Part shown: piece by piece, positions 1-56,551 of the stretch | Position numbering within the stretch: position 1 is the stretch's first letter | Layout: each line of letters begins with the position of its first letter | Source of the DNA: a bacterium | Lineage (GTDB): Bacteria; Actinomycetota; Acidimicrobiia; Spongiisociales; ZC4RG35 | Direction of reading: 5' to 3' | NCBI GenBank assembly: GCA_028819345.1 | Contig: JAPPLW010000054.1 | Location: forward strand, 39,706-96,256 | DNA: 56,551 bases | The notes under the pieces: model-generated | The model's database searches: none | What the model was told of the DNA's origin: nothing | Seen by the model: only the letters and a program-made list of their open reading frames with translations | Made by a program: the position numbers and the translations under genes

Positions 1-131
1 TTTCCGGGGGGGGGGTTTCGTGTGGCTCTCTCCCCCCTCCCGCGGGGGGCGCCCGGTTGTTTTCTTCTTGGGGCCCCCCCGTTTTGGGGGGCCCGGCCCG
101 CCGGGGGGGCCACACCTCTCGCATAGGGTCC
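1..131. other. Low-complexity contig end
   Basis: This stretch is made of long G and C homopolymers with T-rich interruptions, unlike the balanced high-GC coding sequence that follows. I see no reading frame, promoter or RNA in it. The composition looks like a low-quality or artefactual assembly edge rather than natural sequence, so nothing should be inferred from it. Confidence 0.6.
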
Positions 132-2075
132 TTACTCGGCCGGTATCTTCAGCACCCAGCCGACGCGAATGAGGTCCGGGCTGGTTAGGGCCCCTCCGTC
201 GGTCTGGGTCACTCCTCGGTTGAGTTCGAAGATCTCCATCCAGCGGTTCTCGTCGCCCAGGTGTGTCATGGCGATCTTCCGCAGGTAGTCACCCGCCACA
301 ACCGTGATCTCGAAGGTCTCGGGCTCCGGTTCCAGGGCCACGATCCTGCCTCCTCCATCTGTGGGGTAGGCCGCCGCGGTGATGGTTCCTCCCAGGTTGA
401 CCGAGATGTAGTTGGCCAGGGCCTGCTGGTAGCTCACGCCCAGTTTGGTGAAGTCGATGTCCGCCAGCGGGTAGCAGTCCCCGCCGTTGGCAAGGAAGTC
501 GATGGTAGCCAGCACCACCGGATCACCCGGGACTACCTGCCCGTCGCTCACGATGACGGTGCCGTCGTCCAGCACCACCTCACGCACCCGGTCGCCGGGG
601 TTACCGGTCAGCGAGCAGTCGCCGTCGCGGGCGATCTCTCTCGCCGGTGCGGACGGGTCATAGGTCAGTTTGAACCCCGAGACCTGGGCGAAATGGCCTC
701 CGGCGCGGGGAATCCGGTCCACCGCCTGCTCCAGCAGCACATGGAAGGTTTCACGTGGGACCTCGCCGACCACCACGAAGTTCCTGAACGGAGCGATGTC
801 CCAGGTGTCTCCGGTAGTGATGTCCCCCGCAGGGATCACCGAGTCGTTGCGGATCCCTCCTCCGTTCTGGACGGCCACATCCGGCGGCGCGATCCCGAAG
901 TCGTCGGCCAGGTTGGCGGCAGTCGCCCGCAGGGCGTCCGCCAACAGGTTGCCCTCGTTGGTGGCCCTGGTGCGGACTCCCGAACGGCGCCCGTCCAGTT
1001 CGACCTCGCTGGCGCCGATCACCTCTGCGTCGATGAGGCCCACCGCCTCGGTCAGCGGCTCGATCACATCGGCCTGGACCGTCGGGTCCGGTTCCACGTC
1101 GAAACCAACCCCGATCGAGCGGCCCTCCGCCGCGGTTACGTTGCCGTCGGCGTCGAACGTGACGTTCAATTCTCCTATACAGCGGTACCCGCCGGGAGCG
1201 GTGATGACCGGCACCGTGGCGCCCGAGGCGTCGGTGGCCTCGATGGGGTAGGGCGCCACCGCCTCCGCTTCGGGAAGACAGGTGTCGCCTTCGTTGCGGA
1301 GCAGGTCGTCCCCGCCTCCGGCGATCACGACGTCCACGCCCGAGAGGCTCCCGACCAACTCGATCTCCTCCGCCACGTCCTGGAGGTGGCTGACCAGGAT
1401 GATCTTGTTCACTCCCTGGCCGGTGAGACTCTCTACCTCCGCCATCACCGCCGGCAAAACCGGTGACACAACAGCGTTGCGAGGGGTGGAAATGTTGGGC
1501 AGCATCGGGGTAACCGCTCCGATCACGCCAATGCGCTCCCCTCCGGTCTCTATGACAGTGCTGGCTGCGATCAGGCCCTGATCCACCAGAGCCTGCAGGG
1601 CGGGTTCGCCCGAGAAGTCCATGTTGGCGGAGAGGAAGGGAACCGGCGGGGAGAAGCCGGTCACGAACCGGGCCGTCACCTCGGGTCCCAGGTCGAAGTC
1701 GTGGTTGCCCAGCGCCATCGCGTCATAGATTCCGCTCAGAGCTATCGAGTCATAGAGGGGACCCTCTCGTCCCAGCGAAACCCCCAACTCCTGGGAAGCC
1801 AGGAAGTTGTCGCCGGAGGTCAGGGTGACCAGGCCCGCGCCGGAGGCGTCGGCCTGGAGCTGCTTCATGAGGGTGACGAAACGGGCCACCCCCGGATCGG
1901 CGTTCTCGTCGGGGAGGAGCTTGGACTCCCCGTCGTTGTTGTGCAGGATGGTGAGGGTGAATCCTCCGCCGTCGTCGGCTTCCTGGGCCACTCCGGGCAC
2001 CGACGCCAGCATGCCGGCTATCAGCATCAGGGCGAATGGGACGACGAGTCGCCTCCTGTACCGGGTGTCCGTCAT
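132..2075 (-). CDS. Secreted 5'-nucleotidase/UshA-family metallophosphatase with C-terminal LysM
   Basis: Predicted exported hydrolase of the 5'-nucleotidase/2',3'-cyclic phosphodiesterase family, which releases phosphate and nucleosides from nucleotides outside the membrane. I start it at the ATG at 2075 (647 residues), because an AGGAGG sits directly upstream and a signal peptide begins at once (RRR, then a hydrophobic run ending near residue 30). The metallophosphatase core carries LTILHNNDGES (about 41-51), SGDN (88-90) and GNHDFD (123-128). The C-terminal nucleotidase domain has NGGGIR and NGGDCY. The last 60 residues read as a LysM repeat (VVAGDYLRKIA to VGWVLKIP), suggesting cell-wall attachment. 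The usual His after the first Asp is Glu here, and the usual GHxH near residue 255 is GGGDD, so metal binding or substrate may differ. Product confidence is high at family level only. Confidence 0.88.
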   Translation of the reverse strand: MTDTRYRRRLVVPFALMLIAGMLASVPGVAQEADDGGGFTLTILHNNDGESKLLPDENADPGVARFVTLMKQLQADASGAGLVTLTSGDNFLASQELGVSLGREGPLYDSIALSGIYDAMALGNHDFDLGPEVTARFVTGFSPPVPFLSANMDFSGEPALQALVDQGLIAASTVIETGGERIGVIGAVTPMLPNISTPRNAVVSPVLPAVMAEVESLTGQGVNKIILVSHLQDVAEEIELVGSLSGVDVVIAGGGDDLLRNEGDTCLPEAEAVAPYPIEATDASGATVPVITAPGGYRCIGELNVTFDADGNVTAAEGRSIGVGFDVEPDPTVQADVIEPLTEAVGLIDAEVIGASEVELDGRRSGVRTRATNEGNLLADALRATAANLADDFGIAPPDVAVQNGGGIRNDSVIPAGDITTGDTWDIAPFRNFVVVGEVPRETFHVLLEQAVDRIPRAGGHFAQVSGFKLTYDPSAPAREIARDGDCSLTGNPGDRVREVVLDDGTVIVSDGQVVPGDPVVLATIDFLANGGDCYPLADIDFTKLGVSYQQALANYISVNLGGTITAAAYPTDGGGRIVALEPEPETFEITVVAGDYLRKIAMTHLGDENRWMEIFELNRGVTQTDGGALTSPDLIRVGWVLKIPAE

Positions 2076-2242
2076 GTTTGCTCCTCCTAGGGGGTCGGCT
2101 GCGCCAAGTGAAGGATAGAAGCCGCCGGGCGCCCAGATCCCTGGGCCAGGGTCAAAGAGACCGGATAGGGTTCGTCCGCTACCGGTTGTGGGCAGCCTGA
2201 GAGGCTGACCCGGACCGCAAGGCATGACTTCAGCGGCAGGCG

Positions 2243-3631
2243 CTATGACGCGGGGGTCTGTGTCTCCGTGACGTTGCGGGGAGGACCGTCCGGGGAGACG
2301 AGTTTGCCTCCCGCCCCTTCTGCGACTTGTCCCTTGTCGTAAACAACGCGGCCCCGAGACAGCGTGGTGAGGATCCGACCGGAGAACTCCAGTCCGTCAT
2401 ACGCTTTGCCGCTTCCACCGGATCGGCTGAGGAACCGGGAGGAGTGGGCGGTGATCCGCGCCTCGGGATCCACCAACACCAAGTCGGCTTCCGACCCGGG
2501 AGAGATCGTCCCCTTGCGGGGATAGATGCCGAACAGCTTGGCGGGATTGGCGGTCATCACCTCCACGGCCCTGGTCAGGGGAAGCCTTCCCGAGAGACCG
2601 GCGTCGATCATCGTCGGGACCAGCATCTCCAGGGAGGGGATCCCCTGCCCGGTGGTGGCGAAGTCGGCGGCCGCCTTCTCCTCGGGCGTGAACGGGGCGT
2701 GGTCGGAGGCCACCACCGACAGCGACCCTCTGGTCAACGCTTCCCACAAATACGCAACATCCTCCGGGGGACGAAGCGGCGGAGCCACTTTCACGAAATT
2801 GCCGAGCCGGGGGATCAGGGACTCATCGAACAGCAGATAGTGAGGGCAGGACTCGGCGGAAAGGTCGACTCCCAGCGCTTGGGCCGCTTGTACCTCCTCC
2901 GTGGCCATTCGGGAAGTGATGTGGACGATGTGGGCGGGGATGCCGAGGTCCCGGATGGCGGTGGCCACCAGGCCCACTGCCGCCGCCTCCACCATGGGTG
3001 GACGGGCGGGATTCCCGAACCGGTCCGAGTCGAGGCTGAAACGCTCGATGAACTGCTGGCTCTCGGCATGCACCGCGCAACGCAGGCCGGTGGCGCCCAC
3101 GGTCTGCAGGCAATCGTAGATTTCTTCGGGGCCCGACGCCCACAAGCCGTCGAAATCCACCAGCCTATGGGCCGGCGGAGTGTGGGTGAAAAGCTTGAAC
3201 CCGATCGCCCCGCATTCGGCCATCGCCTCGGCCCGGGCGGGGTCGGTTGTCCCGGCTCCTCCGTACAGGGCGAAGTCAACCAGGCTTTCGGATTCTCCCA
3301 GCCCCCGCCGTAGTTCGAAGGCTTCGGGAGTGCTGCATGGCGGGTTGGAGATCGGCATCTCGAAGAGGGTGGTTACCCCCGCCGAGGCGGCGGCCCGCGA
3401 CTCCGACGCGAAGGTGGCACGCTCGGGGTTGCTAGGCGCCCGGCAGTGGAAATGGGCGTCCACCGCTCCGGGAATCACCAGCAGCCCCGAGGCGTCGATC
3501 TCGCGCCGGGCCGCTCCCAGCCCGCCGGTCGGGGAGACCTCGGTGATGAGCTGGCCCTCCACGCCGACATCAGCCGGACGCGAACGACCGTCGCTCACCA
3601 CCGTCCCCCCGACGATTCTCAGATCAAGCAC
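2243..3631 (-). CDS. Dihydropyrimidinase/allantoinase/dihydroorotase-type cyclic amidohydrolase
   Basis: A 462-residue cytoplasmic member of the D-hydantoinase/allantoinase/dihydroorotase branch of the amidohydrolase superfamily, enzymes that hydrolyse cyclic amide rings such as hydantoin, allantoin or dihydropyrimidines. A full binuclear metal site is visible: DAHFH near residue 60, the carbamylated Lys in GFKLF near 146, His in CAVHAES near 190, His in HIVHITS near 240 and Asp in ASDHAPF near 310. Length is normal for the family. It is the last gene of the minus-strand operon that starts at 8488 and begins 34 bp after the preceding amidohydrolase. With N-carbamoyl amidohydrolases elsewhere in the window it could supply ring-opened ureides. 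HyuA-like and allantoinase functions cannot be separated by eye. Confidence 0.9.
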   Translation of the reverse strand: MLDLRIVGGTVVSDGRSRPADVGVEGQLITEVSPTGGLGAARREIDASGLLVIPGAVDAHFHCRAPSNPERATFASESRAAASAGVTTLFEMPISNPPCSTPEAFELRRGLGESESLVDFALYGGAGTTDPARAEAMAECGAIGFKLFTHTPPAHRLVDFDGLWASGPEEIYDCLQTVGATGLRCAVHAESQQFIERFSLDSDRFGNPARPPMVEAAAVGLVATAIRDLGIPAHIVHITSRMATEEVQAAQALGVDLSAESCPHYLLFDESLIPRLGNFVKVAPPLRPPEDVAYLWEALTRGSLSVVASDHAPFTPEEKAAADFATTGQGIPSLEMLVPTMIDAGLSGRLPLTRAVEVMTANPAKLFGIYPRKGTISPGSEADLVLVDPEARITAHSSRFLSRSGGSGKAYDGLEFSGRILTTLSRGRVVYDKGQVAEGAGGKLVSPDGPPRNVTETQTPAS

Positions 3632-3665
3632 TGATCTGTCTTATGTTGTCCTTGGCGAGCTTGGG

Positions 3666-4913
3666 CTAGGCCAGGCGATACTCGAGCTGCGGGCTGGGGC
3701 CCCAGTGGCTCTTCATGTCGCCGACGTCCCGTCCGGCTTGGGCGTAGCCGCCCTCCGACGAGATGGCCAGCATTCCACGGACATAGACCTTCTTGACATC
3801 GCCCACGGCGTTGAGGTCGGCGAGCGGATCGCCTCCCAAAGCCACGATGTCGGCGATCTTGCCCGGCTCCACTCTGCCCAGGTCCTCTTCGAGGCCCAGC
3901 ACCACCATGGCGCGGCTGGTTGCCGCGTTGAGAACGTCCCTGGCGTCGGGGACCACCCCGATCTTCACCATGAACTTCATCTCCTCGACGATGGCGTAGT
4001 GGGGCACCGCCGGGCTTCCGGCGTCCGTGCCGAATATGATCCGGCCACCGGCCTTGGCGAAGTTGATGTTGCCCTCGAAGCGGGCTGTGTCATGCATGCT
4101 TGCCTTGCGGGCCTTGAGGTCGGTCTCGCTCATCCCGTACAGGTGGCCGAACAGTGCCTGCTGCACATTGGGGGAGTAGGTGGTGACGATGGGGATGTCC
4201 TTTTCCACCAGTTTCTCGATGGTCTTCATGGTCATCTGACCACCGTGCTCCACGCAGTCCACCCCGGCCTCCACCACCCGGTCGATGGCGTGGTCGAAAG
4301 TGGCGTGAGCGGTGACCTTCATGTTGTTCTGATGCGCTTCTTCGCACATGGCTTGCAACTCTTCGAAGGTGAACTGCTCTCTCACGTGGGAGCCCATGAT
4401 CTTGATCCACTTGGCGCCGGCCTTGAACTGCTCCCGGATGGCCTGGCGAACCCCGTAGATCCCGTCGGCTTCCCGACAGACCCACCAGGTGTGGCCGCCG
4501 GTGGTGCAGATCGCCCGTCCGTTGGGGAACAGGCGGATCCAGGGCGCCCAGCCGTTGTCGATGGCGTACTTGGCGTCGACGTTGGCATTGTTCATGCCCA
4601 GGTCGCGGATGGTCGTGACCCCCGCGGAGAGGGTGCGGTGGATGTTCATTATCGCCTTCATGGCGTTGACGGCGGGGGACTCATAGCCCTGCATCTCCAG
4701 GTCGTGGGTGCCGTCCCAGCCCAGGTGAACGTGGAGGTTCGCCAGGCCCGGGATGAGCCACATGCCGGATACGTCCACCACGTTGTCGCCCGGTTGGGGG
4801 TCCGACGCTCCTACCGCTACGATCCGCTCGGCCTCGATGGTTACGTCCTGTTGCTGGGAAGGCGTGTCGTCGTCGAGATTGACTACGACGCCACCTTTGA
4901 GAATTGTTCTCAC
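3666..4913 (-). CDS. Metal-dependent amidohydrolase (imidazolonepropionase/prolidase-like)
   Basis: Amidohydrolase-superfamily enzyme of the imidazolonepropionase-like/Xaa-Pro dipeptidase group, predicted cytoplasmic, acting on an amide or cyclic amide. The metal-site set is complete: HVHLG after an N-terminal beta-sandwich, Lys in KIMGSH, His in TAHATFDHA and VEHGG, and Asp in GTDAGS; a C-terminal GKIADIV strand closes the sandwich. I prefer the GTG at 4913 because AAAGGA lies a few bases upstream and the protein then begins with the usual RTILKGGVVV strand. An ATG at 4952 would add 13 charged residues and overlap the upstream gene by 14 bp. The substrate is unknown; position between the TIM-barrel gene and the hydantoinase-like gene suggests a shared pathway. 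Confidence 0.88.
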   Translation of the reverse strand: MRTILKGGVVVNLDDDTPSQQQDVTIEAERIVAVGASDPQPGDNVVDVSGMWLIPGLANLHVHLGWDGTHDLEMQGYESPAVNAMKAIMNIHRTLSAGVTTIRDLGMNNANVDAKYAIDNGWAPWIRLFPNGRAICTTGGHTWWVCREADGIYGVRQAIREQFKAGAKWIKIMGSHVREQFTFEELQAMCEEAHQNNMKVTAHATFDHAIDRVVEAGVDCVEHGGQMTMKTIEKLVEKDIPIVTTYSPNVQQALFGHLYGMSETDLKARKASMHDTARFEGNINFAKAGGRIIFGTDAGSPAVPHYAIVEEMKFMVKIGVVPDARDVLNAATSRAMVVLGLEEDLGRVEPGKIADIVALGGDPLADLNAVGDVKKVYVRGMLAISSEGGYAQAGRDVGDMKSHWGPSPQLEYRLA

Positions 4914-4938
4914 GGGTTGGTTCCTTTCTATATCGTGG

Positions 4939-6321
4939 TCAGATTCTTCCATGGCGCCGTAGGGCGGTCCCCACCGCGGCCAGGTTGGTAAGGGTCAGTT
5001 CCGAGTAGTTGCGGGAGATCATCACTCCCCCCGCTCCGCCTGCCAGGGAGGCGTCCACCATGTCCTCCACGTCTGGGGGGTTGATGGCGCGATCCACCGT
5101 CTCAACGCCCAGGCCGATGCCGGGATAGACCTGAACATCCGGACCCACCGCCTCTACGTGGCGCCTGGTGAACTCTTTGACGTACTCAGGGCTGAATCCT
5201 GCGGCCGGGAGGTCCTCGTAGGGAGCCTCGTCCAAGCCGAGGATCTTGTAGAGGATCGGCGTCCACTCCGACGGCGAGGCGTCGCCCAAGATGGTCTGGC
5301 ACATCTTGTTGACGAAACTGACGAACCGCGCACCGCCGGGTGCGTTGTAGAACACCGGCTTCAGCCAGTCGGCGTACAGCTTGTACTCGGCCGGATCGAA
5401 GGCTGCCCGGAGCAGGGGGTTGAAGGTGTTGATCATCTGCCAGATCCCGAAGCCCACCTGGTACTGGGGGCCGAAGAAACGGATCTGTCCGGAGATCTCC
5501 CGGTAGAGGCCCTTGTGTCCGTCCCACCAGAGCTTTTGCCATTGCAGGACCTCGGGGTACTCGAAGAGGTGGCGGAGGAAGGTGATCAGCTTGCCGTCGG
5601 GTGGCTCATGGCCGCCTCGCACCGCGGTGAGATAGTCATAGATCCTCCGGTAACCCTCGGCGGCCCGTCCGGCGTCGATGTTCCGGCGATGGGCCTCTGA
5701 GCGGCAGTGGACGCAGAAGCAGGTAGGCACTTCGGCCGAGACGATCATCGACGAGAGCGGGTCCTCGCGCTCGATGCCCCACATAACCCCGTTCAGGTCG
5801 TACTCGTTGAGCCAGTTGTCGATGACGCCGAACCACCAGTTCTTGTAGTTGGGGTTGTGGAAGCAGGGGCGGGTGTCCTTGCGGCCCCACGCGTCGATCT
5901 CCAACACCTGGGAGAACCCCGGCTGCCACAGAGGCTTGGGTCTGGCATGAGCGGTCTCGCAGTAGTAGGTGAACACCTCCATGCCCCGTTCCTTGGCGGC
6001 AGGGATCACGTCTCCGAGGATGTCCCAGCCCTCGTAGAGAGGATCGGGAGCGGTGAAGTCCTTGATCGTGGTGCCGTGGTAGTACTTGGGATCGGGCGGG
6101 AAGAACGCCCCGCCCTGCAGGTTGTCGGGTTCCTGCCCACCGTGGTCGGGATAGTCGCCGCTGCCGGAACGCCCGGCGTTGCCCCGCGCCCAGGAGAGGG
6201 CGGAGATAAAGATGGCGTTCACGCCGGCCAGGTCGGTGAAGATGTCGAGGGTCTCCTCCACTCCTTCGTCGATGAAGCTGATTCCCCCCACCTGCATGCC
6301 GACAAAAGTCTTCTCGCTCAT
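4939..6321 (-). CDS. Predicted TIM-barrel protein, putative glycoside-hydrolase-like
   Basis: A 460-residue protein of unknown function. The ATG at 6321 overlaps the stop of the upstream dehydrogenase as ATGA, so it is translationally coupled; the longer open frame to 6471 is not used. The pattern of strand-helix units, a GVMWGIERED segment and a CFCVHC motif resemble uncharacterised proteins related to alpha-amylase-type or GHL-type glycoside hydrolases, where a CxCxxC cluster is common. No signal peptide is visible, so it is probably cytoplasmic. It lies among an aminotransferase, a 2-hydroxyacid dehydrogenase and two amidohydrolases, an odd setting for a carbohydrase. It may act on a small glycosylated or cyclic substrate of the same pathway. 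Gene certain, function open. Confidence 0.8.
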   Translation of the reverse strand: MSEKTFVGMQVGGISFIDEGVEETLDIFTDLAGVNAIFISALSWARGNAGRSGSGDYPDHGGQEPDNLQGGAFFPPDPKYYHGTTIKDFTAPDPLYEGWDILGDVIPAAKERGMEVFTYYCETAHARPKPLWQPGFSQVLEIDAWGRKDTRPCFHNPNYKNWWFGVIDNWLNEYDLNGVMWGIEREDPLSSMIVSAEVPTCFCVHCRSEAHRRNIDAGRAAEGYRRIYDYLTAVRGGHEPPDGKLITFLRHLFEYPEVLQWQKLWWDGHKGLYREISGQIRFFGPQYQVGFGIWQMINTFNPLLRAAFDPAEYKLYADWLKPVFYNAPGGARFVSFVNKMCQTILGDASPSEWTPILYKILGLDEAPYEDLPAAGFSPEYVKEFTRRHVEAVGPDVQVYPGIGLGVETVDRAINPPDVEDMVDASLAGGAGGVMISRNYSELTLTNLAAVGTALRRHGRI

Positions 6322-7295
6322 CCTGGCACTCCGTTCCGTCGGCGGATGACCCTTCCGGCGGACCCCATTTCCAGGGCCACAGTGTCGCCGGCGGGCGTCC
6401 CAGCGGTGTGGGGGGTCATCAGCAGGTTGGGGGTGTCCCTGAGAGGACTGTCCGGGAGGATGGGCTCCCACCAGAACACGTCCAGGGCGGCGCCCGCCAG
6501 ATGCCCGCTGTGCAGTGCGGCCATCAGGGCGTCCTCGTCCACCAGCCGCCCGCGGGCGGTGTTGACGAAGAACGATCCCTCGGGCATCAGGGCGAACTCC
6601 CGGGCGCCCATCATCTTCTCTGTCTCGGGGGTGAACTTGTTGTGGAGCGAGACGCAGTGAGACTCGGCCAGGAGTTCGTCGAAGGGCAGGTAGCGTATCC
6701 CCAACTCGGCTTCTTCCTGTGGCGAGAAGCGGTTGCGCTTGTAGTAGACGACGTCACACCCGAACGCCACCAGAAGCTTGGCCGCCACCCGTCCGATCCC
6801 GCCGACGCCCACCAGGCCCACTGTCTTGCCCAACACGGCCTCGAACAGTTCCAGGCCCACCCAGTTGTAGGAGTAGTTGATCTGGTCGGTGACGAAGGGT
6901 TCCATCCCTTCCACGATCACCCCGTCCATGAGACGCTGGTAACCGGTGGGCAGGCGTTTGAAGAGGGCCAGGATCATCATCACGGCGTGCTCAGCCACGC
7001 TGGTGGGCCCGGGGGACACGACTCCTTCGGTCCACACTCCCAGGGAGGCGCATACCTCCGGCGAGACAGTGGCGCCTCCCGAGTCGATGGTCACCACTCC
7101 CCGGAGCGAGGAGAGGCCTGCCAGTTGGCCGTCGTCGAGGCTCGTCTCCCGAAGAACCACGTAGTCAGCTTGGCCTATGGTCCCCGATGCAAGAGCGTCG
7201 GTGAGTACCGTCGCGCCCTCGGGGAGGGCATGCTGGAGGGCCGCCACCTGGGCGGATGTGAACTCTTCGACGATTGCTACTGTGGGTCCGCTCAC
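6318..7295 (-). CDS. D-isomer-specific 2-hydroxyacid dehydrogenase
   Basis: NAD(P)-dependent 2-hydroxyacid dehydrogenase of the phosphoglycerate/glyoxylate reductase type, reversibly oxidising a D-2-hydroxy acid. The nucleotide-binding motif GLVGVGGIGR and the catalytic residues fit: Arg in NTARGRLVDE, a Glu downstream and His in MTPHTAG near the C-terminus. At about 325 residues it is of normal length. The start is a GTG at 7295 that overlaps the stop of the aminotransferase as GTGA, so the two are translationally coupled. An aminotransferase followed by this enzyme is a typical pair for taking an amino acid through its 2-oxo acid to a 2-hydroxy acid. The substrate is not determinable from sequence. 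Confidence 0.9.
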   Translation of the reverse strand: MSGPTVAIVEEFTSAQVAALQHALPEGATVLTDALASGTIGQADYVVLRETSLDDGQLAGLSSLRGVVTIDSGGATVSPEVCASLGVWTEGVVSPGPTSVAEHAVMMILALFKRLPTGYQRLMDGVIVEGMEPFVTDQINYSYNWVGLELFEAVLGKTVGLVGVGGIGRVAAKLLVAFGCDVVYYKRNRFSPQEEAELGIRYLPFDELLAESHCVSLHNKFTPETEKMMGAREFALMPEGSFFVNTARGRLVDEDALMAALHSGHLAGAALDVFWWEPILPDSPLRDTPNLLMTPHTAGTPAGDTVALEMGSAGRVIRRRNGVPG

Positions 7296-8488
7296 TTGCC
7301 GGCCAGACAGTCGTTCCACAGTTGCGTGAACTTCTCCATGGCCAGGGCCAGTTCATCGCGTGGAGCCAGATAGGAGATGCGGATGTACTTGGCCGCACCC
7401 TTGGAGAAGGCCCTGCCGGGAGAGAAGATGATCCCATAGTCGGTGGCCTTGGCGGCGAACTCGCCCGCGTCCATCCCCGATCCGGAGACGTTGGCGAAGA
7501 AGTAGAACCCGCCCTGTGGCTCTCCGTAGGTGACGCCCAACTTGTCGAAGGTGTCTCGCATCATCTGTCGGCGGTGGTGGTACTCCTCCATCATCTCATC
7601 CAGGAAGTCCTGGGGGCCGTCCAGAGCAGCCAGGGCGGCATGCTGGGAGGGCAGGTTGGTGGAGATGCTGAGGGAGTGGCGCGGCTCGGTGGCGGCCAGG
7701 ATGTAGTCGGCCGGTCCGGCCATGTATCCCACCCGGAATCCGGTCATGCTGTAGGCCTTGGAGAAGCCGTTGATGGTTATCGTCCGCTCCCACATATCCG
7801 GCAGGGTGGCGAAGCTGACGTGCTCGAAGCCGTCGTAGACCACCTTTTCGTATAGTTCGTCGGAGATCACCACCAGGTCCGGATGGTTCCGCACCAACTC
7901 AGCGATCCCCTCGAGGGTCTCGCGGGTGAGCACCCCGGCTGTGGGGTTGTTCGGGGTGACCAGTACCAGCACCTTGGAGCGATCGGTGATGCACGACTCT
8001 ATGATCTCGGGATTCAGCTCGAAGTTGTCTTCTTCCACCGTTGGCACGTAGACGGGCTTGCCCCCGGCCATGGTGATGTTGGTGGGATAGGCCATGTAGT
8101 GGGGGTTGGCGAGGAGGACCTCGTCCCCTGGATCGAGAAGAGTCTGGAGGCTGACGGCCATCGATTCCTGGGCGCCGGCGGTGACCAGGATCTCGCTTTC
8201 GGGGTTGTACACCAGGCCGTTGTCCCTCTTGAACTTGCGAGCGATGGCCTCGCGTAACTCGATCATCCCTCCCGGCGGGGTGTAGCCGATGTGGCCGGTG
8301 TCCAGGCAACGCTTGGCTGCTTCGATGATGTGGGATGGAGTCGGGATGTCCGGCTCCCCTCTCACCAGGCGGATGACGTTCTCGCGCTGGGATGCTTCCC
8401 GCACTATCCGGAGGTATGGGGACTCCTGGCCCTCTCGGATTCGCAGGATGCGTTCGGCAACCGCGTTTCTTAGTTTCGTTTGGCTCAT
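7292..8488 (-). CDS. Class I/II pyridoxal-phosphate aminotransferase
   Basis: Fold-type I aminotransferase of the aspartate aminotransferase family, 398 residues, cytoplasmic. Seen: GGMIELREAIA near the N-terminus, the cofactor-binding TAGAQESM segment, NPTAGVL, the Asp of ISDELYEKV, the Schiff-base Lys in GFSKAYSMTGFRVGY near 235 and a C-terminal YIRISYL arginine for the substrate carboxylate. A GGAG element precedes the ATG. This is the first gene of a five-gene minus-strand operon whose members overlap by 4-14 bp or lie within 35 bp. It probably feeds the 2-hydroxyacid dehydrogenase next to it. Amino donor and acceptor are unknown. Confidence 0.92.
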   Translation of the reverse strand: MSQTKLRNAVAERILRIREGQESPYLRIVREASQRENVIRLVRGEPDIPTPSHIIEAAKRCLDTGHIGYTPPGGMIELREAIARKFKRDNGLVYNPESEILVTAGAQESMAVSLQTLLDPGDEVLLANPHYMAYPTNITMAGGKPVYVPTVEEDNFELNPEIIESCITDRSKVLVLVTPNNPTAGVLTRETLEGIAELVRNHPDLVVISDELYEKVVYDGFEHVSFATLPDMWERTITINGFSKAYSMTGFRVGYMAGPADYILAATEPRHSLSISTNLPSQHAALAALDGPQDFLDEMMEEYHHRRQMMRDTFDKLGVTYGEPQGGFYFFANVSGSGMDAGEFAAKATDYGIIFSPGRAFSKGAAKYIRISYLAPRDELALAMEKFTQLWNDCLAGK

Positions 8489-8556
8489 TAAAACTCCATC
8501 TCTAATTAGGTCGGGTGTGGGTGAGGTTCATGAAGAAGCGGATTGTCTGTGGGAGC

Positions 8557-9489
8557 TCAGCCTCCCAACTCGGCATAGCGGCGCATGCCGTCTGCTATGC
8601 CCATCGGGTTCCAGCCGAGTTCTGCCCGAGCCTTGTCGCAGGAGATAGTGGTGGGCCGGTCGGGGGTGGCGTCCACCAGCATCTCGGCGTTTTCGTCCAC
8701 CACGACTCCGAAGGCGTCCTGGGCAGCAGCCAGCACATCGCTGAAAGGTATGGCCCCTCCGGAAGAGAATGCGAAGGAACGGCTTCCCATGGTTCCGGAG
8801 AAGAAACGGTGTGCGGCCTCGGCGACGTCGTCCACGAACACCCAGTCGCAGCGGTCGTCCAGGCCGATAACCCGGACCGGCACCCCGTCCAAGGCGGCGT
8901 CGGCCAACTGTTTTGCCTGGGTGACGAACGGACGGGTGTCGCGGAATTCCTCGGCCGGGCCGTACATGGAGGTGGGACGGATAGCCCCGGCGTCGAACCC
9001 GAACATCACGGCGTACCGGTAAAGCATGATCTCGGCGGCAATCTTGGCCGAACCGTACAGCGAGAAGCCGCCGTCCGCGTCGTCTTCGGTGAGAACTTCC
9101 TCTTCGGACTGGTTATATACACCGGCCGACGAGATGAAGAGAAACTTGCCCATTTGTTCCTTTCGGGCGAACTCCAGGGCGTTGAGAGTTCCGATCAGGT
9201 TGACTGAAACCAGGCCGGCGGGGTTGCCAAACGCCTCTTGCACGCTGGGAGTCAGCGCCGCAGCCTGGACAATCCCGTCCACCGGCCCTGTCACCTCTGT
9301 GGACCAGGCATCCGGGTCGGCGACGTCCAGGACCACGTATTCGAGGCGGTCGCTGGGAGTGTCCGAACGGGGAACGAACTGATCGGGCGGAAGGATGTCC
9401 GCGGCAATTACATGATCCCCACCCCGGGCGAAGGCCCGGACCAGCGCTCTGCCGAAGAACCCTGCCGCTCCAGTCACCAAAACTCTCAT
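8557..9489 (-). CDS. NAD-dependent epimerase/dehydratase (extended SDR)
   Basis: Extended short-chain dehydrogenase/reductase of 310 residues. It has the N-terminal nucleotide motif GAAGFFGRALV, an acidic residue after beta-2, and the catalytic SSAGVYN and YGSAKIAAE (Tyr-x3-Lys). Family members epimerise or dehydrate sugar nucleotides or reduce related carbonyls. It lies 68 bp upstream of the aminotransferase in the same direction and could belong to that operon. It is divergent from the isochorismatase-like gene across 184 bp. There are no partner sugar-nucleotide genes nearby, so a small-molecule dehydrogenase role is equally possible. Confidence 0.88.
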   Translation of the reverse strand: MRVLVTGAAGFFGRALVRAFARGGDHVIAADILPPDQFVPRSDTPSDRLEYVVLDVADPDAWSTEVTGPVDGIVQAAALTPSVQEAFGNPAGLVSVNLIGTLNALEFARKEQMGKFLFISSAGVYNQSEEEVLTEDDADGGFSLYGSAKIAAEIMLYRYAVMFGFDAGAIRPTSMYGPAEEFRDTRPFVTQAKQLADAALDGVPVRVIGLDDRCDWVFVDDVAEAAHRFFSGTMGSRSFAFSSGGAIPFSDVLAAAQDAFGVVVDENAEMLVDATPDRPTTISCDKARAELGWNPMGIADGMRRYAELGG

Positions 9490-9588
9490 CTCTCTGTGCT
9501 CATCCCTTCTCCCTGCGCGGGTGCGCGGGTTCGTATCGCTCTAACCGGGAATCGGGCCCAGGGGGCGCGATCGCCGGACTGTGCTAAA

Positions 9589-9594
9589 TATACT
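9589..9594 (+). promoter_or_regulatory. Candidate -10 element (TATACT) in divergent intergenic region
   Basis: TATACT matches the sigma-70-type -10 consensus at five of six positions and lies in an unusually AT-rich patch between two divergent genes. A convincing -35 is not visible. Transcription from here would start near 9601. That would exclude the GTG at 9581 as a start for the following gene and favour the TTG at 9674. The rest of the 9490-9673 interval shows no clear structure. Confidence 0.35.
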
Positions 9595-9673
9595 TACTAA
9601 AACTTGGAGTCGCGCTATTGCAGCGAGAGACTTTGTTGCGTACCAGCCAGCTAAATCCAGGAAGGCAAGAGAC

Positions 9674-10354
9674 TTGAATCTGCACGATCCCTTTTACGAC
9701 CTGTTCCCCCGGCCATCCTTCGCCTCCGTCGCTCCGGGGAAGACCGCCCTCCTCACTATCGACCTTCAGTACCTGGACGCGCATGCCGACGGGTGGATAG
9801 GGCGGATCGCCACCGAAGCCGGTAAGCCCGAGATAATGCAGGAGCGATGGGACAACATCAACGCCATCCTGCCCTACGTCAGAAGGTGCCAGGACGCCTT
9901 CCGGGCGGCGGGTGAGGAAGTCATCCATGTTCGGGTGGCGTATCGCACCGACGACGGCCGCGACGCCGGGAAGGCATTCATGCCGGACGCCGACATTGAG
10001 CCGGTGCCCCGTGAAGGGTGGGACGACGATCTCCTGCCGGAGGTGGCGGAACAGGGCGACGAGATGATCTTCTCCAAGACCTCCGCCAGCGTCTTCAATT
10101 CCACGGATATCGACAAAGTCCTCAAGCGCATGGGGATCACCCACCTGGTCATCACCGGAATAGTGACCGAGGGTTGCGTCGAACTCTCCGCCCGCGACGC
10201 GGCCGACCGGGGGTACACGGTGTCGCTGGTAAACGATGCCTGCACCTCTTCAACCAAGGAGCTTCACGACAATGCCCTCGTCAGGATGACCGACGGGGGG
10301 TTCATCGCCTCCCGGACCACCGACGAGATATGCGGAGAGCTTGAAAACCTGTAA
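9674..10354 (+). CDS. Isochorismatase-family cysteine hydrolase
   Basis: Cysteine amidohydrolase of the isochorismatase superfamily, which includes N-carbamoylsarcosine amidohydrolase, ureidoacrylate amidohydrolase RutB and biuret hydrolase. The Asp-Lys-Cys triad is visible: Asp in LLTIDLQ, Lys in IFSKTSASVF and Cys in VTEGCVELSARDA. I choose the TTG at 9674 because AGGAAGG lies upstream and the family-typical NLHDPFYDLF follows. The open frame reaches back to a GTG at 9581, which would give 257 rather than 226 residues. It leads a plus-strand run that includes two creatinase-like proteins and an amidase, so hydrolysis of a carbamoyl or ureido compound is a reasonable inference. Exact substrate unknown. 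Confidence 0.85.
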   Translation: MNLHDPFYDLFPRPSFASVAPGKTALLTIDLQYLDAHADGWIGRIATEAGKPEIMQERWDNINAILPYVRRCQDAFRAAGEEVIHVRVAYRTDDGRDAGKAFMPDADIEPVPREGWDDDLLPEVAEQGDEMIFSKTSASVFNSTDIDKVLKRMGITHLVITGIVTEGCVELSARDAADRGYTVSLVNDACTSSTKELHDNALVRMTDGGFIASRTTDEICGELENL

Positions 10355-10384
10355 TAATCCGCCGCCTAACCCCTGGCGTCCAAG

Positions 10385-10398
10385 AACCGGCGCCGGTT
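10385..10398. promoter_or_regulatory. Perfect 14-bp palindrome upstream of the first M24 gene
   Basis: AACCGGCGCCGGTT is a perfect palindrome about 20 bp before the ATG at 10419, just ahead of the GAAGGAG ribosome-binding site. It could be an operator or a short RNA stem. No second copy was found at the paralogous gene, which instead carries a different GC-rich hairpin in the same position. Confidence 0.3.
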
Positions 10399-10418
10399 GA
10401 CGAAGGAGCGAAGAAGAA

Positions 10419-11582
10419 ATGGCAGAAGGAACCGTAACCCATATTTCCTCTCCCGCTGAGCGGGAAAGGCGTTATCGAGTACTGCGCGAGGCCATGGCCG
10501 CGGAAGGCATGGATGCGTTGATCATCTACAGCCGCGCCGATGAGTTCATGAGAGGCCGCATCCAGTACGTGAGCGATGCCTTCCAGTGGGCCGGATGGGG
10601 GATCATCGTGCTTCTCCCCAAGGGCGATGGCATCTACGTTGGCGATCCCCTGTGGGGTGGGGGCCGGGTGGCCCTGGCCGGCTGGGTCGATGACATTCGA
10701 GCAACCCAGCACCCCGATACCGAGATCGCCGGCATTCTCTCCGACCACGGTTACACCAGTGGCAAACTCGGGGTGGTGGGTTTGGCCGACATCGTCACCT
10801 ACGCGCACATGCGGTCCTTCCAGAAGACACTCAGCAATTTCACATTGGTGGACGCCACCGACCTCTTCGACGACATCCGGGCGGTCAAGAGCCCCGAGGA
10901 GATGGAGAACCTGCGGGAGACCTCGCGGATTCTCAAGCAGGTGTTCAACAGCCTCGAAGCCCACCTGCGTCCCGGGGTCCTCGAGATAGACGCGATGGCC
11001 GAGGCCGAGCGACTGGTCCGCCAGTACGGCTGCCTGACCGGGATCGCCCAGATCGCCCGCCCGCCTTTCAAGTCCTACACCTTCGGGATGTTCGCCGAGA
11101 TAGATCGCAAGGACATCATCTCCATAGACCTGGAGTGGGGAGGCCCCTCCGGCTATTGGCTGGAGTTGCGACGCAATTACAGCTTCGGAGAGCCCTCCGA
11201 CCAGGTCAAACGCTTCTTCGAGTACCGGTTGGAGTGTTTGGACGCCTGCATAAATGCGATGAAGACCGGCAACTCCTCCGACGACGTACTGGTGGCCCGC
11301 GACCGGGTGAACGACAAGTACGGCTATGGCGGACGGGAGTCGGTGGGCTACACCGCTCACGGCATCGGTCTGGACTCCCTGGAGCCCCCGTGGTCGCCGG
11401 GGAAGGAGCGGATCATGGAGACCGACATGGTGATCAATCTCCATCCCCACATGAGCTTCAGCGATCCGGCCGAAGCCCTGGCGGTTTCGGGCATCTCGCT
11501 CTCCGACAACATCCGGGTGACTCCCACCGGAGGCGAGCGGCTAACCGAGTGGACAGACGAACTGGTAGACCTGGATGCCTAA
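10419..11582 (+). CDS. Creatinase-like M24 (pita-bread fold) hydrolase, paralogue 1
   Basis: A 387-residue protein with an N-terminal creatinase/prolidase domain and a C-terminal M24 pita-bread domain, the architecture of Xaa-Pro peptidases, creatinase and ectoine hydrolase DoeA. The catalytic His survives in AHGIGLDSLEPP. The canonical metal set Asp, Asp, His, Glu, Glu is changed: the second Asp is Glu in SGYWLELRRN, the first Glu is His in INLHPH, and the last Glu is Ser in SLSDNIRVT. This argues against an ordinary metallopeptidase and for a creatinase-type metal-free or altered-metal C-N hydrolase. A strong GAAGGAG precedes the ATG. The 3' end overlaps the dehydrogenase by 8 bp. A second copy lies at 13540. 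Confidence 0.85.
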   Translation: MAEGTVTHISSPAERERRYRVLREAMAAEGMDALIIYSRADEFMRGRIQYVSDAFQWAGWGIIVLLPKGDGIYVGDPLWGGGRVALAGWVDDIRATQHPDTEIAGILSDHGYTSGKLGVVGLADIVTYAHMRSFQKTLSNFTLVDATDLFDDIRAVKSPEEMENLRETSRILKQVFNSLEAHLRPGVLEIDAMAEAERLVRQYGCLTGIAQIARPPFKSYTFGMFAEIDRKDIISIDLEWGGPSGYWLELRRNYSFGEPSDQVKRFFEYRLECLDACINAMKTGNSSDDVLVARDRVNDKYGYGGRESVGYTAHGIGLDSLEPPWSPGKERIMETDMVINLHPHMSFSDPAEALAVSGISLSDNIRVTPTGGERLTEWTDELVDLDA

Positions 11583-12666
11583 CCGAGCGGCGCTGGTGGT
11601 GTCGCCCGGGGAGATCGAGATCACCGAGATCGAGATCGGCCCTCCCCGCGAGAGGGAAGTGATCCTCCGGATGGAGGCGGCCGGGGTGTGCGCCACCGAC
11701 TACAAGGTGGCCGCAGGCCGCCATGGTCCGCGAATGTCTCGCTTTCCCATGCTGCTGGGCCATGAGGGGGCGGGCGTGGTCGAGGAAGTGGGTCCGGGAG
11801 TGACCCACCTGAAGGTCGGCGACCGGGTGGCGACCGGGTGCCGGGTGCAGTGCGGGGCCTGCTCGATGTGCCGGCGGAACGACCCGAGACGGTGCCGGGA
11901 CTCCTCGCCCCGGGCCCCGCAGGTCACGCTGGCCTCCGACGGTTCGGCTGTGGAGGTGCCCATGGGTCTCGGGATGTACGCCGAGCGCATCGCAGTGGAC
12001 GCCATGGCCACGTTCCCGGTCTCCGAAGGGATGCCCATGACTTCGGCCTCGCTTCTCGGATGCGCGGTGATGACCGGGGCGGGCGCAGTCTTCAACATCG
12101 CCAAGGTGTGGCCGGGGGCCACCACCGCGGTGATCGGGTGCGGCGGCATCGGACTCTCGGCCGTGCAGGGCGCCCGGATCGCCAACGCTTCCAAGGTGAT
12201 CGCGGTGGACCTCTCCGATCAGAAGCTCGAATGGGCCCGGGCGCTGGGCGCCACGGATGTGGTTAACGCGGCCTCCGAAGACCCCGTGGAAGCGGTGCGG
12301 CGGATTACCGGCGGCGTCGGGGTGGACTTCTCCTTCGAGGCGGTGGGCGCCAAGGTCTGCGTGGAGCAGTGCATAGGGATGCTGGCTCACGGGGGTACCG
12401 CCACCCTGATCGGGGGAAACCAACCCGGAGTGATGGCCTCCTTCGATCCGGCGGCCTTCTCACGCAGCGCCCTGACGCTCCAGAACACCCACGGCGGCGG
12501 AGGAATACCGGCCCATGACTTTCCGGTGTTGGACTCCCTGTACCAGCAGGGAAGCCTCGATCTGGATTACATGGTCACCCACACCGTCCCCCTGACCCAG
12601 GCCGAACAGGGCTTCCGCAACCTGGAGGCGGGGTCGGCGATCCGCACCGTGGTGGTCCCCGATTGA
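11575..12666 (+). CDS. Zinc-dependent alcohol dehydrogenase (MDR family)
   Basis: Medium-chain dehydrogenase/reductase, 363 residues. It shows the catalytic-zinc Cys and His (VCATDYK and LLGHEGAG), a structural-zinc lobe (CGACSMCRRNDPRRC) and the NAD(P)-binding VIGCGGIGLSA. These enzymes oxidise an alcohol to an aldehyde or the reverse. It overlaps the preceding creatinase-like gene by 8 bp, so the two are co-transcribed and probably coupled. GNQPG and HGGGGIPAHDFP near the C-terminus resemble class III-like dehydrogenases, but a glutathione-dependent role cannot be claimed. The product may be a small aldehyde released by neighbouring hydrolases; that is inference. Confidence 0.92.
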   Translation: MPNRAALVVSPGEIEITEIEIGPPREREVILRMEAAGVCATDYKVAAGRHGPRMSRFPMLLGHEGAGVVEEVGPGVTHLKVGDRVATGCRVQCGACSMCRRNDPRRCRDSSPRAPQVTLASDGSAVEVPMGLGMYAERIAVDAMATFPVSEGMPMTSASLLGCAVMTGAGAVFNIAKVWPGATTAVIGCGGIGLSAVQGARIANASKVIAVDLSDQKLEWARALGATDVVNAASEDPVEAVRRITGGVGVDFSFEAVGAKVCVEQCIGMLAHGGTATLIGGNQPGVMASFDPAAFSRSALTLQNTHGGGGIPAHDFPVLDSLYQQGSLDLDYMVTHTVPLTQAEQGFRNLEAGSAIRTVVVPD

Positions 12667-12747
12667 GCTTCCGGATGGTCGCTCCGGGAGCAAACTCACC
12701 AATCCGATCAGTGACCGCCGGCGGGTAGTGGGCGACCCGGGAGAACC

Positions 12748-13320
12748 ATGCATAAACCGACGCCGACACTCCAAGAGCAGTTGGTCGGCATTCTGATCGA
12801 GAAGGGTCTTACCAGTCTTCCGGAACCCATTCAGTTGGCGTCGGGCGCGTGGTCCTCTCACTTCATCGACGGTAAGGAGGCCCTTGCCGCATGGAAGGAT
12901 CTCCGGTTGGCCTGCCAGGCCATTGTCGAGAAAGTTGCCGACGCCGGCCATCGATTCGACGCGGTCGGCGGTCTCACCTTGGGCGCCGACGCCCTTTCTG
13001 TGGGAATCGCCGCCGTTAGCGACACCAAGTGGTTCGTTGTGCGAAAGGAAGCCAAGGAACGCGGCACGAGACGCTCCATCGAAGGAGCGCGGATCGGGCC
13101 CGATGACAGAGTGCTCCTGGTCGATGATGTGGTGACAACGGGCGGGTCGATGTTCAAGGCCCTGGACGCCATTCAGCAAACCGGCGCGGAGGTCGCGGCG
13201 GCCGTTACGCTCGTCGACCGCGGGGATTCGGCCCGGCTGCGATTCGACCGATTGGGTATCGCCTACTTTCCGATGGCGACCTATGAGACCCTGGGAATCG
13301 AGCCGGTTCGCCCTGGATGA
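12748..13320 (+). CDS. pyrE: Orotate phosphoribosyltransferase
   Basis: Joins orotate to PRPP to give orotidine 5'-phosphate in pyrimidine biosynthesis, in the cytoplasm. At 190 residues it is of family length. It contains the OPRT features SGAWSSHFIDGK, the GGLTLGAD loop, the VVRKEAKERG catalytic loop with Lys and Arg, and the PRPP motif LLVDDVVTTGGS. It sits 81 bp after the alcohol dehydrogenase in the same direction, an unusual location inside what appears to be a catabolic run and apart from other pyr genes. It may be the normal housekeeping enzyme or a salvage enzyme that uses a pyrimidine made in this cluster. Confidence 0.9.
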   Translation: MHKPTPTLQEQLVGILIEKGLTSLPEPIQLASGAWSSHFIDGKEALAAWKDLRLACQAIVEKVADAGHRFDAVGGLTLGADALSVGIAAVSDTKWFVVRKEAKERGTRRSIEGARIGPDDRVLLVDDVVTTGGSMFKALDAIQQTGAEVAAAVTLVDRGDSARLRFDRLGIAYFPMATYETLGIEPVRPG

Positions 13321-13496
13321 ATCGCCACTGAGCCGGTTTGGCGGGAGAGGGATTGGAGACTTCGTCCGGCCAAACCGTTGCCTGGGCGCTGGTGGAGGGG
13401 TGGGGCGCGTCCTGTCCTCGTAACATATAACGACACACACGCCGATTTACCAAGGAGCCTCCCGGAGAGCATTGAGGTGATGGGATCGGTTCCGAC

Positions 13497-13519
13497 GCCC
13501 GGGCAGTGAACGCCCGGGC
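13497..13519 (+). promoter_or_regulatory. Strong GC hairpin in the leader of the second M24 gene
   Basis: Two copies of GCCCGGGC, each itself palindromic, flank a 7-nt loop (AGTGAAC), giving an 8-bp stem. The copies are also part of an 11-bp direct repeat, ACGCCCGGGCA, with a 15-bp period. The hairpin ends about 20 bp before the ATG at 13540 and just before AAAGGAG, so it could control translation or bind a regulator. There is no U-tract, so it is not a classical terminator. Confidence 0.5.
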
Positions 13520-13539
13520 AACAAAGGAGTTGAATAAAC

Positions 13540-14706
13540 ATGGCAAAAGGACCTATAAGCCATATTTCCTCTCCCGCTGAGCGGGCGAGACGTTACAGAG
13601 CGCTGCGCGAGGCTATGGCCGGAGCGGGCATCGACGCCCTGGTCGTCTACTGTCGCGGCGACGACTTCATGCGAGGCCGCGTCCAGTACGTGAGCGACAT
13701 CTGGCAGGCGGCCGGATGGGGGATCGTGGTGCTTCCGGCCAGGGGCGAGCCTTCCTACATAGGCGATCCTCTGTGGGGAGGCAAGAGAATGGCGATGATG
13801 GTGAACTGGATCCAGGACGCCCGGCACACCCAAACCCCCGAGGTGGAGATCGCCGGGATTCTCTCCGACCACGGCTATTCGAACGGGACGATCGGGATGG
13901 CGGGGCTGGCCGACATCACCACCTACGCTCTCATGAGCGGTCTGGGAAAGTTGGCGCCTGGCGCCACCCTGGTGGACGCCACGGATCTCTTCGACGACGT
14001 CCGCATCAAAAAGAGCCCCGAGGAGATGGAGAACCACCGGGAGACCTCGTGGATTCTCAAGCAGGTGTTTCGCAGCCTTGAAGCTCACATACGTCCTGGG
14101 GCCCTCGAGATCGACGTCATGGCCGAGGCTCACCGGCTGGTTCGCCAGTACGGTTGCATGACCGGGATTGCCCAGACCGGCCGTACTTCCCCCAGGGCCC
14201 TTACCCTCGGGAGGCACGCCCCGTTCGAACGGGGCGAATACCTCTCCATAGACCTGGAGTGGCAAGGCCCTTCCGGATACTGGTTGGAGTTGAGACGCAA
14301 TTACTGCTTCGGGAAGCCCTCCGATGAGGCCAAGCGCTTCTGGGACATTCGATGTGAGGTTTTCCAGGCTTGCATAGACGCGATGAAGAGCGGTCACTCC
14401 TCCGATGAAGTCCTGGCGGCCCGCGACCGGGTCAACGACAAATATGGCTTGGGCGGTCGGGAGTTGGTGTCTTACAGCGCCCACGGTCTCGGCACGGACT
14501 CCCTGGAGCCCCCGTGGTCGCCGGGGAAGGAGCGAGTCATGGAGACCGACATGGTGATCAATCTCCATCCCCACTCGACTTTCAGCGATCCTGCCGCCTA
14601 CCAGTCGGTGTCCGCTCTCTCGCTTGCCGACAACATACGAGTGACTCCCACCGGCGGCGAGCGCCTCACGTACCCCGAAGACGAACTCGTCAACCTGGAT
14701 GTCTGA
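13540..14706 (+). CDS. Creatinase-like M24 (pita-bread fold) hydrolase, paralogue 2
   Basis: A 388-residue close paralogue of the protein at 10419, aligning end to end and sharing the MAxGxxxHISSPAER N-terminus. It carries the same altered metal site: SGYWLELRRN in place of the usual Asp, AHGLGTDSLEPP with His kept, INLHPH and LADNIRVT replacing Glu. That the changes occur in both copies suggests a selected chemistry rather than decay. A clear AAAGGAG precedes the ATG, below a strong leader hairpin. The 219-bp gap to pyrE contains a possible TATAAC -10 near 13432, so it may have its own promoter. Different substrates or a heterodimer are both possible. Confidence 0.85.
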   Translation: MAKGPISHISSPAERARRYRALREAMAGAGIDALVVYCRGDDFMRGRVQYVSDIWQAAGWGIVVLPARGEPSYIGDPLWGGKRMAMMVNWIQDARHTQTPEVEIAGILSDHGYSNGTIGMAGLADITTYALMSGLGKLAPGATLVDATDLFDDVRIKKSPEEMENHRETSWILKQVFRSLEAHIRPGALEIDVMAEAHRLVRQYGCMTGIAQTGRTSPRALTLGRHAPFERGEYLSIDLEWQGPSGYWLELRRNYCFGKPSDEAKRFWDIRCEVFQACIDAMKSGHSSDEVLAARDRVNDKYGLGGRELVSYSAHGLGTDSLEPPWSPGKERVMETDMVINLHPHSTFSDPAAYQSVSALSLADNIRVTPTGGERLTYPEDELVNLDV

Positions 14707-14799
14707 GGGAGCGCTGGCGGCGGTGTCGCCCGACCCGGTTGACATCATCGGGAAGGCGGCCCGGCACACGGCTCGTCCTGGTACGAAGGAAACTCCGAG

Positions 14800-15189
14800 G
14801 TGAACATCGAGGCCATCAACCCCGACGGCCTATCCGAGCCTCCCGAGCCTTACTCCCACGCCGTCCGGGCCGGCGACACCGTCTACCTGGCCGGTCAGGT
14901 GGCGTTCGACTCCTCGGGAGAGATCGTGGGCAAGACCACCGGAGAGCAGGCCGAACAGATCTGGGGGAACATCGCCGAGATCTTGGAGGCCTGCGGAGGT
15001 TCGGTGGCCAACATCGTGAAGATCACCTACTTCTGCCAGGACATCCGGGAACTCCCCGAGGAGATGGTGGTGCGCCGGCGCGTGTTCGACGGGGGCCCCT
15101 ATCCTGCGGTCACCGCCTGCCAGGCGGCTGCTCTGGGCCTCCCGGGGCTCAAACTTGAGGTGGACGTCATCGCCGTCATCCCACAGTGA
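14800..15189 (+). CDS. Rid-family (YjgF/YER057c/UK114) protein
   Basis: A 129-residue single-domain Rid-family protein. RidA itself hydrolyses reactive enamines and imines. The GTG at 14800 follows GAAGGA. Typical segments are AVRAGDTVYLAGQV, a QIWGNIAEILEA helix and a C-terminal GLKLEVDVIAVIP. The Arg that binds the substrate carboxylate in RidA, normally just after the Pro near residue 105, is replaced (YPAVTACQ), so imine deaminase activity is doubtful and it may belong to another Rid subgroup. Its stop overlaps the next gene as GTGA, tying it to the amidase pair. A Rid protein beside an isochorismatase hydrolase recalls RutC/RutB, but other rut genes are absent. Confidence 0.88.
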   Translation: MNIEAINPDGLSEPPEPYSHAVRAGDTVYLAGQVAFDSSGEIVGKTTGEQAEQIWGNIAEILEACGGSVANIVKITYFCQDIRELPEEMVVRRRVFDGGPYPAVTACQAAALGLPGLKLEVDVIAVIPQ

Positions 15190-15371
15190 GCACCCTCGGT
15201 CCCGAGGAGGTGGACGCCATGCTTTCGGCGGCCGGTCTGGATCCTAACGACTGGGACTCGGCGGAGTTGGCCGCCATGCTCGATGGCCAGAAGGCCGGGA
15301 TCGACTCGCTACGGGAGCAGTTGGCCCACGCGGACGAGCCTGCATTGATTTTCGATCCGCGATGGGAGTGA
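15186..15371 (+). CDS. Small AtzG/GatC-like amidase partner
   Basis: A 61-residue acidic protein between the Rid gene (GTGA overlap) and the amidase (10-bp overlap). It is mostly helical and ends in EPALIFDPRW, close to the C-terminal pattern of AtzG and DUF4089-type proteins. Those small partners wrap around AtzE-type amidases much as GatC does with GatA. The length also fits. In cyanuric acid breakdown AtzE-AtzG hydrolyses 1-carboxybiuret. Here it probably stabilises the following amidase. The assignment rests on size, gene order, overlap and the C-terminal motif; sequence similarity is otherwise low. Confidence 0.7.
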   Translation: MSTLGPEEVDAMLSAAGLDPNDWDSAELAAMLDGQKAGIDSLREQLAHADEPALIFDPRWE

Positions 15372-16780
15372 ACCCTCCCGGGGTCATAGCAGCGCTTGGC
15401 CGACAGATTCGGTCCGGTGAGGTGTCGGCCCGGGAGGTTGCCGATCGGTCCCTGGCGGCCGCGGAGGATCTCAACCCGCAGTTGCAGGCCTTTGTGGTTA
15501 TCGACCACCAGGGCGCCCGGGAAGCCGCCGATCGGGTTGACCGTCAACTTGCCCGGGGGATCGACCCAGGTCCACTGGCAGGCATCCCGGTGGGCGTTAA
15601 AGACATCATCGACATGGCTGGGCATCGCACCGAATGCGGCTCTCCGGCCTATGCGAACGTGCAGCCTGCCGAGCGCGACGCACCGGTAGTGGAACGCCTC
15701 CGGGAGGCGGGAGCAGTGATCGTGGGCAAGACCACCACTCACGAGTTGGCGTGCGGGGTTGAGTCCCCTCCGGCCTCCAACCCCTGGGACACCGGCCGGA
15801 TCCCGGGTGGTTCCAGCGGGGGTTCGGGAGCGGCGGTGTCGGCGGGCATTACGGCGGCGGCGCTAGGGAGCGACACCGGCGGTTCGATCCGAATCCCCGC
15901 CTCCCTGTGCGGGACAGCCGGACTGAAGGGAACCTACGGAAGAGTTCCCCGCAGCGGAGTGGCGGCCCTCAGTTGGTCGCTCGACCACATCGGGCCCCTG
16001 GCGCCCACCCCTGCCGACTGCATCCTCGTCCAGTCGGTGATCTCGGGTATCCACCCTTCCGACTCCACCACCCTGGCCGACCGCCCCCCCGACGGTTACC
16101 CCGTCTCGGACGGTGGTTTGGAAGGCGTGAGGCTGGGCGTGATCGAGCGTTACCGGGGTCCGCTGATCCAACCGGCGGTGAGCGAGGCTTTCGAAGCGGC
16201 GGTCGGAGTGTTGACCCACTTGGGGGCGGAGGTCATACCAGTCGAGATCCAGGAACTCGACATGGTAATGGAGGTGGAATACGCCGTGTTCAGCGCCGAA
16301 GGCGCCGCCTACCACCAGAGGCTGTTGGCAGAAGCCCCGCACTTGATCGATTCCTCCATAAGGACGCTCTTGGCGACCGGGCTGATGATGCCCAGCGAGC
16401 GTTACCTGACGGCTCTGCGGGCAAGGGAGCGCATCCGGCGGGGAGTGCGTGAGTCCTTTGAAGCGAACCGCCTCACCGGGATGGTCACGCCCACCCTTGC
16501 GGCAACCGCAGCTCTGAAGGACCAGGACTCCTTCGACTACGGAGGGCCGAGCGAGGATGTGATCTCGGCCTATGTGCGGACCACCGCTCCCTGGAACCTG
16601 ACCGGCCTTCCCGCCCTGTCCGTCCCGTGCGGGTTCGATACCACCGGGCTCCCCATCGGACTGCAGGTCATCGGCCCCCCTCTGGCGGAGACCGAGATCT
16701 CCCGCATCGGACAGGCCTACCACACTGCCGCCGGCTGGGACCTGGTCCCTCCCATCTCCGTCGGCGGCCCCGCCTCATAG
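15362..16780 (+). CDS. Amidase-signature enzyme (AtzE/GatA-like)
   Basis: A 472-residue amidase-signature hydrolase that cleaves a C-N amide bond using a Ser-cisSer-Lys triad. All three residues are visible: Lys in GVKDIIDMAG near 80, the cis-Ser in GGSSGGSGAA near 155 and the nucleophile in SDTGGSIRIPA near 178. GatB and the rest of a Gat transamidation operon are absent. Immediately upstream lies an overlapping small AtzG-like gene, so this is more likely an AtzE-type catabolic amidase than the tRNA amidotransferase subunit. It is the last gene of the plus-strand run from 9674. Carboxybiuret, allophanate-like or another ureido substrate would suit the context; none is proven. Confidence 0.9.
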   Translation: MGVNPPGVIAALGRQIRSGEVSAREVADRSLAAAEDLNPQLQAFVVIDHQGAREAADRVDRQLARGIDPGPLAGIPVGVKDIIDMAGHRTECGSPAYANVQPAERDAPVVERLREAGAVIVGKTTTHELACGVESPPASNPWDTGRIPGGSSGGSGAAVSAGITAAALGSDTGGSIRIPASLCGTAGLKGTYGRVPRSGVAALSWSLDHIGPLAPTPADCILVQSVISGIHPSDSTTLADRPPDGYPVSDGGLEGVRLGVIERYRGPLIQPAVSEAFEAAVGVLTHLGAEVIPVEIQELDMVMEVEYAVFSAEGAAYHQRLLAEAPHLIDSSIRTLLATGLMMPSERYLTALRARERIRRGVRESFEANRLTGMVTPTLAATAALKDQDSFDYGGPSEDVISAYVRTTAPWNLTGLPALSVPCGFDTTGLPIGLQVIGPPLAETEISRIGQAYHTAAGWDLVPPISVGGPAS

Positions 16781-16802
16781 GGGTACGCTCTCTCACCAAG
16801 CC

Positions 16803-17615
16803 ATGGAGATGCCAGATTTTCGACCGCTTGGGACCGGAGAGGTCGTCCGTTTCTCCTGGGACCTCTACAGGCGGCGGTTCGGGTCGTTGATCGGGGTGAG
16901 CCTCACCCTGTTGGCCATCCCCTCCCTTCTCCAGTGGCTTCCCGGCGTCGGCTTGATGATGAGCATCCTGCTGCTGTTTGCGGAACTCCTGGCGATCGGG
17001 GCCTTCATACGCATCGTGGCCTCCCATTGTGTCGGCCTTCACTTCTCGGCGGCCGAAGCGATACGGATGGCCTGGAGACAGTACGGGAACATGCTCCTGA
17101 TGGTGGTGGTCTTCGCATTGGCCGTGGCTGCGGTGGCCGCCGTCATGACCATGATCGGCTCCGCCATCCTGGCCGTGGTCGCCCCCGGATTCGCGGCGGA
17201 GGTGAGCTCCTACGGCGACGATCCCTTCTCAATGCCGGCCGAGACCCTGCTGCCGTTCCTGTTGTGGACCTTCGTGATGGTCCTCCCTGCAATCTGCCTG
17301 GCGATGACATGGTGGGTGGCCCCCATGGGCTTGACGGTGGAGGGTGCGGGCGCCATCCCCAGCCTGGTGCGGTCATGGAAGCTGGTCCTGCCCAACCTGT
17401 GGCGAACCATCAAGGTTCTCTTGCTGGCCCTCTTGGTGGTGGCGCTGCCATTCTTGGTCATCTACCGGATGCTCCCCTACCACTGGGCAGTCCTGCTTCT
17501 CAACGTATTCGGCCTGCCCTTTTCATGGGTGGTGGCTACAGTGCTCTACCTCGATCTTCGCGTGCGATCGGAGAATCTGGATCCCGAAATCCTGCATCAG
17601 GAGTTGATTGACTGA
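16803..17615 (+). CDS. Multi-pass membrane protein of unknown function
   Basis: A 270-residue integral membrane protein with about six hydrophobic segments and a short soluble N-terminus containing PLGTGEVVRFSWDLYRRRFG. That opening is typical of the actinobacterial group loosely annotated as glycerophosphoryl diester phosphodiesterase membrane-domain proteins; no catalytic domain is attached. Hydrophobic stretches lie at roughly residues 25-60, 95-125, 145-175, 195-215 and 225-245. It follows the amidase by only 22 bp and may be co-transcribed, but nothing in the sequence ties it to that pathway. A transporter-like or membrane-organising role is speculation. Confidence 0.78.
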   Translation: MEMPDFRPLGTGEVVRFSWDLYRRRFGSLIGVSLTLLAIPSLLQWLPGVGLMMSILLLFAELLAIGAFIRIVASHCVGLHFSAAEAIRMAWRQYGNMLLMVVVFALAVAAVAAVMTMIGSAILAVVAPGFAAEVSSYGDDPFSMPAETLLPFLLWTFVMVLPAICLAMTWWVAPMGLTVEGAGAIPSLVRSWKLVLPNLWRTIKVLLLALLVVALPFLVIYRMLPYHWAVLLLNVFGLPFSWVVATVLYLDLRVRSENLDPEILHQELID

Positions 17616-17634
17616 ATCCTGGCCAGGGTTGTGG

Positions 17635-17649
17635 TGCATACTGTATGCA
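17635..17649. promoter_or_regulatory. Operator-like inverted repeat overlapping -10 and start codon
   Basis: TGCATACTGTATGCA is a 7-1-7 inverted repeat ending on the A of the ATG at 17649. It contains CATACT, a possible -10, seven bases before that ATG. A ribbon-helix-helix protein is encoded immediately downstream, and such proteins commonly bind short inverted repeats at their own promoters, so autorepression is the natural inference. Confidence 0.55.
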
Positions 17650-17879
17650 TGCGGCGTATACAGATCTATGTGCATGCCGACCTTGATGAGGCCCTGTCAG
17701 CCGAGGCGACTCGGCTGGGGACCTCTCGGTCTGCCTTGGTCCGCGACGCGGTCCGGGCCTCGCTAGAGGCCTACTTCGATAATCCCGCCGATGCGTTTGA
17801 TGAGTTGATTGGTGGTGTGGACGTAGATCCCGATGACGATCTCGATTCGGTGATATACGCTCCCCAACAAAGCCTTTGA
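17649..17879 (+). CDS. Ribbon-helix-helix (CopG/VapB-like) DNA-binding protein, orphan antitoxin-like
   Basis: A 76-residue protein whose first half is a ribbon-helix-helix fold: the strand RRIQIYV, then helices LDEALSAEATRLG and SRSALVRDAVRASLEAY. The acidic tail (DVDPDDDLDSV) resembles toxin-binding tails of VapB-type antitoxins. No PIN-domain or other toxin gene follows; only 36 bp separate it from the convergent aminotransferase. I start it at the ATG at 17649 rather than the GTG at 17631, because a palindromic operator and -10 end exactly at that ATG and no ribosome-binding site is present, suggesting a leaderless mRNA. It may be an orphan antitoxin or a small autoregulated repressor. 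Confidence 0.75.
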   Translation: MRRIQIYVHADLDEALSAEATRLGTSRSALVRDAVRASLEAYFDNPADAFDELIGGVDVDPDDDLDSVIYAPQQSL

Positions 17880-17915
17880 ACCAAGGATCCGCGACAACGG
17901 CCCTGGTTGTGTCGG

Positions 17916-19058
17916 CTAGCCGCCTTCGGCGAACTTCACGAGGGTCGTGGCTACCTCCTCCACTTGGGATTCGGTGATCTGGGGGAAGCACGGCAGTCCC
18001 AGCATCCGCGACGCGGTGTACTCCGCGGTCGGCAACGAGCCCGGCCCGAGTCCCATCCAGCTATAGGCGGGATGGAGATGGAGGGGCGGGTTGTAGATGA
18101 GACGGGCGGGAATGCCCCGTGAGTTCATGTACTCCTGCGCCTCGTCGCGTTTGTCGAGCATTGCGTTGTAGGCGAAATAAACGTGCTTGGCCCAGGGCTC
18201 CTCATGTGCGGCGGTCACCGGCGTATCCTCAAAAATCTCCCGGTAGATGGCGGCAGCCCGTCGACGGCCGGCGATGCGGTCGTCCAGGGTGGGGAGCTTG
18301 GCTCTGAGAATGGCCGCCTGGATGGTGTCGAGACGCTGATTGAAGCCTTCCTCGAGCACCGTCCACTTGCCTCCTGTCAAATCCCCGGGAAAACGGGGCA
18401 CACGGGGTGCGTGACCGTAGTTGCGGAGCACCCGGATTCTCTCGGCCATGTCGGGGTCGTTGGAGACGATCATCCCCCCGTCCCCGTACCCTCCCAGGAT
18501 CTTTCCGGGCGCCACGCTGAAGCACCCGAGGGGGCCGTAGGTCCCCATCCGCCGCCCCTTGTACTCGGCGCCGATGGCAAGACAGGCATCCTCGATCACT
18601 GTTATGCCATGGTGATCGGCGATCTCCATGATGGGATCCATGTCGGCGGGGTGGCCGAACAGGTGCACGGGAAGGATCACTTTGGTGCGGGGAGTGATGT
18701 ATTGCTCCAGCTTCTCCGGGTCCATGTTGAAGGTGTCGGGGGTAGTGTCCGCCAGCACCACCTTGGCGCCGGCATGGGTCACCACCGAGGCGGTTGGGTT
18801 GTCGGTGTTGGGGACGGTGATCACCTCGTCACCCGGCTGCAGGTCCATCGCTTCCAGGGCGAGGTGAAGCGAAGCGGTGCCCGACCCCACCCCCATGGCG
18901 AACCGGGCGTTCTGGTACTCGGCGAACGCTTCCTCGAAAGCCTCCAGCTCCTCGCCGAGTACGTAGTTGCCGCTGGCCAGTACTCGCATGATCGCCTCGT
19001 CGATCTCGGGCTTCAAGGACTGGTATTCGGCGGCCAGGTTGCTGCTGGGGACTGCCAA
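17916..19058 (-). CDS. DegT/DnrJ/EryC1/StrS-family aminotransferase, paralogue 1
   Basis: A 380-residue PLP-dependent aminotransferase of the DegT/StrS family, which normally transfers an amino group to keto-sugar nucleotides or related ketones. It has VGSGTASLHLALEA for the cofactor phosphate, IEDACLAIGAEYKG, and the Schiff-base Lys in SVAPGKILGGYGDGG. The start is a TTG (TTG GCA GTC) with GAGGAG six bases upstream, a layout repeated exactly in the neighbouring paralogue. The two genes are tandem on the minus strand, 85 bp apart. No nucleotide-sugar synthesis or glycosyltransferase genes are nearby, so the substrate is uncertain. Confidence 0.9.
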   Translation of the reverse strand: MAVPSSNLAAEYQSLKPEIDEAIMRVLASGNYVLGEELEAFEEAFAEYQNARFAMGVGSGTASLHLALEAMDLQPGDEVITVPNTDNPTASVVTHAGAKVVLADTTPDTFNMDPEKLEQYITPRTKVILPVHLFGHPADMDPIMEIADHHGITVIEDACLAIGAEYKGRRMGTYGPLGCFSVAPGKILGGYGDGGMIVSNDPDMAERIRVLRNYGHAPRVPRFPGDLTGGKWTVLEEGFNQRLDTIQAAILRAKLPTLDDRIAGRRRAAAIYREIFEDTPVTAAHEEPWAKHVYFAYNAMLDKRDEAQEYMNSRGIPARLIYNPPLHLHPAYSWMGLGPGSLPTAEYTASRMLGLPCFPQITESQVEEVATTLVKFAEGG

Positions 19059-19143
19059 GGGGTGCTCCTCTGTCGGTTGGATATGCGAAATGTTAGCCCT
19101 GGTCAGGCTGCCCGGGCAATGAAAAGGACGGTGCTCTACCTGC

Positions 19144-20295
19144 TCAGGCGGCGCCCAGGAACTCGAGGAGCGTCGCCGCGGCTTCCTCCACCTGCGACTC
19201 GGTGATTTGGGGGAAGCAGGGTAGGCCGATCATCCGGGAGGCGGTCTTCTCCGCCACCGGCAGGGAACCCGGACCGAGACCCATCCACCGGTAGGCCGGG
19301 TGGAGATGCAGAGGGGGGTTGTAGTACAGCCTGCTGGCGACTCCCTTAGAGGCCAGGTATTGGCGGGCCTGGTCGCGAACCCCTTCGGGAACCATCGCGT
19401 TGTATGCGAAATAGACGTGACGGGCCCATGGCGCCTCGTGGACGGCGGTAACCGGGGTGTTGGCAAAGAGGGTCCGGTAGAGGGCGGCCGCTCGCCGCCG
19501 GCCGGCGATGCGGTCTTCCAGAGTGGGAAGCTTGGCTCCGAGGATGGCTGCCTGGATGGTGTCGAGCCGTTGGTTGAACCCCTCCTCCAGCACCTTCCAC
19601 CCGGTTCCTCCGGTCAGGTCTTTCCCGGACAGTCGCAAGCCCGGCGCATGACCGTAGTTTCTGAGCACCCTGATCCGGTGAGCGAGGTCGGGGTCGTTGG
19701 TCACCACCATTCCACCGTCTCCGTATCCTCCGAGGATCTTGCCCGGCGCGGTGCTGAAGCATCCCAGCGGGCCGAAGGTCCCCGTGCGCTGTCCCTTGTA
19801 CTCACCACCCACCGCCAGCGCCGAGTCTTCCAGGACCGTAATCCCGTGACGGTCGGCGATCTCACAGATCGGGCCCATGTCGGCAGGATGCCCGAACAGG
19901 TGGACCGGGATTATCACCTTGGTGCGGGGAGTGATCTTTTCCTCGAGCTTGTCCGGGTCCATCGTGAAGGTGTCGGCGGTGGTGTCGGCCAGGACCACCT
20001 TCGCCCCGGCATGCGTCACCGCCGAGGCCGTGGGGTTGTCGGTATTGGGAACGGTGATGACCTCGTCCTCGGGTCCCAGGTTCAAGGCGGCCAGAGCCAG
20101 ATGCAAGGCCGCGGTCCCCGACCCCACCCCCATCGCATAGCGGGCCCCCACATAGGCGGCGAAGGCTTCCTCGAAGGCCTCGAGTTCGTTGCCCAGGACG
20201 TAATCGCCGCTGGCCAGCACCCGGCCCACGGCCTCGTCGATCTCTGGCTGCAGCGACCGATACTCCGCGGCCAGGTCGCTCATGGGCACTACCAA
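19144..20295 (-). CDS. DegT/DnrJ/EryC1/StrS-family aminotransferase, paralogue 2
   Basis: A 383-residue tandem paralogue of the gene at 17916, similar along its whole length. Motifs are VGSGTAALHLALAA, LEDSALAVGGEYKG and the PLP lysine in STAPGKILGGYGDGG. The likely start is TTG GTA GTG CCC ATG preceded by GAGGAG, matching the sister gene; the internal ATG four codons on is an alternative. The Glu/Asp-to-Ser change beside the cofactor-binding Asp (EDS versus EDA) and differences in the C-terminal half could alter specificity. It lies upstream of its paralogue and probably shares one transcript. The 122 bp before the next gene shows no recognisable element. Confidence 0.9.
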   Translation of the reverse strand: MVVPMSDLAAEYRSLQPEIDEAVGRVLASGDYVLGNELEAFEEAFAAYVGARYAMGVGSGTAALHLALAALNLGPEDEVITVPNTDNPTASAVTHAGAKVVLADTTADTFTMDPDKLEEKITPRTKVIIPVHLFGHPADMGPICEIADRHGITVLEDSALAVGGEYKGQRTGTFGPLGCFSTAPGKILGGYGDGGMVVTNDPDLAHRIRVLRNYGHAPGLRLSGKDLTGGTGWKVLEEGFNQRLDTIQAAILGAKLPTLEDRIAGRRRAAALYRTLFANTPVTAVHEAPWARHVYFAYNAMVPEGVRDQARQYLASKGVASRLYYNPPLHLHPAYRWMGLGPGSLPVAEKTASRMIGLPCFPQITESQVEEAAATLLEFLGAA

Positions 20296-20417
20296 GACAG
20301 ACTCCTCTTTCTAGCTGCTACTGAGGGGGAATCTTATTCCACAGAGACACAGGGGTGCAGATCATCCGCCAGGCGCTCCCCTCCGCATCCGGACCCACCG
20401 GCCGGTGATGAGCCGCG

Positions 20418-21056
20418 TCATCCGCGGCTGGCCCGTTCCAGCATCTCGATCACCTGATGATCAGGCGTGGCCCGGAAATCGACGTAGAAGTGGCCTATTG
20501 CCGAGAAGCGTAGCGGGGTGGCGACGGCCACGAATTCGTCGGCGGCCTCGGAGAAGATAGCCGGAGCCTCACAGGGAGCGACGGGCGCGGCCATCACCAC
20601 CCGATCTGCGCCCAGCCGGCGGGCAATGGCGCAGGCGGCCAGGGCAGTGGAACCGGTGGCGACCCCGTCATCGACGATCACGGCCGTTTTCCCCGAAAGA
20701 TCAACGGCCGGGCGGCCCCGCCGGAACACTTCTGCCTGCCGGGTCATCTCCTTCGTCTCTTGGTCCACCAATCGCTCTATGTGATCGGCTCCGATGCGGA
20801 GCCTCTTTGCCCGGTCCTGGTCGATGATCTGTATCCCTCCCTCACCCAGGGCGCCTATCGCCAGTTCCGGCTGGAAGGGAGCGCCCAGCTTTCGCACCAG
20901 AAGGACCTCGAGCGGCGCCGACAGCCGACGAGCAACCTCGAACCCCACCGGGATCCCGCCCCGGGGAAGCCCGAGCACCACGGTGCTCTCTTCCCGCAGG
21001 TGATCGAGACGGCGAGCCAGTTTGCGTCCTGCGTGGGACCGGTTCATGAACCTCAC
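20418..21056 (-). CDS. Phosphoribosyltransferase-family protein
   Basis: A type I phosphoribosyltransferase fold protein of 212 residues. It has VVLGLPRGGIPVGFEVA near the N-terminus and the PRPP motif AVIVDDGVATGSTALAA in the middle. Such proteins are widespread in actinobacteria and cyanobacteria, often beside stress genes, and their substrates are unknown. I choose the GTG at 21056 (VRFMNRSHAGRKLA), because family members usually begin with a similar RFRDR-AGRxLA segment and GGAG lies just upstream; the frame is open to 21080. It is divergent from the MscS gene across about 75 bp. It is not recognisable as APRT, HPRT or PyrR. Confidence 0.85.
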   Translation of the reverse strand: MRFMNRSHAGRKLARRLDHLREESTVVLGLPRGGIPVGFEVARRLSAPLEVLLVRKLGAPFQPELAIGALGEGGIQIIDQDRAKRLRIGADHIERLVDQETKEMTRQAEVFRRGRPAVDLSGKTAVIVDDGVATGSTALAACAIARRLGADRVVMAAPVAPCEAPAIFSEAADEFVAVATPLRFSAIGHFYVDFRATPDHQVIEMLERASRG

Positions 21057-21131
21057 TGTGCTCTCCGTCGTTCCGTCCAATCTATCCGGAACTTCATATT
21101 AAGCTCAGGGTAAGGAAATGGATGAGGTGGA

Positions 21132-22184
21132 GTGATGCCCTTTGTTGTGCTGGCACAGACGTTGACGGACGCATGCGGCGCTGATCCGCAGGCTATATGC
21201 CGACTGGTTTACGACCTGACCGGTAGCACGGGCGGGGCCCGTTTCGCTGACTTCGCGGCCCGTCCCGTCAAGGTCGTCATCATCCTTGTGTTGGCTTGGT
21301 TGGCCAACCGGTTGGTGCGGCGTTGGCTCAACCGGGCCGTCGAGGGTTGGTTGGAGCGGCGGGCGGCAGTGGCCGAGGCAGCCCGGGACCGTTCGGCCGA
21401 GGCCTCCGATCGAAAAGAGGGGGGACTCCGGGAAGCGGCCCTCCAGCGCGCCAGCCTGATGCTCGAACAGCAGGAGCGGAGCACCCAGCGGACCAGGACC
21501 CTCGGAGCAGTCCTGCGATCGGTCGCCTCGATCGTGATCTACGGCATGGCCGTGATGATGTCCCTCGCCGAGTTCGACGTGAACCTGGGACCACTTATCG
21601 CCGGCGCCGGCATCGTGGGCGTGGCGGTCGGCTTCGGCGCCCAGAGCCTTGTGAAGGACTTCCTGACGGGGGTGTTCATGCTGCTGGAGGACCAGTACGG
21701 CGTGGGAGACGTGGTCAACGTGGGCGAGACGGTCGGGGTTGTTGAGGGTGTGAAGCTTCGCACGACGCAGGTCCGGGACATCAACGGGACCATGTGGTAC
21801 ATACCGAACGGGGAGATCCGCCGGGTCGCCAACCTCTCCCAGGACTGGGGCAGGGCGGTGGTGGACGTCGAAGTGGCGTACGACACCGATATCGAGACCG
21901 CCAAGACGGTTATCAAGGAGGTGGCCGACGGCCTGTGGCACGAGCAATTGCCGAACGCCACGATCACCGAGGAGCCCACCATCGCCGGTATTCAGGCCTT
22001 CGGCGAGAGCGCCATCACCATCCGGCTCATGGCGAAGACCGAGCCTGCCGAGCACTTCGCCACCGCCAGGGAGTTGCGAGGTCGGCTCAAGGAGGCCTTC
22101 GACGAAGCAGGCATAGAGATACCGTTCCCCCAACGTACGGTGTGGATGAAGACCGAACAGCCTCCTGAAAAGTCGGGATCCTAA
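21132..22184 (+). CDS. Small-conductance mechanosensitive channel (MscS family)
   Basis: A 350-residue mechanosensitive channel that would open under membrane tension to release solutes. There is an N-terminal transmembrane segment near residues 50-65, a coiled-coil-like Arg/Glu-rich stretch (75-125), and then two membrane helices. The second is the pore helix with the Gly/Ala pattern GPLIAGAGIVGVAVGFGAQSLVKDF. The MscS beta domain follows, with YGVGDVVNVG and WYIPNGEIRRVANLS. The start is GTG-ATG at 21132/21135 after AGGTGGAG. It is followed by the hairpin-like GCCGGATCTCCGGC at 22193 and then an SDR gene. Probably a stand-alone osmotic-safety gene. Confidence 0.92.
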   Translation: MMPFVVLAQTLTDACGADPQAICRLVYDLTGSTGGARFADFAARPVKVVIILVLAWLANRLVRRWLNRAVEGWLERRAAVAEAARDRSAEASDRKEGGLREAALQRASLMLEQQERSTQRTRTLGAVLRSVASIVIYGMAVMMSLAEFDVNLGPLIAGAGIVGVAVGFGAQSLVKDFLTGVFMLLEDQYGVGDVVNVGETVGVVEGVKLRTTQVRDINGTMWYIPNGEIRRVANLSQDWGRAVVDVEVAYDTDIETAKTVIKEVADGLWHEQLPNATITEEPTIAGIQAFGESAITIRLMAKTEPAEHFATARELRGRLKEAFDEAGIEIPFPQRTVWMKTEQPPEKSGS

Positions 22185-22259
22185 GCCGGATCTCCGGCGC
22201 ACGGCCATCGGGACCGCGGTAACCCACTCCCTCTACCACTCCACGAAAGACGGAGGATT

Positions 22260-23033
22260 ATGACCAAGAACAACAGGCTGGAAAGGAGGGTGGCGGTGGT
22301 CACCGGCGCCGCGGCGGGGATTGGCCGGGCCACCGCGGAACTGTTCGCCGAGGAAGGCGCCCGGGTGGTGCTTGCGGATCTCGCCGGCGAGGCTGTGGAA
22401 CGGACCGCCGTTGCAATTCGGGAGACCGGCGCTGAGGCCGTTGCGGTGGTTGCGGACGTCTCGACCGAAGACGGCGCGGAGGAGGTGGTGGGGACCGCCG
22501 AGCGCCGCTTCGGACCGGTGGATGTCCTGGTGAACAACGCGGGCGTCGAACTGAAGAAGTTGGTGGAGGAGACGAGCCTCACCGAGTGGGACCGGATCCT
22601 TCGGATCAACCTGACGTCTGCCTTCCTGATGTCGCGCCGGGTGGTCCCTGCCATGAAAGAACGGAGGAGCGGCGTGATCGTGATGAACTCCTCGGTGGCG
22701 AACTTCATCGCGGGGGGTGGCACCACCGCCTACGGGGCGTCGAAGGCTGGGATGATGGCGCTGGCGCGGGGTATGGCGATGGAGGGAGCGCCCTACGGAA
22801 TCCGGGTCAACGCGGTGTGCCCGGGCGTCATCGACACTCCCATGAACGAGCGGAACCTGTCCAGGGCCGAGGACCCGGAAGCCATGCGCCAGTCCTGGTT
22901 CGACATCACACCCCTGGGACGGCTGGGAACTCCCCGCGATGTCGCCCAGGCAATGCTGTTCCTGGCCAGCGACGAGTCGAGCTTCGTCACGGGGTTGCCG
23001 CTCGTCATCGACGGTGGGAGAATGATCCCTTAG
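22260..23033 (+). CDS. Short-chain dehydrogenase/reductase (classical SDR)
   Basis: A classical SDR of 257 residues that oxidises or reduces an alcohol/ketone with NAD(P). Seen: the cofactor motif VVTGAAAGIGRATA, NNAG near residue 91, catalytic Ser in MNSSVAN, Tyr-x3-Lys in AYGASKAG and the PGVIDTPM loop. An Asp at the end of beta-2 (VLADL) favours NAD. GGAGG lies just before the ATG. It ends 37 bp from the convergent nitrilase gene. The FabG-like sequence does not reveal the substrate. Confidence 0.92.
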   Translation: MTKNNRLERRVAVVTGAAAGIGRATAELFAEEGARVVLADLAGEAVERTAVAIRETGAEAVAVVADVSTEDGAEEVVGTAERRFGPVDVLVNNAGVELKKLVEETSLTEWDRILRINLTSAFLMSRRVVPAMKERRSGVIVMNSSVANFIAGGGTTAYGASKAGMMALARGMAMEGAPYGIRVNAVCPGVIDTPMNERNLSRAEDPEAMRQSWFDITPLGRLGTPRDVAQAMLFLASDESSFVTGLPLVIDGGRMIP

Positions 23034-23069
23034 GCAGTTGCAGGGAGGACTCCGCAGGTCCCCCGGCAG

Positions 23070-23915
23070 CTATACGGCCGCCACCTCTTCGTAGACCTCG
23101 GGCCGGCGGTCACGGTAGAAGGCCCAGTAACGGCGCACCTCTTCCACCATGCCCAGATCCAGCTGGCGCACCAGCACCTCGTCCTTGGTGTCCGACGCGG
23201 TCCCGCCCACTATCTCCCCGCGGGGATCGGCGAAGTAGGAGGAGCCGTAGTAGTCGGTGCCCTCGAGTTCTTCGGCGCCCACTCGGTTGATGGCGCCGAC
23301 GAAGTACTCGTTGGCGACCGCTGCGGCCGGCTGTTCCAGCTGCCATAGGTGTTTGGAGTGGCCCCGGGTGGTGGCGGACGGGTTGAACACGATCCGGGCG
23401 CCCTTCAGGCCCAGCACCCTCCACCCCTCGGGGAAGTGGCGGTCATAGCAGATGTACACCCCGATCCTCCCCACCGCGGTGTCGAATACCGGGTATCCCA
23501 GATTGCCGGGCCGGAAGTAGAACTTCTCCCAGAAACCCTGCACCTGAGGTATGTGGGTTTTCCGGTACTTGCCCAGATAGGTCCCGTCGGCGTCGATCAC
23601 CGCCGCGGCGTTGAAGAAGGTGCCCTCGTCCACCACCTCGTATATGGGGACAACCAGCACCATCCCGGTCTCTTTGGCCACGGCGATCATGCGCTGGATG
23701 GTCGGCCCGTCGGGTATCGGCTCCGCCCAGGAATAGTTTTCGCTGTCCTGAACGGTGCAGAAATAGGGGCTGTTGAATATCTCCTGGAAACAGAGCACCT
23801 GGGCGCCCTGTTCGGCGGCGTCCCGGGCGTAGGAGATGTTCTTCTCCACCATGGACTCCTGGTCGCCGGTCCACTCCGATTGGACCAGTGCGGCCTTTAC
23901 CAGTTGGTTGGACAT
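23070..23915 (-). CDS. Nitrilase-superfamily amidohydrolase (beta-ureidopropionase/N-carbamoylputrescine amidase-like)
   Basis: A carbon-nitrogen hydrolase of 281 residues, probably cleaving an N-carbamoyl group to amine, CO2 and ammonia. The Glu-Lys-Cys triad is present: Glu in CFQEIFNSPYFC, Lys in KYRKTHIPQV and Cys in YICYDRHFPEGWR. The overall pattern (ENYSWAEPIPDGP, EKFYFRPGN, GTDYYGSSYFADPRG) is that of the beta-ureidopropionase group that completes reductive pyrimidine breakdown. It is the last gene of a minus-strand operon with an ABC nucleobase-type transporter, 46 bp downstream of the ATPase. A second carbamoyl hydrolase, of the D-amino-acid type, stands at the head of the divergent operon. 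Confidence 0.9.
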   Translation of the reverse strand: MSNQLVKAALVQSEWTGDQESMVEKNISYARDAAEQGAQVLCFQEIFNSPYFCTVQDSENYSWAEPIPDGPTIQRMIAVAKETGMVLVVPIYEVVDEGTFFNAAAVIDADGTYLGKYRKTHIPQVQGFWEKFYFRPGNLGYPVFDTAVGRIGVYICYDRHFPEGWRVLGLKGARIVFNPSATTRGHSKHLWQLEQPAAAVANEYFVGAINRVGAEELEGTDYYGSSYFADPRGEIVGGTASDTKDEVLVRQLDLGMVEEVRRYWAFYRDRRPEVYEEVAAV

Positions 23916-23961
23916 GCAATGTCTCCTTTGCTGCTGTTAGTCACGTTTCGTATCCCGGCGA

Positions 23962-25479
23962 TCACGTGTCTTCGCTTGACACTCCGGCCATCATCAGGCC
24001 GATTCCCTGCCGATCGGCGTTCTCCGCATCCACCTCTCCCACGATACGACCCTCGTAGATGACTGCGATCCGGTCGGCCAACCCGAGGACCTCGTCCAGG
24101 TCTTCGGAGATGAGCAGGATGGCTACCGACTTGGATCCGCGCTGTTCGATGAGCCGGTCGTGGATGTATTAGGCGGCTCCGATGTCCACTCCCCGGGTGG
24201 GTTGGGAAGCCAGCAGCACCGACGGCGATCCGGAGAGTTCTCGGGCCAGGATCAGCTTCTGCAGGTTCCCTCCCGAGAGATTCGAGGCCGGGACGTCAAG
24301 TCCCGGGGTGGCCACCGAGAATTCGTCCACCAGTTGCTGGCTGCGTTGGCGGATCTCGCCGTTGCGGAGAAACCCCCGTCGGCTCATCGGTGGGTGGCGG
24401 TGGTTCACCAGGATCATGTTCTCGGAGACCGAGAAAGCCCCGATGGCGCCGTCCCGCTGGCGTTCCTCGGGAACGTAGGCCAATCCGGCGGCTCTGACCG
24501 CCGAGGGTTGCCGGCCGGTGATATCGGCATCGTCTACTTCAATGGTGCCCGACTCCGGCTTCCGGAGACCCGCGATGGTCTCGGCCAGTTCCCGCTGGCC
24601 GTTGCCGGAGACTCCGGCGATCCCCAGGATCTCTCCCTCCCGGACCGTCAGGCTCAGGTCCTGCAGGGCCGGCAGGCCTCGATCGCCCATCACGTTCAGG
24701 TCGCGGATGGTCAGCCGGGCCCTTCCGGTTTCCATGGGTGGTTTGTCGGGGGCGAGCCGCACCGGGCGTCCCACCATCATCGAAGCCAGCATCTCCCGGT
24801 TGGCGTCCTTTGCCTCCACTTCTCCCATCACCCGCCCATGGCGCAGGACGGTGATCCTGTCGCTGAGGGCCAGCACTTCATGGAGCTTGTGGGAGATGAA
24901 CACCAACCCCCGTCCATCCTCGGCCGTCTGCCGGAGGATCTTGAAGAGATGATCCACCTCGCCGGGGGTGAGCACCGCAGTGGGCTCGTCCAGCACCAGA
25001 AGCTTGACGTCGCGATACAGCGCCTTGATGATCTCGACCCGCTGGCGTTCTCCCACCGAGAGTTGCCAGATGTAGGCGTCCGGGTCCACCGCCAGGCCGT
25101 GGGACTCCGACAACTCTTCTATACGGTCGGATACGTGCCGCAGATTCATGCGCCCCCGCTTGGAGACGGTGCCCATCGCCACGTTCTCGGTGACCGTGAG
25201 AGAGGGCACCAGCATGAAGTGCTGATGCACCATCCCGATCCCGTGGTTTATGGCGTCGGTAGGGCTGGTGATCCGGCTCGGCGCCCCCTCGATGAGGAGT
25301 TCGCCCTCGTCGGGCTGGTACAGCCCGTAGAGGATCTTCATGAGGGTGCTCTTCCCGGCGCCGTTCTCTCCCAACAGGGTGTGCACCTCCCCGGCGCGCA
25401 GATCGAAGTTGACTCGATCATTGGCGAGCACGCCGGGGAAGCGCTTGACGATTCCCCGCATCTCCAAGAGTTGCGTCAT
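23962..25479 (-). pseudogene. ABC transporter ATPase (BMP/nucleoside type) interrupted by an in-frame TAA
   Basis: A sugar/nucleoside-type ABC ATPase with two nucleotide-binding halves. The first has Walker A GENGAGKSTLMKILYG, signature LSVGERQR and Walker B LLVLDEPTAVL; the second has a degenerate Walker A (GVSGNGQREL) and the signature LSGGNLQKL. The open frame stops at TAA (24169-24171) right after QPTRGVDIGAA, where relatives usually read GVDxGA-Glu-(Tyr/Phe)-Ile. In the same frame the sequence continues YIHDRLIEQRG, LLISEDLDEVL, LADRIAVIYEGRIVG and GLMMAG for 68 codons to a TGA at 23962. That is the normal C-terminus of the family. One G-to-T change (GAA to TAA) explains it. It may be a real nonsense allele or a sequencing error; without the tail the second half lacks its switch/H-loop region. 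Confidence 0.85.
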
Positions 25480-25512
25480 CGTTTCGTCACCCTGTTTGGT
25501 CCTCCTATTGGG

Positions 25513-27537
25513 CTAGTTGGCGCCGGTGTCGATGGCGCCGGTGATGATTCCCTGAACCACCTCATTGATCCCGGCGAACATCTCCGGCGGTATGTCGAAT
25601 GCCGGGTTGGGCTCCAAGACCAGTCCGCCGTTGGCGAGGTTGATCTCGTAGGCCTTGCCGCCCAGGGAACCGGCGGAGATGTCGGCGATGATCTGTCGCA
25701 GGACGACTTCCCACTTGTACACCTGGGAAGCGACCACCAGGTCGGGAGCCAGGGCGGTCTGGTTGGCCTGGGTGCCGAACCACAGCGCGCCGGCGCTCTG
25801 GGCGACTCCCACCGCTCCGACCACCATCTGGGCCGATCCGGTCAACACGTCTGCGCCGGCCGCGATGTGAGCCTGGGCGGCTTCGGAAGCCAACGCCACG
25901 TCACTGAACGAGCCGATGTAGTTGATGTTCACCGTCACGTCAGGACCGGTGGCCACCGCGCCGTTGTGGAACCCGTCCACGTACAGCTTGGCGTCTCCCA
26001 CCTCGATGGGACCGACCACTCCGATCACTCTCGATTGGGACATCAACGCAGCCGCCACGCCCATCACGTAGCCTCCCTGGTCGGAGGCGGCGGTGTAGGC
26101 GGAGACGTTGGGCTGACCCAGCGTGTCGGCGGAGGTGCCCCAGGCGAAGGCGGTGTCGGGGAAGTCCCCGGCGATCTCCTGTAGCGATCCTCCGTACTGG
26201 GAGCCGTGGGCTATGACCAGGTCGTAGCCTTCCTCGGCGTACCCGCGGATCGCCGCGGCGGCGTCCTCGACGATGAAGGTCCCGTCGGTGATGGCCACCT
26301 CGGTGCCTGGGTTCTCTGCCACGATCACGTTCACCGCGTCCACGATGCTCTGCGTGAACGCCAGGTCGTTGGAAGCGCTCGGAGCAACCACCGCGATCCG
26401 CAACGGCTCCATCGGCTCGGGCGGCGCCGCCATGGCTTCCATCGTGTTGATGGCGCCACTGACGATTCCCGAGATCACGATGTCTGCGCCGGCTCTCACC
26501 TCGGCGGGGAGGTTGAATCCGTCGTTGAACTCGATCACCAACCCGCCGTTGGCGAGGTTGATCTCGTAGGCCTTGCCGCCCAGGGAACCGGCGGAGATGT
26601 CGGCGATGATCTGTCGCAGGACGACTTCCCACTTGTACACCTGGGAAGCGACCACCAGGTCGGGAGCCAGGGCGGTCTGGTTGGCCTGGGTGCCGAACCA
26701 CAGCGCGCCGGCGCTCTGGGCGACTCCCACCGCTCCGACCACCATCTGGGCCGATCCGGTCAACACGTCTGCGCCGGCCGCGATGTGAGCCTGGGCGGCT
26801 TCGGAAGCCAACGCCACGTCACTGAACGAGCCGATGTAGTTGATGTTCACCGTCACGTCAGGACCGGTGGCCACCGCGCCGTTGTGGAACCCGTCCACGT
26901 ACAGCTTGGCGTCTCCCACCTCGATGGGACCGACCACTCCGATGACACTGGACTGGGAAAGGGCCGCGGCCAATACTCCCATCACAAAACCGCCCTGATC
27001 GGAGGCGGCAGTGTAGGCGGAGACGTTGGGCTGACCCAGCGTGTCGGCGGAAGTGCCCCAGGCGAAGGCGGTGTCGGGGAAGTCCCCAGCGATCTCCTGT
27101 AGCGATCCTCCGTACTGGGAGCCGTGGGCTATGACCAGGTCGTAGCCTTCCTCGGCGTACCCGCGGATCGCCGCGGCGGCGTCCTCGACGATGAAGGTCC
27201 CGTCGGTGATGGCCACCTCGGTGCCTGGGTTCTCTGCCACGATCACGTTCACCGCGTCCACGATGCTCTGCGTGAACGCCAGGTCGTTGGAAGCGCTCGG
27301 AGCAACCACCGCGATCCGCAACGGCTCCATCGGCATGTCTTCCTCGGGCATGTCCTCTTCGGGCATGTCCTCTTCGGGCATGTCCTCTTCGGGCGCCTCG
27401 GCGGCGGTCGTTTGAGGAGCGGCAGACTCGGTGGTGTCCGGCTCCTCCGCGTCGTCTCCGCAGGCGGTGGCTATGAGGGCCAGGACCGCCAAAACGGCCA
27501 AAAGCCGGGCGAAGCCCGGTTTCCTATAGGTTTGCAT
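25513..27537 (-). CDS. BMP-family substrate-binding lipoprotein with tandem duplicated binding domain
   Basis: The substrate-binding component of an ABC importer of the BMP/PnrA (Med) type, usually for nucleosides or related bases. The start is the ATG at 27537 after AAGGAG. A lipoprotein signal follows (LLAVLAVLALIATACGDD, Cys near residue 24), then an acidic linker with four EEDMP repeats. Unlike normal family members of about 350 residues, this protein has 674 and contains two complete BMP domains, each starting MEPLRIAVVAPSASND, with a 306-residue period. The domains are almost identical except for one short patch (GGFVMGVLAAALSQSS against GGYVMGVAAALMSQSR) and the C-terminal ends. It sits between the ATPase and the permeases. 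A two-domain receptor or a misassembled pair of adjacent genes are both possible. Confidence 0.85.
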   Translation of the reverse strand: MQTYRKPGFARLLAVLAVLALIATACGDDAEEPDTTESAAPQTTAAEAPEEDMPEEDMPEEDMPEEDMPMEPLRIAVVAPSASNDLAFTQSIVDAVNVIVAENPGTEVAITDGTFIVEDAAAAIRGYAEEGYDLVIAHGSQYGGSLQEIAGDFPDTAFAWGTSADTLGQPNVSAYTAASDQGGFVMGVLAAALSQSSVIGVVGPIEVGDAKLYVDGFHNGAVATGPDVTVNINYIGSFSDVALASEAAQAHIAAGADVLTGSAQMVVGAVGVAQSAGALWFGTQANQTALAPDLVVASQVYKWEVVLRQIIADISAGSLGGKAYEINLANGGLVIEFNDGFNLPAEVRAGADIVISGIVSGAINTMEAMAAPPEPMEPLRIAVVAPSASNDLAFTQSIVDAVNVIVAENPGTEVAITDGTFIVEDAAAAIRGYAEEGYDLVIAHGSQYGGSLQEIAGDFPDTAFAWGTSADTLGQPNVSAYTAASDQGGYVMGVAAALMSQSRVIGVVGPIEVGDAKLYVDGFHNGAVATGPDVTVNINYIGSFSDVALASEAAQAHIAAGADVLTGSAQMVVGAVGVAQSAGALWFGTQANQTALAPDLVVASQVYKWEVVLRQIIADISAGSLGGKAYEINLANGGLVLEPNPAFDIPPEMFAGINEVVQGIITGAIDTGAN
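25628..27330. repeat. 918-bp-period tandem duplication inside the BMP gene
   Basis: Two direct copies, 25628-26412 and 26546-27330, run about 785 bp each and are offset by exactly 918 bp. Reading them side by side I find only about three single-base differences, apart from one block of roughly 58 bp (26027-26084 against 26945-27002) with 19 mismatches. Identity ends abruptly at CCGCCGTTGGCGAGG on the C-terminal side. Confidence 0.85.
27334..27393. repeat. Four 15-bp repeats encoding the EEDMP linker
   Basis: Four in-tandem 15-bp units (three identical CATGTCCTCTTCGGG and one variant) encode the acidic linker between the lipobox and the first binding domain. Because the unit is a multiple of three, slippage would change linker length without shifting frame. 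Confidence 0.85.
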
Positions 27538-27592
27538 TGGTTCTCCTTCTTGGTTTGATAGGGTCGGTTGTTGTCGAGAAAGAAACTTCATT

Positions 27593-28534
27593 TCATCCCC
27601 CCCTGATAAAGGGCTTGGTGAGGGCGGTGGGCGCCCGGAAACGTCGGGCCGCCACCACCAACGCCAGCACCGTTATCACCGCCGGGATCATGGCGGCCAG
27701 GTCGGATGCGCCCAGCGGGATGATTCCCCTGGTCTTGAGCAGTAGCACGACCGCCGACACCATCCCGTAGACCAGTGACCCGGCCATCACCCCCAGTGGT
27801 CTCCATGCGCCGAAATAGACCAGGGCAATGGCGATGAAACCCTGGGCATTGGTGAGGTTCTGCTGGAAGATGCCCAGCCCGATGGCCAGCACCGCCCCGG
27901 CCGCCCCGGCCAGGATTCCTCCGATTGTCACCGCCGCGTAGCGAACCCTCGTCACGCTGATGCCCTGTGAGTCGGCCGCCTCGGGGTTTTCTCCCACCGC
28001 CCGGATGTTCATCCCGAACCGGGTCCGATTGATAATCACCGTGGAGACCGGGATGGCCAGGAATGCCAGGTAGATGGGGATGCTGTGATTGAAGAACAGG
28101 TCTCCCAGAACGGGGATCTCCGAGAGCAGGGGGATGGGGGACTTCTGGAACGAGGCGGCTGGCAGGGGAGTTCCGACCAGCTTCTGGAACAGCAGGTCAC
28201 TCATCCCCAGCCCGAACAGGTAGACGCCTATCCCGCTGATTCCCTGTTCAGCCAGAAGAGAGACGCTGATCACTGAGGACAGCAGTCCCAGGACCAGTCC
28301 GACTCCCAGTCCGACTGCTAACCCGAGCCAGGGACTCTGTGTCTTGAGCGTGGTGAAGTAGCCGCCGAAGGCCCCCAGAAGCATGATGCCGTCCACCCCC
28401 AGGTTGAGCACCCCGCTCCGTTGCCCGAAGGCCTCTCCCAGCGAGGCCAGCAACAGGGGGACCGCCAGACGGATCCCGGACGAAAGGGTGGCCACGATGA
28501 CCGTGGCGCTGAATATGTCAGCCATGGTCGTCAT
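27593..28534 (-). CDS. ABC transporter permease (BMP/nucleoside type, YufQ/NupQ-like)
   Basis: A 313-residue inner-membrane permease with eight to ten hydrophobic helices. Family-typical segments include RLAVPLLLASLGEAFGQRSGVLNLGVDGIMLLGA near the N-terminus and the cytoplasmic coupling loop NIRAVGENPEAADSQGISV. It forms the channel with the neighbouring permease and pairs with the ATPase and BMP lipoprotein. The start at 28534 overlaps the end of the upstream permease gene by 17 bp; an ATG three codons on is an alternative. Gene order permease, permease, binding protein, ATPase is an ordinary set for BMP-type importers. Confidence 0.9.
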   Translation of the reverse strand: MTTMADIFSATVIVATLSSGIRLAVPLLLASLGEAFGQRSGVLNLGVDGIMLLGAFGGYFTTLKTQSPWLGLAVGLGVGLVLGLLSSVISVSLLAEQGISGIGVYLFGLGMSDLLFQKLVGTPLPAASFQKSPIPLLSEIPVLGDLFFNHSIPIYLAFLAIPVSTVIINRTRFGMNIRAVGENPEAADSQGISVTRVRYAAVTIGGILAGAAGAVLAIGLGIFQQNLTNAQGFIAIALVYFGAWRPLGVMAGSLVYGMVSAVVLLLKTRGIIPLGASDLAAMIPAVITVLALVVAARRFRAPTALTKPFIRGG

Positions 28535-29708
28535 CCTCTCCGGATGGGGGCGAGTCGGACTCGTCGGCTTCCGATCCGGCCGCGGCTATGGAAGGGACGC
28601 TTCGCTCCTCTCGCTCTTTCAGTTGACGGCGGTACCGATCAAGACTCACCACGAACAGGACAACCAGTCCGTTGAGCGCCAGCACCAGGGCGGTAGGGAC
28701 CTGTGCCGCTCTCTGCAGGGCGATGGCGCCCACCAGCAATCCTCCGAACAGGAACGATGAGGGAATCGTCCAGAGGGGGTGCAGCCCACCGAAGAGCGCG
28801 GTCACTATCCCGTTGAACCCCGCGCTTCCCGTGAACCCGATGGTGCTGCCGTCGGTGACCATCCGGTGTCCCTCGGAACCCAGGACCAGGATGGCTCCCG
28901 CCAGGCCCGACATCGCTCCGCTCAGGGTCAGCGCCCACACCACGTTCCTCTCCACCGACATCCCCGCATAGCGGGCTGCGTCGGCCGAGAGCCCCACGGC
29001 CCGGAGGCGGTAGCCGGAAGTGGTCCGCCAGAGCAGCAGGTACACCAGGACGGCCGCCGCCACCGCGATGACCGGTCCTATGTGAAGTCGCCCGCCCTCC
29101 ACGAACAGGGGCAGGTCGGTGCTCTCGGGCAATCGGGCGGTCTGGGGTATCCGGGTGCCCCGTTCAATCTCCATCGGGTCGATGAGAGGGTCTCTGAGCA
29201 GCCAGTTCATCGCCTGAACCGCCACCACGTTGAGCATGATTGTGCTGAGGATCTCGTTGACCCCGAAATACGCTTTCAGCGTTCCGGGAATAGCGCCCCA
29301 GAGCGCGCCTCCCGCTACTCCGGCCCCCAGCGCCAGGGGCAACGCCGTCCAGGCCGGGACATCCGTCATTCCCAGGGCCGTGATGGTGGAGGCCAGCGCA
29401 CCCGCCACCATCTGTCCTTCGCCTCCGATGTTGATCACATTCGCCCGGAAGGCGATGGTGATGCCCACTCCCACCAGGAGGAGGGGAGTCGACTTCAGAG
29501 CCGTCTCCACGAGGGCGCCCGAACTTCCGAACGCGCCCTTGGCCATTGCCCAGAAGCCGGTGAAGGGATTGGCGCCCAAGGCCGCCAGCATGACCGCTCC
29601 GATCGCAAACGCTCCTAGCACCGCCAGCGCCGGCACGCTGTAGGACAGGAGGTGGGTACCCAGCCGAGAACGCCGCACCGCGGCCTCCGAGGTTTCCCGA
29701 TTACTCAT
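28518..29708 (-). CDS. ABC transporter permease (BMP/nucleoside type, YufP/NupP-like)
   Basis: A 396-residue permease and heterodimer partner of the protein at 27593. The helices are clear, and the coupling loop GYRLRAVGLSADAARYAGMSVERN carries the EAA-like motif. The N-terminal ANVINIGGEGQMVAGALAS segment matches the family pattern INIGxEGQ. The C-terminal tail is rich in Glu, Asp and Ser and ends in EDDDHG, longer than usual. The gene lies 85 bp downstream of the regulator in the same direction. That gap holds a small CCAGC-GCTGG stem, but I see no convincing promoter. Confidence 0.9.
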   Translation of the reverse strand: MSNRETSEAAVRRSRLGTHLLSYSVPALAVLGAFAIGAVMLAALGANPFTGFWAMAKGAFGSSGALVETALKSTPLLLVGVGITIAFRANVINIGGEGQMVAGALASTITALGMTDVPAWTALPLALGAGVAGGALWGAIPGTLKAYFGVNEILSTIMLNVVAVQAMNWLLRDPLIDPMEIERGTRIPQTARLPESTDLPLFVEGGRLHIGPVIAVAAAVLVYLLLWRTTSGYRLRAVGLSADAARYAGMSVERNVVWALTLSGAMSGLAGAILVLGSEGHRMVTDGSTIGFTGSAGFNGIVTALFGGLHPLWTIPSSFLFGGLLVGAIALQRAAQVPTALVLALNGLVVLFVVSLDRYRRQLKEREERSVPSIAAAGSEADESDSPPSGEDDDHG

Positions 29709-29793
29709 CCGGCTCTACCTTCCGACGGCTCGGGACGGGGCTGCGGACCAGCCATGCTGGATAAGGGGTTTTCCCATTTTTCACTATGTGGAC

Positions 29794-30402
29794 CTAATCA
29801 CCGCGAATGGCGTTCAGATAGTTGTAAATCGTAATTCGGCTGACTCCCATCGCCTCGGCCACGGTCTCCACCGATTTGCGGATCAGGAAGACGCCTTGTT
29901 CGTCGAGAATGCGCACCGCGGCCTGCTTTTTTTCCCTGGGCAAATCGCCGAGCTTTCCCTCCATCCGGCTCTCCACGGCCGCCACCATCCGCTCCACTGC
30001 TCCATGGATGTCTTCAGGACGGGCCAATCCGATCATGGCCTGGTTCCAAACCGCCGGTTCATCGGAGGCCACATCGTGGCTGTGGGACGGGCTCGGGGTG
30101 TGGCCGAGCGCCTCGGAGACCGGGCCGACCGAGGTATCTGCGGGGCTTTTGGTCAGGGTTATGGAGATCCGGGAAGCTCCTTTATCGAAGGCGGATCTGA
30201 GAACTGTTGGCAACACCGAAGTTATAGTCTCGTAGTCGCCATCCACGGTGTTTCCGAACGGCCCCATTGTCATCTCCAGACCCTGGCCCTGCAGGATTTC
30301 CTGCGATCCCAGCACATGTGGTCCCGGGTTTCCTTCCTCGAATGGCTCGACCAGGAACTCAAGCCGACACATTTCCTGGTGTGGGGGCTGCTCAGAGGTC
30401 AT
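29794..30402 (-). CDS. One-component regulator: thiamine-binding-fold domain fused to YheO-type HTH
   Basis: A 202-residue predicted transcription factor. Residues about 8-85 (CRLEFLVEPFEEG, GPHV, GLEMTMGPFGNTVDGD, GASRISITLT) match the thiamine-binding/DUF77 fold of MTH1187 and YkoF, small proteins that bind thiamine or its hydroxymethylpyrimidine part. The C-terminal 60 residues (EKKQAAVRILDEQGVFLIRKSVETVAEAMGVSRITIYNYL, given as a region, about 157-197) match the helix-turn-helix of YheO-type regulators. The ATG at 30402 has no clear ribosome-binding site; the frame is open further upstream but runs through the divergent promoter. It heads the transporter operon and faces the D-carbamoylase/xdhD operon, so it is the obvious local regulator. 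Sensing of a pyrimidine or ureide ligand is inference. Confidence 0.82.
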   Translation of the reverse strand: MTSEQPPHQEMCRLEFLVEPFEEGNPGPHVLGSQEILQGQGLEMTMGPFGNTVDGDYETITSVLPTVLRSAFDKGASRISITLTKSPADTSVGPVSEALGHTPSPSHSHDVASDEPAVWNQAMIGLARPEDIHGAVERMVAAVESRMEGKLGDLPREKKQAAVRILDEQGVFLIRKSVETVAEAMGVSRITIYNYLNAIRGD

Positions 30403-30425
30403 GGGTAACCAAGTCTGCTTCTCAT

Positions 30426-30455
30426 TTGACAATTTGTAAAGGCGTATGGTACAGT
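30426..30455 (+). promoter_or_regulatory. Promoter of the D-carbamoylase operon, with possible operator
   Basis: TTGACA (30426-30431, a perfect -35), an 18-bp spacer and TACAGT (30450-30455) form a sigma-70-type promoter. The expected start point is about 30462-30464, on the ATG at 30464, implying a leaderless mRNA. The AT-rich imperfect palindrome TTTGACAATTTGTAAA overlaps the -35 and is a candidate site for the divergently encoded regulator. Confidence 0.6.
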
Positions 30456-30463
30456 CGGATGGC

Positions 30464-31405
30464 ATGAGCCGCAACTTAAAGCTGGGAGCAGCCCAACTCG
30501 GTCCCATCGCCCGGGAGGACACCCGCAAGGACGTCGTCGAACGGCTCTTGAATCTGCTGGCGGAAGCCGCTGATCGGGGAGTGGAGTTGTTGGTATATCC
30601 CGAGTTGGCGTTGACCACCTTCTTCCCGCGCTGGTATCTGGAGGACCCCGATGAGATGCTCTCCTTTTTCGAGGAGGAGATGCCGTCTGAGGACACCCAG
30701 CCTCTCTTCGATGAAGCGGCCCGGCTGGGCATCGGCTTCTGCCTCGGGTACGCAGAGTTGCACACCGATTCGGATGGAGTGACCCACCGCTACAACACCC
30801 AGATGCTGGTGGAGCGGGACGGCTCGGTGGTGGCCAAGTTTCGAAAGGTCCACATACCCGGACATGCCGAGGTTCAAGGGTGGAGGCCCTTCCAGCACCT
30901 CGAGCGGTACTACTTCGAACCGGGGCCCGACGGCTTCGGGGTGTGGCGGGCGTTCGGGGGCATTGTGGGGATGGCGATCTGCAACGACCGGCGGTGGTCG
31001 GAGACCTACCGCGTGATGGGATTGCAGGGAGTGGAGTTGATCCTGATCGGCTACAACACCCCTTCCTTCTACGCTCCCGATCCACAGCAGAATGCTCTCC
31101 AGAACTTCCACAACCATGTGGTGATGCAGGCGGGCGCCTACCAGAACGGATGCTGGGTTGTGGGAGTGGCCAAGGGGGGGATCGAAGAGGGGATAGACCA
31201 CATCGCCCAGAGCGTGATCATCGCCCCTTCCGGCCAGATCGTCGCCCAGACGATCACCACCGGTGACGAGTTGATAGTTGCCAACGTAGACCTGGACTTC
31301 TGCTCCTTCTACAAGGACACCGTGTTCAAATTCGATCTGTACCGGATACCGGAGCACTACCGCCTGATCAGCCAGACCAGAGGAGCAATTCTCCCCCCGG
31401 AGTAG
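30464..31405 (+). CDS. N-carbamoyl-D-amino-acid amidohydrolase
   Basis: A nitrilase-superfamily hydrolase of 313 residues that converts N-carbamoyl-D-amino acids to D-amino acids, CO2 and ammonia. It aligns along its length with the well-studied Agrobacterium D-carbamoylase pattern: YPELALTTFFPRWY (Glu), KFRKVHIPGHAE (Lys), AICNDRRWSETYRVMGL (Cys), PFQHLERYYFEPG and MQAGAYQNGCWVVG. I start it at the ATG at 30464, the predicted transcription start, rather than an upstream in-frame codon at 30446 that would lie inside the -10. It is the first gene of the plus-strand operon and is followed 3 bp later by the xdhD-like gene. Usual partners are hydantoinases; a hydantoinase-like gene is present at 2243. 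Confidence 0.92.
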   Translation: MSRNLKLGAAQLGPIAREDTRKDVVERLLNLLAEAADRGVELLVYPELALTTFFPRWYLEDPDEMLSFFEEEMPSEDTQPLFDEAARLGIGFCLGYAELHTDSDGVTHRYNTQMLVERDGSVVAKFRKVHIPGHAEVQGWRPFQHLERYYFEPGPDGFGVWRAFGGIVGMAICNDRRWSETYRVMGLQGVELILIGYNTPSFYAPDPQQNALQNFHNHVVMQAGAYQNGCWVVGVAKGGIEEGIDHIAQSVIIAPSGQIVAQTITTGDELIVANVDLDFCSFYKDTVFKFDLYRIPEHYRLISQTRGAILPPE

Positions 31406-31408
31406 ATC

Positions 31409-34000
31409 ATGACTCTCATCGAAGCGCCGCCGACAGTCGCCTTCCGTCTCAACGGGGAGGATGTCGCGGTCCGGGGCGACCACCCCCACCTGCTGGCTGC
31501 CCTGCGCGAGGAGTTGGGGGTCATCTCGCCGAAAGACGGGTGCGCTCCTTCCGGACAATGCGGGTGCTGCACGGTGCTGGTGGGTGGCCGTGCAGTGGTG
31601 AGTTGCCAGGTTCCCCTCACCAGGGTGAAAGGCAAGGAAGTCATAACCGTGGAGGGACTCGATCCGGTGGAGAGGGACCGTATGGCTCGCGGCTTCGCGG
31701 CCACCGGCGCTCTGCAGTGCGGGTTCTGCACTCCGGGAATCGTGATCCGGACCAAGGCTCTCATCGACCAGAAGGGGTCATCGCTGGACCGGAAGACCAT
31801 CAATGGCCGGCTTGGCGCCCATCTGTGCCGCTGCACCGGCTACACCAAGATCGTGGAGGCCATCGAATTGTTGGCGTCCGGGGACCCGATTCCCACCGTC
31901 GCCCGCCCCGGCGGAATCGGGAAGGACGGCGCCAAGTACGAGGCGCTGGAACTGACCCTGGGGGACCGCCCCTACATCGACGATCTGATGTCTCCGATGA
32001 TGCTGCATGCCGCCGTCCGCCTCACCGACCACTCCCGGGCCGACGTGTTGGCGATCGACACCTCTCCGGCTGAGGCTTATCCGGGGGTCGTGCGGGTCAT
32101 TACGGCCGCCGACGTCCCCGGAGAGCTCCGGGTCGGGCTGATCCACAAGGACTGGCCGGTATTCATCCCGGTGGGGGGTCGTACCTCCTATTCGGGAGAT
32201 GTCTTGGCGATGGTGGTGGCGTCCGACGTGCAGACCGCCCGGGAAGCAGCCCAGTTGATCGAGGTCGAGTACCGGGTGTTGACCCCCATCAGCGATCCCG
32301 AGCAGGCCCTGGCGTCGGAGGACGCGGTGTGGGGGCTGGACAGCAATCTCCTGTCGCTCTCGGTGTACAAGCGGGGAGACGTGGAGGAGGCGCTTTCCAA
32401 CTCGGCGCACACAATTCATGAGACATTCAAGACCCAGCGGGTGGAGCACGCCTTCCTGGAGCCGGAGTCGACCGTGGCGGTTCCCCTCCCCAACGGCGAC
32501 CTCCATGTCTACTCGGGAGGCCAGGGAGTGTGGGACGACCGCAACCAGATCGCATCGGTGCTGGGGATGGATCCCTCACGGATCACCGTGGAACTGGTCT
32601 CCAACGGAGGAGCCTTCGGAGGGAAGGAGGACATGGCCAACCAGGCCCAGACCGCTCTCGCCGCCCACCTTCTGGGCAGGTCGGTGAAGTGCACCCTCAC
32701 CCGGGAGGAGTCCCTGCACATCCATCCCAAGCGCCACCCCATCCGGATCGAACTGTGGGCGGGCTGCGACGAGGAGGGGAAGCTCACCGCCCTCAAGGCG
32801 CGAATGCTGGGAGACTCCGGACCGTACGCCTCGGTGGGGATGAAGGTGCTGGAGCGGGCCGCCGGACACGCCAGCGGCCCATACGTGGTGGGCGCCATAG
32901 ACGTGGAGGCCGCCGCGGTTCGCACCAACAATTCGGTATGCGGGGCGTTCCGTGGCTTCGGGGCCAACCAGGCCCAATTCGCCATGGAGGGAGTCATGGA
33001 CCGCCTGGCGGAGAAGGCCGGGATCAGCGGCTGGGAGATGCGGGCTCGAAACGTGATCGAGCCGGGGGTGGTCTGGGGGCCGGGGCAGATCATGGATGAG
33101 GGATCGCGAGGAGCGCGGCGTTGCCTGGAGGCCGTAAAGCCCCATTACGACCGTGCGATCGAAGAAGGAAAAGCCGTTGGGGTGGGGCTCGGGTTGAAAA
33201 ACTCCGGTCTGGGCAACGGCTTTCGTGAAGTATCCCGTTCCGTAGTGCGGTTCCGTCTGGACGGGACTGTGGAAGTCCGCCACTGCTGGACCGAGATGGG
33301 CCAGGGCGTGCACACCGTCGCCCTGCAGGTGGCGGTGGAGGAGTTGGGCATCGATCCCGACCGGATAGAGGTCATGGTCGACACCTCCCGGGAACTGGGC
33401 GCCGGGCAGACCACCGGCTCCCGGGGGACGCTTATGGTGGCCGGCTCGGTGGCGGACGCCTGCCGGAAGGCGTTGGAGGGAGGTTGCGAGCCGGGAGTGG
33501 ACTATCACGGCGTCTGGGTGGTGGACTGGACGAACAGTCTTAAGGAGAAGGTTGAGAACCCGGTGATCCATTCGGCCTTCGGCTACGCCAGCCAGTTGGT
33601 GATCGCCGATGCGGAGACCGGAAAGGTCGAGAAGGTGGTGGCCGCCCATGACGTCGGGAAAGCGGTGAACCCGGCCTTGTGCGAAGGCCAGATCGAGGGC
33701 TCCATCCACATGGGCCTGGGATATGCCCTATCGGAGGACTTTCCCTGTGACTCCGACAGCCGACCCACCAACATGACCCTGCGCAGCCTGGGGATCATCC
33801 GCGCCAAGGACATGCCGGAGGTGGAGGTGATCCTGGTGGAGGAGCCCCAGCCGGACTCTCCTTACGGCATCAAGGGGGTGGGAGAGATCGGTTTGGTGCC
33901 GACCGCCGGGGCAGTAGCCGCGGCCCTGCACCAAGTGGATGGGGTCTGGCGTAACCAGTTGCCGTTCAACAAACATCACCCCCTCGGACGAAGGCGCTGA
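31409..34000 (+). CDS. xdhD: XdhD-like molybdenum hydroxylase (2Fe-2S and Mo domains fused)
   Basis: A predicted molybdenum-containing hydroxylase of 863 residues acting on a purine or similar N-heterocycle. Residues about 10-160 form the [2Fe-2S] part with two clusters (CAPSGQCGCC, and CGFCTPG with CRCTG). The rest is the molybdopterin domain with SNGGAFGGKED, GAFRGFGANQ, EMGQGVHT, GAGQTTGSRG and the active-site Glu in KGVGEIGLVPT. This fused layout without a FAD domain is that of E. coli XdhD, one of the yge/ygf purine-degradation proteins, and the following genes are ssnA- and ygfK-like, in the same order of function. No separate FAD subunit (YgfM-like) is in the window. It is slightly shorter than the roughly 950-residue E. 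coli protein. Confidence 0.88.
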   Translation: MTLIEAPPTVAFRLNGEDVAVRGDHPHLLAALREELGVISPKDGCAPSGQCGCCTVLVGGRAVVSCQVPLTRVKGKEVITVEGLDPVERDRMARGFAATGALQCGFCTPGIVIRTKALIDQKGSSLDRKTINGRLGAHLCRCTGYTKIVEAIELLASGDPIPTVARPGGIGKDGAKYEALELTLGDRPYIDDLMSPMMLHAAVRLTDHSRADVLAIDTSPAEAYPGVVRVITAADVPGELRVGLIHKDWPVFIPVGGRTSYSGDVLAMVVASDVQTAREAAQLIEVEYRVLTPISDPEQALASEDAVWGLDSNLLSLSVYKRGDVEEALSNSAHTIHETFKTQRVEHAFLEPESTVAVPLPNGDLHVYSGGQGVWDDRNQIASVLGMDPSRITVELVSNGGAFGGKEDMANQAQTALAAHLLGRSVKCTLTREESLHIHPKRHPIRIELWAGCDEEGKLTALKARMLGDSGPYASVGMKVLERAAGHASGPYVVGAIDVEAAAVRTNNSVCGAFRGFGANQAQFAMEGVMDRLAEKAGISGWEMRARNVIEPGVVWGPGQIMDEGSRGARRCLEAVKPHYDRAIEEGKAVGVGLGLKNSGLGNGFREVSRSVVRFRLDGTVEVRHCWTEMGQGVHTVALQVAVEELGIDPDRIEVMVDTSRELGAGQTTGSRGTLMVAGSVADACRKALEGGCEPGVDYHGVWVVDWTNSLKEKVENPVIHSAFGYASQLVIADAETGKVEKVVAAHDVGKAVNPALCEGQIEGSIHMGLGYALSEDFPCDSDSRPTNMTLRSLGIIRAKDMPEVEVILVEEPQPDSPYGIKGVGEIGLVPTAGAVAAALHQVDGVWRNQLPFNKHHPLGRRR

Positions 34001-34001
34001 C

Positions 34002-35018
34002 ATGAACCGGGAAACCCCCGGGTTGGTCTGCGCTCATCATCATCTCTACTCGGCCCTGGCCAGGGGCATGCCCGCCCCGCCCCGCGTTCCCACGAGCTTC
34101 GGCGAGATCCTGGAGCAGGTCTGGTGGCGTCTGGACGTCGCCCTGGATGACGAGATGATCTACTGGTCGGCCAAACTGGGCGCGCTGGAGGCCCTGGAGC
34201 GGGGCACTACGGCCATCGTGGACCATCATGCCTCCCCTTCCGCGATCGAGGGTTCCTTGTCCTTGATCGCCGACGCATGCGAGGAGGTGGGAGTGAGGGT
34301 GGCGTGCGCCTACGAGGTCACCGACCGGCATGGGCCGGACGGCGCCCGCCGGGGCTTGGAGGAGAACCGTCGGTTCCTCTCCGAAGGAGGGAAGGGTTGG
34401 GTGGGTGCCCACGCCTGCTTCACCCTTTCCGATGAGACCCTGGACGAGGTGTGCGGGCTGGCCGACGACCTGGGGGTCGGTGTTCACATCCACGTGGCGG
34501 AAGGGATTGAGGACCCCGACGCCGGGCGGCGCCTCGAGTCCAGGTCCCGGGAGAACTGGCTCCTAGGGCATTGCGTTCACCTGGACAGGGACTTGAAGGG
34601 AGTCGTGCTGCACAATCCCGAGTCCAACCTGAACAACGGAGTGGGTTACGCTCGGCCGACCAGGTTTGCAAACCCGGTGGCGCTGGGGACCGACGGGATC
34701 GGGGGCGACATGCTGGGTGCCTTCCGGGCCGCCTATCTCCGGATGCGGGAGGATGATGTCACGTCGTCTCCCGAGATTGCCTGGTCGTGGTTGGAGACCG
34801 GCTGGGAACTGTTCCCCGAGGCTCGGGAGGACCGGGTGGTCTGGTCGCATGATCCCATGGACCCCTGGCACCTGGCTTTCACTCCCGGCGTGCGGCCTCT
34901 CCGGGTGGAGGTGGGAGGCGAAATTGTTCTTTCAGAGGGTCGGCCTACCCGGGTCGACCCCGACGAAGTGCGGGCCAAGGCCGCCGAACAGGCGGCCCGT
35001 CTCCATGCCCGCCTATAG
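34002..35018 (+). CDS. ssnA: SsnA-like amidohydrolase, lacking the N-terminal domain
   Basis: An amidohydrolase-superfamily protein of 338 residues related to SsnA, a putative guanine/aminohydrolase-type enzyme of purine breakdown. Matching segments include PGLVCAHHHLYSALARG, WWRLDVALD, IVDHHASPSAIEGSL, HIHVAEG, NPESNLNNGVGY and ALGTDGIGGDM. Metal-site His and Asp residues are retained. E. coli SsnA has about 440 residues. Here the first 55 or so, which form half of the beta-sandwich, are missing, and the C-terminal ADL-type strand is also reduced. The ATG at 34002 lies one base after the xdhD stop, so no N-terminal extension is possible without entering that gene. It may be a compact active form or a decaying copy. 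Confidence 0.8.
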   Translation: MNRETPGLVCAHHHLYSALARGMPAPPRVPTSFGEILEQVWWRLDVALDDEMIYWSAKLGALEALERGTTAIVDHHASPSAIEGSLSLIADACEEVGVRVACAYEVTDRHGPDGARRGLEENRRFLSEGGKGWVGAHACFTLSDETLDEVCGLADDLGVGVHIHVAEGIEDPDAGRRLESRSRENWLLGHCVHLDRDLKGVVLHNPESNLNNGVGYARPTRFANPVALGTDGIGGDMLGAFRAAYLRMREDDVTSSPEIAWSWLETGWELFPEAREDRVVWSHDPMDPWHLAFTPGVRPLRVEVGGEIVLSEGRPTRVDPDEVRAKAAEQAARLHARL

Positions 35019-35039
35019 ACAGAAGGGAGCTACAAGAAA

Positions 35040-36830
35040 ATGTCTTCCGGCGCCGATCCCCTAACTCCTTATCCCTTGGACATGCTGTTGGGGAGGGTGG
35101 CTGACGAATGGGAGTCCCGCCAGCGGATCTTCGACCTGCCGTCGGCCCGAGTTTGGAAACGGCCGTCCGATCTCGACCTCGGGTTCTCCTTCCTGGGCCG
35201 TCCCTGCGCCTCCCCGGTGGGGCCGGCCGCCGGGCCCCACAGCCAGATGACCCAGAACATCGTGCTGTCCTGGCTGGGCGGGTCGCGGCTCTTCGAGCTG
35301 AAGACTGTCCAAGTTCTCGACCGACTGGAGATAGCCCGTCCCTGCATCGACATGCAGACCATCGGCTACAACATCGAGTGGAGCCAGGAGTTGCGGGTGG
35401 AGGAGTCTCTGATCGAGTACGTGAAGGCCTGGATGATGATCAGGATTCTCAACAACTGGGAGCCGGTGTCCGAGTTGGTGGGCCCCGATCCGGGCCCCTT
35501 CGTCTTCGACATGTCGGTGGGCTATGACCTGGCGGGGATCTCCACCGAGAAGGTCTCCGACTTCATCGTGGAGATGAAGAACGCCAAGGACCGGATCGAC
35601 TCCTTCCGGCCCCAGATACCCGAGCCGTTCGCCCATCTTCGGGACCTCGACTTTCCCTCACGGATAGCCGACACGGTGACGCTCTCCACCTTCCACGGCT
35701 GCCCGCCGCACGAGATCGACGCGATCACCAAGCATCTGATGACCCGTCACGAGTGTGATGTGATCGTCAAGCTCAATCCCACCCTGCTGGGAATCGGGAG
35801 AGTGCAGGAGATCCTCCACGAGACCCTCGGTTACGAGCATATCCCGCTTCTGCCCCAGGCTTTCGTGGACGACCTGCAGTTCGACCAGGGCTTGGAGTTG
35901 ATCGAGGGGTTGCGGGAGTTCGCCCGCCGTCACGGCCGTCGGTTCGGGATCAAGCTCAGCAACACCCTGGTGGTGGGCAACGACAAGGGGTGGATGCCCG
36001 ACGATCCCATGTACCTCTCCGGGCCTCCCCTGCATGTCATAACCTCGACGCTCCTGGACGAGTTGATCTGCGCCCTGCCCGGTGTCTTCAACCTGGCAGG
36101 TCACGGAGGCGATGTCCAGGTGAGCTTCTCGGCGGGCGTCAGCAAGGAGAACCTGTCCGACACCCTGGGGATGGGGGTGGCGCCGGTCACGATCTGCTCG
36201 GACCTGCTCAAGCCCGGCGGCTATGGTCGTTTGGCGCCGATGCTCAACCGGTTGGCATTGGAGATGCGCCGGGTGGGCGCTACGGACCTGGCCTCCTGGC
36301 ATCACAACAAGTGGGAGGCGGCGCGCGCCAGCGGCTACCGGGGACCGGTGGAGGCCCACGTGATGGCCATGAGCGGCGGCAAGGAGACCGGTTTCTACCA
36401 TCTCTCAGGGAACGAGAAGCTGCCTCGCGCGGTGGACAAGGTCCTCCAGATGTGGGGATGTGTGGCCTGCAACTTCTGCGTCACGGTGTGTCCCAACGAC
36501 GCGGTCATCCGCCTGGCCACCGTGCCCGAGCTCCAGGATGAGCTGACCGACCGCTGGCAGTACTTCATCCTGGCCGAGTTGTGCAACGAGTGCGGGAACT
36601 GCCTGACCTTCTGCCCCGAGGAGGGCGATCCGGCGGTGCTCAAGCCCCGGCTGTTCGTGGACCGCGACCGGTTCGAAGCCGACCAGGAGCAGGGATTCTT
36701 CGTCACGCCCACCGCCGACCGGCTGGGGGTGCTGGCCAGCCCCGGCTACGAGAAGGAAGTGGCGCCCCTCACCGCCATGCTCAACGGCGCCGAGGGTTTA
36801 CCGCTCCGGACCGCGGAACTGCCGACCTAG
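35040..36830 (+). CDS. ygfK: YgfK-like iron-sulfur oxidoreductase, compact form
   Basis: A 596-residue relative of YgfK, the putative selenate reductase/purine-degradation electron-transfer subunit. The N-terminal two thirds form a dihydroorotate-dehydrogenase-like barrel: PVGPAAGPHSQMTQNIV, FELKTVQVLDRLE, TLSTFHGCPPHEIDAI, VKLNPTLLG and CSDLLKPGGYGRL. Two ferredoxin-type [4Fe-4S] motifs follow (CVACNFCVTVCP and CNECGNCLTFCPEEG). E. coli YgfK has about 1030 residues and carries a GltD-like FAD/NADPH domain between these parts; that domain is absent here. Electrons from XdhD may therefore leave by a different carrier. It begins 21 bp after ssnA with AAGGGAG and ends the operon. Confidence 0.88.
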   Translation: MSSGADPLTPYPLDMLLGRVADEWESRQRIFDLPSARVWKRPSDLDLGFSFLGRPCASPVGPAAGPHSQMTQNIVLSWLGGSRLFELKTVQVLDRLEIARPCIDMQTIGYNIEWSQELRVEESLIEYVKAWMMIRILNNWEPVSELVGPDPGPFVFDMSVGYDLAGISTEKVSDFIVEMKNAKDRIDSFRPQIPEPFAHLRDLDFPSRIADTVTLSTFHGCPPHEIDAITKHLMTRHECDVIVKLNPTLLGIGRVQEILHETLGYEHIPLLPQAFVDDLQFDQGLELIEGLREFARRHGRRFGIKLSNTLVVGNDKGWMPDDPMYLSGPPLHVITSTLLDELICALPGVFNLAGHGGDVQVSFSAGVSKENLSDTLGMGVAPVTICSDLLKPGGYGRLAPMLNRLALEMRRVGATDLASWHHNKWEAARASGYRGPVEAHVMAMSGGKETGFYHLSGNEKLPRAVDKVLQMWGCVACNFCVTVCPNDAVIRLATVPELQDELTDRWQYFILAELCNECGNCLTFCPEEGDPAVLKPRLFVDRDRFEADQEQGFFVTPTADRLGVLASPGYEKEVAPLTAMLNGAEGLPLRTAELPT

Positions 36831-36925
36831 GCGATAGCCTCTAGGTAAAGCCGGGTCCCCGGCGGGCCGACAGGCGTCGTTTCCCGCGCCGGCTGAGGTG
36901 CCTACCCATCAGAAATCCCAGCGAC

Positions 36926-37873
36926 GTGCCGGCCCAGGCCGCAGGGTCCATCCAACCGACCGAGTCCTATGTGCGTCCCCACGCGGCGCGGGGCCTCGTC
37001 ATGGCGGCCATCTCCACCGTGCTGTTCGCGGTGGTGTCCGTGGCGGTGTTCGACCTGTTCTCCCACCACAGCGCCCTGGAGTTGACCTTCCGCATGAACC
37101 TGGCCGGATTCGTGATCTTCCTGGTCATCGGTTGGTGGAGGAAGGCCCTGCACCCGCGGGGTCACCTGCGGACCCTCGTGCTTCTGGGGGTGTGCGTCGT
37201 GGCCGCAACGGTGATGTATTACGTGAGCCTGTCGCGTCTCGGCCCGGGTCCCTCGGCGACGTTTGCTTTCATCATGGTCCCCACGGTTCTCATCTGGACG
37301 CAGATCAAGCAGGGTATTCCCGTTCCGGGACGGGCGTGGGCCGCAGCGGGCATCGTTTGCTTAGGTGTTTCTTTGGCAACCCAGACTTGGACGTGGGAAC
37401 GGGCCGACCCGATCGGCATCGCCGGCGGGTTCGGCTCGGCCGCGTGCATGGGGGGTTATCTGCTGTTGGTGGATCGTCTGAGAGGCCTTTCGCCGGTGAC
37501 CGTCGGAGTGTGGTTCAGATTCTCGGCAGCGATGCTGGTACTGCCGCTGTCAGGGATAGGACCCATCGACCTGCCGGTATCGAAGTGGCTGGCCCTCGGC
37601 GTCGCCGCCGCGGCCAGCGCGGTGGGGATCCTGCTGGAGATCGCCTCGGTGGGCAGCGCAGGCCCAGGCACGGTGGGGACAGTCCTCACCGCCCAGCCGG
37701 TCGTGTCCTCGGCGGTGGCGTGGGTGGCGCTGGGGGAGAGCCTGACCTGGATGCAGATCGCCGGCATCGGGGTCGTGATGCTGGGAGGCTTGACGCTCCA
37801 CGGCCGCCCGAGACTGAAAGGCCCGCCGGACAAGAGACCCGCGACTTTCCCCCCGAACCACCCCGATCCATAG
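36926..37873 (+). CDS. EamA/DMT-superfamily transporter
   Basis: A 315-residue membrane protein with ten predicted helices in two repeated EamA halves, the drug/metabolite transporter fold used for exporting amino acids, nucleobases or other metabolites. The start is a GTG at 36926; the first membrane helix begins near residue 22 (GLVMAAISTVLFAVVSVAVF). Near the end of each half is a conserved Gly/Pro-rich stretch (SRLGPGPSATFAFIMVPT and GSAGPGTVGTVLTAQPVVSS). It follows ygfK by 95 bp in the same direction and could belong to that operon. Substrate not predictable. Confidence 0.88.
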   Translation: MPAQAAGSIQPTESYVRPHAARGLVMAAISTVLFAVVSVAVFDLFSHHSALELTFRMNLAGFVIFLVIGWWRKALHPRGHLRTLVLLGVCVVAATVMYYVSLSRLGPGPSATFAFIMVPTVLIWTQIKQGIPVPGRAWAAAGIVCLGVSLATQTWTWERADPIGIAGGFGSAACMGGYLLLVDRLRGLSPVTVGVWFRFSAAMLVLPLSGIGPIDLPVSKWLALGVAAAASAVGILLEIASVGSAGPGTVGTVLTAQPVVSSAVAWVALGESLTWMQIAGIGVVMLGGLTLHGRPRLKGPPDKRPATFPPNHPDP

Positions 37874-37942
37874 CGATAAAATGCGGTGGAAGCTGGAAGC
37901 TTTGAGAGCTTGCACTCTGACTCTTCGCAAAGGAGTGATCTG

Positions 37943-38500
37943 ATGGACGGAACGGTCTCCTTCACAAAGATGTCGGACGGAACCGCCGAAGACTATGCAC
38001 TCTTGGAGAAGTACGAACAGGAAGAGTTGGACGAGTTTCCGGACCGAGTGCTCGAGTGGCTCCGTTCCATGGATGAGCACACCGGGTACCGGATCACCCG
38101 GCTCGGTCACTCCCTGCAGGCCGCCACCCGCGCCCACCGGGCCGGGGAGGACGAGGAGATGGTGGTGGTGGCGTTGCTCCACGACATCGGCGACGTCCTG
38201 GCCCCGGCCAACCACTCGGAGGTGGCCGCCGCGCTATTGCGACCCTACGTGTCGGAGGAGAACTACTGGATCGTCAAGTACCACGGGGTCTTCCAGGAGA
38301 AGTACTACGCCCACCACTACGGACGCGACCCCGACGCGCGGGACCGTTACCGGGACCACCCCCTGTATGAACGCACCATCCGGTTCTGCGCCGATTACGA
38401 CCAGGTCTCCTTCGACCCCGACTACCCCACCGAGCCCCTCGAGTTCTTCGAGCCCATGGTCCGCCGAGTCCTGTCAGAACCTCACCACCCCTCCACCTGA
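37943..38500 (+). CDS. HD-domain metal-dependent phosphohydrolase
   Basis: A 185-residue HD-superfamily protein. It contains GHSLQAATRAHRAG, then the diagnostic LLHDIGD pair, and the downstream HGVFQEKYYAHHYG. Proteins of this size in the family hydrolyse phosphate esters of nucleotides or, in the PhnZ/MIOX-like branch, act as di-iron oxygenases; several His and Asp ligands fit either. The start is the ATG at 37943 with AAAGGAG at ideal spacing. It lies 69 bp after the transporter. In a window rich in nucleotide-scavenging genes a nucleotide or phosphonate role is plausible, but not shown. Confidence 0.83.
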   Translation: MDGTVSFTKMSDGTAEDYALLEKYEQEELDEFPDRVLEWLRSMDEHTGYRITRLGHSLQAATRAHRAGEDEEMVVVALLHDIGDVLAPANHSEVAAALLRPYVSEENYWIVKYHGVFQEKYYAHHYGRDPDARDRYRDHPLYERTIRFCADYDQVSFDPDYPTEPLEFFEPMVRRVLSEPHHPST

Positions 38501-38663
38501 CGCTCCAGCCGGAGTCAGAGTCGGCTGGACGGTCGCTTGTATAGAGACTGGCTATGCGCGTCTATGGCGATGGGCCACGAGCCGATCTGGACCCACTACG
38601 GATGCTTCTGGCCGGATGACCTACCTCCGGAAAGGGTCGGCAGATTCTTCGCCGTTTAGGCGT

Positions 38664-38684
38664 CTCCCCAACCAGTGGGGGGAG
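38664..38684 (-). terminator. Candidate hairpin terminator below the sugar dehydrogenase gene
   Basis: CTCCCC and GGGGAG can pair across a 9-nt loop immediately downstream of the minus-strand stop at 38687. There is no U-tract. The rest of the 186-bp gap to the HD gene has no other feature I can support. Confidence 0.35.
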
Positions 38685-38686
38685 TG

Positions 38687-40033
38687 TCAGGAACCGGGCT
38701 CAACTCGGAAAACTGAGGCAGTGGTGAGGATGTACATCTCTCCCGATCCGTCGGTTCCGAAGGAGACCACCGGACCCAGGTCGGAGGCCCACTCTTGTAG
38801 GTCCATGGCCAGGGAGCCGTCCCATCGGAAGCTGCGGAGGTACCCGCCGCAGTAATCGGAGTAGAAGTAGTGGCCATGGAGGCCCGGCATGGCCGGTCCT
38901 CGGTACGCAACGCCGCCGGTGACCGAGCAGGTCCCCCCGTCGTCGTGGGCGATCTCCAGCACCGGCAGGGTGAGGCCGGTCGCATCGCAGCCCTGGCGGG
39001 GTTCGTAGCAGTGGAAGCCTTCCGTGATCGGCCATCCGAAGTTGATGCCCGGCTCCGACAGGCTCGCCAGGCTGATCTCCTCGTACGCGTCCTGGCCGAC
39101 GTCGGCGATGTAGGTCAGGCCGGTGGGCTCGTCGATCCAGAACCGCCAGGGGTTGCGGAGGCCGTACCACCAGACCTCGGAGGTCACCTGGTCGGGGTGG
39201 ATGCGTACCAGGGCCGCCAGGGGAGTGTCGGGTCGTTGCCCGTGCCCGTAGTAGTCGCCCGCCCGGCCGCCGTCGCCCAGGCCCAGGTAGAGATAGCCGT
39301 CTGGTCCGAACTGGATCATCCCCCCGTTGTGGTTGGTGGCGGGTTGCTGGGCGAAGAAGATGATTCTCTCCGAGTCGGGATTGGCGGTCCGCCCCTCGTC
39401 GGAAAGGGAGAACTCGGAGACAACGGTGTGACCGCCGAGGTTGCTGTAGTGGACGAACAGCCGAGAGGGCTGTGCCGGATGGACCGCAATGCCCAACAGG
39501 CCTTGTTCTCCCCGGAAGGTCACCTTCTCGGAGATGTCCAGCACCGGTTGATCGGCGATCTCGTCTTCGAGGACATAGAGGATCCGCCCTCCCTGTTCGG
39601 CCAGGTAGGAGTGTTCGGCGCCCCGCGACGCGGTGAGAAAGATCGGGTGTTGCGCCCCCTGGGCGACTTCGACGAATCGGAGAGAGCCGGGAGGCAACGC
39701 CCTGGTGGTGGGAGGAGCCTCTTCGGGCTCGGGGGGCGGGGAGGTGTCAGAGGGAAGGGAGGAAGTAGGAGTGGTGGTAGCAGCGGTGGAGGTGGGAGTT
39801 GTCTGGTCGCTCTCGGATGGGGAAGCATCGTCGGATGGAGGGGAGGGCCTTTCTTCAGGAGGGGATGCAGCGGTTGCAACGGTGGTGACCGGAGAAGTGG
39901 TGGTAGGGGAGGACGGAGCAGAGGTGGTCTCCGATGTCTCGGGTGGGAGGGCCCCTTCCTGGGCATCCGAGCAGGCCGCGATCATCAACACCGCCGCCAG
40001 GCACACCAGGCTCCTGTTGTTCCATAGGGACAT
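38687..40033 (-). CDS. PQQ-dependent sugar dehydrogenase-like lipoprotein
   Basis: An exported lipoprotein of 448 residues with a glucose/sorbosone dehydrogenase beta-propeller. The ATG at 40033 follows GAGGAGGA and a lipobox (VLMIAACSD, Cys near 21). Residues 25-110 form a Thr/Ser/Pro-rich linker, and the propeller starts at LRFVEVAQGAQHPIFL. Family signatures include GEQGLLGIAVHP, NHNGGMIQFGPDGYLYLGLGDGG and LRNPWRFWID. Family members oxidise aldoses with pyrroloquinoline quinone at the outer membrane surface, although many homologues have no proven activity. No PQQ biosynthesis gene is in the window. The open frame continues to 40495, but that part overlaps the methyltransferase and lacks a start signal. 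Confidence 0.88.
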   Translation of the reverse strand: MSLWNNRSLVCLAAVLMIAACSDAQEGALPPETSETTSAPSSPTTTSPVTTVATAASPPEERPSPPSDDASPSESDQTTPTSTAATTTPTSSLPSDTSPPPEPEEAPPTTRALPPGSLRFVEVAQGAQHPIFLTASRGAEHSYLAEQGGRILYVLEDEIADQPVLDISEKVTFRGEQGLLGIAVHPAQPSRLFVHYSNLGGHTVVSEFSLSDEGRTANPDSERIIFFAQQPATNHNGGMIQFGPDGYLYLGLGDGGRAGDYYGHGQRPDTPLAALVRIHPDQVTSEVWWYGLRNPWRFWIDEPTGLTYIADVGQDAYEEISLASLSEPGINFGWPITEGFHCYEPRQGCDATGLTLPVLEIAHDDGGTCSVTGGVAYRGPAMPGLHGHYFYSDYCGGYLRSFRWDGSLAMDLQEWASDLGPVVSFGTDGSGEMYILTTASVFRVEPGS

Positions 40034-40137
40034 GTGAGTTGGTCCTCCTCTCGATAACCGAAACCTACTGGACTGGTGGGTCAACAAGGCCGCCCCAGGG
40101 CTCAGGCAGGCTCCCTTCCGCAAGCGCTGATCATCTA

Positions 40138-40143
40138 TATGAT
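40138..40143 (+). promoter_or_regulatory. Candidate -10 (TATGAT) for a leaderless methyltransferase mRNA
   Basis: TATGAT matches the -10 consensus at five of six positions and ends seven bases before the ATG at 40151. This spacing would place the transcript start on the start codon. A -35 element is weak or absent. Confidence 0.45.
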
Positions 40144-40150
40144 GAATGGC

Positions 40151-41674
40151 ATGGAGGAAGGAGCGTCCCGGACACCGCGCCGTTCCACCAGCACCTCCGT
40201 GTTTGGAGCAGGTCGAAGAGAGAGCCATGACTCGTCGGCCTTTTACGCACGTTTCAAGCCACCGGTCATCGATGACGACAATCGGGTCGGCTCCCGTCCT
40301 GACATAGACGGGCCGATCCTGGGAGATGCTCGGCGGATGGAAGAACTTCCGGACCGGTCCGTTGCGTTGGTGGTTACGTCTCCTCCCTACTTCGTGGGGA
40401 AGGAGTACGAGGACGCGGTGCTTCAGGCGGCTCGTTCCAACTCCCTTTCGGCTGAACTTCCGGGAAATTACCGGGAGTATCTCCGGCTCCTTCACGATGT
40501 CTTCGCCGAGTGCCGCAGGGTTCTGGAGCCGGGCGGGCGCATAGCCGTCAACGTGGCCAATCTCGGGAGGAAGCCCTATCGCAGCCTCTCCGCCGATGTG
40601 ATCGGGATCTTCGAATCCCTCGGCCTGCTACTCCGGGGGGAGATCATTTGGCGCAAGGCTTCCGCGGCCAGCGGTTCCTGTGCCTGGGGCTCATTTCGCA
40701 GCCCCGCCAATCCGGTGCTCAGGGACGTGACGGAGCGGGTGATCATCGCGTCCAAGGGCCGGTTTGATCGGGCTCTCACTTCTGCTCAACGACAAGCACA
40801 GGAGCTTCCCTTCCGTCCCAGCCTGGCCAACGACGAGTTCGTCGAAGCGACCCTGGACGTGTGGGACATTCCTGCTGAGAGAGCCCGTCGGGTGGGTCAC
40901 CCGGCGCCTTTTCCGGTGGAGCTTCCCTTGAGGCTCATCGATCTCTATACATACCGAGACGACCTCGTGCTCGACCCCTTCATGGGGTCAGGCACGACTT
41001 TGGTGGCTGCTCACCGAGCAGGGAGGAGAGGGGTCGGATACGACATAAACCCCGAATATGTGGACATGGCTCGGCAGAGGTTGGAGGTGGCTCACCGCCG
41101 GCCCTTCCCGGAGGAGGAAGCCCAGGCAGCCTGGCCGTCCAACGGCGCTGCCGACGGGACGGTGAGCGTTCGTGTTCCCAATGAGCACTTCCAGGCGCGG
41201 GCGTTGCGGGAAGGGAAGAAAGCCCAGGACCTTGCGAGGGATGCCCTGGGTTATGCGGGGTTTGAGATTCTCAGGACGAACCCCCGGATCGCCAGGTTGG
41301 GCATCCAGTTCAACTTCCTGGTCGAGAACCGGCATGGCCGCAGGTGGTACGTGGATGTCTCGGGGGCTTTCACCACTGTCCGTCCGGGACTCATGCGAAC
41401 CGACACCCTTTGGAAGACATTGGGCCGCGCCCACGTCCATCACATGGCGGGAGACGGGACTCCGCTCCTGATACTGACCTCGAACTTGCCCAAGCCCGGC
41501 ACCGAGGGTTGGAAGGCTCTGAAGGCCGTGGGACCCCGAAGCGCCTTCGACGCCATCGAGATCTTCGACCCGGAGGGGATCGAGCGCCTCGGGTGTTACG
41601 GAAGGGACGACATAGTCCGTCCCACAGAGGGGTTCTGGACCCCCGAGCAGATCGAACAGGCCTTCGGGAGGTAG
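40151..41674 (+). CDS. DNA methyltransferase with unusual C-terminal domain
   Basis: A site-specific DNA methyltransferase of 507 residues. The N6-adenine/N4-cytosine catalytic motif is VTSPPYF (motif IV), and the AdoMet-binding FMGSGTT (motif I) follows it near residue 280, the beta-class order. GGRIAVNVANLG and RRGVGYDINPEYVDMA complete the fold. About 160 extra residues follow (FQARALREGKKAQDLA to the end), with FNFLVENRHGRRWYVDVSGAFTT, given as a region, and DTLWKTLGRAHVHH. This tail resembles the compact alpha-beta folds of restriction-endonuclease-like domains, but a clear Asp-(Glu)xLys triad is not visible. The ATG at 40151 fits a leaderless transcript. No separate restriction gene is adjacent. 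It could be an orphan or a fused restriction-modification enzyme. Confidence 0.85.
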   Translation: MEEGASRTPRRSTSTSVFGAGRRESHDSSAFYARFKPPVIDDDNRVGSRPDIDGPILGDARRMEELPDRSVALVVTSPPYFVGKEYEDAVLQAARSNSLSAELPGNYREYLRLLHDVFAECRRVLEPGGRIAVNVANLGRKPYRSLSADVIGIFESLGLLLRGEIIWRKASAASGSCAWGSFRSPANPVLRDVTERVIIASKGRFDRALTSAQRQAQELPFRPSLANDEFVEATLDVWDIPAERARRVGHPAPFPVELPLRLIDLYTYRDDLVLDPFMGSGTTLVAAHRAGRRGVGYDINPEYVDMARQRLEVAHRRPFPEEEAQAAWPSNGAADGTVSVRVPNEHFQARALREGKKAQDLARDALGYAGFEILRTNPRIARLGIQFNFLVENRHGRRWYVDVSGAFTTVRPGLMRTDTLWKTLGRAHVHHMAGDGTPLLILTSNLPKPGTEGWKALKAVGPRSAFDAIEIFDPEGIERLGCYGRDDIVRPTEGFWTPEQIEQAFGR

Positions 41675-41705
41675 GTCGGGAGGAGCGGCCGGTGCCAGTT
41701 GCTAT

Positions 41706-41980
41706 GTGCACATCGTCAACAGCCTCCAGTACTTCTCGGTGTGGGAGTCGCCCCGCCTCACCGGCCTCCCACCGCGGGGGAGTATGCCGAGGCGGGATTG
41801 CCGTGGTTCGACTACTACGACGCCGATCGGGCGGCTCTGGCCGGCGCCGAAAAGCTGGCCGGCTTGGACAGTGTCGCCGAGCGCCGGGTCAAGGAAGGAC
41901 GGGTGGTCCGCACCGAGGGCCCCCTGGGGCCGGTGGTGGTCCAGCCGCTGTCTCCGGATGATCTCCTGAGAGCCAACTGA
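41706..41980 (+). pseudogene. Small conserved-looking gene broken by a 1-bp frameshift
   Basis: Two overlapping frames join into one plausible protein if a single base is added to the G5 run at 41776-41780. The first frame gives VHIVNSLQYFSVWESPRLTGLPPRG and the second continues EYAEAGLPWFDYYDADRAALAG to PDDLLRAN, about 91 residues in total. The PWFDYYDAD segment is reminiscent of short conserved actinobacterial proteins, but I cannot name the family. No ribosome-binding site is clear, so the N-terminus may also be missing. The break is in a homopolymer, which makes a sequencing error as likely as a real mutation. Confidence 0.45.
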
Positions 41981-42035
41981 GGGCAGGCTCCGGACCGCGG
42001 TCAGCCGTCCGCTGTAGCTCTTTGTCCGATGGCAC

Positions 42036-42500
42036 TCAGACGGCGCCCATGTAGCGGTGATGCGACCAGGCTTCGTAGACCACGATGGCTACTGCGTTGG
42101 CCAGGTTGAGGCTGCGGACGCCGGGCAGCATGGGGATGCGAGCGCTCTCGTCTACCCAGAGGGCGGACGTCACCTCCTCGGGTAGGCCGGTCGACTCGGG
42201 CCCGAACAGCAGGGCGTCGCCGGGTGCGTAGTCGAGCGAGGAGTGCCAGGTGGCGCCCAGGGGCGAGAAAGCGAATACCCGTTGGGGCTCCTCGGACTCA
42301 ATCCATGCTTCGAGGCTCTCGTGTACCTGGGTGATCACCCTCTCCCGGTAGTCCATCCCCGCCCGCTTCAGGCGGGTGTCGGACATCTCGAATCCCAGGG
42401 GCTCGATGAGGTGGAGAAGGCATCCGGTGTTGGCTGCCAGCCGCATGATGGCGCCGGTGTTGGGAGGTATCTCCGGCTGGTAGAGAACGATGGAGAACAC
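42036..42500 (-). CDS. trmL: tRNA (cytidine/uridine-2'-O)-methyltransferase TrmL
   Basis: A SPOUT-class RNA methyltransferase of 154 residues that methylates the ribose of position 34 in certain tRNA-Leu. The protein is short and single-domain like E. coli TrmL, and has the conserved opening IVLYQPEIPPNTGAIMRLAANTG, given as a region (residues 4-26). Knot motifs LLFGPESTGLP and IPMLPGVRSLNLANAVAIV follow and bind AdoMet. It lies 22 bp downstream of fabF in the same direction and may be co-transcribed with it. Confidence 0.93.
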   Translation of the reverse strand: MFSIVLYQPEIPPNTGAIMRLAANTGCLLHLIEPLGFEMSDTRLKRAGMDYRERVITQVHESLEAWIESEEPQRVFAFSPLGATWHSSLDYAPGDALLFGPESTGLPEEVTSALWVDESARIPMLPGVRSLNLANAVAIVVYEAWSHHRYMGAV

Positions 42501-42522
42501 GGCGGTTCTCGGCGCCGGCGGG

Positions 42523-43692
42523 TCAGCTCCCCGGGCCGAAGACCAGCACGGTGTTGTGGCCCCCGAACCCGAAGGAGTTGGAGACCGCCAAACCGGGCTC
42601 CCAATCCTGACGCTCCGTCACTATCCGGTGAAGGGGAATCTCGGGGTCCTGCTCTCTCAACCCGATGTTGGGGGGGACCTGTCCCCGGCTGATGGCCAGC
42701 ACGGAGGCCACGGCCTCTATCCCCCCGCTGGCTCCCAGGGCGTGGCCAGTGGTCCCTTTGATGGATGAGACCAGCGGTTGGCGATCGCCCCAGATGTCGG
42801 CTATGACCTGCCCCTCACCGGCGTCGTTGAGTTGAGTGGCGGTGCCGTGAGCATTTATGTAGCCCACCTGTTCGGGAGTTGCTCCCGCGTCGGCAAGGGC
42901 GCCCTCGAGGGCCCGTCGCGCTCCGTCGCCCTCCGGGTGGGGAGCGGTGATGTGATGAGCGTCGGAGGTGGTCCCCGCACCCAGGACCTCCGCCAGGATG
43001 TCGGCGCCCCGCTCGGTTGCGTTGTTCCACTCCTCGAGCACCAGCACGGCGGCGCCTTCCCCGACCACGAACCCGTTGCGGTCGATGTCGAAGGGCCGCG
43101 ACTCGTCGGTGGGAGAGAGGGCCCGCGCCACCCTGAATCCGGCGATGCTGGCCGGGCGGATTGCCGCTTCGGACCCTCCCGCCACCATCAGGTCGGTGTA
43201 TCCCCACTGGATCTGGCGCAAGGCGTCGCTAATGGCCTGGGCGCCCGCCGCGCAGGCCAGCGTCTGGGTGGTGGCCGGTCCGAGAAAACCGAAAGTGATG
43301 GAGATGTCGGCGGCGGCGGCGTTACCCATCATCATGGGGATAGCCACCGGCGAGGGACGAGGCCTTTCGCTGTGATAAACGGCATTCACCAGTCCCTCGA
43401 ACGACTGCATTCCGCCGATGCCGGTCCCGATGCACGTCCCGGATCGCAGGGGATCGGCGCCGTGGTCGCCCGCCATGGCCAACGCCTCGTGGGCGGCGGC
43501 CCGCGCGTACTGGGAGAACAGGTCTAGCCGGCGGACCTCGCGGCGAGGTATCCATGCCGTCGGGTCCCAGTCCTCAACCGCGAAAGGCCCCTTCCCCGGG
43601 TCCTTGGTGAGGCCTTCCCAGAAGGCTTCGGTGCCCACGCCCGGGCTGGTGACGACTCCTACGCCGGTGACGGCGACCCTGCGTCTGTTCAC
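42523..43692 (-). CDS. fabF: 3-oxoacyl-ACP synthase II
   Basis: A condensing enzyme of fatty-acid elongation, 389 residues, cytoplasmic, joining malonyl-ACP to an acyl-ACP. The Cys-His-His triad is visible: Cys in TLACAAGAQAI, His in NAHGTATQLND and His in GTTGHALGASG. The Lys in SSIKGTTGHA and the C-terminal NSFGFGGHNT loop also match FabF. Length is slightly short of the usual 410. Other fab genes are not adjacent, so it may be a second or specialised synthase. The minus-strand group runs VOC protein, FabF, TrmL after the acyl-CoA dehydrogenase. Confidence 0.92.
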   Translation of the reverse strand: MNRRRVAVTGVGVVTSPGVGTEAFWEGLTKDPGKGPFAVEDWDPTAWIPRREVRRLDLFSQYARAAAHEALAMAGDHGADPLRSGTCIGTGIGGMQSFEGLVNAVYHSERPRPSPVAIPMMMGNAAAADISITFGFLGPATTQTLACAAGAQAISDALRQIQWGYTDLMVAGGSEAAIRPASIAGFRVARALSPTDESRPFDIDRNGFVVGEGAAVLVLEEWNNATERGADILAEVLGAGTTSDAHHITAPHPEGDGARRALEGALADAGATPEQVGYINAHGTATQLNDAGEGQVIADIWGDRQPLVSSIKGTTGHALGASGGIEAVASVLAISRGQVPPNIGLREQDPEIPLHRIVTERQDWEPGLAVSNSFGFGGHNTVLVFGPGS

Positions 43693-43723
43693 CCTGTCCC
43701 TTTCTTGCGGTGCGGCACGGTTC

Positions 43724-44098
43724 CTACTCCCTTTCGGTCTGGTCCATCTCGGCGGCCTGGTACACGCCGAAGACTATGCCCTGGGGGCCGCGGCAGTAGG
43801 CGACCTGCCCGACCTCGGGTATGTCCTGGATGGGCACCACCGTCTCGCCTCCGGCGGACGAGATCTTTTCCAGGGCTTGGTGGATGTCCGGTACGTCCAC
43901 CGTGATCACGGTGCGAGCCTGATCGTCGGGCGAGGGCATCAGCGCGCCGTTGATTCCCGGCCGGTCGTCTGGGCCGGTGGTGGCCAGCCAGTACGGAAAC
44001 TCTCCCCATTGTTGAAAGGTCCATCCCAGCGCCTTTGAGAAAAAATCCTGGCTGGCCGCCGGATCGGGACTTTGGTACTCGAAATGAACCGGTCGCAT
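43724..44098 (-). CDS. VOC-family (glyoxalase/bleomycin-resistance-like) protein
   Basis: A 124-residue vicinal-oxygen-chelate protein. It begins RPVHFEYQSPDPAASQDFFSKALGW, given as a region (residues 2-26), the usual first beta-alpha-beta unit, and continues with WLATTGPDDRPGINGALM and a second repeat from TVDVPDIHQALEKISSAGG. Putative ligands are the early His/Glu and the Glu-containing C-terminal strand. The family includes glyoxalases, dioxygenases and antibiotic-binding proteins, so the function is open. It lies 12 bp after the acyl-CoA dehydrogenase gene and probably shares its transcript. Confidence 0.87.
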   Translation of the reverse strand: MRPVHFEYQSPDPAASQDFFSKALGWTFQQWGEFPYWLATTGPDDRPGINGALMPSPDDQARTVITVDVPDIHQALEKISSAGGETVVPIQDIPEVGQVAYCRGPQGIVFGVYQAAEMDQTERE

Positions 44099-44110
44099 GA
44101 ACTTTCCTTT

Positions 44111-45919
44111 CTAGTGGGCAGCCATCTCGGGTCTGAAATCCAGCTCGTACAAAAGCTCGGATCCAGCCGACGCCGCGTTCTCCAGGGAAGCGGCCTCGGG
44201 GAGCAGTTGCTCGCAGTAGTAGCGGGCGGTTGCGACCTTTTGCCGCAGCCAGTCGTCGTCTGCTCCGACCGTTCCGATTCTCCGTAGAGCCGCCTGGGCG
44301 GACCGTACCATGAGCCATCCGCCCATCACGGTGCCGAACATCGTCAGGTAGGGGTAGGCGCCCGCCAGAGCGCCCTGGTAGTCACCCTTGCCGAGGTGAG
44401 ACCCCAGGGTGAGGCTGGATCGCCCGAGAATCCGGACCGCCCGGGCCAATTCCTCGCCGGATGCCTTCAACTCGGCGATCGAGGAGGCTTCGGCCGCGGT
44501 GACGCCTATCTGCTCCAGCAGTTCCTTGACCGCGGCTCCCATACGTGTGGGGAGCTTTCTCATCACCAGGTCGATGGCCTGGATGCCGTTGGTCCCCTCA
44601 TAGATGGGGCTGATGCGGGAATCGCGGAAGAACTGGGCGGCGCCGGTCTCCTCGACGAACCCCATGCCGCCGTGGATCTGGATGCCCAGCGACGCCACCT
44701 CCACCCCCAGGTCGCTGCACCAGGCCTTGGCGACCGGCGTCAGGATCGAGGCCAACTCCTCGGACCGGATCCGTTCCTCATCGGTGTCGGCGTAATGGGA
44801 CCGGTCGACGGTGGACACGCAGTAGAACAGCAGAGCCCTCATCGCTTCGATACGGGCCTTCATGGTGGCCAGCATCCGTCGTACGTCCGGGTGTTCCACG
44901 ATCAGTGACTGCTGGCCCCTGGGAGCCCCCACCGCTCTCCCCTGGCGCCGCTCCCAGGAGAATTCCAACGCTTTCTGGTAGGCGCGCTCGGCCACTGCCA
45001 GCCCGCCCTGTCCGACGGCGATCCGAGCCGCGTTCATCATGGTGAACATCCGCGCCATGCCTCCCTGTTCGGGACCCACCAGGTAGCCGACCGCCCCGCC
45101 TTGCTCGCCGTAGGAGAGCATGCAGGTGGGGCTTCCGTGAATGCCCAGCTTGTGCTCCAGGGAGACGGTCCTGATGTCGTTCAGTTCACCCGGCTTCCCG
45201 TCGGGGCCCACCAGGCGCTTGGGCACTATGAAAAGCGAGATTCCCTTGGTGCCCGCTGCAGCGTCGGGGGTGCGGGCAAGGACGGTGTGGATGATGTTGT
45301 CCGCCATGTCGTGATCGCCCCAGGTGATGAAAATCTTGGTGCCGGTGATCCGGTAGGTCCCGTCCGGCTGGGGGATGGCCTTGGTGGTGAGGGCGCCCAC
45401 GTCGGAGCCGGCGTGGGGCTCGGTGAGGTTCATGGTGCCCGACCACTCTCCGGTGATGAGCTTTTCCAGGTAGAGACCCTTCTGCTCGGGGGAGCCGTGG
45501 GTGTTCAGGAGGTGAACGGTCCCGGTGGTGAGGGTGGGACACAGCGAGAAGGACAGACTGGAGGAGATCATCATCTCATCGACTGCGAACCCCACAGCCT
45601 GGGGCATGCCCCCTCCGCCCCAGCCGGCGGGCAGGGAGATTGCCTGCCAGCCCGCTTCGACCAGTTTCCGATAGGCCTCGGCGAACCCGGTCGGAGTCTT
45701 CACCGTCCCGTCCTCGGTGAGTACCGACCCTTCGAGATCGCCTACCGGATTGAGGGGGGCCACCACTTGGGAGAAGAAGCGCCCGGCTTCTTCCAGCAGT
45801 TCGCCAACGGTCGCCGGGTCGGCGTGCTGGTATCCGTTAAGTTTGGAGAGAGCCTCCAGGTCAACAATGTGTTCCAGCACGAAACCGATGTCGCGGAGGG
45901 GAGGCCGATAAACGCTCAT
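44111..45919 (-). CDS. Acyl-CoA dehydrogenase, DmdC-like long form
   Basis: A FAD-dependent acyl-CoA dehydrogenase of 602 residues, introducing a trans double bond in an acyl-CoA. The length and the C-terminal extension match the long group that includes DmdC (methylmercaptopropionyl-CoA dehydrogenase) rather than the 380-residue short forms. Motifs are MNLTEPHAGSDVGAL, KIFITWGDHD, IQIHGGMGFVEETG and the catalytic-Glu region PIYEGTNGIQAIDLV. Without DmdB or DmdD nearby, DMSP metabolism cannot be claimed; fatty-acid oxidation is as likely. It is divergent from ppk1 across an AT-rich stretch (45920-45942) that may hold promoters. Confidence 0.92.
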   Translation of the reverse strand: MSVYRPPLRDIGFVLEHIVDLEALSKLNGYQHADPATVGELLEEAGRFFSQVVAPLNPVGDLEGSVLTEDGTVKTPTGFAEAYRKLVEAGWQAISLPAGWGGGGMPQAVGFAVDEMMISSSLSFSLCPTLTTGTVHLLNTHGSPEQKGLYLEKLITGEWSGTMNLTEPHAGSDVGALTTKAIPQPDGTYRITGTKIFITWGDHDMADNIIHTVLARTPDAAAGTKGISLFIVPKRLVGPDGKPGELNDIRTVSLEHKLGIHGSPTCMLSYGEQGGAVGYLVGPEQGGMARMFTMMNAARIAVGQGGLAVAERAYQKALEFSWERRQGRAVGAPRGQQSLIVEHPDVRRMLATMKARIEAMRALLFYCVSTVDRSHYADTDEERIRSEELASILTPVAKAWCSDLGVEVASLGIQIHGGMGFVEETGAAQFFRDSRISPIYEGTNGIQAIDLVMRKLPTRMGAAVKELLEQIGVTAAEASSIAELKASGEELARAVRILGRSSLTLGSHLGKGDYQGALAGAYPYLTMFGTVMGGWLMVRSAQAALRRIGTVGADDDWLRQKVATARYYCEQLLPEAASLENAASAGSELLYELDFRPEMAAH

Positions 45920-46044
45920 CTGCAGTAATAAAGAATATCAAGATGCAGGCCCTCGCCTTAATGCCAAAACTTCTGGCAGCTCAGGCAGTGACGGTCTATT
46001 CTTTGGACGAACTGGATTCTGCCCACCGCCGCCCCCGACTTACG

Positions 46045-48093
46045 ATGACTACCCGGAACGACCCTTCACGCTTTTTCAACCGGGAGCTTTCCTGGCTGGA
46101 CTTCAACAGCAGGGTGATCGCGCTTGCTGAGCAGGAGGAGACGCCCCTCTTGGAGAAGGTGCGGTTTCTCTCCATCTGGGCTTCGAATCTGGACGACTTC
46201 TTCCAGATCAGGGTGGCCGGGCTCAAGGAGCAGGTCGCCCACGGGATAATGAGAAAAAGCCCCGACGGGCGCACGCCGGGCCAACAACTCTCCGCCATCC
46301 GCGCCGAGACCTCCGAGCAGTATCTCCGGGCTTCGAAGATCTTCCGTGACCTGCTGGTTCCAGGCCTGGCCGACGCGGGTCTGGGTCTGAGGTCCTATTC
46401 CGACCTGGATGATCAGGCAAAGGCCTACCTGGACCGCTATTTCCGTGCCACGGTCTTCCCGGTCCTGACACCACTGGCGGTGGATCCTGCCCATCCCTTC
46501 CCTCACATCTCCAGTCTCTCTCTCAACCTGGCGGTCCACGTGCAGGAGGGAAGGAGCGGGGCGGTGAGATTCGCCCGGGTCAAGATTCCCCCCATCCTTC
46601 CCGCCTTCGTGCCCTTGCCCGACAGCGGATGGTTTGTCCCGCTGGATGAGTTGATCGCCGCCCACCTCGATGAACTCTTCCCGGGGATGCGCATCCTTGA
46701 CTACCACCTCTTCCGCGTCACCCGCAATGCGGACTTCGAGTTGGAGGAAGACGCTGGCGGGGACCTCCTGTCGGCCGTCGAGTCGGAATTGACCCGGAGG
46801 CGGTTCGGCCGGGCGGTCCGCCTGGAGGTGACTGGAACGATGAGCAGCGAGGCGCTCGACATGCTCATCCGGGAACTGCAGATAACCAGGTCGGATGTGT
46901 ACGTCATGGACGGGGTGCTGAACACGGCCGATCTCATGTTCATGGCCTCCCTTCCCCGGCCGGAGTTGCAGTACCGCCCCTGGACATGGGTGACCCACCC
47001 CCGGTTGGCGGCGCGCATCAGCGACCACCTGGACATCTTCGAGGTGATCCGGGAGGGGGACATCCTGGTGCATCACCCGTATGACTCGTTTGCCTCCTCC
47101 GTGGAGGAGTTCATAGTGCAGGCTGCTGCCGACCCCCACGTACTGGCCATCAAGCAAACCCTGTATCGCACCGCCAGCGACAGCGTGATCATGAACGCCC
47201 TTATGGAAGCCGCAACACGGGGAAAGCAGGTGGTGGTGCTGGTGGAGTTGAAAGCCCGATTCGACGAGGATGCCAACATCACCTGGGCCCAGAGGCTGGA
47301 AGACATGGGCGTGCATGTCGTCTACGGGGTGGTGGGACTCAAGACCCACACCAAGATCGCCCTGGTGGTCAGGCGGGAAGGAGATGAGATCCGGCGTTAC
47401 TCCCACATAGGGACCGGCAACTACAACGAGCAGACCGCTCGCATCTATGAAGACCTGGGGCTGTTCACCTGTGACGAGGCGGTAGGCGCCGATTTGAGCT
47501 TCCTGTTCAACTACCTGACCGGGTACAGTCGCCATTCGGTGTACCAGAAGCTCCTGGTGTCGCCCATCTTCACTCGTCCTCGCATCCTGAAGCTCATAGC
47601 GGAGCAGGCCCATCCCGAAGGCCTGATAACCATGAAGATGAACTCCCTGGTGGACCCGGCGATGATCGAGGCCCTGTACGCCGCCTCCGAGGCCGGGGCG
47701 AAGATCGATCTGGTGGTCAGGGGGATCTGTAGTCTGGTGCCGGGGGTAGAGGGGATGTCGGAGAACATAAGGGTGCGGTCCCTGGTGGGGAGGTATCTGG
47801 AGCACTCGCGGGTCTACCGGTTCGGTGGTCGGGAGAACCGGGTCTACTACATGGGATCGGCCGACTTGATGCAACGCAACCTCGACCACCGGGTGGAGGC
47901 CATGGCTCCCATCGAGGACCCCGATCTGCAGTTCCGCATCGACGAGATCTTCGAGGTGCTGATGGCCGACGACACTCTCTCCTGGGAACTGGGACCTGAC
48001 GGGAAGTGGACCAGGGTGGCGGAACGGCAGGGTCTGAGCACTCACGTCGAGTTGCAGGACCTGGCGGAAGCCAGGGGGCAGGCCCGGTACTGA
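46045..48093 (+). CDS. ppk1: Polyphosphate kinase 1
   Basis: Makes inorganic polyphosphate from ATP at the membrane and reverses the reaction, giving a phosphate and energy store. The 682-residue protein starts with the family-typical FFNRELSWLDFNSRV, so I prefer the ATG at 46045; an upstream ATG at 45943 would add 34 residues not found in relatives. Seen: the N-terminal helical domain, the catalytic His in LKTHTKIALVVRR, a second conserved His in YSHIGTGNYNEQTA and the C-terminal RVYRFGGREN and YMGSADLMQRNLDHRVE segments. It sits directly upstream of the Pst phosphate-uptake operon, which fits joint control by phosphate supply. Confidence 0.95.
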   Translation: MTTRNDPSRFFNRELSWLDFNSRVIALAEQEETPLLEKVRFLSIWASNLDDFFQIRVAGLKEQVAHGIMRKSPDGRTPGQQLSAIRAETSEQYLRASKIFRDLLVPGLADAGLGLRSYSDLDDQAKAYLDRYFRATVFPVLTPLAVDPAHPFPHISSLSLNLAVHVQEGRSGAVRFARVKIPPILPAFVPLPDSGWFVPLDELIAAHLDELFPGMRILDYHLFRVTRNADFELEEDAGGDLLSAVESELTRRRFGRAVRLEVTGTMSSEALDMLIRELQITRSDVYVMDGVLNTADLMFMASLPRPELQYRPWTWVTHPRLAARISDHLDIFEVIREGDILVHHPYDSFASSVEEFIVQAAADPHVLAIKQTLYRTASDSVIMNALMEAATRGKQVVVLVELKARFDEDANITWAQRLEDMGVHVVYGVVGLKTHTKIALVVRREGDEIRRYSHIGTGNYNEQTARIYEDLGLFTCDEAVGADLSFLFNYLTGYSRHSVYQKLLVSPIFTRPRILKLIAEQAHPEGLITMKMNSLVDPAMIEALYAASEAGAKIDLVVRGICSLVPGVEGMSENIRVRSLVGRYLEHSRVYRFGGRENRVYYMGSADLMQRNLDHRVEAMAPIEDPDLQFRIDEIFEVLMADDTLSWELGPDGKWTRVAERQGLSTHVELQDLAEARGQARY

Positions 48094-48103
48094 GAACCGG
48101 GCC
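48081..48103 (+). terminator. Hairpin overlapping the ppk1 stop codon
   Basis: GGCCCGGT pairs perfectly with ACCGGGCC across the 7-nt loop ACTGAGA, which includes part of the stop codon at 48091. There is no U-tract. High-GC actinobacteria often use such U-poor hairpins, so it may end the ppk1 transcript or protect its 3' end. Confidence 0.55.
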
Positions 48104-48128
48104 AACCAGCGCCAAGAATTCACATTCC

Positions 48129-48162
48129 GTTCGCGTTAAACCTCGATCTGTGTTCACTTGCT
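48129..48162 (+). promoter_or_regulatory. Candidate Pho box upstream of pstS
   Basis: GTTCGCGTTAA (48129) and GTTCACTTGCT (48152) resemble the 11-bp direct-repeat units (GTTCAC-like) bound by PhoP/RegX3-type regulators, spaced about two units apart. They lie about 100 bp before pstS, in the only sizeable gap of the phosphate cluster. A response regulator of that class is encoded at 52851. The match is by eye and moderate. Confidence 0.45.
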
Positions 48163-48264
48163 TTCCTTAGCGTGAGGGCATACGGGTGGGACCCGCGCCC
48201 CAGGGCGGCATTGCCTTCCGGCGGGTCGTGAAAGTGTTCTCGAGTTCAGGAGTCTGGATATCAG

Positions 48265-49320
48265 ATGAACCCTGCCAACAAACGTCTTCTGCGCTGGGGA
48301 GCAGCGCTGTCGGCCCTGCTCTTGTTAGGAGCGGCCTGTGGAGGAGATGATGACAGCGATGCTCCCGCCACCGCCGCGCCGGTCACCGACGAAGCCCCGG
48401 CCCCGGAGGGACTGACGGGTTCGATTGAGGTCTCCGGTTCTTCGACTGTGGAGCCGATCACGGCTCTGGTGGCGGAGAAGTTCAATAGTGCGCATCCTGG
48501 TGTGGGGATCTCGGTTGAGGGTCCCGGCACGGGTGATGGTTTCCAGCGTTTCTGCGCTGGTGAGACCGACATCTCGGATGCTTCCCGGGCTATCAAGGAC
48601 TCGGAGGCGGAGGCTTGCGCCGAGGCCGGTGTCGAGTGGGTCGAGTTGAAGGTCGCTTTCGACGGTATCAGTGTTTTGACCTCTCCTGACAACGATGATG
48701 TGAGCTGTCTGGACACCGGCGACTTGTACGCGCTGGTCGGTGCGGAGTCCGAGGGCTTCCAGTCCTGGTCGGACGCCAATGGCTTGGCCTCCGAGTTGGC
48801 CGCGGCCGGGTTGGGCGGTTCGGGCGCTCCTTATCCGGATGCTCCGTTGGTGATCACCGCTCCCGGTGAGGAGTCGGGCACCTTCGACGCTTTCGTTGAG
48901 TTGGCGTTGGAGGACATCACCGAGGAGCGTGGTCAGGATGAGCCGACCCGTGTCGATTATCAGGCTTCGGCGAATGACAATGTGATCGTGGACAACGTGG
49001 GTTCCAACCCGACTTCGTTCGGTTGGGTGGGGTTTGCTTTCTTTGCTGAGAACAGTTCGGTGTTGAAGGCGGTCGAGGTCGATGGTGGCGACGGGTGCAT
49101 GGCGCCTTCGATCGAGTCGATCGCTGACGGATCGTATCCGTTGTCGCGTCCTCTGTTCATCTATGTTGCGGTGAACCGTCTGGTCGGGAACCCGGCGCTG
49201 GGTCCGTTCGTGGACTTCTACATGGGTGACGGTTACTCCTCGGTCGCCGAAGCAGGCTACGTAGCCCTTCCCCCCGACGAACTCTCGGCCACCAAGGCCG
49301 CCTGGGCAGGGGTCGGGTAG
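48265..49320 (+). CDS. pstS: Phosphate ABC transporter substrate-binding lipoprotein
   Basis: A surface lipoprotein of 351 residues that binds phosphate for the Pst importer. The ATG at 48265 lies a little downstream of AGGAG. The signal peptide ends in LLLLGAACGG (lipobox Cys near 26), followed by a short Ala/Pro linker. The phosphate-binding core has the typical SGSSTVEPIT, GPGTGDGFQRFCAGETDISDASR, given as a region (about residues 92-114), EESGTFDAF and a C-terminal YVALP. The sequence from about 48420 to 49260 has a slightly different codon texture, with more T-ending codons than its neighbours. It leads the pstSCAB-phoU run. Confidence 0.95.
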   Translation: MNPANKRLLRWGAALSALLLLGAACGGDDDSDAPATAAPVTDEAPAPEGLTGSIEVSGSSTVEPITALVAEKFNSAHPGVGISVEGPGTGDGFQRFCAGETDISDASRAIKDSEAEACAEAGVEWVELKVAFDGISVLTSPDNDDVSCLDTGDLYALVGAESEGFQSWSDANGLASELAAAGLGGSGAPYPDAPLVITAPGEESGTFDAFVELALEDITEERGQDEPTRVDYQASANDNVIVDNVGSNPTSFGWVGFAFFAENSSVLKAVEVDGGDGCMAPSIESIADGSYPLSRPLFIYVAVNRLVGNPALGPFVDFYMGDGYSSVAEAGYVALPPDELSATKAAWAGVG

Positions 49321-49341
49321 GGTTTCGGACCGGATCTGATC

Positions 49342-50301
49342 ATGCAGGCAGGAAGGAATGTGCTCGGCACTTCGGCCCCGCTGGATCTCTCCGGTGATCC
49401 GCGCCGGTTGCGCAAGGAACGCAACGTGCGTCGGCTGTTCCTGTCCGCCGCCGTCTTCACGATCCTGGTGAGCGTCGCCATCGTGCTCAGCCTGGTCGGC
49501 GAGGCGGTGGCCTTCCTGCAAAGCATCGCCTCGGAGATTGACGAGGGCCTGGGTTCTCTCATGGCAGACGGATGGTTCCCGCGCAGGGACCGGTTCGACC
49601 TGCGGACCATCATCTGGCACACCCTGTCGGTCTCGATCATCGCCATGCTGGTGGCCACCCCCCTGGGCTTGGGGGCGGCCGTCTACCTGAGCGAATACGC
49701 CAAACCGGGGGTGAGACGGGTCCTTAAGCCGGTGTTGGAGGTCCTGGCGGGAATCCCCAGCGTGGTCTTGGGTTACTTCGCCCTGCGCTTCATCACTCCC
49801 GACATCCTTCGCAATCTCTGGGACACCACCCAGCAGTCCAACCTCATGGCGGCTGGGATGGGTGTGGGAATACTGATAATCCCTCTTGTCTCATCGGTCT
49901 CCGAGGACGCCATGCAGGCGGTGCCGAGAGCCCTCCGGGAGGCCTCCTACGGTTTGGGCGCCAAGAAGTGGCACACCTCACTGCGGGTGGTGTTCCCCGC
50001 AGCCCTGTCGGGGATCGTCGCCGCTCTGATCCTGGGACTGTCCCGAGCCATCGGGGAGACCATGGTGGTGGCCATCGCCGCCGGCGCCACCGGGGGCTCG
50101 CTCCTCCAACTCAATCCCCTCTACGGCGGCCAGACCATGACCGGAGCCATGGCTTCCCTCGCCATCGGGTCCGACCAGGTGGCCGGCGGGGTGGCCGCCT
50201 TCCAGAGCCTTTTCTTCGTGGGGCTGCTGCTGTTCCTGATGACCCTGGTCCTCAACATCGGAAGCGAGCGACTGGTGCGTCGCTTCCGGCAGAGGTACTA
50301 G
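49342..50301 (+). CDS. pstC: Phosphate ABC transporter permease
   Basis: An inner-membrane permease of 319 residues forming half of the Pst channel. Six helices are visible. The coupling motif is EDAMQAVPRALREASYGLGAKKWHT, given as a region (residues 189-213), and RAIGETMVVAIAAGATGG follows, both diagnostic of PstC. It begins 22 bp after pstS. The N-terminal 80 residues include a soluble stretch before the main membrane block, as in many actinobacterial PstC proteins. Confidence 0.94.
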   Translation: MQAGRNVLGTSAPLDLSGDPRRLRKERNVRRLFLSAAVFTILVSVAIVLSLVGEAVAFLQSIASEIDEGLGSLMADGWFPRRDRFDLRTIIWHTLSVSIIAMLVATPLGLGAAVYLSEYAKPGVRRVLKPVLEVLAGIPSVVLGYFALRFITPDILRNLWDTTQQSNLMAAGMGVGILIIPLVSSVSEDAMQAVPRALREASYGLGAKKWHTSLRVVFPAALSGIVAALILGLSRAIGETMVVAIAAGATGGSLLQLNPLYGGQTMTGAMASLAIGSDQVAGGVAAFQSLFFVGLLLFLMTLVLNIGSERLVRRFRQRY

Positions 50302-50319
50302 GACCATGGAGGAAGACCT

Positions 50320-51282
50320 GTGACCGCACGCACGATGGGTTCGGCCGTCACCCAGGAGATGCTCCGCCGGGCGTTGGAGGGTCGGCGGGTCAACATAGTC
50401 AATCCACTGGTGGCCCTGACGCTTCTGATCTGCCTCCTGGCGTCGCTGGCGATCCTGGTGGTGCTCCTGTGGGATGTGGTGGCCAAGTCGATGCCCGTCT
50501 GGCAGGAGCGGGGGTGGTCGGTGATCACCAACGACCTCTCGCCGCGGCCGGCGGAGACGGGGATGATCCAGGGCATTTTCGGGTCGGTGATGCTGACCGT
50601 GATCGTGGTGGTGCTCTCCTTCCCCCTGGGGGTGGCGGCCGCCATCTACCTGGAGGAGTACGCCCGCGACACCAGGATCACCCGGTTGCTGGTGGCCAAC
50701 ATAAGGAACCTGGCCGGGGTTCCCTCCATCGTCTACGGCCTGCTGGGCCTGAGCGTCTTCGTGAAGCTCATCCTCGAGGGAATGCTGGGACAGGTAAGCG
50801 GTCGTACGCTGATCGCCGGGGGGCTCACCCTCTCGATGCTGGTGCTCTCGATCATGGTGATCACCACCCAGGAGGCGCTTCGGGCTGTTCCGCTCGCCAT
50901 CCGGGAGGCGTCCTTCGGTGTGGGTGCCACGCCCTGGCAGACTATCCGCCACCATGTGCTACCCGTGGCCAGCCCGGCGATTTTCACCGGTTCGGTGCTG
51001 ACCCTGGCCCGCGCCTTCGGGGAATCTGCGCCGTTGCTGCTGGCGGGTGCGGTGCTCTCCACCTTCTTCGCAGCGCCCGAGGGAACGCCGATAACCGACC
51101 TGGTACTGGGAGAGAAATACACCGCTCTGCCTATCATCATCTACAACTGGTCACGCCAGCCCCAGCAGGAATACATTGCCCTGACGGCTGCCGCCATCGT
51201 GGCCCTGCTGGTGATTTTGCTGGTGGTCAACACCGGGACGATATTGGCTAGGGACGCGTTGGAGCGGCGCAATCGGATGTGA
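50320..51282 (+). CDS. pstA: Phosphate ABC transporter permease
   Basis: The second Pst permease, 320 residues, starting at the GTG at 50320 after GGAGGAAG. It has six to seven helices, the coupling loop QEALRAVPLAIREASFGVGATPW, given as a region (residues 185-207), and ARAFGESAPLLLAGA, typical of PstA. It follows pstC by 19 bp. The N-terminal 25 residues are polar and probably cytoplasmic. Confidence 0.94.
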   Translation: MTARTMGSAVTQEMLRRALEGRRVNIVNPLVALTLLICLLASLAILVVLLWDVVAKSMPVWQERGWSVITNDLSPRPAETGMIQGIFGSVMLTVIVVVLSFPLGVAAAIYLEEYARDTRITRLLVANIRNLAGVPSIVYGLLGLSVFVKLILEGMLGQVSGRTLIAGGLTLSMLVLSIMVITTQEALRAVPLAIREASFGVGATPWQTIRHHVLPVASPAIFTGSVLTLARAFGESAPLLLAGAVLSTFFAAPEGTPITDLVLGEKYTALPIIIYNWSRQPQQEYIALTAAAIVALLVILLVVNTGTILARDALERRNRM

Positions 51283-51313
51283 GAACCATTAACCGGATCT
51301 TGAAGGAGAAGAC

Positions 51314-52180
51314 GTGCCAACTCGCCTGGAACCGGCGCCGGTCATGGTAGAGAGAATGGTATCGAGCGACCCCGCATCGAGCCCCTCCACCTCGCCTGAA
51401 TCTGCCCCTGTCATCTTCGACATCAGGGGTTTGAATGTCTATTACCGGGACTTCCATGCCGTGGCGGATACCGATCTCGACATTCACCAGAACGAGATAA
51501 CCGCGTTGATCGGCCCCTCGGGTTGCGGCAAGTCCACCGTTCTGCGTTGTTTCAACAGGATGAACGACTTGATCGACGGAGCGCGGGTGGAGGGCAGGGT
51601 CCTCTATCACGGGATCGATCTGTACGGTCCGGCAGTTGATGCGGTCGAGGTTCGCCGGCGCATAGGGATGGTGTTCCAAAAGCCCAATCCCTTCCCCAAG
51701 TCCATATACGACAACATCGTTTTCGGCCCGAAGGTGGCCGGATGGAAGGGCAACCTGGACGACCTGGTTGAGGAGTCCCTGCGGCGGGCCGCCCTCTGGG
51801 ATGAGGTCAAGGACAAACTGGAGAGCTCCGCGCTTGACCTCAGCGGAGGACAGCAGCAGAGACTGTGCATCGCCCGGGCGATCGCCACCAGCCCGGATGT
51901 GGTGCTGATGGACGAGCCGTGCTCGGCGCTCGACCCGATCGCCACCTACAGGATCGAGACTCTGATGAGGGAACTGAAAGAGCGATACACCATTGTGGTG
52001 GTCACCCACAACATGCAACAGGCCGCCCGGGTGAGCGATCGCACGGCGTTCTTCTCGGTGGATGTGGGGACCCAGGGCCAGCGCACCGGCCGGCTGGTGG
52101 AATACGACTCCACCGACCAGGTGTTCACGGCCCCCTCCCTGAAGGAGACCGAGGACTACATCACCGGGAGGTTCGGATGA
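51314..52180 (+). CDS. pstB: Phosphate ABC transporter ATP-binding protein
   Basis: The ATPase of the Pst importer, 288 residues. It has Walker [20 protein letters not shown], the Q-loop in [17 protein letters not shown], signature [15 protein letters not shown], Walker [14 protein letters not shown] and the H-loop [13 protein letters not shown], all at PstB-typical positions. The GTG at 51314 follows GAAGGAGAAG and gives about 30 extra N-terminal residues before the conserved core ([13 protein letters not shown]); an internal ATG at 51344 or 51356 is an alternative. Its stop overlaps the phoU start as ATGA. Confidence 0.95.
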
Positions 52181-52851
52181 CGACAGACCAGCGCCCTGAC
52201 TTCCACGCCGCCCTGAACAGCCTCGAGGAGACCACCATGGACATGGCCGACCGGGTGGAGAAGATGGTGGGCATGGCGGTGAGGTCGCTTGTGACGTCCG
52301 ACAATTCCCTGGTCACCGAGGTGATCTCCTCCGACGACAAGGTCGACGAACTCTACATGGACATCCGGAGCAGATGGATGCAGATCATGGCCCGCCAACA
52401 GCCCATGGGCCGAGACCTGAGAATGATGGCCGCCATCCTGGAACTCAACAACACCCTGGAGCGCATGGGCGATCAGGCGGTGAATATCGCTCGCATAGCG
52501 CGGGCCACCGCCGGACTGCCCCGTGAGGAGACCATCCTGGCCAAGCTGGTGGAGATGGGCGACTTGGTGAAGCCGATGATCCGCACCTCCATCGACTGCT
52601 TCGTACGCCGGGACGCCGACGAGTGCCTTTTGCTCCCGGCCATGGACGTGCCCGTCGATGTGCTCAACCGCGGCATGTGGAAGCATGTGGTGGAATGCGG
52701 GCACGACCAGCCGCTCCTGGAGTGGGCCACCCGCATGGTGCTGGTCTCCCGGGCGCTGGAGAGGGTCGGCGACCAGGCGGTGGACATCGGCGAGCAGGTA
52801 GCCTTCCTGATGACCGGGGATCACCATGAATTCACCCGGTATACCGGATAG
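52177..52851 (+). CDS. phoU: Phosphate-signalling protein PhoU
   Basis: A negative regulator that links the Pst transporter with the sensor kinase and limits phosphate uptake. It has 224 residues in two three-helix-bundle repeats, each with the metal-binding (E/D)xxxD pattern. [15 protein letters not shown] appears in the first half and [15 protein letters not shown] in the second. The start at 52177 overlaps the pstB stop as ATGA; an in-frame open stretch upstream is inside pstB and is not used. The stop shares one base with the GTG of the response regulator. Confidence 0.94.
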
Positions 52852-53564
52852 TGTCCCGGATCTCTGAAGCCACCCACCGGGTCCTGGTGGTGGAGGACGA
52901 GCCCGCCATCTCCGAATCGATCTCCTATGCGCTGGAAACGGAGGGGATGGTGGTCGAGGCGGCCTACACGTTCTCCGAGGCGTTGTCCCGGGTGCGGAGG
53001 CGCCCTCCCTCGCTGGTCCTCTTGGATGTGATGCTTCCCGGCGGCTCGGGCCTGGACATCTGCCGGGAGATCAGGTCCTTCTCCGATGTTCCCATCATCG
53101 TGCTGTCGGCCCGAGACGCGGAATCCGACAAGGTGGCCGGCCTGGAGTTGGGCGCCGACGATTACGTGACCAAGCCCTTTTCCATGCGGGAGTTGATCGC
53201 TCGGGTGCGGTCCCACATCCGTAGGGCTGCCCGCTCCGGGCAGATGGCGGAAACCAACGAGGTTCTCCGGGGCGGACCCGTGGAGTTGGACGTGGACGCC
53301 CATGAGGTGAGGGTCCGGGGACAGGCGGTCTCCCTGCGACCCAAGGAATTCGATCTCTTGGAGACGTTCATGCGCAGAAGGGGCCGGCTGGTCACCCGGG
53401 AGACACTGCTGAGCGAGGTTTGGGGCTCGACTTTTTACGGAGACACCAGGACCCTGGACGTACATGTGAAGCGACTCCGCCACAAGATAGAGGAGGACTA
53501 CTCCAGGCCCCGCTATCTGATCACTGTTCGGGGCCTCGGGTACAAGTTCGTCGATGCTTCCTAG
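52851..53564 (+). CDS. Phosphate-type response regulator (OmpR/PhoB family, RegX3-like)
   Basis: A winged-helix response regulator of 237 residues. The receiver domain has the acidic pair VEDEP, the phosphorylated Asp in LLDVMLPGG near residue 59 and Lys in VTKPFSMREL near 109. The C-terminal OmpR-type DNA-binding domain has RPKEFDLLETF and RTLDVHVKRLRHKIE. It begins at a GTG that overlaps the phoU stop by one base and ends with an 11-bp overlap onto its kinase gene. Position after pstSCAB-phoU makes it the probable activator of the Pho response and of the candidate Pho box at 48129. Confidence 0.93.
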   Translation: MSRISEATHRVLVVEDEPAISESISYALETEGMVVEAAYTFSEALSRVRRRPPSLVLLDVMLPGGSGLDICREIRSFSDVPIIVLSARDAESDKVAGLELGADDYVTKPFSMRELIARVRSHIRRAARSGQMAETNEVLRGGPVELDVDAHEVRVRGQAVSLRPKEFDLLETFMRRRGRLVTRETLLSEVWGSTFYGDTRTLDVHVKRLRHKIEEDYSRPRYLITVRGLGYKFVDAS

Positions 53565-54906
53565 AGGGCGCACGAAACATTCCCTGATCCGCCGCCTGTT
53601 TGTCACCCTGGTCATCGTCGCCGGCATGTCGGCGATCCTGGGAGGGGTGCTGAACGCCGTCCTGGGGATGTCGTCCTGGCTGGCCGGTTCGATCTCCGGA
53701 GTTCTGGGTCTCGGAGCCTACGGCATAGTCCTCTTCCGGCTGCGCAACGCCCTTGTGGCGTTGGGCCGCGCGGCGGACGAACTGTTGGGTAGCGACATCG
53801 AACCTGAGCCGGATCCCACGGGAATCGAGGAGGTCGACCGCCTGGCGGACTCCCTCCGGGAGGCCGGACGCCACTTCCGCAACACCGAGGAGGCTCTCCG
53901 CAGGGAGCGGGCTCTTCTGGAGGTGGTGCTCGAAGCGCTGCCCGGAGGCATTCTGTTGGTGGAAGCCGACGATCATGTGGCGTACTCGAACTCGGCCTGT
54001 CGCCAAATGCTGGGAACCGTTGGCGACCCGTCGGGCCGTCTGGCGCTCCGGCAGATCAGGAGACTGGTGACCCAGGCGCGCGACAGCGATCAGTTCTACG
54101 AGGAGATCCTGCAACGCGGCTATCCCGAGCGCACCCTGGCCGTGAGGGCCTTCACGATCGACACCGACGGGCGGGTGCTGGTGATCGTTCTGGATCTCAC
54201 CGAGAGCAGGCGGGTGGAGACCATGCGGCGGGACTTCGTCACAGACGCCTCCCACGAACTGAAAACGCCGGTGGCTTCGGTTCTCGCCTCGGCCGAGGCT
54301 CTGCAGATAGCCATGGAGCACGATCCCGCCTCGAGCCGGAAGTTCGCCGACCGGATTCTGTCGGCTGCATTGCGCCTTTCCCGGCTGATCTCGGACCTGT
54401 TGGACCTCTCCCGCCTGGAGGCGCAGGACCCCGCCCCCGATGACTTCGATCTGGAGGAAGTGGTGATCTCCGAGGTGGAGCAGTTCGTCCGCTCGGCCCG
54501 CAGGAAGGACATCGTGTTCTCGGTGCAAACCACCACGGCGGCGGTGAACGGCTCGTCTGCCGAACTAGGCCTGGCCATCAGGAACCTATGCGACAATGCG
54601 CTCCGGTACACCGAGGAGGGCGGGAGGATCGAGGTCACCCTGGACCGGCGAAACGGCGATGCGGCCCTGACGGTCACCGACACCGGGGTGGGGATCCCGG
54701 GCAGGGATCTGGGACGGATATTCGAGAGGTTCTACCGGGTGGATGTGGCCCGTTCCCGGGGAACGGGCGGCACGGGTCTGGGTCTGGCGATAGTCAAGCA
54801 TGTGGCTGAGCGGCACGGGGGGAAGGTGACGGTGGAGAGCCTCCTGGGGGAGGGATCCACCTTTGTCCTTCGAATTCCCCTGGCAGGGACGAACACCTCC
54901 CTCTGA
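53554..54906 (+). CDS. Sensor histidine kinase (SenX3/PhoR-like)
   Basis: A membrane sensor kinase of 450 residues. Two membrane helices lie at about residues 14-60 with almost no external loop between them. A coiled stretch and a PAS-like domain follow (LEALPGGILLVEADDHVAYSNSAC, given as a region, about 126-149). The phospho-His is in DASHELKTP near 233, and the ATPase boxes are LCDNALRYTEEGG, DTGVGIPGRD and GTGLGLAIVKH. The lack of a sensory extracellular domain is typical of phosphate kinases that receive their signal from Pst-PhoU. It overlaps the response-regulator gene by 11 bp. Confidence 0.93.
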   Translation: MLPRGRTKHSLIRRLFVTLVIVAGMSAILGGVLNAVLGMSSWLAGSISGVLGLGAYGIVLFRLRNALVALGRAADELLGSDIEPEPDPTGIEEVDRLADSLREAGRHFRNTEEALRRERALLEVVLEALPGGILLVEADDHVAYSNSACRQMLGTVGDPSGRLALRQIRRLVTQARDSDQFYEEILQRGYPERTLAVRAFTIDTDGRVLVIVLDLTESRRVETMRRDFVTDASHELKTPVASVLASAEALQIAMEHDPASSRKFADRILSAALRLSRLISDLLDLSRLEAQDPAPDDFDLEEVVISEVEQFVRSARRKDIVFSVQTTTAAVNGSSAELGLAIRNLCDNALRYTEEGGRIEVTLDRRNGDAALTVTDTGVGIPGRDLGRIFERFYRVDVARSRGTGGTGLGLAIVKHVAERHGGKVTVESLLGEGSTFVLRIPLAGTNTSL

Positions 54907-54986
54907 GAGGGGTTCGGTCCGTCCGGACGGCGGCCTGGGTCCGCCGCCGGTGGGCGTGGGCTGGCTTCCGGGTATCTTGAAGAGGA

Positions 54987-56405
54987 GTGCTCTACGATGC
55001 GGTAGTGGTCGGAGCAGGTCCCAACGGCTTGACCGCGGCGGTCGTCCTGGCGGAGGCGGGGTGCTCCACATTGGTGGTGGAGGCTTGGGAGACCGTCGGC
55101 GGCGGGTCCCGCACGGCGGAACTGACTCTCGGGGGTTTCCGTCACGATGTGTGCGCCACTGCCCATCCGCTCGGACGCGGTTCTCCCATCTTTCGCCGGC
55201 TGCCGCTGGCCAGGTACGGGCTGCGCTGGGTTCATCCGCCGGCCGCCCTCGCCCACCCGCTCGACAACGGCGAGGTGGTAGTGCTGCGACGTTCCATCCA
55301 GGAGACCTCGGAGGGTCTGGGCGCCGACGCGGTCCACTACCGCCGAAGAATCGAGGGCATCAACCGGATGTGGCCCCGGATAGAAGACCGGCTCCTGGGA
55401 CCGGCGCTGAGTGTCAGGTCCGGATTGTTGGGAAACGTGAAGCTTGGACACCTCGCCCGTCCGGCTTCCTGGGATGCCCGCAGGTTCAAGAGCCGGGCGG
55501 CCCGTTCGCTGCTGGCAGGCTGCGCCGCCCATTCGGTGATGCCGCTCGAGAGGTTGTTCACCGCCGGGGTGGGGTGGCTTCTCCTGGCGGCCGGGCACCG
55601 GTACGGCTGGCCCTTCGTGTCGGGAGGCTCCCAGGCGTTGGTCGATGCCCTGGAGTCCTATTTCACCGATTTGGGCGGGGAGATCGAGACGGGGCGCCGG
55701 ATAACCGACTTGGCTCAGCTTCCTCCTTCCCGGGTGGTGCTGGCCGATGTGGCGCCCGGGGCGCTCATCGACATGCTGGGAGAGGAGGGGTCTGCCCGAA
55801 AGGCTCGGGTTGGCAGAGGGTTCCGCCACGGGCCGGGGGTGTTCAAGCTGGACTGGGCCTTGTCCCGACCGGTGCCGTGGACCGATGACCGGATGGCGAT
55901 GGCCGGAGTGCTCCACCTGGGAGGCGACCACCGGCAGATCGCCCTGACGGAGCGGATGGTGTGGCGCGGCCGTATTCCCGACCGGCCCTTCGTGGTGGCT
56001 GCCCAACCCTCGCGGTTCGACCCCTCCCGCGCCCCGGAGGGAGGACACACCCTATGGGCCTACACCCATGTTCCCGCGGGAAGCTCGGTCGACATGCGGG
56101 CGGCGGTGGAGGCCGAGATCGAGCGGCATGCTCCGGGTTTCTCCGAGACCGTCCTGGCCTGTCACACCTTACCGGCCTCGCAGTGGGAGAGCTACAACCC
56201 CAACTACGTGGGGGGAGATATCGGCGGTGGGGTCATGGGCCTGCGCCGGCTGCTGCGGGGACCCTTCGGGGGATGGTCACCCTATGGGACGGGAGTGGAC
56301 GGGGTGTACCTGTGTTCCTCCTCCACCCCTCCGGGAGCGGGCGTCCACGGCATGTGCGGCTACCACGCCGCTCAGGCGGCGCTGGGAAGGATCAAGTCCG
56401 GTTGA
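54987..56405 (+). CDS. Phytoene-desaturase-like FAD-dependent oxidoreductase
   Basis: A flavoprotein of 472 residues in the phytoene desaturase/amine oxidase superfamily. It opens with the dinucleotide motif VVVGAGPNGLTAAVVLAEAG and an acidic residue ending beta-2 (VVEAWE), then GGGSRTAELTLGGFRHD. Near the C-terminus are NYVGGDIGGGVMGL and GVYLCSSSTPPGAGVHGMCGY, which close the FAD site. Relatives are often called NAD(P)/FAD-dependent oxidoreductases and their substrates are unknown; carotenoid genes are not nearby. The GTG at 54987 follows GAAGAGGA. It ends 145 bp before the window edge. Confidence 0.9.
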   Translation: MLYDAVVVGAGPNGLTAAVVLAEAGCSTLVVEAWETVGGGSRTAELTLGGFRHDVCATAHPLGRGSPIFRRLPLARYGLRWVHPPAALAHPLDNGEVVVLRRSIQETSEGLGADAVHYRRRIEGINRMWPRIEDRLLGPALSVRSGLLGNVKLGHLARPASWDARRFKSRAARSLLAGCAAHSVMPLERLFTAGVGWLLLAAGHRYGWPFVSGGSQALVDALESYFTDLGGEIETGRRITDLAQLPPSRVVLADVAPGALIDMLGEEGSARKARVGRGFRHGPGVFKLDWALSRPVPWTDDRMAMAGVLHLGGDHRQIALTERMVWRGRIPDRPFVVAAQPSRFDPSRAPEGGHTLWAYTHVPAGSSVDMRAAVEAEIERHAPGFSETVLACHTLPASQWESYNPNYVGGDIGGGVMGLRRLLRGPFGGWSPYGTGVDGVYLCSSSTPPGAGVHGMCGYHAAQAALGRIKSG

Positions 56406-56551
56406 TAGAACCTTCTGGGTAATAGGTCCCCCCTTTTTCGCGAAACCAATCACTATCTCGCGAAACAGCTCCCGGATTTTCTGCCCTCCGGGCCCATCCC
56501 CCGCCATGCGTGGTTGAATGTTGGGTGCCGGTGGGGGTGGCTCTTCCCCCG
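56406..56551. other. Contig-end tail with TCGCGAAAC direct repeat
   Basis: TCGCGAAAC occurs twice, at 56438-56446 and 56458-56466, exactly 20 bp apart, after a C6-T5 run. A short minus-strand frame covers it, but I see no recognisable protein. The final bases are G/C-rich and resemble the low-complexity start of the window. It may be the edge of a mobile element or simply poor sequence. Confidence 0.3.

Follow-up and report, generated by a model that had tools for sequence, protein, structure and literature searches.

The gene at positions 29794–30402, on the minus strand of the window (the whole stretch of 56,551 nucleotides that was analysed, from a bacterium of the Acidimicrobiia), encodes a protein in which a DUF77/YkoF-like domain is fused to a YheO-type helix-turn-helix, and we consider it likely, at a probability of roughly 60%, that this protein would act as a local repressor of the surrounding locus for purine and uric-acid degradation and uptake, and would leave its operator on binding a catabolite of purines or urate. 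The first-pass annotation of the same DNA had proposed a one-component regulator whose sensor is a pyrimidine-binding fold, recruited to sense a catabolite. A DUF77 fold and a YheO-type helix-turn-helix, encoded beside purine genes and next to a likely operator, agree with the first half of that proposal, whereas the gene contexts would favour purine or urate catabolites over HMP, thiamine or any pyrimidine as the ligand.

The reading frame runs on the minus strand from the ATG at 30402 to 29797, specifying 202 amino acids, and is closed by the stop codon at 29794–29796. Pfam searches recovered both domains above their curated cut-offs: HTH_22 (PF13309) at residues 136–197, with 70.1 bits (cut-off 29.6, E = 1.7e-19), which bears out the assignment of a YheO-type C-terminus, and Thiamine_BP (PF01910) at residues 18–83, with 29.3 bits (cut-off 24.9, E = 8.3e-7). 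Each of these two models found a single place in the whole 2.8-Mb genome, and in both cases it was this gene. From the Pfam match, profile comparison and structural model we place the N-terminal domain at about residues 11–86 (30145–30372, minus strand) and, from Pfam, the C-terminal domain at residues 135–201 (29800–30000, minus strand); residues 87–134 (30001–30144, minus strand) form a linker or the remnant of a middle region. The full-length AlphaFold model contains two confident domains joined by a disordered linker at residues 93–129, where the pLDDT falls below 50. Within the HTH_22 domain, the recognition-helix region VSRITIYNYLN is almost invariant. A Pfam search of the regulator for a PAS_6 domain, the usual companion of the YheO-type helix-turn-helix, gave no match. 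Mis-assembly as the source of the fusion was ruled out, because six genomes of the genus share it (61–100% identity) and other lineages have fusions as well.

Because the Thiamine_BP score of the window protein is weak, the assignment of the N-terminal domain was checked in three further ways. Homologues reach about 30–48 bits with the Thiamine_BP model; a profile of 30 N-terminal domains matched the solved DUF77 proteins 1yqh (the best, E = 3.5e-8), TM0486, MTH1187 and YkoF; and an AlphaFold model of the domain (mean pLDDT 89), which has the ferredoxin-like order beta-alpha-beta-beta-alpha-beta, gave DUF77 proteins at all of ranks 1–14 in a Foldseek search of the PDB, with YkoF from rank 15. 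The claim of the first-pass annotation that the N-terminal part has this fold was thus upheld by profile and by structure. The regulator has a single DUF77 domain, according to both Pfam and the full-length model, and not the tandem pair of YkoF. The family carries the signature EPFxEGxPGPHV ... GPFG, which departs from that of the solved DUF77 proteins.

The catabolic operon, which is divergent from the regulator, begins on the plus strand with a carbon-nitrogen hydrolase (PF00795, 30464–31405) and continues, on the same strand, with a single-chain xanthine dehydrogenase (XDH) that has both the Fe-S and the Mo domains (31409–34000; near TIGR03311, at 818.7 of 830.45 bits), an SsnA-like amidohydrolase (33999–35018) and a YgfK-like reductase comprising the N-terminal part and a 4Fe-4S domain (35040–36830). 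Downstream of the regulator, and like it on the minus strand, an importer operon starts with two ABC permeases (BPD_transp_2; 28518–29708 and 27593–28534), followed by an internally duplicated BMP/PnrA-like substrate-binding protein (25513–27591) and an ABC ATPase (24169–25479); beyond these genes lies a second carbon-nitrogen hydrolase (PF00795, 23070–23915), which in relatives forms one operon with the regulator. The neighbours had earlier been read as pyrimidine- and purine-like catabolic genes; the purine part of this description held, and the locus is now described as a reductive uric-acid cluster (XDH, SsnA and YgfK) with a BMP importer and two carbon-nitrogen hydrolases. XDH, YgfK and SsnA are the enzymes that mark the reductive pathway of uric-acid degradation, which has been demonstrated in Escherichia coli and Clostridioides difficile (PMC12507026). 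HyuA, YgeY and YgeW were not recognised beside the window cluster, and the two carbon-nitrogen hydrolases, which differ from each other and flank the cluster, might stand in place of YgeY and YgeW, removing both ureido groups.

Two features of the importer genes were observed in passing. The ATPase gene has an in-frame TAA where four relatives of the genus have a glutamate codon, and homology runs on in frame for about 60 residues beyond it; the gene is intact in the relatives compared, and the TAA of the window genome would be due either to a nonsense mutation or to an error of assembly. The BMP/PnrA-like protein consists of two copies of about 300 residues in one chain, which are 94% identical to each other here and 54% identical in genome G106, a pattern that suggests homogenisation or recent duplication.

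The divergent region at 30403–30463 had been singled out by the first-pass annotation as the place to look for DNA binding, and it does hold a likely operator, a conserved palindrome at 30426–30440 that reads TTGACAATTTGTAAA on the plus strand and TTTACAAATTGTCAA on the minus strand. This 15-bp palindrome, TTKACAnnnTGTMAA, is common to the regulator/catabolic intergenic regions of Acidimicrobiia, and the window site is the sole exact match to TTKACANNNTGTCAA in the whole of its own genome. Within the order, 47 of 138 genomes contain the exact pattern, compared with five for a reversed control. It was found in 43 of the 61 genomes with the regulator and in 4 of the 77 without it (p = 9e-17), and, when the genomes from which the motif had been recognised are left out, in 21 of 31 and 4 of 77, respectively (p = 3e-11). 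The genomes are related to each other, so that in these and all other operator p values independent events are counted too generously. The possibility that the motif is a by-product of the pathway was ruled out by a comparison confined to XDH-bearing genomes, in which the exact site is present in 40 of 56 with the regulator and 1 of 31 without it (p = 1.4e-10); the site is therefore tied to the regulator, and not just to the presence of the pathway. The exact site is absent from 16 XDH-bearing genomes that have the regulator, in some of them through a degenerate site alone. When named loci were scanned with a weight matrix, 47 of the 52 that have purine genes contained a site, as did 2 of the 26 that lack them (p = 4e-13). 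The matrix was made from sites picked by eye, including a few taken from later loci, so that these counts, and the one for the short fusions given below, have less independence than the comparison across the order.

Sites lying away from the regulator precede XDH, ABC-importer and carbon-nitrogen hydrolase genes. A further site, TTTACACAATGTCAA, was observed in the genus members G108, G109 (twice) and G110 (loci L084, L085, L086 and L087, near 3816–3907), between an FAD/GCV_T demethylase-like gene and a divergent operon for a corrinoid protein, a pterin-binding protein and RACo; to judge from this arrangement, the regulon may extend to one-carbon demethylation.

Relatives of the regulator were found in 61 of the 138 genomes of the order. 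Eight of the 61 have one full-length fused match (the six of the window's genus, together with G040 and G127), and in nearly all the remaining ones the match is split between two neighbouring reading frames that are out of phase: a DUF77 protein of about 80 amino acids and an HTH_22 protein of about 120, the second start overlapping the first stop, mostly by four bases of the ATGA type. Programmed frameshifting or stop read-through between the halves was ruled out, as the second reading frame has its own ATG, GTG or TTG at the stop of the first; both of the possible relative frames were seen (-4, -8, -11 and -1), as in ordinary overlapping genes. A scan of named genomes gave 79 loci, of which almost all belong to Acidimicrobiia or to other Actinomycetota, in three architectures: two-gene pairs, long fusions of the window type, with a linker of 43–88 residues, and short fusions of about 155–175 residues in total, with a linker of 10–18. 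The short-fusion group has the operator site, by the weight matrix, at 30 of 31 loci beside catabolic enzymes. The middle region may possibly derive from PAS_6, on a resemblance noticed by eye, but profile comparison aligned the helix-turn-helix alone.

Since most relatives in the order encode the halves as adjacent overlapping genes, the partnership of sensor and DNA-binding protein is probably older than the fusion in the window. On a tree of 122 members, made by a quick maximum-likelihood method in which deep branches are weak, the architectures require six changes, the least possible being two; all short fusions group together, and five changes are needed for the long fusion, two of them forced by well-supported branches, so that fusion probably arose more than once. 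The genomic contexts change only twice on the same tree, the minimum for three states.

The first of these contexts is that of the window: XDH, SsnA and YgfK adjoin the module in most Acidimicrobiia relatives, often with the BMP ABC importer, and the arrangement recurs across the order in two-gene and fused forms, as well as around most fused loci elsewhere. The second, found in Streptomyces-like and two other actinobacterial genomes, is that of uricase, 5-hydroxyisourate hydrolase (HIUase) and OHCU decarboxylase. In Streptomyces-like genomes OHCU decarboxylase and HIUase follow immediately downstream of the pair, and homologues of uricase, OHCU decarboxylase and HIUase surround all six loci of this type that were examined, including a fused form beside a uricase-domain protein; in Streptomyces coelicolor, SCO6209–6211 are the trio uricase, OHCU decarboxylase and HIUase (PMC4991794). 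In the third, mainly from Ilumatobacteraceae, the pair lies near pantothenate kinase (CoaA) and methionine aminopeptidase (MAP), names that were read from the sequences with no profile search, and purine genes are absent. Two-gene loci from the range L153–L212 have this neighbourhood, with a DNA methylase as well, and neither purine genes nor the operator. One of the pairs that group with the Ilumatobacteraceae-type clade, L211, comes from a metagenome-assembled contig labelled Bifidobacterium breve, a record that is probably mislabelled or contaminated.

The pairs of the uricase context and of the CoaA/MAP clade have a nearly identical recognition helix, with upstream regions that lack the TTKACAnnnTGTMAA palindrome; therefore either these pairs have other operators, or operators at another place, or the rule that we derived is incomplete. 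At the Streptomyces uricase pairs a search for this palindrome found instead a different, TTCCGTATTGCGGAA-like one, which possibly belongs to another regulator, of the divergent genes. Conserved palindromes of this TTCCGTATTGCGGAA type were observed in L214–L217 and in the 3-kb loci L118–L125, between the Streptomyces-like pair and the divergent genes upstream of it (a TIM-barrel isomerase in L214).

The putative operator in the window overlaps a sigma-70-like promoter of the catabolic operon, predicted from a consensus match only (30426–30455, plus strand), with TTGACA at -35 (30426–30431, within the operator), an 18-nt spacer and TACAGT at -10 (30450–30455). Such a promoter would initiate transcription right at the ATG at 30464, making the message of the first carbon-nitrogen hydrolase leaderless. 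Because TTGACA is itself the -35 consensus, part of the conservation of this half-site could be due to the promoter; the conservation of the second half and the link of the site with the regulator speak against this as a full explanation.

We propose that the HTH_22 domain, as a dimer, would bind the palindrome over the -35 element and repress the operon for the carbon-nitrogen hydrolase, XDH, SsnA and YgfK. It would probably repress its own gene too, as suggested by the short, shared intergenic region (30403–30463). The DUF77/YkoF-like domain would be the sensor, with a pocket that takes a catabolite of purines, be it urate, xanthine or some product of the reductive pathway, and its occupation would bring the protein off the DNA and allow the genes to be expressed. 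In the two-gene relatives the overlapping, probably co-translated sensor and DNA-binding proteins would act as a complex, which the window genus has as one chain. Urate, its precursors or its early products are our best guess for the ligand, because they are the common denominator of both purine contexts.

Repression with release by ligand is the simplest reading, since a dimer at -35 should block RNA polymerase. The operator evidence would be identical for an activator that, with ligand bound, recruits RNA polymerase to the catabolic promoter from the same palindrome, and the sequence data do not fix the sign of the effect. The usual position of an activator is at about -41.5 or further upstream, whereas this site has its centre close to -30 and takes in the -35 hexamer. 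The repressor reading also has a precedent among YheO-type regulators, in that deletion of cj1387c raises the expression of the adjacent gene product (PMC4519771). On these grounds we regard activation as unlikely, though it deserves to be kept in mind.

The role of the N-terminal domain could also be other than that of a purine sensor. Solved DUF77 proteins form oligomers, and the N protein of the two-gene form could be a mere subunit, so that the domain might serve oligomerisation or protein–protein contact and the DNA-binding part might answer to another signal, such as a pathway enzyme, with no small-molecule ligand involved. The long conservation of EPFxEGxPGPHV and GPFG and the parallel with the ligand-binding YkoF suggest a ligand site, however, and make this rather improbable. 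Slightly more doubtful still is a true sensor of thiamine or HMP, in which the fold would still bind its original ligand and would link purine breakdown to the thiamine-pyrimidine status of the cell, AIR being a purine intermediate that thiamine biosynthesis also uses. The domain does belong to the Thiamine_BP family, and YkoF has been crystallised with thiamin (1sbr); but none of the operator and module loci examined had a recognisable thiamine gene, their surroundings are those of urate catabolism, by one or the other of two chemically distinct routes, or of the CoaA/MAP region, and, besides its different signature, the regulator misses the cut-off of the MTH1187-type thiamine-binding protein model in NCBIfam (TIGR00106; 20.1 against 54.7 bits). 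That the palindrome belongs to some other transcription factor travelling with the cluster, the DUF77-HTH protein doing something else, would fit an association that is correlational, yet is very improbable given that XDH genomes are nearly devoid of the site when the regulator is absent and that the single exact site of the window genome adjoins the regulator.

The repressor that we favour has partial counterparts in known systems. HucR and PecS, of the MarR family, are local, often divergently encoded repressors released by a purine ligand; the window regulator would work alike on its presumed ligand, and is of an unrelated family and fold. With the DUF77/Thiamine_BP proteins (PF01910; YkoF, TM0486, MTH1187 and 1yqh) it shares the fold of the N-terminal domain, at a significant profile match. 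It differs from them in that the domain is single (YkoF has two in tandem and no DNA-binding part), is fused to a DNA-binding protein or encoded by a gene overlapping that of one, and has another signature and a purine gene context. The C-terminal HTH_22 is homologous to that of YheO-type regulators (PAS_6 plus HTH_22; Cj1387c/CfiR and SLCG_7083), and profile–profile comparison with PAS_6-type proteins gave a probability of 99.3 with only the helix-turn-helix aligned; the window protein has a DUF77 domain in place of the PAS_6 sensor, and the long forms have a short middle region. Finally, homologues of XDH, SsnA and YgfK from the reductive uric-acid cluster (XdhD, YgfK, SsnA, HyuA and YgeW/Y/X), whose description mentions no regulator, adjoin the window regulator, and the window also has its two carbon-nitrogen hydrolases and the BMP-family ABC importer (PMC12507026).

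Neither one-component regulators nor DUF77 proteins are new in kind; their combination, the split form and the purine regulon appear to be new. We found no paper in the open-access literature that joins DUF77/YkoF to a helix-turn-helix or gives such a regulator to urate catabolism, and the novelty is provisional because the search covered open-access papers only. At slightly less than even odds, we suggest that these proteins form an undescribed actinobacterial regulator family, in which a DUF77/YkoF sensor of purines or urate, working as a split complex or, in several separate lineages, fused to its DNA-binding partner, would control uric-acid breakdown by the reductive route (XDH/YgfK/SsnA) as well as by the oxidative one (uricase). 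If this is true, a fold that has mostly been seen as that of orphan thiamine-binding proteins would acquire a sensing role, and bacterial one-component regulators a new sensor class. Uric-acid degradation in Acidimicrobiia would have its specific regulator and operator, with a likely counterpart in Streptomyces, and the series of split, long-fused and short-fused forms would be a natural system for studying how a ligand-binding partner turns into a built-in sensor domain.
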